Source: Owenia fusiformis (taxonomy: Eukaryota > Annelida > Polychaeta > Sabellida > Oweniidae). From it: a stretch of DNA of 64,000 nucleotides. The DNA lies in assembly GCA_903813345.2 (NCBI GenBank), contig CAIIXF020000005.1, positions 28,461,375 to 28,525,374 on the forward strand. Direction: 5' to 3'. Under the pieces are notes generated by a model, which worked only from the letters and a program-made list of their open reading frames with translations, did no database searches and was not told the origin of the DNA. Both the position numbers and the translations under genes were made by a program. This document shows, one piece after another, positions 1 to 64,000 of this stretch. Positions within the stretch are counted from its first letter, which is position 1, and each line of letters begins with the position of its first letter.

Positions 1-613
1 AATAGAACATTTTAATGAGTGTATTTTAATGAAGTACCTCAAAAAACAAAACAAAAAGAAGCTTATTGAAGAATGTCATGAACAATTTTCCTATTTTGTT
101 TCATTAAGATACATTGTAATGTAATAAGATGTCCCTCCTCAAGATATTCAACAATTTAGATTGTCAATCAACAAACACACTGCCATCACAGTCACCAACA
201 TTTTCATATGAAATGGACCATCATTTTTAAATTTGGCTTCACTGTTTTCTTCCCCTGCCTAACATACACACTGTGTGGTTGTTAAGTTGTACACATGGTC
301 AATCTTCTCAATATCTCTAGATGTGATTATGATGTTCTTGGCGAACTAAAAAGATAATATCCATTATATAAATAAATATCCATATAAATATTCTAAAAAC
401 CTTTGCAAAATACCTATCTGTTAAAGAGTGATTATCCACTCCACTTTGAACAAAGATTGTGAATACTTATTGTTTAAGATTAAAACAAATGCATCCAGGA
501 TGTGATGGTTTTCATGACAAATTCTGGAATTCTATCAAGATTTATTCTTGCTAATTGCTTTTATGGGGGGGGGGCTTTTATTATTTTTATTTATTTATTT
601 TTTATTATTGCAG
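1..613 (+). other. 3' part of an intron of the homeobox gene
   Basis: There is no coding signal here. The stretch ends in a T-rich tract and a TTATTATTGCAG acceptor directly before the homeodomain-like exon at 614. The upstream exons, which should encode homeodomain residues 1-46, lie outside the window. A G-run sits at about 566-574. Confidence 0.6.
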
Positions 614-3001
614 GCCTGGTTTACAAACAAGCGACACATCTACAAGTCTAACAAGACATCCTTTATGCTGACATACAAAAAGATCAAGGATAAAGCCAAG
701 TTCAAGAAATGGCTGGATGACAAAACAATCCCAGATGACCTAGGTGTGAAAGCAGACAGCACGACCAATGGGAATCAATGGGAAAACACTGACAATTTGG
801 AACCAAATCTTGGGTCCACTTCGAATGAGAATGATGATACTTTACCACTGGGTGACCTCACTAATGTGTATTGTGTAAACAAATATGTGTACCCTAAATT
901 TCAAGAAGCACCACCAATAAAAGATAACACACAATACTTTAAGCATGACACACCAATGCCAAAGGATAATACACCAATACTAATGCAAGACACACCAAGA
1001 CCAAAGTTTGAAATCCTACAACAATCACATGGCAGACTTCAAGTAAAGACTGACCCGACCATATATGTCCCCACCATACATAGAAAAACAAACACAGTTG
1101 AGTACTACAAGCAAAATGCCAAAGAACCCAACACAGGAATACATTCCACTGCAAAGACAGTTAAATATAATCACGATAAGTACTTGAAGTATGTAGATCT
1201 TCTTGATGGCTTCAGTAAAAATATAGAGGATGATCTGGATTTAATAGATGCAGATGAAAACTCATTTGAAGAACGCTATCCCATGCAAGATGTTGCACAT
1301 TCAAAGGATATAACTCAGAACAATGACATAAACAACTATCAAATGAGCCAAAGTGTTGATCATCAAGAAGTATTTAATTTTGATGCAAAAACAAAGATTG
1401 ATGATCTACAAATCCACAATCAGTATTTGAATAAAAATGCTGGACAACTACCTTTAGTTGTTGATCTAAATTTCAGTCAAAAATATCAAAGTCCTGGTCA
1501 AATGTATCAAAATCTTGGTCAATATCAAAATTCTGGTCAGTTATATCAAAAGCCTTGTCACCCATATCAGAGTTCTGGTCAGTCATATCAAAATCCTGAC
1601 CAGTCATATCAAAACACTCACTTATCATACCAAAATCCTGGTCAGTCATTTCAAAGTCCTATTCAGCCTTATCAAAATTTTGGTAACGGCCATCAAAGTC
1701 CTATTCAGTCATGTCAAAATCTTGGTCAGCTCTATCAAAGTCCCAATCAGTCATATCCAAATCCTTATCAGTCATATCAAAGTCCCAGTCAGTTATATCA
1801 AAATCCTGGTCAATCATCTCAAAACATTGGGCACATTAACCCATCATATGATCAACATGGATGGCCTTCATCTTGTGACTTCTATACCTGGTACCATCCC
1901 GACTCAAACGCTGATACCACAGACAGACGTAGAAATGTCTCTGCGCCAGGATGGGTTGGATGTCAATATAGAACTGATTTGGCACGCCACTCAAAGTTTA
2001 CACCAAACCAGCACAATCGTCAAATTGACCATCTAATTGCTTTCACATTGATGTCCCAATATCAGAACACAAAGCCAGAGACACGGCAGAATGTGACGCA
2101 AAATAATACAATTGCTGTGACATCACAATCAACAGGAAAAGCTCATACACATTTTCCAACATACAAAACAACTAATGAACAATACACAGAGAACTCAACC
2201 AGCAGTCAACCAACATGGATGCCCAACATAACAACAAATAACGAAGCTTGGACACCACCAAATATAACCACACCAAAACCAAATATTGCCATTGCACCAG
2301 CTAAAGAAGCCATGGGGGTTTTAAAGAAAAATGGTGCACTAGGGGGTAATATAGCCATGGAAGCACAAGTAAACACAGTTCCAGCCACAACAACAGCAAA
2401 TGTTACCATGGCACCTAGAGTTGGCACTGAGGTCATGACAGCCATGTTGCTTACGAGAACTGCAGTTGCCCTAAATTCTCTATCAAGTGAGCCTGATGAT
2501 GTGATTAATGATGCAGATTGCACTCCTTTGGCTCAGGATGATCCAGTATTTGTATTTGATGAACAAACACCAGAAACCCACAATGTTGAAGGTATCAATC
2601 CTTTAGATGATTCATATACAAAATGTAACACCAAGTTTGATGATGCAATGAAAAGCCAAGGAACAGAAGATGTAAACCCCATACATGATTCATATCAGGG
2701 GCATACAAATTACACCAGCAATAACAAAATTGATGATTCTGCGTTTATGTGTGATAGCACTGACACAAGCTTTGCCAAATCAACTCATTTGCTAACAAAA
2801 CAAGACACTGTAAACAAGAATGATGCCTCTGTTAACTCAGAACTGGAATATGACCTCGAGGGCATGATTGATGACTTTAAGAATTGCAACCAACAAAGTG
2901 AATCGATTGATGTTGAAACCTTTGATGCAGAAACCAACTGTGATATCCTTCAATCTTGGGAAGCGGACTTCCTTATGAGGTTGACACAGAAACTGGCATG
3001 A
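614..3001 (+). CDS. Last exon of a homeobox gene (homeodomain helix 3 plus long low-complexity C-terminus)
   Basis: The exon opens in phase 0 after a CAG acceptor at 611-613 and runs 795 codons to TGA. Its first residues, AWFTNKRHIYKSNK, match homeodomain positions 47-60, with the invariant W48, F49, N51 and R53. An intron between positions 46 and 47 is a classic homeobox site. The W-F-x-N-K-R-x-x-Y-K spacing is closest to PBC/TALE-type helices, so a divergent TALE gene, for example one of the fast-evolving spiralian TALE set, is possible but only inferred. The rest is N/Q/T-rich and acidic. It holds about 17 heptads (1484-1837) and an alanine/threonine/valine-rich stretch at about 2290-2470. 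No other domain is visible. The DNA-binding N-terminal part is missing because it lies off the left edge. Likely a nuclear transcription factor with a disordered tail; the family is unassigned. Confidence 0.75.
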   Translation, partial: AWFTNKRHIYKSNKTSFMLTYKKIKDKAKFKKWLDDKTIPDDLGVKADSTTNGNQWENTDNLEPNLGSTSNENDDTLPLGDLTNVYCVNKYVYPKFQEAPPIKDNTQYFKHDTPMPKDNTPILMQDTPRPKFEILQQSHGRLQVKTDPTIYVPTIHRKTNTVEYYKQNAKEPNTGIHSTAKTVKYNHDKYLKYVDLLDGFSKNIEDDLDLIDADENSFEERYPMQDVAHSKDITQNNDINNYQMSQSVDHQEVFNFDAKTKIDDLQIHNQYLNKNAGQLPLVVDLNFSQKYQSPGQMYQNLGQYQNSGQLYQKPCHPYQSSGQSYQNPDQSYQNTHLSYQNPGQSFQSPIQPYQNFGNGHQSPIQSCQNLGQLYQSPNQSYPNPYQSYQSPSQLYQNPGQSSQNIGHINPSYDQHGWPSSCDFYTWYHPDSNADTTDRRRNVSAPGWVGCQYRTDLARHSKFTPNQHNRQIDHLIAFTLMSQYQNTKPETRQNVTQNNTIAVTSQSTGKAHTHFPTYKTTNEQYTENSTSSQPTWMPNITTNNEAWTPPNITTPKPNIAIAPAKEAMGVLKKNGALGGNIAMEAQVNTVPATTTANVTMAPRVGTEVMTAMLLTRTAVALNSLSSEPDDVINDADCTPLAQDDPVFVFDEQTPETHNVEGINPLDDSYTKCNTKFDDAMKSQGTEDVNPIHDSYQGHTNYTSNNKIDDSAFMCDSTDTSFAKSTHLLTKQDTVNKNDASVNSELEYDLEGMIDDFKNCNQQSESIDVETFDAETNCDILQSWEADFLMRLTQKLA
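1484..1837 (+). repeat. 21-bp coding minisatellite, about 17 YQNPGQS heptads
   Basis: About 17 tandem units translate to variants of Y-Q-(N/S)-P-G-Q-S in the homeobox exon. One unit has lost a codon (YQNLGQ), so the array stays in frame. The Tyr/Gln/Ser/Gly composition resembles prion-like activation domains. The alternative + frame is also open here, but only as a by-product of the 21-bp period. Confidence 0.85.
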
Positions 3002-3279
3002 CTTAAAAACAATGGACGTGTACATTGTTAGCAGATCAGAGACACAGATTGATTAAAGTGAATAACACAATAATACTTTTGTATCCTACAATGCAAATGG
3101 CTTAAACAGAATTTGAAGATCATGACATGTTAACACCAACACCTTAAAAGAATTATTTTCCGTTCCATAGGATCTTGAACTTGTACTTTCATAAATACAC
3201 ATACATGTATTCTGACACACATTCACAATGATCACTTGACTTTGCTTTGAAAATTACAAACACTTCTAAAAGCCCTTAA

Positions 3280-3285
3280 AATAAA
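3280..3285 (+). promoter_or_regulatory. Candidate poly(A) signal AATAAA of the homeobox gene
   Basis: First AATAAA, 279 bp after the stop codon. Further AATAAA hexamers occur at 3900-3905 and just after, so the real 3' end could be either. Confidence 0.3.
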
Positions 3286-5009
3286 GAATGGGTTGATAGC
3301 TTCATGAATAGGAATTCATGGGCTTTCTGGATATTATTGGATTTTAAGTGACATTTTATAGTGACTTTTACATGCTTTATACACATTCACGCTTCCTCAT
3401 TAAGACAGGATAAAATGACAGTGAAGGATAAAGCATCTAAAATGTTAAAAGTGAAATCAAAACATTTTTATGCATTTTAAAGGAGTCATGACAAGGAATG
3501 AATGCAATGACCACACAAAGTAACATTGTGAGAAATTTTTAAAATGTTACCTAAATCATGTCTACCCTTTGTTGCCAGCTTCTTTTACTAAAAAGATGAA
3601 AAACAGGCACCATAATCATGTATTGGTTCCCATTTGAAGTATTGCGTTGTATATTGTACACCATTTTGTGGGTATTTGCACTCGAGTATAACTGATTTGA
3701 TTTTAATTCATATTTTAAACTTTTAGTAATGGTTCTAATGTACAGAACAGTAAATTATTTTATTTCGATACCCAAGGTAAAGATGTACTTATTCCCCGCA
3801 TTCTATTTTGAAATTCGTTCCTTGTTTTTTAAAATAAAAAAAATCCTCCATTTTTACTGGATGACATTTATATACACCTGTACTAGCACTGAGGTAAAAA
3901 ATAAAGTAATAAAAACAATATTGAACACCTGACTTGTTTTATTGCATTAATATTTTCCTGATAGTTTACAAGTACATGTACATGTATGCATATAGTTTCT
4001 ACCTACTTCACTATTATGAACTAAACCCCAAACACATTTCAGCTGTATACTGCTTGCATTGGAAGCTATAAGATCACACAATGAACCCATCAACTATTAA
4101 TTACAACATTATGTTTACAACCACAAACATAATTTTTTATGGTAAACACACAGACCTCTGCCAAATTACCCCTTCTTGGTGTCTAGGCTCAATAAATATA
4201 CTTGGTTTGTGTCTTATCTTCCCATTTATTCTTTGAGCCTACTACCAATAGGGGCTGGATCTGGCTCTGGATCTGTGGGTAAAGATTGCTATTTAATATT
4301 ATAATGTAGAGGCATCTCCAAGAAGTGGAGTTATTAAAGCCTAAGAGGTATTTTCACATTCATTAGAGATATGAATGAACACCTCCTTAGTAGAACTTCT
4401 CCAATTCATGTTAGCCACAAACTTAATGTAAACAACAGAAACTTAATGAAAACAACAGAAAATGTCCCTAAAGCAACAAGCAATTTTGTGAAAAAAAACA
4501 ACCAGTTAAAATCACCTGTTGCTAATATGAAACCCCTGACCTCCCTAATAATCAAGTGGAACTTCTCAAATTCATTTAAGTCATGAGCTTAATGTAAATT
4601 GAACCCTCCATTGTTTCCTTTTAAAATTGATACATTTTTCAATGTGGAAGCAAAAACTGGTGGAAAGTGACCCAGCTTATTCAGATTTTTTGCAAACAAT
4701 GGATAACTCCACATACCAATTGTTTTAAAGGCCATAAATAAGGTCTTCAATGACTTGTGCATTTCAATCATTAAATATCAAAAGGAAAAATAATGAATAA
4801 AACAAACAATATATCATTTCACTATATTATTGCATTTCCTTGTTTAATAAATCATCATATGATATCAGGCTTCTGCTTTGTATTTGTAATATTGATAAGA
4901 TAATACATGTTATCCATTACCAGCATAATGCATGCTATAATACACACTGTACATTCTAAAATTCTAGTATTTACAATTTCTGAGTCCCTCTTTCCAATGC
5001 TTCTAAGAG

Positions 5010-5190
5010 ATTAATGCCTCAGTCGCATTTGATCTAAGGCAACCTTGTGGTGGCCATAGCTGTCCAAAATCAAGAGAAATTTGCAGCATAAAATATAAGG
5101 ATAAACAGTACGCTGTAGATTCTCTATACCAATTTTGTGAAGCTACGGCTGTCGCACGCCTGTCATAGAGCAAATGTTCTAGAGGATTTA
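5010..5190. repeat. Dispersed repeat, same family as 29963-30112
   Basis: Shares GCCTCAGTC, CATTTGATCTA-GGCAACC and AGAGAAAT-TGCAGCAT-AAATATA blocks, in the same order, with the copy in SFMBT intron 8. The other copy has inverted ends, suggesting a small MITE. The boundaries here are approximate. Confidence 0.5.
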
Positions 5191-5604
5191 GCATCTACTC
5201 TCTTCGAAAGATAGTTAAGAGGGTGTGGAGCCCACAATAAAGCACCCCTAACTTCCTTCCAACCATATACTTTAAGCATTGCTCGAGTAAATAATTGTAA
5301 GTTTTAATACTTAAGGAACACCTTATATACCAACCAATCTTTATACACTTCAAGGCTGGATTTTTATGTACAATTTAAAGCACTTTTGACACATCCGGTG
5401 GAATTCATTGATATATACAATAAAATTTGCATTATGCATACAGTAATATATAATTTATTGCATGTTACTCCATTATGGAATGCAATAGTGTTTGATGTCT
5501 GAAAATAATGGAATTCATTTGAATTTGGAATAATCTAAAAGGATAAAATGATATGAATGTAGCCTTGCCCAAGTCAGTCTCTTTTACTTATCTTGATTTC
5601 TATT

Positions 5605-5652
5605 ATTATATTATATTATTATTATATTTATTATTATATTATTATATTATAT
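5605..5652. repeat. ATT/ATATT microsatellite
   Basis: Imperfect run of ATT and ATATT units, about 48 bp of pure A/T. Confidence 0.8.
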
Positions 5653-6065
5653 GACCGCTTTGTACCAATGAGAAAGCCATATGCTTTACCGACCCAATGT
5701 TTATGTCGGTTTTGACCAATCAACGGCGGCCCTGCAGCGTTAGCTCATTATTATGCACAGTCAAAACGAATGCACTTTTCACGAATAAATCTTGCATAAT
5801 TTATTATGAAAATACAAATATTTTACCAGATAAATATCAATCAGAATTTAGTGGATGTGGGAGCATCGATCAGATACCTGAAGGTGAGAAGATTTCAACA
5901 AAAATCATTGAAAAAATCGCTCAAACATGATAGCTAGATCTATGCTGAGATTCCGTGCCGGTCAACAACCTAATCAGATCGAGGACTATATGGAGTAGGT
6001 CTTCGTGCATTTTCATCGAGAATTCAGTTTTAAATCAATATTAAATCACATGATTTAATTAAGAA

Positions 6066-6230
6066 ATATAGACCAGAGAGCAGGGGTAATATTGTAGAAT
6101 ACACCCTACAGGGCTAGCACAAATGTTTTCTGTACCCCAAATGACCAAAAGGAGTGAGGGGTTCGAAAGCTTTCATGCCTAGCCCTAAGGGGTGTATTCA
6201 ACAATATTACCCCTGCCCTGAGGTCTATTG
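6066..6230. mobile_element. Small inverted-repeat MITE
   Basis: Two arms of about 45 bp are near-perfect reverse complements: the left begins GACCAGAGAGCAGGGGTAAT, the right ends ATTACCCCTGCCCTGAGGTC. They surround about 70 bp of spacer. TATA/TATTG flanks suggest a TA-type duplication but are ambiguous in this A/T context. No coding capacity. Confidence 0.65.
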
Positions 6231-7160
6231 ATCGCAAATATACCCCGGGTGAAATGTTGACTTTGTTTACAGTTTATAGAAGGTGCGAATACAGTCATGT
6301 TCAAATTTATATTATGCCTGCTTGCATTCCAATGTACAATTAATTACAGAATATATTGTAACTAATATATTGAAGAAAAACTCAAGATTTATGCAGGTAA
6401 ATTTGATAACGTTTCGATCGGTCAATCAGCCTTGAAGTCACACGTCATGTCCACGCAATCTTGCCTATCAATACAGTTTTGCAATACCCCTGACAGCGTA
6501 GGAATTATGGAAATCTCGAAACAGCTGAATAACTTATCATAATATCAGCGGTGATGCATTAGACAGTACAAGGCGATAATAATTTAAGATCAGGTAAGTA
6601 AAAAATACCAACTTCAGGAAGGCTAATATGAATGTAGCACTGAAATTTAATCTTAATATCATCATGAAAAAATTATTTTCTGCATTTTGAGATTTTTAGA
6701 CCTCGAGTTTTAATTTGTAATATTCAAAAACAGACATCTCCCAATGTCTCTTTTCCATACTCCTTTGTAAGTACAGACTAAATCGTACTAAATACAGGTA
6801 ACTAATAGCAATTTCATACTGGTAATCAAAATACACTTATGGTATGTCAATATACTGCATTATGCATTATGAGCATTTTAATTGTTTAAAAACTTCCAAA
6901 AATAGATCTTTCATACTAGATCTAGCACAACTTCTTTACTTTACAATTCTATATTAGAAAAAAAAATATTAGAAGCTAATTGAGAAAGATACACAGACAC
7001 AAAAATCATTTCCGCATTATTACTTTCTAATTCATCATTGTATGATATCAATATCAAAAGTATTAGTATTACATGTATGAAAATGTATTATCAAAGTGAG
7101 AATCTTTGCATGCAAATATCAACATTTAAAGTAATATTCATTTTTTATTTATCTATTTAA

Positions 7161-7351
7161 AGTGATCTCCCCAGCATTAAAGCAAGTGGGGACAGCACCC
7201 ACCTGAGATTTTGAAAATACATGTAGGCTTGCACCCACCTGAAAATCCATTTGCACCTACTTAAAAATGATGAAAAATTGGCATATTTTGACCAATTTTA
7301 AAAATTGAGAATTTTGCTTCCACCTTAGAAAAAATTCTGGGGAGATCACTG
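7161..7351. mobile_element. MITE with 14-bp perfect terminal inverted repeats (copy 1)
   Basis: Ends are AGTGATCTCCCCAG at 7161-7174 and its exact complement at 7337-7350. The interior (AAGCAAGTGGG, CACCCACCTGA, TTTGCACCTACTT) recurs at 56865-57066. An ATTTA flank on both sides may be a 5-bp target duplication. Confidence 0.7.
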
Positions 7352-8553
7352 ATTTATGTGAACCCACGTTTTGGTCAATTGAATTTAACTCCAATTAAAT
7401 TATGAATTTAACTTATTTTGTACATAAAGTACATAGATTGATGAAAATTCCACAAAATTACATTAATTAGGTTCTCATTTTATAGTTCTTTGAATGTTCT
7501 ACCATATATCTTTAGACATGTATTATGTGCTGATTCTCACATAGTCTTTGGTACAATGGATGCATTCTATCTAATGTAGCTGTCACATTAACTGTGTGAG
7601 CTTACCGTTGGCCAATATGTGGCATTCAATTTTCAATTACTTAATTTTTGTATTCAGTGTTGCTGCAAAACTATTTGTTTTGCCCACCACGTATCCATCC
7701 CTTGCCCCAAAGTATTAACATAGCGCTGAATGGTGAGCCCACATGGCCTAAGTGTGACAGCTCTATAATACACGTACAATACTCATAATAAATCTAATGG
7801 GGGTCACACTATCATAACAATGGATATTTTTCTATTAGAAATATTGATTGACCCTAAAACTTTGCTTAAATTCACTATCCTAGAATCAGATTATATAATT
7901 ACAATATTGAGGGGCTATTAGAGGACTTAATAAGGCGTCCTGGTAGACGAAATCTGTACATATACTTTTAAGCCATTATATTCCCTATATCCCAGCCATG
8001 TATGCATATTTACAAGGGTTATAGCATGGGCTTTCAACTCTAATCTAATTGAAAGCCCATGGTTGTAGTGATGAATACTCAAAAATAGTAAAGTACTATT
8101 AGTTAGTAAAGATGGATTTAAAAACACCTCAGGTGGCTGCTAAACTGACCATAGCCATAAATTAAAAAAAGCTTGACAGGCAGATGACACATTAATTGGT
8201 TTGACAACCCTTACCAATCATTTTGACTGGCAGAAAATAATTTGGCACAATTCTTCAAGTAAATGATAATACTAAATCTTGCACACAGTAGAGTTTACAC
8301 ATGAAATAAATGATTACATAAATTACAAAATAAATATGCAAGAAAGCAAAGTAAAGAGCTTCAATTATTAATTAAAGGAATGTGACCAGCTGATATGCTT
8401 AATAAACATAACCAAATGTATGTAAGATAGGTTCATGTGCAGTATGGCAAGTGATTTTAGTAATATCTTTCACCATAAAAAATCACTTGCCATATTGCAC
8501 ATAGACCTTTCATGCCAGTCAATCAATTGGATATTTATCATACAAGATATGTC

Positions 8554-8559
8554 TTTATT
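8554..8559 (-). promoter_or_regulatory. Candidate poly(A) signal of STIMATE
   Basis: TTTATT on the + strand (AATAAA on the minus strand), about 400 bp past the STIMATE stop. No nearer AATAAA was seen. The region 8560-8961 is otherwise 3' UTR with no second gene. Confidence 0.3.
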
Positions 8560-8961
8560 GTACATGTTTTGTATTGCATTATATTGTATTTCACAGATAT
8601 ATCCTGCACAACCAGATATTATTCTCCATATTTAAAGCTCGGAAGAGCAAAAAGCCCAGATAGAGTGTGGCATATATACTGTTCTATTTGAATATCATAA
8701 TATGCATGTTATTTCTCTAAATATGCATACTTGAGTATGTATTTAAATATTGCAGTAAGTATTACATCTTTAACCTTTTTACTCTAACTCCAAGTATTGC
8801 TGTTTTCCCTCCATTAGATTAATCGCCATCTGCACTGAGTTGAAGTCTACACGTGTAATGTTGTTTAAAAGAGCTTCAAGTCTCCATTTAAATCAACATG
8901 AAGCTTTAAACAGTATTTCCAATCATAATACCAAACTGCTCCCACTCCAGATAATTTCATG

Positions 8962-11900
8962 TTATGTGACCTCATTACCGAAAAAGGCTGTCTCCGAGTC
9001 ACTTCCTGTTTTACCATTAGTCCTGTGCCTTGTATCCTGATCTTCATCAACAGACAAAAGAATGTCTGATTCACTTTCATCAGCCTTTTCAGACTTACTG
9101 TAATATTTCACTTTATCAACAGCTTTAAAGTACTTGACACCTGAAGAATCTGCAGTAACCAAAGTTGTCATGCTCTGTGACTTCCAACTTTTCCGCATAA
9201 GGAAATTATCTACGACCCAGAACATAAAAGCCTGAAAAATAATGTCATCTTTGATTAAAATGCAGTTGGATAAATATTTTATTTTAAGTTAAATTTAAGG
9301 TCTCTTTACTCAATTTCATTATGATTGTAACTAAACAGGATACACTCAAATTGTGTTGATATGATATAATAATCTAATCATATAAATATATTATAATTAA
9401 TAGTAAGGTTGTTTATTGTCTTTTCAATGATCATTTTTTATTTGGCTCAATTTTTCAAGTTTTGGAGATGTAAATAAGACTAAATACCTTCTCACATTAA
9501 AAAGTGACACTATACATAACTATTACTACATTGATAATTAGTGGCACTATGAACATAACTTTGACTAAAAACCTACTCACATTGATAATTAATGGCACTA
9601 TGAACATAACTTTGACTAAAAACCTACTCATTGATAATTAGTGGCACTATGAACATAACTTTGACTAAAGACTTACTCACATTGATAATTAGTGGCACTA
9701 TGATAACTGACTAAAAACCTACTCATTGATAATTAATTGCACTATGAACATAACTCTGACTAAAAACCTACTCAAATTGATAATTAATGGCACTATGAAC
9801 ATATCTTTGCCTAAAAACCTACTCACATTGATAATTAGTGGCACTATGAACATAACTACAACTAAAAACCTACTCACATTGATAATTAGTGGCACTATGA
9901 ACATAACTTTGACTAAAAACCTACTCAAGTTAATAATTAATGGCACTATGAACATAACTTTGACTAAAAACCTACTCACATTAATAATTAGTGGCACAAT
10001 GAACATAACTTTGACTAAAAACCTTGATAATTAATGGCACTATGAATATAACTTTGACTAAAACCTACTCACATTGATAATTAGTGGCACTATGAACATA
10101 ACTTTGACTAAAAACCTAACCACATTGATAATAAGTAGCACTATCAACATAACTTTGACTGAAAACCTACTCACGTTGATAATTAGTGGCACTTTGAACA
10201 TAACTCTGACTAAAAACCTACTCACATTGATAATTAGTGGCACTATGAACATATCTTTGACTAAAAACCTACTCACATTGATAATTAGTGGCACTATGAA
10301 CATAACTACAACTAAAAACCTACTCACATTGATAATTAGTAGCACTATGAACATAACTTTGACTAAAAACCTTGATAATTAATGGCACTATGAATATAAC
10401 TTTGACTAAAACCTACTCACATTGATAACTAGTGGCACTATGAACATAACTTTGACTAAAAACCTAACCACATTGATAATAAGTAGCACTATCAACATAA
10501 CTTTGACTGAAAACCTACTCACGCTGATAATCAGTGGCACTATGAACATAACTCTGACTAAAAACCTACTCACATTGATAATTAATGGCACTATGAACAT
10601 ATCTTTGACTAAAAACCTACTCACATTGATAATTAGTGGCACTATGAACATAACTACAACTAAAAACCTATTCACATTGATAATAAGTGGCACTTTGAAC
10701 ATAACTATGACTAAAAACCTACTCACATTGATAATTAATGGCACTATGAACATAACTTTGACTAAAAACCTACTCACATTGATAATAAGTGGTACTATGA
10801 ACATAACTTTGACTATAAACCTATTCACATTGATAATTAGTGGCACTGTGGACATAACTTTGACTAAAAACCTACTCACATTGATAATTAGTGGCACTAT
10901 GAACATAACTTTGACTAAAAACCTACTCACATTGATAATTAATGGCACTATGAACATAACTTTGACTAAAAACCTACTCACATTGATAATTAATGGCACT
11001 ATGAACATAACTTTGACTAAAAACCCACTCACATTGATAATTAGTGGCACTATGAACATAACTTTGACAAAAAACCTACTCACATTGATAATTAGTGGCA
11101 CTATGAACATAACTATGACTAGTTCTAGTTTTGGGCTCTTGATGGGTGACATGATGAACTTCCTAACCTGAAAATAAACATTATTGTAAGTACAAGCAAT
11201 CATTACAAATACAAGAATGCAAGATACAGTATTAGACAATAATTACATCACATACTTTTATAATACAATATTGGATTCTTATAAGAGTTAATGAGTCAAA
11301 AAGTTCTGTCTTGTCACATGATAATTTTCAACAATAATAAGGAATTTTCATGCCTTGAAAAAAGTGTTCTCGTATTGTCTACTTGAGTAAATATGGAAAT
11401 GTTCTCATTATAGCTGTTGGATTGAAGAATTTTCAAGTCATTGTTTATATCACAACGAAAAGTGATTTCAACATATTGATACTTGATTTGCTATATCAGA
11501 ATATTAGATAAATAATTTTCAAAATAGTAATCTATTTACCTCCTCCCAAAATGATGGCAGCACCAAGAGAGTCATGATAATTTTCTCTACAATGATAACA
11601 AGAATATAAAGGGCACTCTGACCAATCCAGGCATTGCACGCAGGTGGTTTTCCTAAAAGGAATGAAAATACATTTTAGCATAATAATTAGTAAATGCTAT
11701 TATTATTATTTTACTATATCGACCTGAGAAATGTGTGACGTCATAGTGGTGGTCCATATGAACCGGTCTAGAATATATTCTGGACCGGCAATTTTCCCCG
11801 GGAAATTAGATTAAATTATGCGTAAGATTTTCTTGCTGTTTCAGTCATGGTCGTTAACGGTGGTAATAATACTAATAACGTCATTTCTGCGAGCAATATA

Positions 11901-14900
11901 GTGAAATATTGGACCTTGGGCCTTCGGCCCTCGGTCCAATATTTCACTATATCGCCCTTAGAAATGACGTTATTGTACTATTGTTATGTAAGGATCTAAG
12001 ATAATTATGTTGTAATGTTATGTTGAAACAAGGCATTAACATGCAAAATGTCACCACCTGCCATTTGTTACTCATGACGACCGCCGTCTAGGAACCACCA
12101 CTGGTGACATAAAAACAGACTTGACAAGGTGGAAGAATGCATTGATTATTGGATAGGCTGGCTGGCTGGGCCTGCTTGATGGATATATAAGTAACTGTTT
12201 GGTATTATTAGGTAATGCTACTGTCCTGATGAAAGATGACGAGATGGAAGAAGAAATAATGGTTATTTGCGTCATTAAATATTTAAAATTTAGTCAAAGA
12301 GATATCATATTTCGAATATGTATATAAAATTACATCTCAACTTTGAAAGTTTAATTTCTTTGAAAATGTGACTTTTAGGTCAGGTAGATAGAGTCTATGT
12401 TCTAAGCACAAGAAATTAGTGAAATATATTTTCTTCATGAATTTTTTCTGGGCATATTTTCAATAATATAATTATCAAACTCAAAAAGCTTATATAAAAA
12501 TTAATCCACTTTATCTATTGAAAATCCAAGTTTACTACTAAGTGAAGTACATGTATGCCTACTGCCATGCTTACCATATTCTCCAAACTTGAGTGTATCC
12601 CAGTGTTTCCGCCTAACAACAACTTGGGTAAGTTTCAGTAGAATATAGATGACAACAAGACCTATGGTGGAGTCAAGTAGGAAGCTAACAAAGTACCTAA
12701 AATATACAAAACAGCGTCTCTTTTAAAATTAGAATAATTCTATGCTTAGAATTTAACTAGTTTGGTATATTTTGGTTTATGTTGGCCTAGGCCTCCATGA
12801 GAAGTAAAATGTTGCAGAAATGAAACAACAAACTAAGATAAGTCAGGGAATTGGAAAAATTAAATTGTGGAATTGATATTTAACCAGCTGACATGTCGAG
12901 GGAGGTCACAAACAGTCTGGTATTAAAGATGGGTCATTGATCTTGTGCCAGCACAAGATGGGTTGCCACACCTTGTGCCGGCACGAGATTACTGACCCAT
13001 CATAGTGTGTCAGTTAAAGATTGGTCATTAATCTTGTGCCAGCACAAGATGGGTTGCCACACCTTGTGCCGGCACGAGATTACTGACCCATCATAGTGTG
13101 TCAGTGAAAGATTGGTCATTAATCTTGTGCCAGCACAAGATGGGTTGCCACACCTTGTGCCGGCACGAGATTACTGACCCATCATAGTGTGTCAGTTAAA
13201 GATTGGTCATTAATCTTGTGCCAGCACAAGATGGGTTGCCATATCTTGTGCCGGCACGAGATTACTGACCCATCATAGTGTGTCAGTTAAAGATTGGTCA
13301 TTAATCTTGTGCCAGCACAAGATGGGTTGCCACACCTTGTGCCGGCACGAGATTACTGACCCATCATAGTGTGTCAGTTAAAGATTGGTCATTAATCTTG
13401 TGCCAGCAAAATTAGCAAAACTTTTTTTTGGTGAAGCTTTGAAATCCTGTTTAAGTCTCATTTTTAATGAGATTTTAGGAGATCTACATTTTTAACCACT
13501 AAAGACTAACATTTTCTTCTATTTGATGGTGTATTTGAATTCTGTGTGTAATTTTCTATCAAAACAACATTGATTTGCACTGTTATTTACCTTTATTCAA
13601 ATTCTAGAGATTTCAAGTTTTCTAAAAATGGTGGGGCTAAAGCCCCATTGACACAATGTTGAAAAACCTTAAAAGTTCATTTGCTCTTCTAAGTATCACA
13701 ATTTTAATATAAAATCATAATCCACATATCAATAATATCATCTACATGTAGTTACATTCCAATGGTGTTTTAAGTTGATCCAAATGGAATTACTTGTTAA
13801 ATCAAGTGACTCTTGCTATTAAGTTACAATGTTATTTAGCCCTATTAATACCAATGATGCCATCTATTTTTCCATATGGAAAAGGGTCAATTATGTCAAT
13901 ATTAAAGTAGAACAACAGAACATAAATGATATTAAAAAAAATAGCCATATAAGTGTAAACATTCAATCTATCTGCCCTATCATACTACATACTGTAATAC
14001 TATAATGTCAAAATTCAGAAAAAGATTGGCATCAGGAAATTCTTGCCTTGAAAATTATACCAATTTTCAATCATGATTTGAAAAATTCTGAAATGCTTAA
14101 GATATAGTACATACCAAGTGCATGGATCTCCAGTGAAGACACCAGCTAGAAAGACATTGGCAAAGTGTATAACAGCAGCACCTACAGCTTGTTTAGAGGT
14201 ATCATAGAACCTAAAATACAAAGCATGCTCTATATATTGCCATAATAATTTGAATTATTACAATCATATCTTAGTTATATAAATTGATAATAAATACATT
14301 ATATAATAATATATATAACATAAGTTAAAAAACAAGTGCTTTCAGAATCCAAGCGTAATATCATTTTATGGAACTTGAACAAAATGAGACTTTGAAATAT
14401 TGATTTAAGAATTACTAAATACAAGAAGGTAAATTAGGATAAAGAAAAAGGTTCCAAACATAAATTTAGTTGTCAAGGACATGAGAATGCTCCCTGAATT
14501 TATAAAATATGAGATGCAAGGAAATGTGCTGAACTTGAGAGTTGAGAGTCTATAAAATACACTCAATGGCTTAACTTAACTTTATAGCAAAATAGCAGGT
14601 ATCAATAAAACCTATCTAGATTTTTCATGAAGCAATATAAAGACAGTGTTTATTTAGGGACCAGATCCAAATATTGACATTTCTAAAAAAATGATTTTAT
14701 TTTGGTTCTATCTTCCTCATCCAAGATGTGAACATGAAAATTACAGATGAAAAAATATATTTGAGGTTTTCCAATCTATGCTGTAAAACTCTGAAGAATT
14801 TCATTTATAATTTAAAATTATTCTATTTTTGACTATTTATGAAAAAGTAAATTACAGCAGCATTAAATTAAAATACTAATCTAGTATCATATATAACTTT

Positions 14901-16558
14901 GTCAATATTTAAACATGTTCACTAAATTCAACTTACCAGATTCTCCAAGGTCGCCTTTCAGGTTTTGGCTCCAAGAATCTCTTAACTGGAAAATCAAATT
15001 CAAATTAATACTGTGTAACTTTTTTATTATGATCTTTATCTTATTTCTCAATACAGATTGGTCAGAGGTGGCATGAAGAAATTAGATTTTGATTAATTGA
15101 TTGTTATGCAAATCAAAATCAAATCAAATCACCTTCACCATCATGGTGCTTTTAGATCTCAGGGATTTTACTTGACTTTGTGTTATTGTATTTAGGTATT
15201 TTTGATTTTTACAATTAACTCTAAATCCTGTAAGAAAAGGGGTATGAAACAAAGAATCTTCTTATCAAAGACTCTATCAACAGATTCTGTAGTGTTTACA
15301 ACAGAGACCACAGACTCTTCAGTGGGGAATAAGAGTATGGGAGAGGTCTAGACAATATCCTGTAGTTCATACTCTTTTTTTAATTGACTGAATATATGTT
15401 TCTCTTAAACCAGTTATCAAAAAATTCTGAAACTTTTTTTTGAAAATGGCCAATGTAAAGCTTTTTGAAAATGCAAGATATAAAAGTTAACAACTTGCAT
15501 CATAAAATAACATAAGTCTAAGAATGTAAAGGAAATTGGCAAATGTAACGCTTTCTGAAAATGCATGCTATAAAAGGTCATAACTTTCAATCGCAAAATA
15601 ATCTAAGTCCAAGAATGTAATGGAATTTCGCCAATGTAAAGGTTTTTGAAAATGCCTGCATAAAAGTTCACTAAGTCCAAGAATGTAAAGGAAAATGGCC
15701 AATGTAAAGCTTTTTGAAAATACATGCCTTACAATTTCACACTTTGTAAAATAATCTAAGTCCAAGAATATAAAGGAATACTAGTATAGTCATTTGAAAA
15801 TACCTGAATTAAAGTTCACAACTTTGCATCGTGAAATAAGTCCAAGAAGTGGGTGAAAAGCTTTACTTTAAAATGACATAAATTTTTGTCCCTAAATCTT
15901 GACACTGATGTGTCGGATGCAGACTATGGGGGTCTGTAAATCTTATCTGTATGTAGACCCCCTGCACCTTATTCCCCACCCCATTGATGAACCTTTGACA
16001 GAGACAACACGAGGAATATTTGTCTAAGGTCTATGATGTGGTCAATAATCGTAAATAGCGAGAGGACATAGGGGGATTCTAAGACACGGGGCATTCCCAG
16101 ACAAACCCTTGGTATCAGGTGAAAATCCAGGGCATTGTTAGACTTTTTACATTATATAACACCCGGATATATCACTTATCACCACATCAATAATATGATT
16201 TTTTTTTTTTTATTATTATTATATCAATAATATGATGATGTGTCTCATTTGAAGTTTCAATAAAGAAACCAGATAAACCAAAGAATAATTGAAGATCATT
16301 CGACAATGTCCCGTGTCCGAGATTACCCCTATGTCCTCGAATACTTTCGTGAGCATCAAATAACTTACCAATGAGCGATGTGAAGGCAAGGAATGCAAGA
16401 AGTCCCTGAACAAATAATCCCAGAGGTCCAAGCAGGGCTCCATGGTCACAATGACTAGCCTCTAGTCCTGACAGTTCTGTCTTCACATCTATCCCTGAGG
16501 AATTTCCAATGAATTCAATGGATGAGCTTTTGACACTGATGCTGACAGAAGAATCCAT
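8962..16558 (-). CDS. STIMATE: STIMATE/TMEM110, ER activator of STIM (7 coding exons, 307 aa)
   Basis: Exons, minus strand: 16558-16369, 14985-14937, 14210-14115, 12696-12575, 11652-11540, 11167-11084, 9231-8962. All borders are GT-AG and phases join exactly (924 bp). The product is a multi-spanning ER protein. In vertebrates STIMATE promotes STIM1 opening at ER-plasma membrane junctions for store-operated Ca2+ entry. Recognised by ERRPWRIW followed by FYDTSKQAVG and HFANVFLA (about residues 70-100), CxxWIGQ..LYI (exon 5), and AFMFWVVDNFLMRK (about 219-232) before an acidic/serine C-tail. About five membrane segments are visible, near 44-62, 85-103, 112-135, 160-180 and 205-228. Length compares with about 294 aa in human. 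Strong ATG, no in-frame upstream choice needed. Intron 6 (9232-11083) contains a minisatellite derived from exon 6 and its donor. Head-to-head with SFMBT. Confidence 0.93.
9531..11118. repeat. 51-bp minisatellite, about 32 copies, derived from the STIMATE exon 6/donor border
   Basis: Units recur every 51 bp. On the minus strand each reads 30 bp matching the end of exon 6 (VMFIVPLIIN) plus 21 bp of intron starting GTGAGTAGG, i.e. the 17-residue unit VMFIVPLIINVSRFLVK. The exon-proximal unit is the genuine exon end (11084). Of 31 junctions, 21 keep GTGAGT and 2 more have GTGAAT; the rest have lost the donor by small deletion or substitution. A 348-bp higher-order repeat is visible (10024 versus 10372). 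A degenerate unit lies at about 9500-9530. Confidence 0.95.
11864..11988. repeat. About 125-bp hairpin in STIMATE intron 4
   Basis: The arms converge on GGGCC-TTC-GGCCC. Each arm carries AATAACGTCATTTCT and AATATAGTGAAATATTGGACC in opposite orientation. A partial related sequence (CTATATCGACCTGAGAAATG, GACGTCAT) lies at 11713-11744, so the hairpin may be part of a larger foldback element from about 11700. Confidence 0.75.
12922..13408. repeat. 91-bp tandem repeat, about 5.4 copies, in STIMATE intron 3
   Basis: Near-identical units of 91 bp. Each contains the perfect palindrome CTTGTGC-CA-GCACAAG and the near-palindrome CTTGTGCCGGCACGAG. The last unit breaks off at GCCAGCA, immediately before the dispersed repeat at 13430. 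Confidence 0.93.
13430..13665 (+). repeat. Dispersed repeat, inverted relative to the copy at 60403-60625
   Basis: Shares long blocks, such as TTTTAACCACTAAAGACTAA, TCTGTGTGTAATTTTCTATC and CTTTATTCAAATTCTAGAGA, with the reverse complement of about 60403-60625. No open frame. Likely an inactive transposon fragment or SINE-like unit. Confidence 0.75.
15430..15850. repeat. Degenerate tandem repeat in STIMATE intron 1
   Basis: Five imperfect units of about 70-91 bp, each with CAATGTAAAGCTTTTTGAAA, AAAAGTTCA and AAGTCCAAGAATGTAAAGGA. The short minus-strand open frame across it is incidental. Confidence 0.75.
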
Positions 16559-17023
16559 GTCAGAAATTTTTTTACAATTGAAAAATTGAGTTTTCGGCCA
16601 TATCTGTTTGAAAAACTGTTCTTCATTTGTCCCACGTTTGCTCTGCTATGGTGGTTTCACCATCATATATCTTTGAAGTTCATAGTAAAGCGGATTTACA
16701 AAGAAAACAAAGATAATGTGTGAGTTTTAGAAAACAGCTATTTCAAGAAGTTGACCCGGTGACCTTACGCATGCGCAGCGATGAAATTAAAACTCGGCAA
16801 AGAAACAATTTTCTCATAAAATAGAGTTTTATCTTCTCATTCAATCACTCTATATCATACAAATTAGACAGATGACACCTCAGGACAAAACGTTTCAAAG
16901 ATGAACTGTTTTTCGAAAAGTTGGAGTCACAAGTTTTAGGAGCATGCGCGTTCGGTCATCTTCAGATGCCATCTTGGAATCGGAGAACCCACAAATGTGA
17001 ATGCTCACAGTTTCTGCTCTGAA
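16559..17023. promoter_or_regulatory. Shared bidirectional promoter of STIMATE and SFMBT
   Basis: Only 465 bp separate the two divergent start codons. The interval is richer in CpG than its surroundings. It holds an NRF1-like TACGCATGCGCA (16766-16777, one mismatch to consensus), a second GCATGCGCG (16942-16950), and a YY1-like GCCATCTTGG (16968-16977). No TATA box stands out. Motif calls are by eye. Confidence 0.7.
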
Positions 17024-20000
17024 ATGGATGAAAACACCGTTCAGGTAGTATTTTCTTTTGTCCTTTGCTTACAAAAGATATTTAACTATACTTTCCTAAA
17101 GTTTCATGACCTAAAGATATGTTTTTACTGGTAAAAATGTTGTCAACATGTAGAGATAAAATTTCGTTGAAAAAGCAACATTTCTCAACAATTTTTTCGC
17201 ATCACATTTATCCCACCCGACAGAATTATCTGAAGATAACTGCTCATACACAACCTTTGTAAAATACTGTATAAATAACTAATGGATGGGATATTTGTCG
17301 AGCAAATGGAGGTAAATTTGGGTTTTGTATGCACTGTTTCATACCGTTTCTTTAAAAATGAAATATTGGTAAAACTGGAAGGAAATATTCGGTGGATCAA
17401 ATATGGCCGACGTGTTTTCAACAATTTAGTGGGCGAGTATTTTTATGCTGAATTTTGCATTGTAAATAATGATTACACCAAATATTAATGTTTGAAACAA
17501 TTAGATGATACATGGGTCTGGTATTTTTAAGGGTCAATTTAAATGTAAAATGTGTTTTAAATAGGTTTCTTTTATTTAGAATGTGCCCTATTTTTATCAA
17601 GTGTGGCAGAACTTGATATTTGCAAGCAGCAAATCAATTTGCATAATTTTATGCTAACCAATCAGAATGCTTTATTTGAGTTAACCACATTAGCTGGGTT
17701 ATCAAGGCCTATCAAGGGTTATTGAATAGTTTATTTCTGTACCTCATGCAATTGATTCTTTTTCATTGTATGCCTTATTGCAAGTACATATACTATTAGA
17801 TATGGTTATGACTAAATATATGTTCTCATTAATACATTTATCTTCCTAATTAGATGGTTTTATACTTTATCATATAAATGACTAATGGGAAATTTCGGTA
17901 TGTAGCTGCGTATCATTGCATAATATTAAGTAATATTGACATTCTACAATCTACATCTATACTATTATCAGTTTCTTTGACTTTTCTTCTATTATGGTTC
18001 TATTTTTATTAGTTATGGGGCATCCCCCTACCCCTGACTAGACTACGCCTATGAGAACTTTTAGACATGAAATCAGGAACAGAAAATACATCAAATTGAG
18101 ATGTCATTGAGAAGTAATTATCCTGGCATCAGTTTTGAATTATCAAATATTTATGGAATAATCAATAATGTAGAGAGTACTTTTAGGGTTTAAAATGGCT
18201 AGTTATGAGAGCAAGAGAAGAAAAAACGCTACAATATTAAAATAATCAAGCAAAATTAAATACAATTGGTAATTTCTTCTTATTAAATCTTCTCCAAATG
18301 AAAATACTTATTATTAAAAAATATTTTTGCAATATTGTACAAAACATGATATTTTATGTTGCATTAAAATATAACAGGTTAATTTTTCAAATAAAAACAT
18401 TTCACTATTCATATTGGATATTTACTTTCTCATTTTTTTTAACATGGGAGTCAATGGACATCTAAAGAGTCAATAAAAGATATATAATGGAAGGAAAAAA
18501 TGAGACTAGGAAAAAGTGTTTGCATTAGGTGTTCCAGTAAGAAAGATGTTAGGATGAACAGCTTTGAGTTGTGGACCAAGAGAAGATAAAAACACGTAAT
18601 TAACCAATTACTGCAAATTACATGTTGTGCCAGTGAAAAACAGAATATCAGCACAACGTACAGGAATCATTCTTACTATTTATATTATCTTATATTATAT
18701 ACTATCTGTATAATATTATTTACTACATGTGTCACAAATGGTTCCAAGAACATCAATGTAACGCTTTAAAAGGGAAAAATATTATAGTTCTGTGTCCTGA
18801 TATTTATTTTCTCAGTTTTCCTGGAATTTGATCCCAATCAATTATTTATATTTTAGGAGAAAAATGATTTTTTCTAAAAGAATATTTCATGCAATAAATC
18901 TTAAGATTCTATGAATTTAAATATCAAAAATGATATTTATATGTTTTCTTCTTAAACAGAACAGTGATACTAGCATAGTCTAGAAAGCCATGATACTTAT
19001 AAAACTGTAATTTTAGATTTTCCTTGGAAATGCTTGCTTGGTCTTTAAGGATCATTTTTCAATACAGATCTGATGATGTTTTGGTACATATGTGTTGGAG
19101 ACTTGGAATCCGTTTCCATATTTGAATATTCATGATCATAATAACCTATCCATAATCATTTACGGGGAAGTTGTTCTCAAAAATATGTTGGATCAATACA
19201 TTTGTATTATCACTATGGCAAATCTAATTTCAGCTGAGCCAATGAGGATGCAGTATAAGCTAATCATCTGATGCTGACGACTGTGTCTGATATATCTATT
19301 AGTTTCTCTACGTGTATATTGACGCACAGCCTGTTGCGACATAACACTGAACTGTATATTAAATAAATATTTAACATAGACTGATATAGAAATCCTCATC
19401 TCACTGTTTCTAATTCATAGAATATTAAATTTTTTTTTTGTATTTACAGATTGAACAAATATCAAAGTATAGGTATCAGAAGTGGAATTTTGTGAAATAA
19501 GTATTTCTTGATATACATGTATAATGATATTGAAATCTAGAATATCAACAAATTTGCCACACCCTAGTTCATATTTGTACCTTGGATGTTCAAGATGGTT
19601 GCATTCTTTGAACCCAAATTATCTCTTATGAAGTCAAATTGGCATATAGTTAATGATTGAAACTTGTAATGAGATTGCTTGAAGGGTAAGATTTTGACAA
19701 AATAACCCAAACATCTCTTTGCTATAAACTAATCAGTATAAAATCAACTGGTTTTCAGTTTTTTATATTTAGACATACACAAACCAAACATGGATGAAAA
19801 AAGCCCTTAGTTTAATAAATGAAGATATACCATGTTATGTGCAACTCTGAACACTCATTTCACTCAATATGTGACATCATGAATTATATCCTCCTGATCA
19901 ATATGCTGTTCATAGCAACCATGTAAAATATGGCAAATAAGAAAATTAGAAAAAATAACATTTTTCTTGAGAAGATTAAAATATTCTATTTCATATAAGC

Positions 20001-23000
20001 AGCTCTTTAAAATAGCTTTTAGATTTTGAAAAGAGTTCAAAGATCTTTGAAAAAATAATTTGTTTTATGATGACGCATTGCCCTATATAGAGGTTATGTT
20101 GACCTTTGACACACATGCTGTGTAAAACAAACATAAAATAAAATGATGTTTCCCAGTCACAGTTAAGAATGTAATTTTGTTCATCATGGGGATCCTGAAT
20201 AAATTGACATTAGCTTCCTTCTTGTAAAATGTTGGTATTTTGGCAATGGCATTTCACTTGACTTAGCCTATTACAGGCTAAGAGATTTATAGATACTCAT
20301 ATTGTCATGTGTAAAAACCCAAAGATGGCAGATATGATTTTTTTTCATATTTTCTGTAATTGATAATTTGAAAGTTTAGGTGCCATAGGAAAAGGTATTG
20401 AGAATCAACAGTTGAGTTCAATGATTTAAGAAATATATGAATAAATGAACTTCAGTATCACAGCGTTTAATTGATTGAAACAATTGATCGTTTTTATCAG
20501 TTTTTCATGTATTTTACTGGTTTTCATTAAGGAATTTTATGCTTTCTCATTCATAAAGGGCAAAGACCTATTTTTGTCAAATAGTACATCATGACCTTAT
20601 AACAAAACAGTCGAGTCCCAGGAATATAACAAAATGTATGTTGCATTTTGAGAGTGAATATGTATGTGTGCAGCAACTACAATAATAGAGGTCGGGTGAT
20701 TTTCATAAACACAAATATTTATACTGGAATTCTGATCTTGATTTATTAAACATCTGGTATAAAAATAAAGTCATTGGGGAATATATTTCTAGAGTTGTGA
20801 TGTTGACAAAAAACAAGTTGAAATATCTTGCATATTGTTTCCACTTATTACAGACAATGTATTTTTCCATAAAGGTCTTGGGTGAACAGTCATATAGATT
20901 TCTTAATTGATAGACTGTAGCATTTTTTCAATTGAAACTTTGAAAAGTAATATGATAGTATTCTTTCAATTTTAATTCTGATTTTAGATCCTGTCTAATA
21001 TCCTAGATAATGTCCCTAAGGTTGGCCCAGAAAAAAAGAAGTTGGGCCCAAAAAAACTTTAGGCCAAAAAGGCCTTAAGGCCCCAAAAAGTGGGCCTTTT
21101 GGTCATTATCGGGCCTTCTAAGGCCTTATTTTTTTAATTTTAGGGGTCCAAAATTTTTTTCCGCTCAAGCGCGGAGGTTTTTTCTCTGACCTCAAATTTG
21201 GGCCCCCCCTGTTGGTTCCTGGATCCGCCACTGCAGTGAGACACTTTTGACAAGTATTATCTTGGCAACTGATATACCAATTTCACTGAAAATTTGTACC
21301 AAGTATCCCAAAATATCAAAAGGATCAAGTAAATATTATGTTAGGATGTCAAAAGAGTCCTTACCAGAGCAAATCAATGAGAACTTCATAGCATTTATAC
21401 CCAAAAGATGAGAAGCAATTTGACAATTTCTCAGCAATAGACTAAAGCCAAATTGTTTGAAAACATTTCTTGAGATACTTTAGAGTATCTTCAGCTAGGG
21501 CTGAATATGTAAGAGATTATATATTACATATTATGTGGGTATTGTTGAATAAAGGCAGTATTATAAGTTAAAATAACCAATACCAATGTAAAAGTCACTA
21601 CCATTTCCAAGCAAAAATACTTTTCCGTATTTATATTAACAATATCACCTCCAATGAATTTTGAGAATGAATGGATTTTGGATATTTGGGAATAATGAAG
21701 CAGATTAATTGGACATGACACACAGACAAGCTATTTTGACTGATTGAAAGATGCTATCACCTGATAGCTGGCAAAAACACTATGAAAGTCTCAAAAATTG
21801 ATCATTGAATGTTTATAGTTCTCAAATGTATTGAAAAAAACATTTGAAATCAAATGAAATATTGAAAGTGTGATGATAAAGCAAGTGAAATACCAATGTG
21901 TTTTTTTTTGGGGGGGGGGTTCTACATATTAATTTACAAGACAAAAGTAAGTTGTAGTTTGAATCAGGTTCATATCAGAAATGATTCAATTCCATTCTTT
22001 AAAAAGCTAATCTTTTTATCCATATAAAGTAACAATAAGAAACAAACAAGTAATGTTTTTATTTTGATTGTTTTCTTTCAGAGTAATGCAGATAATGGTG
22101 AGAGAATTTAAGTGTTTTCTAGTTCTTTCAAGTACGCAACATTGTGTCTCTGCTGAGAACTTCCTCGGAATATTAGGCTTCTAATAGATAATTAGAGGAA
22201 TTGTGTTTCTGTGATCCATACGTGCCTCAAAGGAAGATTTGTTACTTGCACAATGTTGTGTTAGAGCCCAAGGAAAACCTCTTACATGTTGCATGAATTA
22301 TTTTATTCATTTTGCATATTATGAGTAATATATATCTGGCTGGTAGCTTTAATTGTGATAGAATACTATGATTTGTTGCCTGCAAGTAAGAATCACTTAG
22401 TTAGCTATAGATCTAATTTATCTCAAAGTTTCATACATGCATTTGCATGAAGTCAATTACTAGAACTTGAATAATTCCCTTTTTAAACAATATGGGATGA
22501 AATATTGAAAATAATATAAAAAGTGACAATAGATGAGCCCCCGATTCCTCATTGATAATAATAATGAAAGTTAAATTGTGGGAAGTACATTGATTTATAT
22601 AACGGGTAATATTTATTGACTTACAAATATCACATCAATTACTGTATAATCTGAAACTGGCAATTTGTATCTATGAACCCAAAATTTTTTTAAATGTGCT
22701 TAAACTTCCTATTATTTAGTGACAAATGATGACAGGTAACTGTTACATCTATTTATGAAAATGATATCTTGGTTGTTTATAACTAACTTGCATTTTGTAC
22801 TAAGTTGTTTGTATTTAGGCTGTGCTTTCATATATTTATGTTTTACAAAAAAACATCTTTCTTCTCCTGCTGACCATAAAATTTGAAGAACTGAAAATTG
22901 TTGAAGAACTTGTTTTTTATGATTCCTTAATATAAGATAGCATCAACACATATACACCTTGAAAATTCAATTCTATTGTAAGATATATTGATTTTTGAGA

Positions 23001-26000
23001 TGAAATAATTTCTTTTTTAACCCAATTCTTTCCCCAACCCTTTATCATAAACATTTACTGTAAAACAGAATTTAAAAAGCACAACCCAAATATAATTTCC
23101 AAGAACAATTTTTCTGCTACAGTGTTGGTGTCTGGGCTATTGTGATGAACATATGATGTTACTAAATGTTTGTTGCTTCTATTTTATTGTTTGGCTATTG
23201 ATTGTGTAGAAGACAGCTCTTCAAAGGGGATGGCTAAGTACAAAACCGAATAGTAGTTTGCGGTGGAGTATACATGAATGTTCTGATTGCATGCATGCTA
23301 TTCATTGTATTCAGAAAAACATTGATTGGATTCATTTTCATGACATGATACATGAACTACAGGAACGTTTTAATGTAAAAATCTTGCAAATATGTTACTC
23401 TCAATAGACAAAAGAAAATGTGTATGAATGAAGTTAGTAAATCTTTCAGTATTTTGAAATATAATCTTTATTTCTTTCCAGGAAACTAAAGTTAATCAAA
23501 TATCCTAATATTTCCTGAATTTTCTCAATTTCATAAAGGTGCTTATGGCTCATTATGTGGGTGGTCTAATATAACTCTGTTTTCAAAATTCAAGTGGTTG
23601 CAACAGGCACTTGGTTGTACCACTGAATGTAGTTTGGTAGAGATATAGAGAAGCCATCCATCTGCATCCACCCGAGTTGGATTCAAATTTTATAGGCTGT
23701 CATTCACATCGTGTTCAAAATTTGTTATTTGATAAAATAAATTTCATCCAGTGAGATTTGCTCCTCGGGGGAGTTGCTGTTTTTCTAGTTTAGTACTCAA
23801 TAATCTTTTTATTTAAAGTCGAGAATTATACCTTAGACTTGTAAAAATTTGTTTTCTAGGGCAAAAGCCTGAAGTGAATACATCTGAAGGAGAGCAACAA
23901 TCCTTACCAAACAATCACCAACCTTTGCCAAGCAACTCACAATCTTTACCAAGCAACAACTCACAATCTTTACCAAGCAACCAGCAATCTTTATCGAAAA
24001 CAACTTCCCAGAATGAACAAGGCCTGAATGACCAAACCCAGACTCAACAAGGCCCTTCCCAAGTAAGATTGGTTCAACATGGCCTGAATCAACAAAGACT
24101 GAATCAGCAAGGTCTTAATCAACAGAGACTGAATCAGCAGTACTTTACTCAACAAAGAATAAATCAAGTTAATCAACAGAATCTTACTCAACAAGCCATT
24201 ATTCAGCAAGGTCTTACTCAACAAGGACAAACTCAACACAGACTTACTCAAGCTCAGCAGATTACTCCATGTAATCTAACAGCTGGCAATCTCACGTTTC
24301 CAACATCCTGGCAGCTGAGCCCACAACTACAGAACATCCAGCAATTATCAAAACCATCTTGTGTGGTCCAGCCTAGCATATTCAACCAGCCTAGCACGCT
24401 ACTGCCAAGCACACTACCGTCTGCCACAATAAAACCTAGCACACTACAGCCTAGTCCATTGCAGCCTAACACTCTGCAGCCTGTCACACTACAGCCTAAC
24501 ACAATACGGCCTGGCACACTACAGCCTAGCACACTACAAGCTAGCACAATACAGCCCAACGCACTAAGGAACCTTCAACAGGTGGTCCTCACCCAACAAC
24601 AGGCTATTAAAGCACAACAATATAACATCTCGCAGTCTCAGCAGTATGCAGCTAATCTTGCACAACTGAATCTTTTCCAACATCATGCAAATAGTCAACA
24701 ACAAGTAAATAATCAGACACAACAAGTGAATGATCAGGTACAACTAGTAAATAATCAAACAGAACAAGTGAATAACCAGATACAACAAGCGAATAATCAG
24801 ACCCAACAAGCGAATAATCAGATACAAAAAGTACAAAATCAGATACAACAAGGGAATAATGATCAAGCACAACAAGTAAATGAACAGATACAACCAGCGA
24901 ATTATCAGACATCAGCAAATGATCAATTACAGCAAATGAAAAATCAAATGAGCCAGCTGAGTAATCACATGCAACAAGGAAATAAACAAAATCAACAATT
25001 AAGTAATCAGACCCATCAAGTTCGCAGTCACACAGTTATAGATCAAGTCCAGAAAGAGGCTAGTAGTGAACCACAATCCCCGAGTCCATTCAATCCTGCT
25101 TTCATTGAGACTGATCTCACTACACCGCTTTTTCCTCCTAAGAAAACAACCACTTCTGAACATGCTAAACCAACAGATCCACTAGATAAAATGAATCTTA
25201 GTACTACTCCAGGGAAAGGGTCAGTTACAGCGACCACTGCCACACAACAAAGTAATGTTACTATGGCAACAGGTTCAGCTGCTCCAGGTGGATTGAACCA
25301 ACCTCAAATCCAACCTGCACCTGCAGTGCAAATTGCCATGAGCCAAGCTCAAAACACAGTCCAGATTGGGGCTGGTCAGCAACAAGGTCAACTTCAAGGG
25401 GCAAACACAGTCCAAATTGGAGACCAACAATTCCAGATTATAAACTTTCCGTTGTTGAGTCCCGGGGCAAATGTGACACAGGCACCAAACTTTCAGACAC
25501 AGGTCAGAAACATTGTCCCTGTCACCCAGGCCCAACAGATGAGGCTAAGTGGAAGTAATATTCAGCTCCCTATCAGATTCATCAACCCCCAGGGGGTGGC
25601 CCCACGGGCAGCTTCTGGGGCCCAACAGACAGTCATGACCATGGGAAACTCATTGAATGTTGGTAACATTGGGAATAACCAGCGGTTCATTCTCGCTAGT
25701 CCCTTACAACCCGGAGCTATACAACAAGGAGTAAGAATGTTGAACCCTACCCAGGTATCAAATGTCCAGACAATACAGCAGCCTAATGTTCATACCATAC
25801 AACAATCTAATGCTATCATGTCAGGAGGCAAAATGAGTGTCATGACACCAGCACAGACTAGGCCAATGGTTGGTCAAGCTCAGCAGAGACCAATCCTCCC
25901 AGCACACCAGAATACTAGTAATCGCTACACTCAACCCCAGAATATACCAACTCCAAGGCAGATCTCTCCTTCCCCACAATTTCAAAACCAGATTGTGAAT

Positions 26001-29000
26001 AACATGCAGAACATGGTGACGAATCTGCAAAGTTTTGTCAGTCAGGATTCTCCACGAGTAAATGTACTTCCAGTTCATAGCCAATCATCCCAGAGGTTAC
26101 TCTCTGCCCCCAGTCTTAGTCAACAGTCCCACCAACCTCCAGTTAGTCTCACCCCTCAGCCAGCCCATCAGCCAAAACCTGCCCACTCAGGCTCTGTAGG
26201 AGGTCTCAAGTACTCCCCACCTATACAGCCACCTCCTGCCCACACAGGAGCAGTGCAACCAAGATCAGCTATATCACCGAATCCCCAAATAAGGAGTATG
26301 CAGCAGACACCACGTGCGGCACATAAGATGCCTGTTATGACTTCTAAGCCTCCATCCCCATTTGTTCATAGGATACTTTCTCATGTACCTAATGTGCAGG
26401 CATTACGGCCCCGTCTAGGCCAGCAACAAAATGGCAGCCAACAACATAGTGGTGCTCAATCTGGTCACCAGAGGGTGCTCATAAGTGGTGGGCAACAACA
26501 CATTATGAGAGATAACTCAGATCTAAGCTCATCTTATCCTGTTCAACCAGGAGGGATAAATCCAGGGGGTCAGCCTAGGAGTATGATGCCCCTCTCAGTG
26601 AGCACGGGTCAGAACACCCCACCTGCTAGGTCCCAGGCTATGCCTCCCAGTGCCCCAGCAGCTCACTCAAACAGGTCCCCATCCCTATCTCCTGCCATAA
26701 TTGGCCCTAACCAGGTACCCCCTTATGCCCACACACCCTCTTCACCACATATGCGTTCTACCCCCTCTCCCCATGTTCATCCTTCTATATCCCCCCACAT
26801 TCACTCCTCAATATCCCCTCATATCCATCCTGCTGTCTCCCCACAACGACACCCTTCTATATCCCCCCAGTCTCAACTTCCAGCACATACTCCCATCCTT
26901 CCCATGCCTTCAAACCCAATATTCCCAACTTCATCTCCTCTTGCAATAGCATCCTCAATAAACACTGCGACACCCACAATGTCTCAACCAGTAAATCTAC
27001 ATAAGCCAGCCTTTCAAAGCCCACAAATTGCCCCAAGAGGCAAATCACCAATATCTCCAAGGCAACGACCCCCAAAATCTCCTGGATCCCCCCGTAGATC
27101 AAGATCTCCTGGACGGGCATTGCCTAGTCCGTTGAGAGTGCCACAAATCAAATTCAGCTCAACTTCTACTAACAACGTGCAAAACAAGAATGTAGTTCTG
27201 TCATCAGACCAAGACACAAAGCCTCTAGATGGTCCTATTGAAAAGATGGATGTTGATGAAGATGGACATAAACAAGCAAATGGTGAGCAAGTTCTTATTG
27301 TTAAAATGCGTAATTTCAGTTAAGCATAAAATGAAATTTTGATCAATAGATGTAAAGCCTAACTTTATGCTCATAATTTTATGCATGTTTAGGATCTCCA
27401 CAGACTAAAAACATTTCTTTCAATGTTTGCGTGAAAGAAAATAATAATTCCCAACTACATACCTAGAAATCGTACATATACAGTAGTCATGTTTATAAGG
27501 TTTTTCTCTCCCTACATTTATGAGAGATTCACATATTTCCAATTTTACTCGCAAACCCATGACCAACCCAATAAATAGTTTTAATCCCCTTGATCACACC
27601 CATGATTCAGTTTTAATTTATATTTCTGTGCCCTTCTTTATTTAAAGGATCTAAATAAATGTTACATCTGTACTCAATTTGCAAAAATGGTTAAGCTGTT
27701 TAAAAATATTCATTCTCTATTCTCTCTCTATTTATGATGCACTATGGGATCGTTATACGTTCTTTACAGGAGTACCTGTAGAATATAACAATGATGAAGA
27801 GTTTGTTTGGGATGAGTACCTGGAGGATACTGGAGCTATTGCAGCGCCACCTACTTCCTTTAAACATGTATGTATATTGTATAGAAGAGAGACAAATACT
27901 ATTATGTTTGATTTTCTTTCGCTGTTTTGTAACATTTTTTGGTCCTTTCCCTTTGGCACTTACATATTTATTTGTAACCAGCATTTAAGTTCAGTATTAG
28001 CATTTGCCATTGGTGACTGTAACACGTTTATAACCATCAGTTGTTACATAGCTAGTTGAAAGCCCATGGTTGTTATAACTGTCATGGTAATAGCTTGTAA
28101 CAATTTAATAAACCACAAATAAGCTATGGGATATATCTTAGGTAGGCATTCTATGCAAAACATTGAAAAAGGAAAACATTTTTATCTTCAGGTCGAAGAC
28201 AGTTTACAAAGTGGATTCACAAAGGGAATGAAACTTGAAGTTGCAAATAAGACAAGTAACTCCACCTATTGGGTGACATCTGTTGTCATGACGTGTAATC
28301 AGTTGCTAAGGTTACGCTATGATGGTTATGGCGAGGACAGTTCTGCAGACTTCTGGTGTGATATTCAAACTTCTGATATCCATCCCATTGGGTGGTGTGC
28401 ACAGAATGGCAAGTCACTTCAACCCCCAGAAGGTGAGAATTGAGAAATGTTTAATACTATTTAGGAAACAGAGAAATGTACTTTTACATTTTGAGTAACG
28501 TCCCGTCAGCCATTTTTGTTGTTTTCTTAGAAGTGGGTGCACTGTTGTGGAGTATGAATAAAAAATGTGTCAAAATAGTATGCATTTCAAAATTCCCCTA
28601 TAGTACTTGATAATTGAATATGTTTGATAAAAGGAATGTATGAACAAAGATCTCCAAGATCTGAATTTAGATTAAGTTTTTACCATTATAATTATAGCTC
28701 TAGTCCTATATGTTTTTTCAGCTATAAAGAACAAATACACCAATTGGAGTGAATTCCTAGTGAACACACTAACTGGGGCTAGAACTGCCCCTGCATACTT
28801 ACTGGACAAGGTATGGTGTCATGACGCATTTCTAGTCAGTTTTTTGTTTGTTTGAAAGTGGTTGGTGTTTGGTGGTCAGTGTTTGGCCTCTGTAACAAAT
28901 GACAGATGGTGACATTTTGCGAGTTAATGCCTTGTCTGATAATAACAGTACACTGTATTTGTATATTCACTTGATTACAGTCATAATTTCATGATTTCAT

Positions 29001-32000
29001 TGCATCCTAGGCAATGCTGGCTGGCAGTATTTCATATAATATTGTTATATGTTTAAAAGGGGTATAGCTGAGGCAAAATAGGTTTCGATATAAAGGAAAG
29101 TGAGCCACTAAGAAAGCAATTTTTTCAAATATTACAAAAGAGACTCATTAGTCTCATTTTAGCTGTGTTTGTGATACATGTACTGTGATAAAACTGGTAA
29201 AACACTTAAAACTAAAAATGCACTTGTTCATGTTTTAGACTACTGGGACGACACCTATTGATCAGATTAAGCAGGGGATGAAGCTAGAGGCTCAACATGT
29301 TCTTTCACCTACTACAGTGTGGATCGTTGAGGTAATGATACAACGTGGTATACTGGATAGAGAACATCTGAGGGGAGGGGCATGTTTTAAAATGCAAAAA
29401 TGAATGGAAAAAATGGAATGGAATGGAACTGCCAGGGGATGAATAAAGAAATGAATTGATAAAGTAAATGAATGTGAAGCCTGTCTTGTTATTAGAGGAA
29501 GGAAGGATAAAACTCAATCTTTACCTTTCATTCCTGAACCTTCAAATCAAATAAATTAATTGAAAGAAAGATCACATGCCAGATCTTTAAATGGCTGAAA
29601 TTTCTTCATTATTTGAGTTAGAATACTCAGTTAAAAAAAACTATTTTTCTCCTTATTGTTAATATTAACTGATTTTTCAATCCAAGTTCTCAAAAATCTG
29701 TATTGTATCCATCCTGATCATTATTGCAGGTGCTAGAGAATGTTGGTGGACGTTTGCTACTTCGCTATGAGTGTGCACAGACAGCATCACATGACTTCTG
29801 GCTGTTCTACCTGGACCTGAGGTTGCACCCCCTTGGATGGGGTCAGGAACAGCGCTTTCAGTACTTCCCTCCAGCAGGTAGGTTTAACTTCTTAGTAAAA
29901 AGAAAAACAATAGACGGAGAAGGATGAGTAACCTGGTCACATAATCTGTATCTATAATAAAGCTTCAGTTACATTTGATCTATGGCAACCGTATGGCAGG
30001 TGTAACTTTCGGAAATTTAGAGAAATATGCAGCATGAAATATAGGGATATGATGTCGATTTTATAAATCTATGGCCGCTGTATTGCAAATGTGACCGAGA
30101 CTGAGGCTTAAGTCTTTATATTGATATCATTTGCAAATGTGTACAAAAGATGCCCAATTAGGCTTACTTCTGAAATTCTTCTAAAAGGCTTAAACATTTG
30201 GCCAATGCAATATAATAAACCTGACTATAAAAACACAATGGATTGGTTGAAAAGCATTATCTGGTGTATACTGTATATATTATTAATGCTTCTCTTTGTA
30301 GAGTTACAAGTTGATGCTGCTACTTGGAGTGAGAGATTGAATGCGATATTTGATGATACAGAACAACCAATCTTGCCACCAGATATATTCAAGGTACAAT
30401 TATTATTTGATAGTACAATAAACAGTTAAACCGTTTGTGTTAAATCTTGGATTGATATACAACTTTTGTTCCTCTCGGGAAAAGAGAAAATAGCATGTTT
30501 GTTCCAAAAGTAGGGAGAAGTTCAAATGTTACATCGAAGTGTATGGAAGTGTGTTCCTGATTATTATTATTATATCTTGGTTACCGCCATGGTTACCGCC
30601 ATATTTGGCGAGCAATACCTCACTGGTATATTCCATATTTTACTTATTTTTACACTCGAAGATAGAGCCAGAAACCCCTCCTTGGAGGAGCCCTGTTTTA
30701 TTTTATGTGCACAAGTACACAGACATACAGGTACACACCACAGCCTTTTATACGAGTCGTGAACCACTCAGTCAAACACCCAGAATTACATAACGCACAA
30801 ACAAACTTGTCTGAACCGGGAATCGAACCCGGGGCCAAGCGATATTGGTAACCTTGACTCTCTCTGCCACTGAGCCATAGCCTGATGTCAATTAAACACT
30901 GAGATTTAATTATGAGTCCAGTTTGTCTCAGTCTTTCTTTACACATATACAAGACAATGAAAAATATAATGATATAAAATCAAACTGTTTATTTTATTGT
31001 AATTTATATTCAGGACCAAGAAAAACTAGAAGAGCACAAGTTCCAATTTGGTTGGAAGTTGGAAGTTCTCGACACCAATAACCACACAGATGTATGTCCA
31101 GGACACGTCATAGAGGTCGTCAACTCAAACTATTTCATTGCAGAGATTGACGATCTTTCAGACAATCCCGAAAAGTTACGAGTGTGTTGCCATAAGAACA
31201 CTCCTGGTATATTTCCAGTTGATTGGTGTAAATGGAATGGGGTTCGCCTTGCTATCCCAAGAGGTGAGTTATCTATGTTGACAAATTTCGGTCTTTGTAA
31301 ACTTAATGGATTGTCCTGTTTATAGACTAATCTTCTAAATTGATTATTTCACTTTTGACTGTGTTGCTTTGGATACAGTTTCAAAATTTCACAGTAAATT
31401 CCAAGCTTAATGTATGGCATGTATATCACAGGAATATTGATTGTTCCATCTTTAAATGGTTTTATATTTAGGCTGGCCAAAAGATAAAGAATTCAACTGG
31501 CAAGAATACATGGAAGAAACCAAAACCACCCCTGCCCCTGAAAATGCCTTCAACTTGGTAAGATCCCATTTACATTTATTTACACATAAGGCCTGTAGCT
31601 AGGATTTGAAATAGAATGAAACATTTTCAGGCTAATAAGTATGATTCTCCTTACCATTATCGACTAATTTTGCTCAACTGTATTTAATAAGAAATTAAAG
31701 TACATTAAAATTGATCTGTAAAAAGTTTTGAATTAGCAAACATGAGTTGTCTTCCTTTCAAAGGCATTTCACATTATCTCTGTATAGGCTAGGCAGAGTG
31801 GGATAACTTGTTGTGCATTATATATAATATCCTAGTTGATTAACCAGATTAATCATTATACTTGACCTACCTTAAATTCATTACAAGTAGAATTGCATTT
31901 TTTCCTCATATAGAAACATGCCCCAGAACATGACTTCGAAAGAGGAATGAAAATGGAAGCTGTTAATCCAAGGGCTCCTCACCAGATTTGTGCAGCCACG

Positions 32001-35000
32001 ATAACAAAGATTATTCACCATTTGATCTTCGTGCACTTGGACAGTTCTGCTACAGTGATCGGCAGTCATATCCTAGGGGTGAATTCACACCATATTTTTC
32101 CTGTGGGGTGGTGTGAGAGTAACGGGTACCCCATCAAACCACCGAGGAATCTAGCCAAGTTGAAAAGGTCCCGAGATGCCATAGTAGCTCCAACCAAGTA
32201 AGTTTTGAATTTATACAATAACAAAAGATAAAAATATGAAAAGGATACTTCACTATTTTACAGTACTAGGTAATATTGAAGGAATACATATTTGAACTTT
32301 GAAACGTATATGCAGTATAATACATAGGCCCATTTTACAAATATTCTTATTAAGTAAATATGTTCTGGACCTCAAGAGGAATTATGTCTACACTTAAACT
32401 AGGGACAAATGGATGGTATGGTGCCTGTTATTTATCAATGAAATTGATTTTTTCAGGAACAATTTGACACCAGATGAGTTCCGCTCTCACACATACTCTG
32501 AAATAAGAAATGGAGAGGCAGGAGGTGAGTTGAACATCCCATAATGCACTGATAATCTTGAAAATTACCCAAGATTTAGAGCATGTTTTAATGAAGTGCA
32601 ATGTGCAATATTTGGAAAACAAAATACAAATAAAACCCTTTTCATTGAATTATCCCAGTCTGTAAATAACTTCCCAAATATACTAGATTAACTTTTTGAA
32701 CAACCCTTGTACATGTAAATGACACCATTGGTGGATATGATACAATTTTTCTGAAGGTATCAAAGTTTGAATTTACATAAGCATGAGTACACATATTTTC
32801 GAAATCATTGAAGCCTCTCAGAATTTTAATTGTGATTTTGCTTACTAGACAAGTTTTCCTTCAAATTTTGATATTCACAAAGAGAAAGGTTCAAGCTTCA
32901 GACTGTTCAGACTTTTTATCACACTTTTTCAGAGTGCTATATTGTAGAAATCTTGTTTGAATTTGAGGGTATATTAGGATAAGAATTAGAGGTTATTTTA
33001 ATTGCAGGTAAACCAGGATGGTGCCCTAAGATCTACTTCAACCACAGGTGTTTCTCTGGTCCCTTTCTTAGCAAGGGACGAATTGCAGATCTGCCTAAGT
33101 GTGTGGGGCCTGGGCCTATTGTCCTTGTGTTGAAGGAGGTGCTTTCCTTACTCATCAATTCTGCCTATAAATCTAGTCGGGTGCTAAGAGAAGTGCAATT
33201 AGATGGGGCCCATAACCCCAAGATGTATCAACAACAGCTCAAAGCTAAGTAAGTGTGAAACAAGTTTGTTTTTAAAGCAATATTGAATCAGTTTGTAACC
33301 TGGGCGTGTAAGTTGACTTAAGATAACATTTATGCCAATATGTTTTTTCCAATCATACATCAATTCCAACTGAAGACTGTCAAATTGAACACTTTAAAGT
33401 GCATAATTGTTTTCAAGGTTTTGGATGTGTATTGTTATTTACAAGGTCAGCAATTTGAATTTCAAATGTGTGTCTCATTAGCTCACATGGTGAGCTTTTG
33501 CAATCACTCACTTGTCCGTCTGTCTGTCTGTCCGTCCGTCCATCTGTCCGTCAACAATAGTGGCACGTTTTAAAACCTCTGTCAATAGGATTCCTGTTTT
33601 AAGTTATTTCTGTTCAACATCAGTGCAGAAAACTCCCCTATGACTCTTGGTTCAAAAGCTCGCCTATTTTCAAAATGGCCGTCACTTTTGTCTCGCGAAA
33701 TTCACTTTTGACCCATTTCCTAGCTTTGCAAATAATTGCAGGTGTCCTACAGAGTAAAAATTCATGTCAATGTAAAGGGTAGATATATGAAATAATTTTG
33801 TAACAAAAAATCAGCGAAAAATTATATCCATTTTTTTTATTTTCAGCCATTTTAGTTAACATTGATTTGTCTATCTGACTCGCGAAATCAACTTTCCGTC
33901 AATAACAGTGGCACGTTTTAAAACCTCTGTCGATAGGATTCCTGTTTTAAGTTATTTCTGTTCAACATCAATACAGAAAACTCCCCTATGACTCCTGGTT
34001 CAAAAGCTCGCCTATTTTCAAAATGGCCACCATTTTTGTCTCGCGAAATTCACTTTTGACCCATTTCCTAGCTTTACAAATAATTTCAAGTGTCTTACAT
34101 TGTAAAAATCCATGTCAATGTAAAGAGTAGATGTATGAAATAATTTTGTTACGAAAAATCAGCAAAAAATTATATCCATTTTTTATTTTCAGCCATTTTA
34201 GTTAACATTGATTTGTCCATCTGTCTCACAAAATCTACTTTTGAACCATTTACCTTAAACCCTCTGTCGATAGGATTCCCGTTTTAAGTTAATTTTGTTC
34301 AACATCAATACAAAAAACTCTCCTATGACTCTTGGTTCAAAAGCTCGCCTATTTTCAAAATGGTCGCCATTCTTGTTTCGCGAAATTCACTTTTTGCCCA
34401 TTTCCTAGCTTTACAAATAATTTCAGCTGTCCTGCATTGTAAAAAGCCATGTCACTGTAAAGAGTAGTTGTATGAAATAATTTTGTTACAAAAAATCGGC
34501 AAAACATTATATCCGTTTTTTTATTTTTAGCCATTTTAGTTAACATTTGTTTGTCCATCTGTCTCGCGAAATCCTCTTTTGGACCATTTGCTTAAAACCT
34601 CTGTCGATAGGATTCCAGTTTCAAGTTATTTTTGTTCAACATCAAAACAAAAAACTCCCCTATGACTCCTGGTTCAAAAGCTTGCCTGATTTCAAAATGG
34701 TCGCCATTTTTGTCTCGCGAAATTCAATTTTGGCCCATTTCCTAGCTTTACAAATAATTTCATGTGTCTTGCATTGCAAAAAGCCATGTCACTGTAAAGA
34801 GTAGTTGTATGAAATAATTTTGTTACAAATAATTTGCAAAAAATTATATCCGTTTTTTTTTCAGCCATTTTACTTAACATCGATTTGTCCATCTGTCTCT
34901 CAAAGTCCAAAATAGTGGCAAGTGGCTTGAAATAATTTTGTTACAAAAAATCAGCAAAAAATTATATCCATTTTTTTCTGTCACCATGTGACCCCAGTAC

Positions 35001-36861
35001 CCACGGTACTAATTTTTTTAAAATTTCTGTTGCATTTACTTGGTGAGTGTTAAACTCCTTTTTGTCAGGAAAAATGCTAAAAAGTTCCAACTCAAGTCCA
35101 GCTTTCCCAGAACTCGAGGAACCACATTTCCATAATCATTTTTTATTTTTAGGTACAAGGGTAAGAGCTACAGGGCTACAGTTGAGATATGTCAGAACAA
35201 CGCTCAAATCGAGGAGTACTGCAGAATGCAATGTATCAAGCTGCAGTGTTGCCCGTACCTCTTCAGTCCACACTATGTCAATGACAATTGCCCAGAGAAC
35301 TGCAACAACCTTACAAAGACTAAATACAGTATGCTTTGTCTTGTTATAGACATTTTTCCTGATGCATCAATATAATGTTGTCCTTATGCAAAGCTGCAAG
35401 CAATTTTTCGTTGAAGGGTGGTACATGTATTTGTAGGGGAGTATCTATAGAAAAAAGTGCATTGTCCCTGGTTTTTATTAACTATTCAAGGTATAAGAAA
35501 TCATCATAAGTTTCCTAAATGTGATATTTAGAGCAAAAACAAGGTCAAGGCAATTTAGGTGTACCTGGTAGATCTCCCCTCCATAAAATAGAATTGTCTA
35601 TTTCCAGATATGGTTTATGGCACAAAGAAGAAGAAGCGTAAGATTGGACGTCCACCTGGAGGTCACACTAATCTTGAGGAAGGTGACAAGAAAAAGCCGG
35701 GTAAACGTGGTCGCAAGCGTAAAAAGTTCTTATTCAGTCCAAGAAAACAGCTGCAGGCAAATGCTACAAAATTGCCTAATGGGGATATGATTACCCATAA
35801 TGCATCAAATCTAGCAGACGGTGCAATGAAGATTGATGATGATGCTCAAAGTGTACATAGTCGGATTAGCACAGATAGTCAAATGACAGAAAAGACTTCC
35901 GATTCAAGGGATTTTGATCCTGAATTCAGACCACCAAAGAAGAAGTACATAAAGCATAATGTTGTAGTGAAGTCAGATATCAGGACTCGAGGAAAGAAGT
36001 TACCGAGTTTCGGACTGGCTAAGAAAACCAGGAAAAAGAAGCTGATTCTGACAAATGGTGACTTGAATGGTTTAGAAGAACCTCCGAAATCCGCATTCCA
36101 GGTATACTTTCAAAATGTTCGTTTGAATTTGCGTCTTTCGAAGGCTTAAAACAATATTTAAACTGGAAGATGTGATTCATTAGAACTGTCGTATCTAACT
36201 CTAATTGGTTTGTTTGTCCAATTCTTTCTTAAAAATAATTCGAATATTTTTCAACAAGAACAATGTACCAAATTTTACATGTCTATTTTCAGCCCGTGGA
36301 ACCAACTAATGTGGAACCTCCATTAAAACTGGAGAGCAACCCCCTCTATTGGAGCGTTGATGAAGTGGCTGAATTTATTACAACTACTGACTGTGCCAAC
36401 CTCTCCAGGATTCTGGCTGAACAGGTATAATTCATTTAACAAGTTGACATTGAAATGCTACAGAATTGCCAGGGGCATCATTTATAGGAGGGGTATCACA
36501 AGCACTTGATTGCTTGAGCAGTTTAGATTCGTTGTGAGCTTATCAAGGTTATTGATTTTCTAAAAATAAAAAAAAGATGGTCTGACTCGCAATATACTCC
36601 CATCAAAATGAGAAACCGTTAAAAAGGAATATTGTAGTGTCTATTAACACTTTCACTGCCAGTGTCCGTAACCTTATTTATTAACCCTTTCTCTTCCAGG
36701 AGATAGATGGCCAAGCCTTACTTCTGCTCAGTCTGCCTTCTCTACAAGAACACTTAGAATTAAAACTGGGCCCTGCAATTAAACTTTGTCATCATATTGA
36801 ACGAGTGAAGTTATCATTTTTCGACCAATGGGCCGATCTCAGTAATATCCAGCGTTCATGA
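17024..36861 (+). CDS. SFMBT: SFMBT, Scm-like four-MBT-domain Polycomb protein (18 coding exons, 2037 aa)
   Basis: Exons: 17024-17044, 22082-22097, 23860-27282, 27770-27867, 28192-28432, 28722-28810, 29239-29331, 29730-29877, 30302-30393, 31014-31263, 31472-31557, 31914-32197, 32457-32524, 33008-33248, 35153-35328, 35608-36101, 36293-36424, 36700-36861. All GT-AG, phases agree (6114 bp). Nuclear chromatin protein; the Drosophila orthologue joins Pho in PhoRC and binds lower-methylated lysines. Residues 13-1153 are Q/P/S-rich. MBT1 about 1165-1270, MBT2 1275-1380, MBT3 1385-1493, MBT4 1497-1605 (each with a PxGWC or PVDWC block; MBT4 IFPVGWC). SLED domain 1637-1776 ([15 protein letters not shown]). 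AT-hook/basic region [13 protein letters not shown] from about 1780. SAM about 1955-2030 ([21 protein letters not shown]). Human SFMBT1 is about 866 aa; the excess is exon 3. Head-to-head with STIMATE. Confidence 0.95.
21010..21236. repeat. G/C-tract dispersed repeat fragment
   Basis: Alternating GGCC blocks (TTGGGCCC, AAGGCCTTAAGGCCCC, GGGCCTTCTAAGGCC) followed by GGTTCCTGGATCCGCCACTG. The composition is unlike the AT-rich flanks. Probably a transposon fragment; family unknown. Confidence 0.45.
22082..22097 (+). other. SFMBT: 16-bp microexon of SFMBT (exon 2)
   Basis: AGTAATGCAGATAATG is bordered by GTTTTCTTTCAG and GTGAGA. It is the only candidate found that converts the phase-0 end of exon 1 (…ACCGTTCAG) to the phase needed by exon 3 (GG CAA AAG). 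It encodes SNADN plus the first base of a Gly codon. Direct exon 1 to exon 3 joining would shift the frame. Confidence 0.8.
24391..24560 (+). repeat. LQPST pentapeptide-coding repeats in SFMBT exon 3
   Basis: About 12 in-frame 15-bp units encode variants of (S/N)TLQP. They lie in the Q/P-rich N-terminal region and read through without stops. Confidence 0.75.
24691..24930 (+). repeat. QVNNQTQ heptad-coding repeats in SFMBT exon 3
   Basis: About 11 in-frame 21-bp units encode variants of Q-V-N-N-Q-T-Q. Preceding sequence (about 24070-24250) has related LNQQ/LTQQ units. Prion-like composition; no fold recognised. Confidence 0.75.
26741..26875 (+). repeat. H/S/P-rich repeats in SFMBT exon 3
   Basis: Short in-frame units encode variants of HPSISPHIH; they are followed by an SP/RS-rich stretch ([18 protein letters not shown], about 27056-27110) that may be phosphorylated or act as a basic tail. 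Confidence 0.7.
29963..30112. mobile_element. Small MITE in SFMBT intron 8
   Basis: The ends AAGCTTCAGTTACATTTG and CAAATGTGACCGAGACTGAGGCTT are inverted repeats with a few mismatches. The interior matches 5010-5190. About 150 bp, non-coding. Confidence 0.6.
30640..30890 (-). mobile_element. tRNA-derived SINE in SFMBT intron 9
   Basis: On the minus strand a Pol III box A (TGGCTCAGTGG, 30867-30877) and box B (GGTTCGATTCC, 30819-30829) sit about 38 bp apart inside a tRNA-like head. A tRNA-unrelated tail of about 170 bp runs to AATAAG/AAAAT near 30640. The extended tail argues for a SINE rather than a tRNA gene. End points are approximate. Confidence 0.7.
33477..35025. repeat. About 340-bp tandem repeat, roughly four copies, in SFMBT intron 14
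   Basis: Units anchored on TGTTCAACATCA occur at about 33611, 33959, 34296 and 34633 (spacing 348, 337, 337), each with ACTCCCCTATGACTC-TGGTTC and TTTTCAAAATGG. The array starts after ATTAGCTCACATGGTGAGCT and a CTGTCCGTCCGTCC tract and ends near ACCCAGTACCCACGG. It occupies most of intron 14 (33249-35152). Confidence 0.9.
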
Positions 36862-37389
36862 CTAGACGAGGAGGTGCTACACTCCCAGGTTATTGTACGA
36901 AAAAGTGATGAGATTCTTCCTGATTTGTCAATTTGTGTCATGTGATCTCTGTATATTGAACTGTAATATATTTTGTACACAACTGCTTCTAAAAGGATAT
37001 AGTATTGTATATTTATAATGAGATTTTTTGTATGATCATAGATGATATATTGTATAGAGATGGTATATTAGAAGTGAATTTAAATGAACATTTAGACATG
37101 AAAAAAATTAAGTCAGCGTTGCTTAAAAACTAAACAGTAAAAAGTTGTAGCTTTCTATTGGTATATGATTTTGTATGCTGCTGGAGTTGATTGTGATGAA
37201 TAGCTATCTGTAGAAGATGGCTAACAAAGAAATGATGGCTTATAAATTGAGTTAGAATAGTAAAGCATGCAAACCAAGCTCAATTGACGTAAATGTGATG
37301 TAGAATAGTACGTTATTGTAGTTAAAGTCATCCTTCGAATGCAGGGCTCCAAGACCCAGAATAGGGGGGTTCTGTAGCCCTCTGTGCTT

Positions 37390-37620
37390 GTTGGATGAGT
37401 TCAAGTGCATCCTCCAAACGCAGAGCTCCAGACTTCATCCACTTAGTTCCTTCCTCCTCGTACAAGGTACGAGTTCTGTTGGCCTGTGTTTGGTGGATGA
37501 GTTAGAGTGCATCCTCCAAACGCTGTGCTGCAGACATCATCCACCCAGTTCCTTCCTTCCTCCACGTACGAGATACGAGTTCTGGAGGCATGTGTTTGTA
37601 GGATGAGTTCAAGTGTAGAG
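37390..37620. repeat. About 104-bp tandem repeat, 2.3 copies
   Basis: GGATGAGTT-AGTGCATCCTCC blocks at 37393 and 37495, and GGATGAGTTCAAGTG at 37601, with TACGAGTTCTG between them. Confidence 0.8.
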
Positions 37621-37984
37621 ATTACTTTAAGCACTGTATTGTATAGCTAATTCAAGGTAGGTCAAATAATCTGACCAGATATCTTGGACTGTGACATCAG
37701 TATGTCTAGTCAGGTTTTAATTTTTTTTACTTGCCCTGTCTTAAGTTTTGTAAAAAGGTTGAAGTATCTCAGTCTTCCCCAAAGCATAACTGAGGAAAGT
37801 ATGAAAACCAGACTTGATGAAAAACTGCATTTTAATCAAATTCCATTATGGACATGATAAAAGGCAATTAAGGTGGGTAATTCTGTCTAACTAACGTACA
37901 GTAATACAGTAATACCATGCATGAACATATCCAAAAATCAACCAAGTAGGTCCACCTTAAATGTGTTTGGATATAATATATATA

Positions 37985-38056
37985 TAGGGTGGGGCAAAAA
38001 ATGTTACCATTCTAATTGTTTACTCCTACGATAACTAATTTTTTGGCTCACCCTGT
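37985..38056. mobile_element. Mini-MITE with AGGGTG...CACCCT ends
   Basis: About 70 bp between AGGGTGGGGCAAAAAATGTT and the inverted ATTTTTTGGCTCACCCT. Flanked by a TA-rich tract. Non-coding. Confidence 0.5.
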
Positions 38057-40596
38057 AATTTTCTTTTTGAGTTATTGAATTAGTGATGAATTGAGGATGG
38101 GTGTATGGCATACAGTGTAATTGTACCTGACTAGGAGTCAGTGTGAACATGGATATATTACCATGTGTAGCCTCCATATCATTTAAGAAAATTCTAATTT
38201 GTTGTTTATTACATGTATAACCATATTATGTTATTTTTGCCCAGCAAGAATTGCTCAGATTCATTTTGTTTTTTTGTCCTGTGAAGTCACAGATGCAAGG
38301 ATCATTGTCAAGATGAAATGTTGACAATTAAATTTGAATTTTTTTTAACCAAACATTTGAATATACTGTGGTTGTTAATCAATGTAACTATGTTTCTCAG
38401 TTGGACCATTGATGTTTAGAATACTGTAAATTGCTTTGGTTTGACAGCAGATTTAATTTGGCTGATTTGGGGATTGATAAAAATTGCCAGATTAGTCCCA
38501 AACCAATTTTTGGAAAATGAAATGACCAGGGATTTTCGTTCAATCTTGATTGAAACATTGATAAAATGTCAATTTGAAACAATTCCCGAAGGTCTACATA
38601 GTCCCCGCTGGTTTACATAAAACAATCTAATACCAGGAGAGCTAAACTGCATTATCTGTGGCGTGCTGTAAAGTGAGTAATATGACTTATGATGATCAAT
38701 CCGCCATTTAAATAGCAGCCAAAATTTCCCCAATCCACCAAATTCAATAGCGTCAAATTAAAGCAATAACAGTATATGGTATATCTGTATATACTTCCAT
38801 GGATGGACTAGAGACTGGATTTATATTTAAATACTGTATAAACAGTGACCCAAAAGGTTGTTCCAGATGTTGAAAGAACACATCATACAATGTTGTCAAA
38901 ACTCCAAAAGCTGTACAGTATAACACTTTTTTATTGGCCATGGGAATATGGATTAAAAACAATAAACTTATAAATTATTATTCTAATAAATCATTTATTT
39001 GTCTTATTTTTATTGTAAAACATTAAATATAAAATCATATGTACAAAATTCATGAAGTTTCTCACTAAATGAGTAGTGGATATCCCAGAAGACCCCATTA
39101 TCTCCCATGTAAACTTTTTCCCATGATGCATTCAGTATACTCCAAATATGCTGAATATGATGGTAATACATGTTACTTGCATCATGTTTAATAAGATTTT
39201 CTTGGAAATTCAAGAAGTGTGAGAGCTTTTTCTAAATTCAGAACATTGTTGACAATGGAATTCAAAAGAAAATGTAATCAGTAATTTTTTGTACAAAAAA
39301 TAGACCAATGATCTCTGAGATTTAAACTCAATGTAGAAGTTGCATATGTCTTCTGGGATATTCTCACTCCCTGAATGGTGGAAATTTGTTAATTTAAACG
39401 CCCTATGCATTATTGACTCCTTAAGAATCTTCAGGGACTTTCAACCCATAGTTCTTCATGGCACTGGATTTCAGAATTATGTTGGTTAAGTACGGAAATA
39501 TATTAATTTAATGTCCAATTCATCTTATCACAAGACATGTAAAGCAAGATAAATACACTTTAACAGAAAGGCTATTTTTCTCATTTACATATAAAATGAG
39601 GAAGAATCTAGATTGAGTCATTGTAACATACGGATTAATGATAAATACTGCAATTTTTGGCTTTTGTTCCCTGAAAAATCATGCTGATTCTGTCTCTATA
39701 CACATATTTTTTATAAATTGTATCGTCAATGCTATGGCAAAAGAGGCTTCAATCTGAGTTTGAAATGTGTCATCTTAGATAGAAACACATCATCTAGGAT
39801 TAAGTCTGTCATTTAAGAAGTGTCATTTTAGACTGAAGCATGTTCCTTAGAAGTCCTGCCTTAACATGCCATCTTAGATATAATTTAGTCATTTAAAATG
39901 TGTCATCTTTTATTGGAACATATTAGATTTAAAAAATTTGAAACAATTCATCTTGCATTGAAATGTATCCTGGATTAGAGATTAGTGTCTTCTGTTCCTT
40001 TGATGCATCTACTTCTTAGTTTCCATGTGTCCTGCAAGATAAAGAAGTCTGAATTTAGTGATAATATGCATGTATACAACTGATCAACCACTAGTCTTGT
40101 AAGTGTAGGCATTGAGTCTATTGACCCCCAACCCCAGGCCTAGACTGTGTTCAAAAAATGTCCCATAATGCTTCAAATGAAGCAGACAACATTCTATATT
40201 TCTACTAGATAGATAAAGCAAGATAAATACTTATTTTTCTTTGTTTTAGTTATCTGGGACTAGGTAACAATAGAGAGGAGGGCTTCATCACTTAAAACTG
40301 CAGTTGATAAAATATAGAGATATTGTTAATGGATTCAGAAAACAGGTATTTTGGTACCAGAAGGAAATGCAGAGAGGTGTTCGACAGTTATGGACAGTAG
40401 ACCAGTGGTTATCATTGTATTATTAATGTGCCAATGATTAGAGAACAATTCCCAGAAATTACTGATTTAATACAGAAAATTAAATATGAAACAATGTTAA
40501 AATAAGTTGTACAAATATTAGCTGGTTAGAAGAGATGATGTAGAAACAAAAGGCATAATTTCTACTGTTCCCAAATGGGATGATTTCCATTTTTAG

Positions 40597-40602
40597 TTTA
40601 TT
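40597..40602 (-). promoter_or_regulatory. Candidate poly(A) signal of PHYH
   Basis: AATAAA on the minus strand, 73 bp beyond the PHYH stop codon. Confidence 0.45.
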
Positions 40603-40674
40603 ACTGTCTCGGGCAATACGAAACCCCAAAGTTGCCAAAGTAATGTTTCATTGAAGAAGTAGTACCCTCCAAGA

Positions 40675-43600
40675 CTACATGTTAATTTCCTCCTGGGGTG
40701 GCCCAGTGACTACTTTGCTCTTTAACCTCCAGACATCCTGGTGAAATAAAGTCACATGTTACAATTCAACCAATCATGGCATGCCAATTATGGCATGTGG
40801 TTCTCAACTTATTATAAAGGATGTGGAATTCTGAATTGTAAAGCAATTTTTTGCAGGGTTGAATTTTTTAGACAACACAGACGCTGAGAAAACATAAGCA
40901 TTGTGGGAAAATGAACCAGTGTTGCAGGCACTCAAAATTGATATCAAATTAAGGTGTAGGAATCGAAGGGTGGATAAAGGAAGACTATTTTCTGGCTAAA
41001 TGATGCCAAAAGATGAAAGCCAATATAAAACTGGAGTACTCTTTCCACTAGGTTCCACTAGAGCTTTTTGACAGTGTAGGCAAAAAATCATGCCAAAAGT
41101 GCTCAGAATGGTGAAAAACTGCATGAATTTGAAAGAATTTCTTGCCGCTCCCTCCGTTTCCCCCCCTGGCTATGGGCCTGAATCATATCAATACAGATTG
41201 ATAAAAGGAAGCAATGCAAGCGTAAGAGTGATTTTTTCAACATCCACAACAGATTTCCATTTCCATTGCTCAGTATCTTAGCAGGCTAAATAAGCTGACA
41301 AATAGTGTTCCAATAATCAATGTCAGTGATGTAGCTACTATATTTGGTATTTAAATAAAAAGAAAGTGACATGCATACTATGTCATTTCCAAAAAGGTTA
41401 ATGATTTCATGATGACTTCATAGTCTCCTTAACCGTAGGAAATCTAACCAAAACTGTGTATTATCTGCTTCAAGTAAAATGATGGAAGTTGCATTAATTA
41501 ACTAATTAATGGAGGAGACATAAAAAGCTGCACAATGCTGCAAAATATCTTGAAATGTGAGTTCACTTTATTTACAACTTTGTCAAATCTTATTCTTCAA
41601 TATAAGTCTGAATTGTGGACTGATAAAATACTGTCATTTGCTAAAATGATTCCTGAACAGGTAAGTCAAAGTAATTTGTCATGTTTGATGTTAGTACTAT
41701 ATGTATAGAACAGTAAAAGAGAATGGAGAAGAATACAAATTACAATACAATTTAAAAATACAAATAACTACACAAAATTATAGCATTAATATTTCAATGT
41801 AATTTGTAGTAATTTCCTAGTCTACCTGGAAACCTATTTCAGCATCAGGGCCCATTCTTTTCTTGATTAAATCTAGCACCTCGTTGGCAATAACTTCCTG
41901 CGTAGTACCTGCTATGTCAATGTAGTTACAAGCAGTGCTGCTAGCGTAGTGACAAGATATGGCCTGAAATGAAGCAACGTGCTATGTTATTTTTAACATT
42001 GTAATATGAAAACCCCTAACATTTTAGCTTTTGAAACATGATATAGATATACTATGCACTTTTGAAACATACAATATGTTGTAATACTAGTATCATATAA
42101 CAGACAAATCAATGTACAGTACATCCCATGTATTAGTGAAGGGTATATTTTCTCATGGATATGCAAAGTTTTTAATTTCAAAAGTTATGTGGAGTATTAT
42201 TAAAAGGGATTTCATGAACATGATTTCATAAAAAATACAGCATATAGAATTGTATACCAATCATCCATCCATTCATCATTTACCTTACGGAATCCTTTAG
42301 TTCTATTCATTCCTGATCCATGGATCAACAATGGGTGGAAGAAAACGGTATCACCCGCCTGCATCTCCAAGTGCACTCTGGGATGGCTGGGATCATAGTC
42401 TTGTATACCATGATACATTTTGTTCACGCCACCCTTAAAACAGATTACAGGATATGAATACATGAATCTTCAATAAATGCAATAGAAATGGCTGGGAAAA
42501 TACTGATTTATACCATGATATCTATAATATTAGATACATGTACATGTATGAGACACTTTTGATATACACTTTCTTTGTTACATCACTTTGACAAAAATGA
42601 TATTGGTTTTGCTATATACTCCCCCCTCTATATATCTCAGATACTTATTTTATTAATCTGACGACATGGATATTTTTTTTAATTTAGATATTTTTTCAAA
42701 TACCTAATTAGCAAATTTTTGTTTAAGTTTTAAATCTTTTTAACCTCTTGAATCCCAGTCTCTAAATTCAGTTTTGCCAACTTTTGATATTTAACCACAC
42801 ACATATTCAACGGGTGATGCTTATCTTAAATTAGATGGCAGAGTTCATTTCTACTCATTTTTAAACAATTTTTGTGTAAATTGGATGAAAATTGTTCAAA
42901 TAAGAGTACCTCCCATTCAGGATAAACATGCTGTAGCAGGTGACCTTTGTGTGACCCAGGAAGTACAACCAGGCAGCCATTTTGTCTATGGACATGTTCC
43001 ATGGCGGTCCAAGAGCACACAATCCTGTTAGCAGGTCGGAATGGGAAGTAATGCAGGTCCTGATGCATCGGGTGACGTGATGTTTTCGAACCTGAAATAT
43101 GTATCATGTTTAAAATAAAACAAATAAAAATGGCTGTCATTTTTTGGAAAAGATGAGCCAATTTTCATTAGACAGTGTAACATGCTCCCAAGTATTCCCA
43201 TAAAGAATTTCAACAAAACCACTCCACTACTTAAGTACTTTTCACAACTAGTGGACATTGGACATTCAAAGAATATTTACCCGGATCTGGCGGTTTGTTG
43301 ATCAGCATTGTGTGCATTGCTTTGATATCTGGGCCAGTGAAACACTCCACATATTTCACAACCTGTAACAAATATTGTTACTTTTAACAAGAAATACAAG
43401 CACTTAATTACATGTTTATATCCTCCTAACCATTGCAATAAAGTATCCTGCCAAAATATTGGATCTCACATGAATATGTCTCAAGTCTCCATCAATTAAG
43501 TCATTTTAAGTCAATATCAACGTCACATGACAAGATCGGTTTTTTGGGCTAAAGGTCAAATGAACTTCATTCTAAAATATGAAAAAAGAAAAATTGAGAT

Positions 43601-45140
43601 AATGTGCAGTGATTTGGGTAGCTGATGAGTTTTTAAAGCTACCGTATATGAGTTTCAGGATCATGGGTTTTGTAGTCGATCCATGTAACTTTCAAAGTAA
43701 TGGGCTGATCCTACATGTATACAAAGATCATATAACATTATAAACGCATATAGACTCACCTCAGGCAGACAACAATACTCAAATAAGACAGGGTCATGGG
43801 TGAAATCTTGAATCTTGGTCACTGCTTTCTCCCCTGGCACAAACTCTGATTTTGCGATCGCAACATCACGCATGATCAGAAGTCCCGGGGTTTGTACCTC
43901 TCTGGAGCATAATTTCTCAAATCGATGCCTGGAATTAAATGTCCATGATGATGCAATTGCTCTTACATACTTGGATTAAATGTATCATTAAAATGTAGTT
44001 CCAAGGCACAAACTCTACAAAAATTCTCAACAAAAAAAGTAACTACATTTTCTTGATTTGATTTTGGCTGTTTAAACCTCACCAAAAAGGTTTTATGCAA
44101 AAAGTAGGAAAACCTTACTTGAGTCTATAGCCAAATTACTTGGAACACAGTGAAAGCCTTAGACGAAAGAAGGTAATATAATATAAGGGAAACCTTGTTA
44201 TAATATTGACATCACCTGATGTAAAAAAATAAAATAAAATCATTTACTTATATTTTGATTCATTATTTAAGTATCTTGAGAGCTCATCACCTTGAGATTT
44301 GTATTCTTCATTTTGCATGACATTGCTATCCATTACATCCAAAATGGTCAGGTGTTATGAGAGTCAGTGTACTGTACCTGTAACGTTCCAATTTATCCTT
44401 GGGAACAAGATTTCTGATGACAAGGAAACCATTTTCTTCATAAGATTTGCGCTGCTCTGGGGTGAGAACATTGGTATTTGTGGTGTAATCATAGTTCACA
44501 TCTGGGTAAGCAGCTGAAACTGGACCCTGGATTAGAAATAGAAACAAACTACGAAGTTAGCTAAAAAGAATTAGAAAGAATGAAAATATCCCCATGTACA
44601 TGTCCCAGTTATTGACCCAAATTGAAGGTAATACCTAATTCAAGTTCAAGATATTACGTGCAAACTTGATCATAACTTTCAATGATAGGCAAAGTTCAAA
44701 GACTGCAACAAAAGATACAAATATCATGGGAATGCATATGACATAAATATAATTTTATTTTACATCCATTGTTATGTGTTTAATATGTTTTCTTGGAGTA
44801 ATTGCCAGATTAGTCCAACAACATTAGACCTCGCCTGGGGCCTCGTTTCTTCCCCGACTTGTCTTATGGGGTGCTAAACCTTGAAATTTCTGACAGTTTG
44901 AAAGAAATAAAATAATGTAAACATTATGTGACACAGAAAAGACTAACTTCAAACACTGTTTGACACAAAATCTGTGATTAATTTTCTAGAATATTTGAAT
45001 AAAAATAGTCTTGATGTATAAAATATTATATATATCACCTCGGTCAGACTTTTCCAGCTCTTGTTATCTTTGTTTTGCAACAAATGTCGTCGCAAAACTT
45101 TGATCCTCTCCATTTCTGCCATATTTCCAAAGTGCAACAT
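40675..45140 (-). CDS. PHYH: PHYH, peroxisomal phytanoyl-CoA 2-hydroxylase (8 exons, 344 aa)
   Basis: Exons, minus strand: 45140-45039, 44526-44378, 43928-43760, 43362-43281, 43091-42910, 42433-42284, 41963-41826, 40737-40675. All GT-AG, phases agree (1035 bp). An Fe(II)/2-oxoglutarate dioxygenase that starts alpha-oxidation of 3-methyl-branched phytanoyl-CoA in peroxisomes. Metal ligands H177-x-D179 (in [10 protein letters not shown]) and H266, with 2-oxoglutarate-binding R277 ([13 protein letters not shown]), each shifted by exactly +2 from human. Residues 12-20, RIKVLRRHL, fit the PTS2 import consensus (R/K)(L/V/I)x5(H/Q)(L/A). The small last exon ([10 protein letters not shown]) matches the conserved DIW-F-A-LV tail of the family; reading past exon 7 instead would stop three codons later. 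A second in-frame ATG at 45122 also keeps PTS2 intact. Head-to-head with KCTD9. Confidence 0.95.
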
Positions 45141-45481
45141 CCGGGCACCTCAAACACACCTGTCATTCTGACACACCCCTAAAAACACAAAATCGGACAT
45201 ATCAACAATACAACTAAACGTGAATTTTATGATATATATAATAAATCAAATATTGGATTGTGATGAAAAGATTGTAGAAAATAAAACACTGTAAAATGCA
45301 ATAAAATAAATAGATCTCAAAACTAATTCTGGGTGACTCACATTTCTAAGACCACTTCCGGAATTTTACTTTCTTAGTAATTGTTTAAGATATTTGTTAA
45401 TAGATCAGTGAATGCAGGTTATTTATGCTGTTTATTACAATGGTACATATCGTCTAGAAGTTACCTATCATCTATACCAAA
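45141..45481. promoter_or_regulatory. Shared bidirectional promoter of PHYH and KCTD9
   Basis: 341 bp between divergent start codons. It contains an ETS/GABP-type ACTTCCGG at 45354-45361, and CATCCGGG lies just upstream of the PHYH start. No TATA box in a convincing position. Confidence 0.6.
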
Positions 45482-48400
45482 ATGAAGCGAATAACGATCT
45501 TCAAAAATGGTTCTAAGACAGATCCAAAGGTATGCATTTTCTGGGCAATTGTCGAATTGAATATCTTATTCTCTATCAAATTAGGCTAGGCTAGGCCTAC
45601 ACTAATTATTTAGTTCTTGGCCTAATCAAAAATGCCGGCATAGTCGTATCTAAAGATGAGACACCAAGATTTTTCGATTTTTCATTTCCCGATTGTGCAG
45701 CCATTGCACAAGTGAGAAATCATACCTCATTCAAAGCGTCCTGTTATTCTGTATCTCCGTAATTACAAACAAGGGTTATTCAAACATTACTACATCAATA
45801 AGAGTCAAAAAAGATATCACGTCGTTTGGGGGAGGTTTTGAAGGATGGTCATTTTTCCAGTAGCTTTTTCAATTCAATTTCTCATCTTGAGGTTTATTTT
45901 ATTGAATCTAGCCTACTACTACTATCATACGATCTGGCTGGCATCTGTGGGCCTTACTTTAAATGTCTATATCATAGATCATAGTAGAGAGTACTTATCC
46001 CGTTCCAGGACTTATGGTCCTGTACTGAGCGCATACATTTGCCTGTACGATTACAACTTGGGAGAATTATCTACGCCCCTTCCACTTAAGAAACCTACCT
46101 CAATGCATTCTAGGACTCAAAATGTAGCTTCTAATATATTGGAACCGCCGATTGTCTGGGTTAGTTGGCAGAACGAGGTCTTTTTGTTTCTTATGGCTCT
46201 TTTGGTCGAAGTTCGATTAAGATGGCGGTTATAACGGAATTTCCCGAACTTTTCCATAATAGCACGAACTTGGTATTTCGTTACGTCACTTCCGTGTAAA
46301 ATGGATTTGTTTCCGGAAAGAGGGAATTTCGAAAATTTCAGACAATATTTTCAATATTTACTGCCATGTAGACAACCTATGCTCTTAACTGTATACCAAA
46401 TGGTTAAACAATGTTTCTTACCGGAAACAAATCCATTTAAACACGGAAGTGACGGAACGAAATACCAAGTTCGTGCTATTACGGAAAACTTCGGGAAATT
46501 CCGTTATAACTGCCATCTTAATCGAACTTCGACCAAAAGAGCCATAAGAAACAAAAAGACCTCGTTCTGCCAACTAACCCAGACAATCGGCAGTTCCAAT
46601 ATATTAGAAGCTACATTTTGAGTCCTAGAATGCATTGAGGTAGGTTTCTTAAGTGGAAGGGGCGTAGATAATTCTCCCAAGTTGTAATCGTACAGGCAAA
46701 TGTATGCGCTCAGTACAGGACCATAAGTCCTGGAACGGGATAAGAGAGTACATGTATCACCAATGTTGTCGCGATGTGCCATAATTGTACATGACAGGAG
46801 TAAAATTGTAATATGTTCATCACGATGTATATTGGGTAAAAGTCAATATATACTATACTCACTGAAATACTGAACACAAATGCACTAAAATACTAGAAAC
46901 AACAAATAACACTTCCCTTAATGGTGTGCAAAACAAGGATACATACAGAAGTCAGTGGATTTTCATTTGATAGATTCTGCTCCGGTGCCTTTGACTGAGA
47001 TACTGAAATCAGACACAATTTAATCTTAATCGTTGACATTGACTATTAATATATTTTAAAGATGTCTAACACTTCCAGGTATTGTTGGTCCCAGCTTCAC
47101 TGTCAGATTTGCTAGACAGGGTCAGTCAGAAACTTGGAATCTCGGCCACAATTTTGTTCACATGCAATGGTGCAGAAATAGATGATATAGATCTTATAAG
47201 GTGAGAATATTTTGATGGTAAGTTTGTGATGAATCTGTTGTGTTGGTCTAAGTTAATGAGTAACAAGAAAATCAAGTGAAAATTACACTAGAAAAATACG
47301 AAGGCCATAATGGTATTTTGACAAAACTGATCCACTTTTTATGGAAATACCACAGAGAAAGACATTGAACAATCTACATTTTACTGCTTGATTTCTGTTG
47401 GCTAGGTAACATGTTAATGACGTCACAAATTAAAATATAATAAACACTGTGATATGTGATGTTTAGCTTTCTTGTCTGTGTAGTTGATAGGGCAATAAGT
47501 AACTGATGTCATAATTTATGTTATATTACGTCATATCTTGATCAAAAACACAACATATGACGTCGTGATCGTTGCTTTGATGGTTTGCCATATAAGGTAA
47601 TAATGGCGGGCTTTTGGTCACGTGACTGGTCGACAGTCGGTCCATAGAACGAATGGCTCCGCCCACTTCGTGGGGGGCCTTCGTAAAAAGTAATAATATT
47701 TACAGTATATCCTCCTTGCATATAATCAACACATATTCGTTGTCTAAGACAAGCAGTAAGATATAAATCAGGTTTTAAGACATAGTTGTTATTTTTTAGA
47801 GATGATGATACACTATATGCGTCTGAAGGTTCAGCATTTATAGGTAATGTATTTTATATAACAATGGAAAAAATAAACAAAAATAAGATTAGAAAAGAAA
47901 GATTTTTCCATCATTTTCATTGTTTCTATATCAGTGTTTTCTCCATCTAATGCAACCAACAAAAACTCAACCTGTTCTACCACTCTACATTCCACCTTGG
48001 TGATATGATATTCTTGTTGATATGGTTGTAGGTATGCTTGCAATGTATACTGTACTCCCGGTATTATTCGCATGCATTTTGATTTCTTTGTTCGTGATCG
48101 TGGTATAATCGCGTATATTTATCGTCGCGAAATGTGTCTTTTAAATCCCCGGGGATTTGTTAAATTAGTATTTACCTGGGACTTAGATATATTTCATATA
48201 TTTATATATGTACAGTAAAACTTGTGTATAGTGAACATTTTTTTGCCAAGAAAAAACGTTCACTGTAGGTAGGTGTTCACTAGAGAGAGGGTAATTTATA
48301 CAGAAGTCAGTGGACTGTGTGCATAGGAAGAGTGTCCACTAGGGACAGGTGTTCACTAGAGAGAGGTGTTCACTAAGACAGGTTTTACTGTATATTATAT

Positions 48401-51400
48401 ATTTTGTTCGGTGTAAAATGTTTTGTCTAGTGTTGGGCGATAATTTAAAAAAGCCTAAAATGTATATTATGAGTTGGCTTATTAGGTCATTACTCATTTG
48501 GTTTTCTTGCAGATACAACTAGTCCTCAGTTACCAGTATCACTAAGACAGAACCATGTGAGGTCATCAATGGTGTTGCCAAAGTTACAAGAACTCAAAAT
48601 AGGAGGAACAGAGTCTAACTGGGTCACACTTAACGTGGGTGGAAAACACTTTACAACAACTAGGTGTGTTGATGTACATTTTACTCTTTAATCCTTATAA
48701 ATATAATGATAATATAGGGACACAACATTACTTTTTTGATAGTCCTACTCTTCAGTAATGTGTCCACATTCTAAAGTATGAGCATTAAGAATGCCTCTTC
48801 CAGCCCTTGGGACAAGATTCATTTCACTGCTTTAAGTTTTCAAATTATTTCCAAAAAGATAAGTTAGATTTGATTTCAGTCATTTAGTAAATTAGTTGCT
48901 TACATTGATTTACAAAATAAATTGCAAAAATTGATTATCTAAGGGATGAAAAATTATATTTTAAATGTTGTGTTTCATTTACAATAATAATTATGTTTTT
49001 CATTTTCAGGAGTACCCTTACCTCAAAGGAACCAACAAGCATGCTGGCCAGAATGTTTGCCAATGAGGGAGGTATGATATTTCAAAAAAAAAATTTAGAC
49101 AACCTTGCTGAAATGACAAGTCATACCAACTTTTTAAGAAATATTTTTATTATCTAAAACTTGATATCAATGGATACACAAGTAGGAGGTATTAATCATT
49201 ATCCTACACTTAGTACATGTATACTAAATGTATAATAACATCAAAAAATAAATTTGATATTTATTGGCAAAATGAATAACCGGAGGATATCGTGATGATA
49301 TACTCCGGGATGAGGATATTGTGACTATATACTCTGGAAAACCCAATATGCGGAGGATATTGTGACAATATACTCTGCTTGTTGATTTTCCGCCAAATTG
49401 ACTATATTTGGCATGAAATTCATTTTGCAATGATATTATACATTTAGTACACTCCTTGTAAGTGTAGGATAATAAGAACATCCTATGATTTTTTTTAATC
49501 TACTCGGTGATATTGATATATGCACTCGTTCGCTTTGATCTCTCGTGCAGATATCAATATCACCTCGTAGATAAAAATGATATTCCTCAAAATCATAGGA
49601 TATCCTATAATTATCCTACACTTAGTGTACTAAATGTATAATAACATTAAAAATAAATTTGATATTTATTGGCAAAATGAATATCCGGAGGATATCGTAA
49701 CGATATACTCCAGAAAACCCAATATGCGGAGGATATTGTGACGATATACTCCGCTTGTTGATTTTCCGCCAAATTGACTCTATTTGGCATGAAATTCATT
49801 TTGCAATGATATTATACATTTAGTACACTCTTTGTAAGTGTAGAATAATAAGAACATCCTATGATTTTTTTTAATCTACTCGGTGATATTGATATATGTA
49901 CTCGTTCGCTTTGCTCTATCGTGCAGATATCAATATCACCTCGTAGATAAAAATGATATTCCTCAAAATCATAGGATATCCTATAATTATCCAAACTTTT
50001 TTTTGAAAAAATAACCTTGTCAGAAGTGCAGTATACTCTTTTTAAACTTTTTTTCATTTGCATACCCTGTTTTACATATGTTATACACATGTATATTGTA
50101 AAATAACAGAAAAAATCATTTGCAGGCAACAGTTGGGGCAGTAGTGTGGACAGTAAAGGTGCTTACCTAATTGACAGGTCCCCAATATATTTCGAGCCAA
50201 TACTTAACTACCTCAGACATGGAGAACTAATCATCGATCCATCCATCAATACTCAAGGTACAGTATACTAGTATACACGGTCACCATTTTTGGCTCTTAT
50301 ATTGTTAATGAATAATTCGTCATGCCCATATGAAACCCCTCAGTAAATCAACGCAAAATTTAAGTGTAGAGGACATGCGACTATGAGGCTCGTTTTTCAT
50401 GAAAGCACTCCCAGATCAGAACATTTTGATTCATGCTTCGTGTAGAATAAGGTTTCTAAAATTCTTTTAATAAAAATTAGCCAAACATTCAAAACAAAAC
50501 AAACAAAAAATCAAAATGGCTAAATGTTAATTATTGGCAACATTTAGGTAAAATATTAAACATTTCTACAAATCGTAATTAATAAGTTTTCATTTTTTTA
50601 GGTGTACTGGAAGAAGCCAAATTCTTTGGGATTATCTCACTTATTCCAAGATTAGAAAAAATAATCCAGGTAAGCTGGCCTACATAATTTGTGTATTTGT
50701 TCAATCAGTGGTTGAATTTTGATGTACATATCATTTGAATTTTTATCTTGTAATCTTAAACTGTAAATAGAAATTAACCTATGAAAAGGCACATTCCAAT
50801 TGATGCAATGGTCTTGACTAGTGGTGTCAATTAACCGCTTGAGCATTAACCGGTTAACCGGGGTTTTTTACAGGTTAAAGTCGATTAACCGGCAGGAAAT
50901 TTGAACTTATAATTTCAAATGAAATCTTCATCTTCGATCTTGAAAGTTAAAAAAAAAATGGGAAAAATGATATATCGGCGTTTATTTTTTACGTTCGTCA
51001 AGCTTTACGCTATTCTATGTAAGTAAGCGTGGGAAAGCAATGTGGCAGGGATTAAAGTTGCTGATTGGATGTTTGTAAGGAATTATCGGACCTATCACGT
51101 GTATGAGTAGCTCACATGAAACTGACGCTTGAAAAACAAACAGATTAAAATGCAAAGTAAGCGCGGGAAAGCAATGTGGCAGGGATTAAAGTTGCTGATT
51201 GGATGTTTGTAAGGAGTTATGGGACTTATGACATGTATGAGTAGCTTACATGAAACTGACACCATAAAACCAAACGGATTAGCATGCAAAATAAGCGCGG
51301 GAAATAACAGAATTATACACGGTCAACTAACCGCCCATAAAAACTCAGACTGGTCAAGGCATTATCGGCGGTTAACCGGTTAATACTTGACACCTCTAGT

Positions 51401-54400
51401 CTTGACCGATATGTGGACAATTTAGTTTTTTTTATATTAATGCATAAGAAGCTCCATATTTTTATGTCGCCACCAAAAAGTGGGGACATATTGTTATGGT
51501 CTCCTTTTTTTGACGGTGGTTGGCGTTTGGTGGTTGGTGATTGGCGTCTGTAACAAATTCTTACAACATCCAATAACTTAACAAATATTGATTAGACTGA
51601 CTTCAATTTTTTCAAATTCATCTGCCGGTACATGTTTTCAGAAGTTCAAATCTGACTTTATATTTAAGATTTGACCTTCAATGACCTTTTCAAGGTAAAA
51701 AAAGGTCAAAAATGTAAATTGATTGTTTTTTCAAAATCATCTACAAGTTCTCAACAGTTCAAATCTGACTATAGATTTGTCCTTCATTGACATTTTCAAG
51801 GTCAAAAAAGATTTGACCTTCAATGACCTTTTCAAGGTTAAAATGTCTTTTTTCAACTTGCTTCAAATTGACCAATTTATTTTTTCAAAATCATCTACAA
51901 GTTCCCAGAAATTCAAATCTGACTTGAGATTGAACTCATAATATTGTGAGCAACTAGGTGGTGACATTTTAATGCCTTGTGCTTCTCTATTTGTAGGCAG
52001 AAAAGAGGCCAGATGACGGGACACCTATTACACGTCGAGAACTAATACTCTCCCTTATGACCACACCAACCAACAAAGAACTTAGATGTCAGGTAATTAA
52101 ACATATATAAATATAAGCCTATCAGACTCATGATAATGAATGTATGTGTTGCCTTTTGACTTGGGCAAGGCTATATTGAGGCATTTTTAGATGTTGACAC
52201 TGTTGTTTATCAGTTTTGAATAGCTTGGCATTTTTAGACATTTTTAGATGTTGACACTGTTGTTTATCAGTTTTGAATAGCTTGGCATTTTTAGACATTT
52301 TTAGATGTTGACACTGTTGTTTATCAGTTTTGAATAGCTTGCTCAAATTTTTCATGACAAGCACACAGAGATGCAATATGTACTACTATAGTGCATTCAA
52401 TCTAAACAATATTTTTGTATGATGTTCATATTTTTCTCAGTTGATCAGGTCAATATATCACTGATTGAATTACTCCCCTTGCAGGGTCTCAACTTCTCAG
52501 GTGCTCAGCTACACAAATTAGATCTCCGCTACATCAACTTCAAGTATGCTAACCTCCAGAATGTCAACTTTAGTTGCGCCAACATATCTTACTGCAACTT
52601 TGAGAGAGCTGACATTGCAAATGCTGTCCTAGATGTAAGTATATAGATTGACTGTCTCTTAATCACTCAAATTCCAATTCATAGCAAAAAAGTGTTCTCC
52701 GTGCGTATATTTACTTCCTAGTATGCAATTTGAGTCTCTTACTATGCCAAGCCAATCAGAGTCTGCTATTGCTCATCAACGATGATTTCTTAATGCTATT
52801 TTTGGGAATCTAAATTTGATTGTACATTGTATGAGTCATGGGACCTTACTTGAGGCATATCTTTCCTTAAGAGGGGGTCTTACCCAATGACTTTATGCAA
52901 GACCACTTGCCATCTAAAAGAAAGAGTAAATCTAAGTGTCTTCTTTATTGGTAATGCATAAACAGCAGATTGCGTACTGATTTGACATATTGGTATAGCA
53001 GCATGAGCATACCTTTCCTTTAAATGTTATAATAGCTGATTTGTGTTTATCAGGGTGCTAATCTCCTTGGTGTAAAGATGCTGTGTGCTAACATGGAGGG
53101 GGCATCAATGAAGGGGTGTAACTTTGAGGATCCTGCTGGAAGCCGGGCTAATATGGAAGGTAAGCCATTTCAGTTGATACAAACAAGTAACAAACGGGGC
53201 ATTAACATGACAAAATGTCACCATATACTATAGCACTGTTGTAAAGAGCAAGTAGATAAAATTTTAACCATACAAATTAGATAGTAATTATCCCAACGAA
53301 CGAAGTTCGGTAGGGATAAAGTGAAGCCCTCCGTCCGTCAGTCCGTCAGTCAGTCCGTCCGTCCGTCCGGAAGATAACTCAAATACGAGTTGACGGATTT
53401 TCTTCATATTTAGTGGAAAGATGTATATTGGTGAATAGTTGTACACAAAAAAAAAAATTTTTAGAAAAAAATTTTTTTTAGATCTTTCTGAAGTATAGCT
53501 TTATTATACTCAAATGAAAGGCAATTAAGAGTAGATTGCAAATATTGTATCTTTTTCTGATTCGAGCCTCGTAAAATTCAAAATGGCCGTCTAATGTACG
53601 ATTTGGCAATAATTTTTCGATCCCTTCAAAGTATGGCTATATTATACTCAAATTGAAGGAATTTTGGAGTAGATCACAATTATGGTATTATTCTTCAGAT
53701 TTATACCTCAGAAAATTCAAAATGGCTGCTTTGCAGGAATTCGCAATTCTAAAATTTAAATTTTTCAATTTTAACCAAAGTAATGAGTATAATTGATTGG
53801 AATTCGGTAATTGATATTTTGTTCGTTGGGATTTGCTACTCCGCGGAGTTGCCATTGTCTAGTTAAATTAAGTAGAGTTACCCTTTGTGTGTCCTGATTC
53901 TATTTCCAATTGTATACATCGACATATCTCACTCTCCTTGCAATTCTTTTTGAATGTATTAAAAACAATGATGTATGTTCCTCCAGGTGCAATAATGAAA
54001 GGTGTCAATCTAGAAGGAAGCCGTATGGCAGGAGTAAATCTAAGAGTTGCTAATCTTAAAAACAGCAACCTTCAGAATTGTGATTTAAGAGGTGCAGTCC
54101 TTGCAGGGGCAGATTTAGAGGTGAGACTTAGATCTTGAGAAGTCTGGTCTTTTTATCACACGTTTTCAAAGTGCTGTACTGTCATCATCTTGAATTCGAA
54201 ATTCATCTTGATGTTATTTAAAATATAAATAGGCCTGTGTGTATCAATGTGGATCAGTGATTCAGAATAAATTAAATACCAGAGAAATTATATTTTCTCT
54301 TGTCCATTTTTGTCATTTTTATTTTCTGTTCTTTTGCAAGTTTATTTGGAATTAAAGAGCTTAACAATTTGGATAGGATTTCTGAATCAAAGATTGAGTA

Positions 54401-54632
54401 AATAGAAGTTTAATTTATATCAAATAAAAAAACAAAATTCATAAGGTCTCCCATGTGGAAAAAACTCCTTTCCATCAATGTATCAAGCCACATTATTGCA
54501 TATTTTATTTTTTAGAATTGTGATCTATCTGGTTGTGACCTACAAGAGGCAAATCTACGAGGTGCTAACTTGAAAGATGCTGCTTTTGAGCTAATGTTAA
54601 ACCCTCTGCATATGTCACAGGCTGTGAGGTGA
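45482..54632 (+). CDS. KCTD9: KCTD9, BTB and pentapeptide-repeat protein (12 exons, 409 aa)
   Basis: Exons: 45482-45529, 47079-47200, 47800-47843, 48513-48663, 49010-49071, 50126-50257, 50602-50669, 51997-52092, 52485-52634, 53054-53159, 53987-54120, 54516-54632. All GT-AG, phases agree (1230 bp). Family members are thought to act as CUL3 ubiquitin-ligase adaptors. The N-terminal 75 residues (MKRITIFKNG...) match the small ubiquitin-like/DUF3354 domain. BTB/T1 domain about 106-205 (WVTLNVGGKHFTTTRSTL; YFEPILNYLRHGEL). Pentapeptide repeats A(N/D)LxN about 242-400, for example ANLQNVNFSCANI and CDLSGCDLQEANLRGANLKD, which fold as a right-handed beta-helix. The C-terminus LNPLHMSQAVR is the family signature end. 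Human is 389 aa; extra residues lie between the N-domain and BTB. Introns are packed with transposons. Confidence 0.96.
45987..46751. mobile_element. 749-bp foldback element with about 322-bp inverted arms and 8-bp target duplication
   Basis: The element spans 45995-46743. Its arms (45995-46316 and 46421-46743) are near-identical reverse complements with only a handful of mismatches, around a 104-bp spacer. The tips read TTATCCCGTTCC/GGAACGGGATAA. GAGAGTAC flanks both sides (45987-45994, 46744-46751). Long terminal repeats plus an 8-9 bp duplication suggest a Mutator-like non-autonomous element; hAT is the alternative. It lies in KCTD9 intron 1. Open frames in both arms are mirror images, not genes. 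Confidence 0.9.
48211..48392. mobile_element. Tc1/mariner-type MITE in KCTD9 intron 3
   Basis: Begins TACAGTAAAACTTGT and ends ACAGGTTTTACTGTA, with internal GTTCACTAGAGAGAGG repeats. TA dinucleotides at both ends fit mariner-type insertion. About 182 bp. Confidence 0.7.
49198..49992. repeat. Two tandem copies of a 412-bp palindromic unit in KCTD9 intron 5
   Basis: Copies begin ATTATCCTACACTTAGT at 49198 and 49610. Each holds repeated CGGAGGATAT-GTGA-GATATACTCC blocks, the inverted end TAAGTGTAGGATAAT, and a second hairpin whose arms carry ATCCTATGATTTT and AAAATCATAGGAT around GGTGATATTGATAT...ATATCAATATCACC. Probably nested MITEs duplicated together. Confidence 0.85.
50811..51406. mobile_element. 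Non-autonomous hAT element (580 bp) in KCTD9 intron 7
   Basis: Element 50819-51398. Terminal repeats TAGTGGTGTCAA/TTGACACCTCTA and subterminal TTAACCG/CGGTTAA motifs, flanked by a perfect 8-bp duplication GTCTTGAC (50811-50818, 51399-51406), the hAT signature. An internal direct duplication of about 135 bp starts near 51021 and 51156 (AAAGCAATGTGGCAGGGATT). No transposase. Confidence 0.9.
51470..51990. repeat. Dispersed repeat in KCTD9 intron 7
   Basis: Starts with GTCGCCACC and ends with GGTGGTGACATTTTAATGCC. The GGTTGGCGTTTGGTGGTTGG/CTGTAACAAAT block recurs in SFMBT intron 6 (about 28858-28902). GACCTTCAATGACCTTTTCAAGG units repeat internally. The inverted GTCRCCACC ends recall fragments at 12030-12058 and 53199-53225. 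Confidence 0.55.
52165..52342. repeat. 57-bp tandem repeat, three copies, in KCTD9 intron 8
   Basis: Three nearly identical units of ATTTTTAGATGTTGACACTG...TTTTGAATAGCTT. The 57-bp period is divisible by three, giving a spurious repetitive minus-strand frame. Confidence 0.9.
53285..53865. repeat. Dispersed CCGTC-rich repeat in KCTD9 intron 10
   Basis: Starts ATCCCAACGAACGAAGTTCG, has a CCGTCCGTCAGTCC tract, and ends GTTCGTTGGGATTTGCTACT...GTTGCCATTGTCTAGTT, giving partly inverted ends. The end matches a fragment at 23755-23790. A type common in molluscan introns. Confidence 0.65.
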
Positions 54633-55552
54633 CACAGTTAAGTGACACAGCCCTCAGCTTGTTACTGCCCCAAAGCTGACATAGGAACCACATGTGTCAA
54701 GTGATGGATTTTTCACAGCCATACACGTCAAGTAATTAAAATTGGGACACAACCACGGAAACTCACAGAATATGACTGGTTGTTGACAATGGCTCAAAGC
54801 TTGTTCAGTGCCATATGCAATATGTACTTGAAGTGATCATGATCGTACACTCTTTGCTGTCAAATGTTAGGAGATTACCCTATGCTCTTGATTAACCTAA
54901 TCCAAGCACTTTTGACTGGTTCCAGTGGTGTTTGAAAAGACAGTTTTACTCTACTTTATTTATTTGTGCAGTACTTAGTGTTGTTTTCACGTAGCAAGTC
55001 TACACATTCTTGGAGCAAGACTGCTTCCTAAATAGTTACAGGCTGTTACAATAACATCATCTCTAGTCATTGATGAGTGGTGACACATGCCTACCTTACA
55101 CCCCCCAAAAAATGGGTCTTGGGCCTTTCCCATACTATGCCCTCAATCATGCATAGCAAAGACCATCTGTAGGCTCAGATCACTGACATAGCCTGACAGT
55201 AGAAAAATTCAATGTATTTTGATATGCGAAATTCTGAAAGATAGAGAAGAAAAAATATTGTAAAACTATGACAGAAAATTACTCTTAATTCTTTGATGTG
55301 GAAATACAATTGAATTGATGACACTGTGACATGTTTGGGAAATGAAGCCCAAATTCTACATTAATGACTAGTAGATTATTTGAAAATATGAAATAAGTTT
55401 TAACAATACACACCAAAATATAGTACTGGCAGTTTCTTTACACTCGATATTCACTATTATGCAAATCTTTGTAACCACGTGTATATCTATCTGTTGTGTC
55501 ATATTGAAAGACTTGAATGGTGCAAATAAATTCTACAGTATTTATAAATAAA
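54633..55552 (+). other. KCTD9 3' UTR with tandem poly(A) signals
   Basis: No coding signal follows the KCTD9 stop. AATAAA at 55525-55530 and 55547-55552 are the first strong poly(A) candidates and would give a UTR of about 0.9 kb. Confidence 0.45.
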
Positions 55553-56864
55553 AAATATATACATGAGTTTGTCTCATGTTATTATATGGACTCGACATAG
55601 TTTATCAGAAATCAGAACTTTTCCTTAAAATGTAAATAACTTTTTTGTACAAATCAATTTTGTATGAATTGAACATTTTTTGTAAGATGATAAAGTCAAT
55701 GGATCGAGTGATTACCTTAATCATACCAGTGAGTCTCCTATATATTTTTAATTCGTATGTCAATGATTGACTGAATGTAAAGATGGATATTTAAGGCCTA
55801 TGCATATTGTATTAATAGATACAAAAGGAATACATTTTCAGTTGTTTTAGAGGAACTCATTGTTATGATATTGGGTAGACCTATAATGGGATCACTTTCG
55901 GCTGTATATGTGAGTGGCTTATGAATGAAATAGATCCAATTATAAATCCAGTGATCTCAACATTAGAATAACTGGGTACTGAAAATTACCTACTACCCTG
56001 TTGAAAATTTACATCCCATCAAAAGTCTGAAATTTGAAATGTTACGACAATAAATTCATTGTGTGACCAAAAAATCGCAAGAAAAGGAGGTAACCTAGAA
56101 TCAGAAAGCTAAGTTCGAAAAGATGACGTCATTTAACATCCGGGCTTTGTTCACTTGAGGGAAAAATGAAACAGAAGCAAGAAAAGAAATCCACGATTTC
56201 TGTTTTTTCTTGCTCAAAACTGGTAAAATTAGAATTGAGGAACCTGTTGACAAAATTATTGGAATGCCTCAAAAAGCATATTTTTTATTTGCTTTTCTTC
56301 AGCATTCAATTCGGATGGTAGTAACAAAGTGGCTCTGCAATCTTACATCAAACTGTGCCAATAGAGGTTCAGATCTGACACTAGTTTTCTGTTGCTGTGA
56401 TATCAAATAAATAAATCAGTCCTGTAGTCAAGAACCCCCTGCCCTGTACTATTTCAAGATATTCAAGATCACTGTTTTAAAGATAATGTATTTCAAGGAT
56501 TTCCCCATTAAAAAGCAAGCTATGATGAGCATCAAATAAAGAGAGTCATTAATCAAAAAAATCAAACTCAAAATCTCTACTTTTCCATTTATTGATACAA
56601 AATTGTCAAAATGTCAAAATTGTCAAAATGGATGAACTCATTTAATAAAAGTTTAGGCCTAGTATTGGTTATAATTATTTTATTACAAATACATTCACAA
56701 ATGTGTACAAAATATATACAGTCCTATTTATAAAGATTACAAAAATATTTCCTTTTAATCAAACAATATTTTGGTTGAGAACAATTCTCAACCAATTGTC
56801 AATTCCTGTATTTTAAAGTAGTGTTGCTCCAAATTGGTGAAACGGTTTAGCTTAAAATATACTG
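55553..56864. other. Intergenic stretch with an isolated CRE
   Basis: Mostly AT-rich with nothing recognisable. A perfect palindromic TGACGTCA lies at 56124-56131, 35 bp before an ATG at 56166 that opens a short Lys/Gln-rich frame. No following exon was recognised. Confidence 0.4.
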
Positions 56865-57066
56865 CAGTGATCTCTCCAACATTAAAGCAAGTGGGCGCAG
56901 AACCCACTTGAGATTTTGAAAACATCCTTGCACCTACCTGAAAATTCATTTGCACCCACTTGAAGATGAGAAAATCATAAAAAAGGCAAATTTTGCCAAT
57001 TTTGGTCTGAATTGACAGAATGAGAATTTTGCACCCACTTGAGAGAAAATCCTGTGGAGACCACTG
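56865..57066. mobile_element. MITE with CAGTGATCTC/GAGACCACTG ends (copy 2)
   Basis: Same family and orientation as 7161-7351: shared AACATTAAAGCAAGTGGG, GAGATTTTGAAAA and TTTGCACCCACTT. Flanked by TACTG on both sides, a possible 5-bp duplication. Confidence 0.7.
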
Positions 57067-57611
57067 TACTGACTACATCAAGCATTAAATTCTTTGTAAA
57101 TGTAAGCTACATAATGATCCATATTTTCAGTGGTAGATTGTCATGATTGTAGTACTTTAGATTGGTTTAATTTGGCGCTAATTAATTCAAGTGATTTTGT
57201 CATTTTTTGTTTGCATATTGGCAGCTATTAAATTTGGCGAACACTATACTAGGGCTTGGACATTTCTCTGACACCATAACTTCCACATACACTGGACTAA
57301 AATAGAAATTGTTGCACATTTATTTTTAATTCAAATACTTCATCTAGCTAGTAATTCATTATTGAAAGAATTCCCCATGGTAATGCTCAATCATATTGAT
57401 GTTCGTTCAGCTTGTCCTTTTCAGATTTTGTAAAAACTAAAACGGAAATAAATAAAAGACACCGGAAAAAGTTCCTTGGAAAATTCTTGGGGATTATTTC
57501 TGAATTTTGGAGAAGCTGTAAATTGGCGTTTTTATCCATTTCACCAAATTAAAGCGGGCGCAAAATTAACCCAATCTATATTATTACTCCAAACCTCTGG
57601 CTTCAGGGTAA

Positions 57612-59311
57612 TCACCTTAGTATCCAAAAGGGTGAAAAAATCACACTCATGAATACAGAAAACAGCAGAATCTTCCTCACCCATAACAACACCCTGCCTT
57701 TCAGCACCATCGAGTCAAATTCTGTTTTATTATACACCTGAAGCATTGTCATTACAAATAGATACGTAGAAAATGTCTTCAAAAATATTTTTGCATATTT
57801 TGAGAGTTTTTCCAAGTGCACTGCAGTGATCTGTATGGCCTTCATTGTACTCCTACTTTCATTTAATCCGGATTTGACCTCACTAATTATTGGAGTTAAG
57901 CTCTCCTTGAATGTATTCATAGCATCTGATTGTGATACGTTACTGACTGCTGTTGAAAGAGCTTGGGGGTCAAGTAAGCTTGACATCACATGTTGCATGG
58001 CAGACACCATTGACATCATTGTTTCTATGGCAGATGTTAGACTGGCTGTGTTGGAGTTGAGACCTTGAACTCCAGTGAGAACAGATTCCTGTAGTAGTAC
58101 AGGTACAGGCTTGGGGCTGAAATATAAGAAAAGCCATTATCTAGGCTCATATCTACAGTATTTCAGATTATTCAGTTTTTGTGCAATAAGCCTGTGGCCT
58201 CTTGTAATTCAAGGAGTTTCAGCCATGTTCATTTTTTCAAAAATAACTTGGCAGAAAAACATCAAAATATAAGAGGCCACACATTTTATTAGCCAAACCA
58301 TGGGCTTTCATTCTAGTTGAAAGCCAAAGGCCAAACCAGAAGCAATCAAAGATATACAAATGCCCTTTATGAACAATTTAAATGCAATTTTCCATATATT
58401 TTTGTACAATGGTCTTTTAATTTCATATTTTTTATGTTTTACTGAGTTAGAAGACAAGTGGACTGTACACTCTACTCATTTAGATTATTTATGGTGGGTC
58501 AATACAACCCACGTGCGATTTGTTTTGGTCATGGTATAGGAAAAGTAGTACTTAAAACACTAGTTTGCTACTTTGTAGATGTATGGCACGTATATGTGTA
58601 CATGCATTGACAATTAATGTTTGGTAATAGCTAGTAGGAGTGTCAGGGACCGCTGACAGATTATAATTTTGGCGGTCTCAGTAAATCAATGAGGTAATCA
58701 GGTCCTACGTGCTTTTTTCAGGCCCAGAAATCAATGCTCGCTTATAAATGTAGCAAAATCTTTTTTCGTTCGTGGGATATTTTGTTCACCATATAACCGA
58801 ACGGGAAGTTTTTGAATAGGACTACATGATCTGAATGGATGCGAGGATTCGATGGGCTGGGATTTGAGAAATTATGATTTGAACTTTGCCAATTTTACAT
58901 GTATTCCAATGAGTGAAAAAGTAAGTTGCTTTCTACCGGTCCAAACTGTAGAGACAAATGTATTACTAAAATCTAGGTCTGGTTAGACTATTTGTATCAT
59001 CGGATCTGAGATGTTCTCAGCTTGTAATAATAAGGACCAATGATGATGATTAGCGCGTCTAACGTCTCATCAGAAGAAACTTCAACCAAAACGAAAGTAA
59101 AATCCAAATTCCAACAAATTTTGAATGAAATAAAAGTCACATACGCCTTTTCATGTTCTTTCAACCACGATGACAATGTCTTCAATATTTCCTTGAATCT
59201 ATTAGGTACATTCCCATCACCAGATTCTATCTCTGCACGAAGGAACTTTTTGAATAAATTGAAAAGATTAGCAGAAAATTTGTTCAAAATCTTATCAATG
59301 ATGAACGCCAT
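57612..59311 (-). CDS. Two-exon gene of unknown function (about 223 aa)
   Basis: Exons, minus strand: 59311-59145 (ATG in good context, AAGATGG) and 58116-57612. Donor GC|GTATGT and acceptor TTTCAG|CCCCAAG join in phase (672 bp). The product starts MAFIIDKILNKF, has an amphipathic, Lys-rich first half, an S/T/M-rich middle (about 90-135), and ends in a hydrophobic C-terminus. No family recognised. A donor-like CAG|GTGTAT after VMTMLQ means the last 40 or so residues may be intronic and a further exon may exist. Extra exons between 58117 and 59144 cannot be excluded. A 12-residue upstream in-frame ATG (59344) is also possible. Confidence 0.4.
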
Positions 59312-60402
59312 CTTGAGTGTCATGTGACACACTGGACGAAACATAAATATTAATTCAAAATATTCCCGGGATTACCATTTGTTAATTTGAATCTACAACA
59401 CAAATGACCGCACGCATTATCTTCAAATCTCAGATAATGTCTGTAATCATTTCCATTTATATAATGCATTTGGTAGTCGACTCATCTCTTTTATTTATAC
59501 AAATTGCATAAAACAAGGACCAGTGGCAGGCCTATTTTTAGTCAATCTTGACCTATCCAAATGGATCAGGATAAATCACATCAGATCAAGGGTATTTTTA
59601 CTTGTCTCACTGCCAACAACTGTGTAGTTTTAACTTTTCATTGTAGATGTTGCAATAGCACTATCAGAACTTATTTAATATAGGCCTATGCATTGAATGC
59701 TTTAGCCTTGGATCAAGTCCTAGTTGTCTCAAGCATATCGTAGGTTTGAAAAGGAGGGGATGGAAATTCTAGGCAACTAATGAAAGAATTAGCTCACACA
59801 GCTTATCATTGGCTAAATCAATTTATCCAAAAAGTATGAATAAGTGAATATGGGATCTTCATATCTAGGATGAAGCAAATATCAATTTTGATTCCTTCAT
59901 TTCCCACCCCTCCATTGAAAATGGGGCAAATCTCATGTTCCAAATCAAATCTTTTTCACCAAAAACAGACAAACAGTATTTATCAGGACATGTTGCTGCT
60001 TTAAAAGTGATAGTTAGTGGTAGTGTCTATCAGGGACCGCGCATTATACCGAAACCCATTATACCGACGCGCATTATACCGAAACCCATTATACCGACGC
60101 GCATTGTACCGAAAGGCGTTATACCGAATGCCATAATCACTGTTCCACAACTAGTTACTTTGACGGAACGTCAATGTAACAAAATGGATGAACTTCCTGG
60201 TTACGAGGTTTTTACTTTCTCGATTTAAACCTAGTTATAAGTCAAGTTGCAGATTATAATTTTGCCCAAAGCTAGAAAATATAGCCTAGTTTTAATAAGT
60301 TTCTTCGATTTGGAATTTGTTTTGCAAATGAAGCTGTAATTCATATACTAAGCCCCTCGCTTTTGTTACATTGACGAAAGCCTGTTATATTACCAATGTA
60401 TG

Positions 60403-60625
60403 TTATTTTGTCAATGGGGATTTAGCCCGACCATTTTTAGAAAACTTGAAAATCTCTAGAATTTGAATAAAGGTAAATAACAGTGCAAAAACTAAGTTGT
60501 TTTGATAGAAAATTACACACAGAATAAAAAATAGAAGAAAATGTTAGTCTTTAGTGGTTAAAAATGCAGATCTCCTAAAATCTCATTAAAATGAGACCTT
60601 AACGAGATTTCAAAGCTATATGGAA
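60403..60625 (-). repeat. Dispersed repeat, second copy (inverted) of 13430-13665
   Basis: Reverse complement shares most of its length with the STIMATE intron 3 copy, with a small deletion near 60530. It lies inside the 3.6-kb element, so that element may have captured it. Confidence 0.75.
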
Positions 60626-61399
60626 AAGCCACTATTAGATAGATGCCTTCACTAGGCTATTCTCTGTACTTGTGTCCGTGCCTCATTTTGAGTAGCGAGT
60701 GTAAATTATTTTCGGAAACATGATTATGTTTGGCCTGTAATATGAATTGGAGATATCTGACAAAATATGGATAGCCTAAAATATAAATTTTGTGTTTTTG
60801 AACATGCGGAAATATCTTGAACACTTTGAAACTGAAGTACAGTTCCTTAATAGGTCGTTCAGTTTTCTTGTTTTTGTTCTTTTGTTTGTTTCACGCGTGT
60901 GTTTGTGTTTAATAGCCACGCGTAATTATTAATAAGCGTAATCAGATTATTTCAAGCGTCGAAATAGAGGTATCTACACAAACCCATTCACTTACCGTTA
61001 TATTGAGCGATCTAGATGCGTCAATAATAATTGTTTTCACTCATCGGCTTTAGTGGCCCGCGATACCTTTTATTTCATTCATCTGAGACGCAATTGATAT
61101 ATTGGCAACAAATCAAATGTTCTAAATGATTCTTCTTCATTTTGGAATGTTTCTCCCACCCGATATTCAAAGATGTGTCTGAAATATTATACTTTACATT
61201 GATCACGATTCTTGTACTTTCTGTCTTTACGACTCCCGTTCACATTTGCAAGAGTTGTTGATTGCATTGCCTTGATCGTTGGTCGAACTTCGATTCCAAC
61301 TAAATCAGATTATTAATCAATTAAGAAATGTAATATCATGTTTATCCAAGCAAATAATTGTAACAACTACATTATTTTTTAGCAGTTTTGACACCTAAG

Positions 61400-61790
61400 C
61401 AGGGTAGCCTAAGGGCGTAGACTGAGGCTACTTTGCGGTTGAACGTCGTGGGATGCGGAGGTCTCGCGTTCGAGCCCCAGGTACGGAGTTGTTGATCATT
61501 GTCACTACGGACACCCGGTCCGAAGGTCCAACCGTTTACCGGCCCTTGGCATGGGTTGGTTCTCTGGCCGCTCTTGCCGGAGACAGATTGTGAGACTGTG
61601 GTTGGTTCCTCCACTAACGTGCTTTAGTAAACTCCGGGAGTCATATAGTATGGTAGCGGGCCCCCACCAAGGGCAGTAGTGGAACGACGCGAATCGGTCC
61701 CAGTATGGTTGCCTTGCAACTGAAGAGACTCGAGGAAATCATGCCATTCGCAGTGACCCAGAAAAGACTTTTGCTTCTTAATTTGACGTT
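61400..61790 (+). mobile_element. tRNA-derived SINE-like element
   Basis: Box A fit TAGCCTAAGGG (61405-61415) and box B-like GCGTTCGAGCC (61466-61476), about 50 bp apart. A G/C-rich tRNA-unrelated body follows (TGGTAGCGGGCCCCCACC, CAACTGAAGAGACTCGAGG), giving way to a T-rich end near 61770-61790. Composition differs sharply from the flanks. Boundaries are approximate. Confidence 0.6.
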
Positions 61791-63631
61791 TTAATTCATT
61801 TATTTACATACTTTATTCATATTACTTTCCCGGCAGTTATGATTTTTATTGGTCAAATGAATGAACGAGACATTAATACATCTAGATAGTATCAAAACCA
61901 TAATTTTGTCGGACATATATAAAATAACATTTGAAAACACAACACACATAGCTACAATATCCGGTAGCATTTGGTTCCCACGCTCTATCATTTTGTGCGG
62001 TCATCATAAGATAAGGAGGTGCGGTTGATTGGACCATGGGCTTTCAACATAGTCAAGAAATTGGCAAAGTCACTATGGGTCCCATTTGAGAATCAATTCA
62101 AATCAAAATCAAATTGAGAATCAGATGACCTGCTAAGTCTAGTATTGCTAAGTCTAGTATTGATTTGCCCCTAAATAGATATTAAAGGGGCGCTGAATAT
62201 TGGATGAGCACCATTTTAAACTGCCAATTAAAACATGTATTCAATGTTTCAAAATAATGAAACTGAAATATTGGGGAAAATAATTGATATTTCGTTTGTG
62301 GAATGAAAACTGATGAAAGAGATAATATCAGTAGCCAAAAACTATATAAGCAATTTAAACATGGAAATGATGCCAATTTAGAAGTATTATATGAAAAGAA
62401 ATGTTTGTGAAATGGTTAGAAAATGAAATAACTTCAGAATTAGCCTAATGGGATCATTGAGGCACACATTGATAAAAATCACACTTGGATTTGGAAAGAT
62501 TTAAAGTAAAACAAATTAATGCGTTTCTTACTATCTCCATGACAACATATCTTGGTCTCTCTCCATGACAACAAGTTTGCATCAGCACAAGATCGAAAAT
62601 ACAGTAATTAACAAGTTCAATAAGAAATGTGAAACTTTATACCTAATAGCACAATTATTTATTTCTACCAATGAAACAATACAGTATAAATAAATGTTTA
62701 CTTCATTGAATACAGAATTTACCACGGTTAAATATATTTTATGAAGTACAGGGTTTACCATAATCAAATATAAATAACAGAATTATGACTTTTTCCTCTA
62801 TGAAATACAGAAATTGATGGTTACTGGAATTAAGTTTGTTGAGACGACCCCTCAATCCGAAACGCCTAGCATCAGTTAAATAATTTCTGGCCGTAACTGA
62901 GATGTAAAGATGTTCAAAGATTTCAAATAGACTAGGTGCGAGTAGAAATAATCTTGATTTACGCAATTAAATATTTAAAATTCAGTCAAACTGATGTCAA
63001 ATTTGAAATCTACGTGTAAAAGTACTTCTAGAAATATTAAATTTGTTTTGAAATGTGACCTCTAGTTCGGGTTGATTCCCCATAGACCCCATGTTACAAA
63101 ATCACAAAAAGTGAAATATCTTTTCTCGTATTGGACAGATAACATTTTCCTTTACTGGACATATTTTAATTTTCATAACTATTAGATACATGAGGGTTAT
63201 ATGAAAATTGAACTACTAAAACAGATGTAGTTTAAGTTAAAGGGAACTTTCTACTATACCCGCCATGTTATCTGACCCGAAGGAGCCACCTGGTGGTGAA
63301 ATTGGTAACTTCCTACTCGCATCTATGATAGCTTTATCTGAAAATATGTTTTTGCGCGATAAACTTTTAATTGAATATGAAAAAGTTTAAAGTTAAAATA
63401 TTTTTTAATTTTCAAGACTTAAAATTCCCGCTGTAAAGATATAGTCCCACGCGGAAGTGCACGTCATAAAACTGATGGGTTAAGGCAATGTGCCGTCGCA
63501 CTGGCAAAGACTTCGGTACAACGCGCATCGGTAGGCCTTTTCGGCACAATGCGCGTCGGTATAATGGGTTTCGGTATAATGCGCGTCGGTATAATGAGTT
63601 TCGGTAGAATGAGGTGATCCCGTGTCTATCA

Positions 63632-64000
63632 AGGAGCTTTTGATTGTCTTATGTTGTCTTTACTATTACAGATCCTTTTCAATAGATACCCTTTAGATTT
63701 AGGCATTTCATCAACTGGGATATGGTATGTATCATAGTTATGTTATGGAACAGAAAATACAGATTTATATTTGAACATATCATATAGTCTTTATTCAGAA
63801 TTTTGTCATCAGTGACATTGAAAATCAATACAGATCCTCCAACTTAGGCTGACACCTATATGTTGATTTTAAAACCACTGATTACCCAATAGTAATCTGT
63901 CATATAAAAATAGGGCTATAGATTATTTACATAACATTGACATATAAACGTAACAGGTATTTGTATCCAGCGTAGCTCCCTTTTACATTTTAATGCACAT
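63632..64000. other. Unannotated right edge
   Basis: AT-rich, no open frame, splice signal or repeat recognised. Confidence 0.5.

Follow-up and report, generated by a model that had tools for sequence, protein, structure and literature searches.

The window, the 64,000-nucleotide stretch of Owenia fusiformis DNA analysed here, carries an intact STIMATE gene on its minus strand. Seven exons with AG/GT borders form one uninterrupted frame of 307 aa (Table 1). A Pfam match to PF12400 (STIMATE) runs across exons 5-7 with E 1.5e-20, and across the whole assembly PF12400 was detected nowhere but at this gene. Apart from the 51-bp array described below, a STIMATE intron holds a second minisatellite, of 91 bp x 5.3 with 97% matches (window 12923-13408), which contains internal near-palindromes resembling TTGTGCCGGCACAAG.

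Table 1. Positions of the STIMATE exons, of the parts of the exon 6 array, and of arrays inspected elsewhere in the genome (window coordinates unless a contig is named)
Feature	Position	Strand	Description
STIMATE exon 1, coding part	16369..16558	-	ATG at 16558; open reading frame with GT donor; frame runs on through seven exons
STIMATE exon 2	14937..14985	-	AG/GT borders, unbroken frame
STIMATE exon 3	14115..14210	-	AG/GT borders, unbroken frame
STIMATE exon 4	12575..12696	-	AG/GT borders, unbroken frame; contains PF12400 match at C5:28473941-28474069
STIMATE exon 5	11540..11652	-	AG/GT borders, unbroken frame; PF12400
STIMATE exon 6, 84 nt	11084..11167	-	borders ATTTTCAG/GTTAGG and ATCAAT/GTGAGT; PF12400
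Original exon 6 5' splice site	11078..11083	-	GTGAGT; predicted main donor
STIMATE exon 7	8962..9231	-	acceptor TTTTTCAG/GCTTTT; stop codon closes exon
Minisatellite, 51 bp x ~32	9524..11121	-	unit of 38 nt exon end and 13 nt intron start, including donor
Donors that would keep frame and native C-terminus	10420..11083	-	14 positions, 11 of them GTGAGT
Two tandem 348-bp blocks	9980..10675	-	10675-10328 and 10327-9980; multi-unit duplication inside array
Degenerate final repeats and 3' edge	9466..9529	-	GTGAGAAGGTATT then TAGTC, the word opening the unit's exon part
Tetraspanin array	C1:442.7-443.7 kb		54 bp x 18, exon end/donor; Pfam 6.5e-11
BLOC1S5/Muted array	C1:2,575 kb (from 2575.1 kb)		52-bp unit, about 30 copies, exon end and donor; Pfam Muted 3.7e-14
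Rieske ferredoxin array	C1:6,977 kb		38-bp unit; Pfam Rieske_4 3.4e-8
Array at open exon without Pfam match	C1:5,412 kb		33-bp unit
Array at open exon without Pfam match	C1:3,281 kb		24-25-bp unit

Structure of the exon 6 array

The end of exon 6 forms the start of a tandem array. TRF reported a period of 51 with 31.9 copies and 88% matches across 9524-11121, and the last 38 nt of exon 6 (11121-11084) supply the unit's exon part. The preliminary description had recognised a minisatellite built from the exon/donor border of STIMATE exon 6, and this was confirmed, at 51 bp x about 32 in an intact gene. The division of the unit into 30 exon and 21 intron bases given there had to be corrected, however. 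Homology to the exon begins at 11121, so that the unit has 38 exon and 13 intron bases, and 'TAGTCAAA', which had been read as intron, corresponds to exon TAGTCATA.

Unit-by-unit alignment placed 31 core donors, the first at 11083 and the last at 9580, followed by two degenerate remnants at 9529 and 9495. The earlier count of 21 GTGAGT junctions was upheld, the total being 33 when the two remnants are added to the 31 core junctions; many units, not all, thus keep the splice signal. The other junctions read GTGAAT, GTGGTT or TTGAGT (two each), GTTTTT (two, with 8-bp deletions) or GAGTAG (two, with 2-bp deletions), the remnants reading GTAGTA and GTGAGA. Matches to an exon-end probe in the 498-Mb assembly, which represents one haplotype, were confined to this array, and a dispersed repeat family was ruled out by this single locus.

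Units show similarity at a lag of seven, and their mean pairwise difference is 11%. The two 348-bp blocks, which adjoin each other and are seven units long, are identical at 339 of 348 positions (97.4%). Such near-identity is the mark left by unequal exchange or slippage within a minisatellite. Long stretches that are 97% identical could also reflect a short repeat collapsed or inflated by the assembler, and arrays of this kind are often misassembled in copy number. We consider an assembly artefact very unlikely, since the units differ from one another at many positions, the edges of the array are degenerate, the array occurs once in the assembly, and similar arrays are found in other genes.

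Reading frame, constraint and donor choice

It had been proposed that each later donor would add 17 residues without a frameshift. This is correct through donor 14 (10420) and fails beyond that point. After donor 14 a 1-bp deletion brings a TAG into frame, every donor past 10420 leads to termination at residue 253 (numbered from the beginning of exon 6), and some of these later donors are also out of frame. The open frame from the exon 6 acceptor through the 14 donors, about 250 residues long, is what would be seen if exon 6 of the normal protein extended through many units. To that reading we give almost no weight: the frame stays open because the exon part of the unit is coding, no stop falls in its 13 intron bases in that frame, and the unit length of 51 is divisible by 3. 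Moreover, the substitutions are neutral, in-frame stops follow the open part, and the seven-exon model gives an intact STIMATE without the array. A frame on the opposite strand, 10410-11171, was judged to be a by-product of the 51-bp period.

In the aligned array units, no conservation of the donors above background, and hence no sign of selection on them, was found. Substitutions per site were 0.043 in the donor hexamer and 0.044 in the 30-nt exon part, per-unit counts that are not independent owing to the block copies; with each substitution type counted once, the donor had 0.67 types per site and the 38-nt exon part 0.66. The donor hexamer contains 16 of the 27 gap cells, and donors have therefore been lost rather than preserved. 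Against the consensus unit, the 33 distinct substitutions comprise 25 nonsynonymous and 8 synonymous changes, where 23.8 and 8.8 are expected, and coding constraint on the array was rejected on these counts. The donors and the encoded peptide seem unconstrained, and to judge by these comparisons the array looks selectively neutral. The functional weight placed on the donor series in the preliminary description is thus unsupported, given that the donors are neither conserved above background nor all in frame.

The expectation that many near-equal donors would stand opposite one acceptor, at 9231, was borne out. The first donor and nearly all intact copies share the same predicted U1 pairing energy, about -7.1 kcal/mol; therefore nothing intrinsic favours the first donor, and the choice would be made by position and exon size. 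The donor at 11083 is most likely the one used in most transcripts. Its dominance is expected because it keeps the 84-nt exon and because, to judge from published data, the amphioxus Adh3 and globin mirages leave regular splicing undisturbed (PMC3087553). If the next donors were used now and then, the protein would gain one or a few hydrophobic segments of 17 residues, and a donor past 10420, if used, would bring a premature stop. A minor isoform with 17 or 34 added residues is possible by analogy, because in human IFI6 splicing does occur from two downstream repeat units, in the account given by PMC4526556. Such an isoform would have a longer hydrophobic region at the last transmembrane helix, where a simple hydropathy scan shows one more hydrophobic peak.

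A broader proposal is that the array acts as a ladder of alternative donors, in which donor 1 and several later donors are used in measurable amounts, yielding isoforms with extra VSRFLVKVMFIVPLIIN segments in the manner of IFI6. The 11 GTGAGT sites among the first 14 donors that retain the frame and C-terminus, the equal U1 pairing and the downstream donors of IFI6 all speak for such a ladder. Nevertheless we think it unlikely, since no selection signal is present on the donors or the encoded residues, the strongly hydrophobic 17 residues per unit, lying beside the last transmembrane helix, would likely be harmful, and amphioxus mirages are reported to leave regular splicing undisturbed.

Origin of the array and comparison with known repeats

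Beyond the final donor remnant, the intron sequence is GTGAGAAGGTATT-TAGTC-TTATTTAC, with TAGTC in register with the start of the unit's exon part. Either this TAGTC is ancestral exon/intron microhomology that permitted slippage, or it belongs to a truncated last copy. A 10-bp word, TACATAATTA, is common to the exon and the intron edge of the tetraspanin array on C1, again in register, and the two words together lead us to favour short direct repeats as the trigger. We propose that the array started as a tandem duplication of 51 bp, of which 38 came from the end of exon 6 and 13, the 5' splice site among them, from the start of intron 6; slippage or unequal exchange between the exon TAGTC and the intron TAGTC probably set it off. 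Growth to about 31 copies would have followed by ordinary minisatellite turnover, including duplications of seven-unit blocks. Only the first copy would be the true exon end, and the remaining copies would be intronic and evolving neutrally. We hold it to be probable that the array is a mirage-type minisatellite, arising by border duplication and neutral expansion, with the first donor mainly spliced.

The preliminary description knew of no described case of this kind, wrongly, as the amphioxus mirages and the human IFI6 minisatellite precede it. The unit of the IFI6 minisatellite is 12 bp long and is repeated about 26 times. In mirages, exon-intron borders are duplicated in tandem in the manner of a minisatellite; they are described for Adh3, the globin genes BflGb6/BflGb9 and PGBD5 (PMC3087553, PMC3902484), in papers whose text on mirages cites Canestro et al. 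2002. As in those genes, the STIMATE units run in tandem across an exon/intron border (38 exon and 13 intron nt) and carry the splice signal in an intact gene; as in those genes too, there is concerted turnover within the cluster with divergence at the edges, here seen in the degenerate units at 9529 and 9495. Unit lengths in Adh3 run over 10-72 bp, a span that takes in the 51 bp of STIMATE, while the amphioxus globin mirages differ in having 150-160-bp units in 3-6 copies, against about 31 copies of 51 bp.

For human IFI6 (6-16/G1P3), the title of Turri, Cuin and Porter 1995 speaks of 'multiple splice donor sites' (cited in PMC4526556, PMC2915984). Like that repeat, the STIMATE minisatellite lies at an exon end, its repeats carry donors, its units are in frame, and the later donors could add residues; in STIMATE the frame is kept for the first 14 donors only. 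The two differ in that the use of two downstream units is observed in IFI6, whereas the later donors of STIMATE are predicted from sequence, and in that the STIMATE unit includes 38 coding bases. Variable internal tandem repeats at exon-intron boundaries have also been described in human segmental-duplication genes (PMC2812944). These share with STIMATE a minisatellite expansion at gene borders that is able to remodel introns, but have about 4 copies, lie in primate-specific paralogs, and include some novel introns with transcript support. The STIMATE array belongs to an already known kind of repeat, represented by mirages and IFI6, and by itself is an ordinary, apparently neutral case. At the same time, an exon end present with its splice site in dozens of copies offers a natural experiment on the spliceosome's choice between equal donors.

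Further exon-end arrays in the genome

Sampled genome GC is about 35%, below the roughly 41% of amphioxus, which speaks for a genome other than amphioxus; a species search with COX1 gave no hit. A genome-wide search for three strong donors (AGGTRAGT) spaced 36-66 bp apart returned 1,188 matches, compared with 491 in a backward control, matches inside one array not being independent. Triplets of bare GTRAGT showed no genome-wide excess (12,940, with 13,543 in the backward control). In a random 160 kb there were 47 arrays of period at least 10, and GTRAGT lay in the unit of none with at least 3 copies.

The 5' flanks were inspected for the six first-listed strong-donor arrays, all at the start of contig C1. 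In five of the six, the array sets out from what appears to be the end of a coding exon, with an acceptor upstream, and three of these exons were confirmed by Pfam; the 5' flank of the sixth, at C1:11,974 kb, contains no clear exon. In BLOC1S5/Muted, later donors would shift the frame because 52 is not a multiple of 3. Unit lengths are inconsistently multiples of three, and frame preservation is therefore no general rule. Scaling by the number of matches from these six arrays at the start of C1 suggests about fifty strong-donor arrays genome-wide, with a wide error. What is added to the known systems is the presence of several such arrays in one genome, possibly tens to a few hundred, which would let donor choice and intron gain by border duplication be measured over many genes. 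That the lineage is rich in exon/donor minisatellites, some of which make in-frame isoform ladders or become new exons or introns, we regard as improbable; if true, minisatellite turnover at splice borders would be a genome-wide source of change in gene structure.

A weaker candidate array was noted at C1:790.6 kb. Just upstream of its array, the tetraspanin gene also has a duplicated acceptor and exon start, 120 bp x 2. Elsewhere in the window, a tandem array of 337 bp x 3.9 with 89% matches occupies 33570-34904, and an open frame of 1168 residues on the plus strand, at 23817-27323, is Q/N/P-rich and contains several short in-frame tandem repeats.
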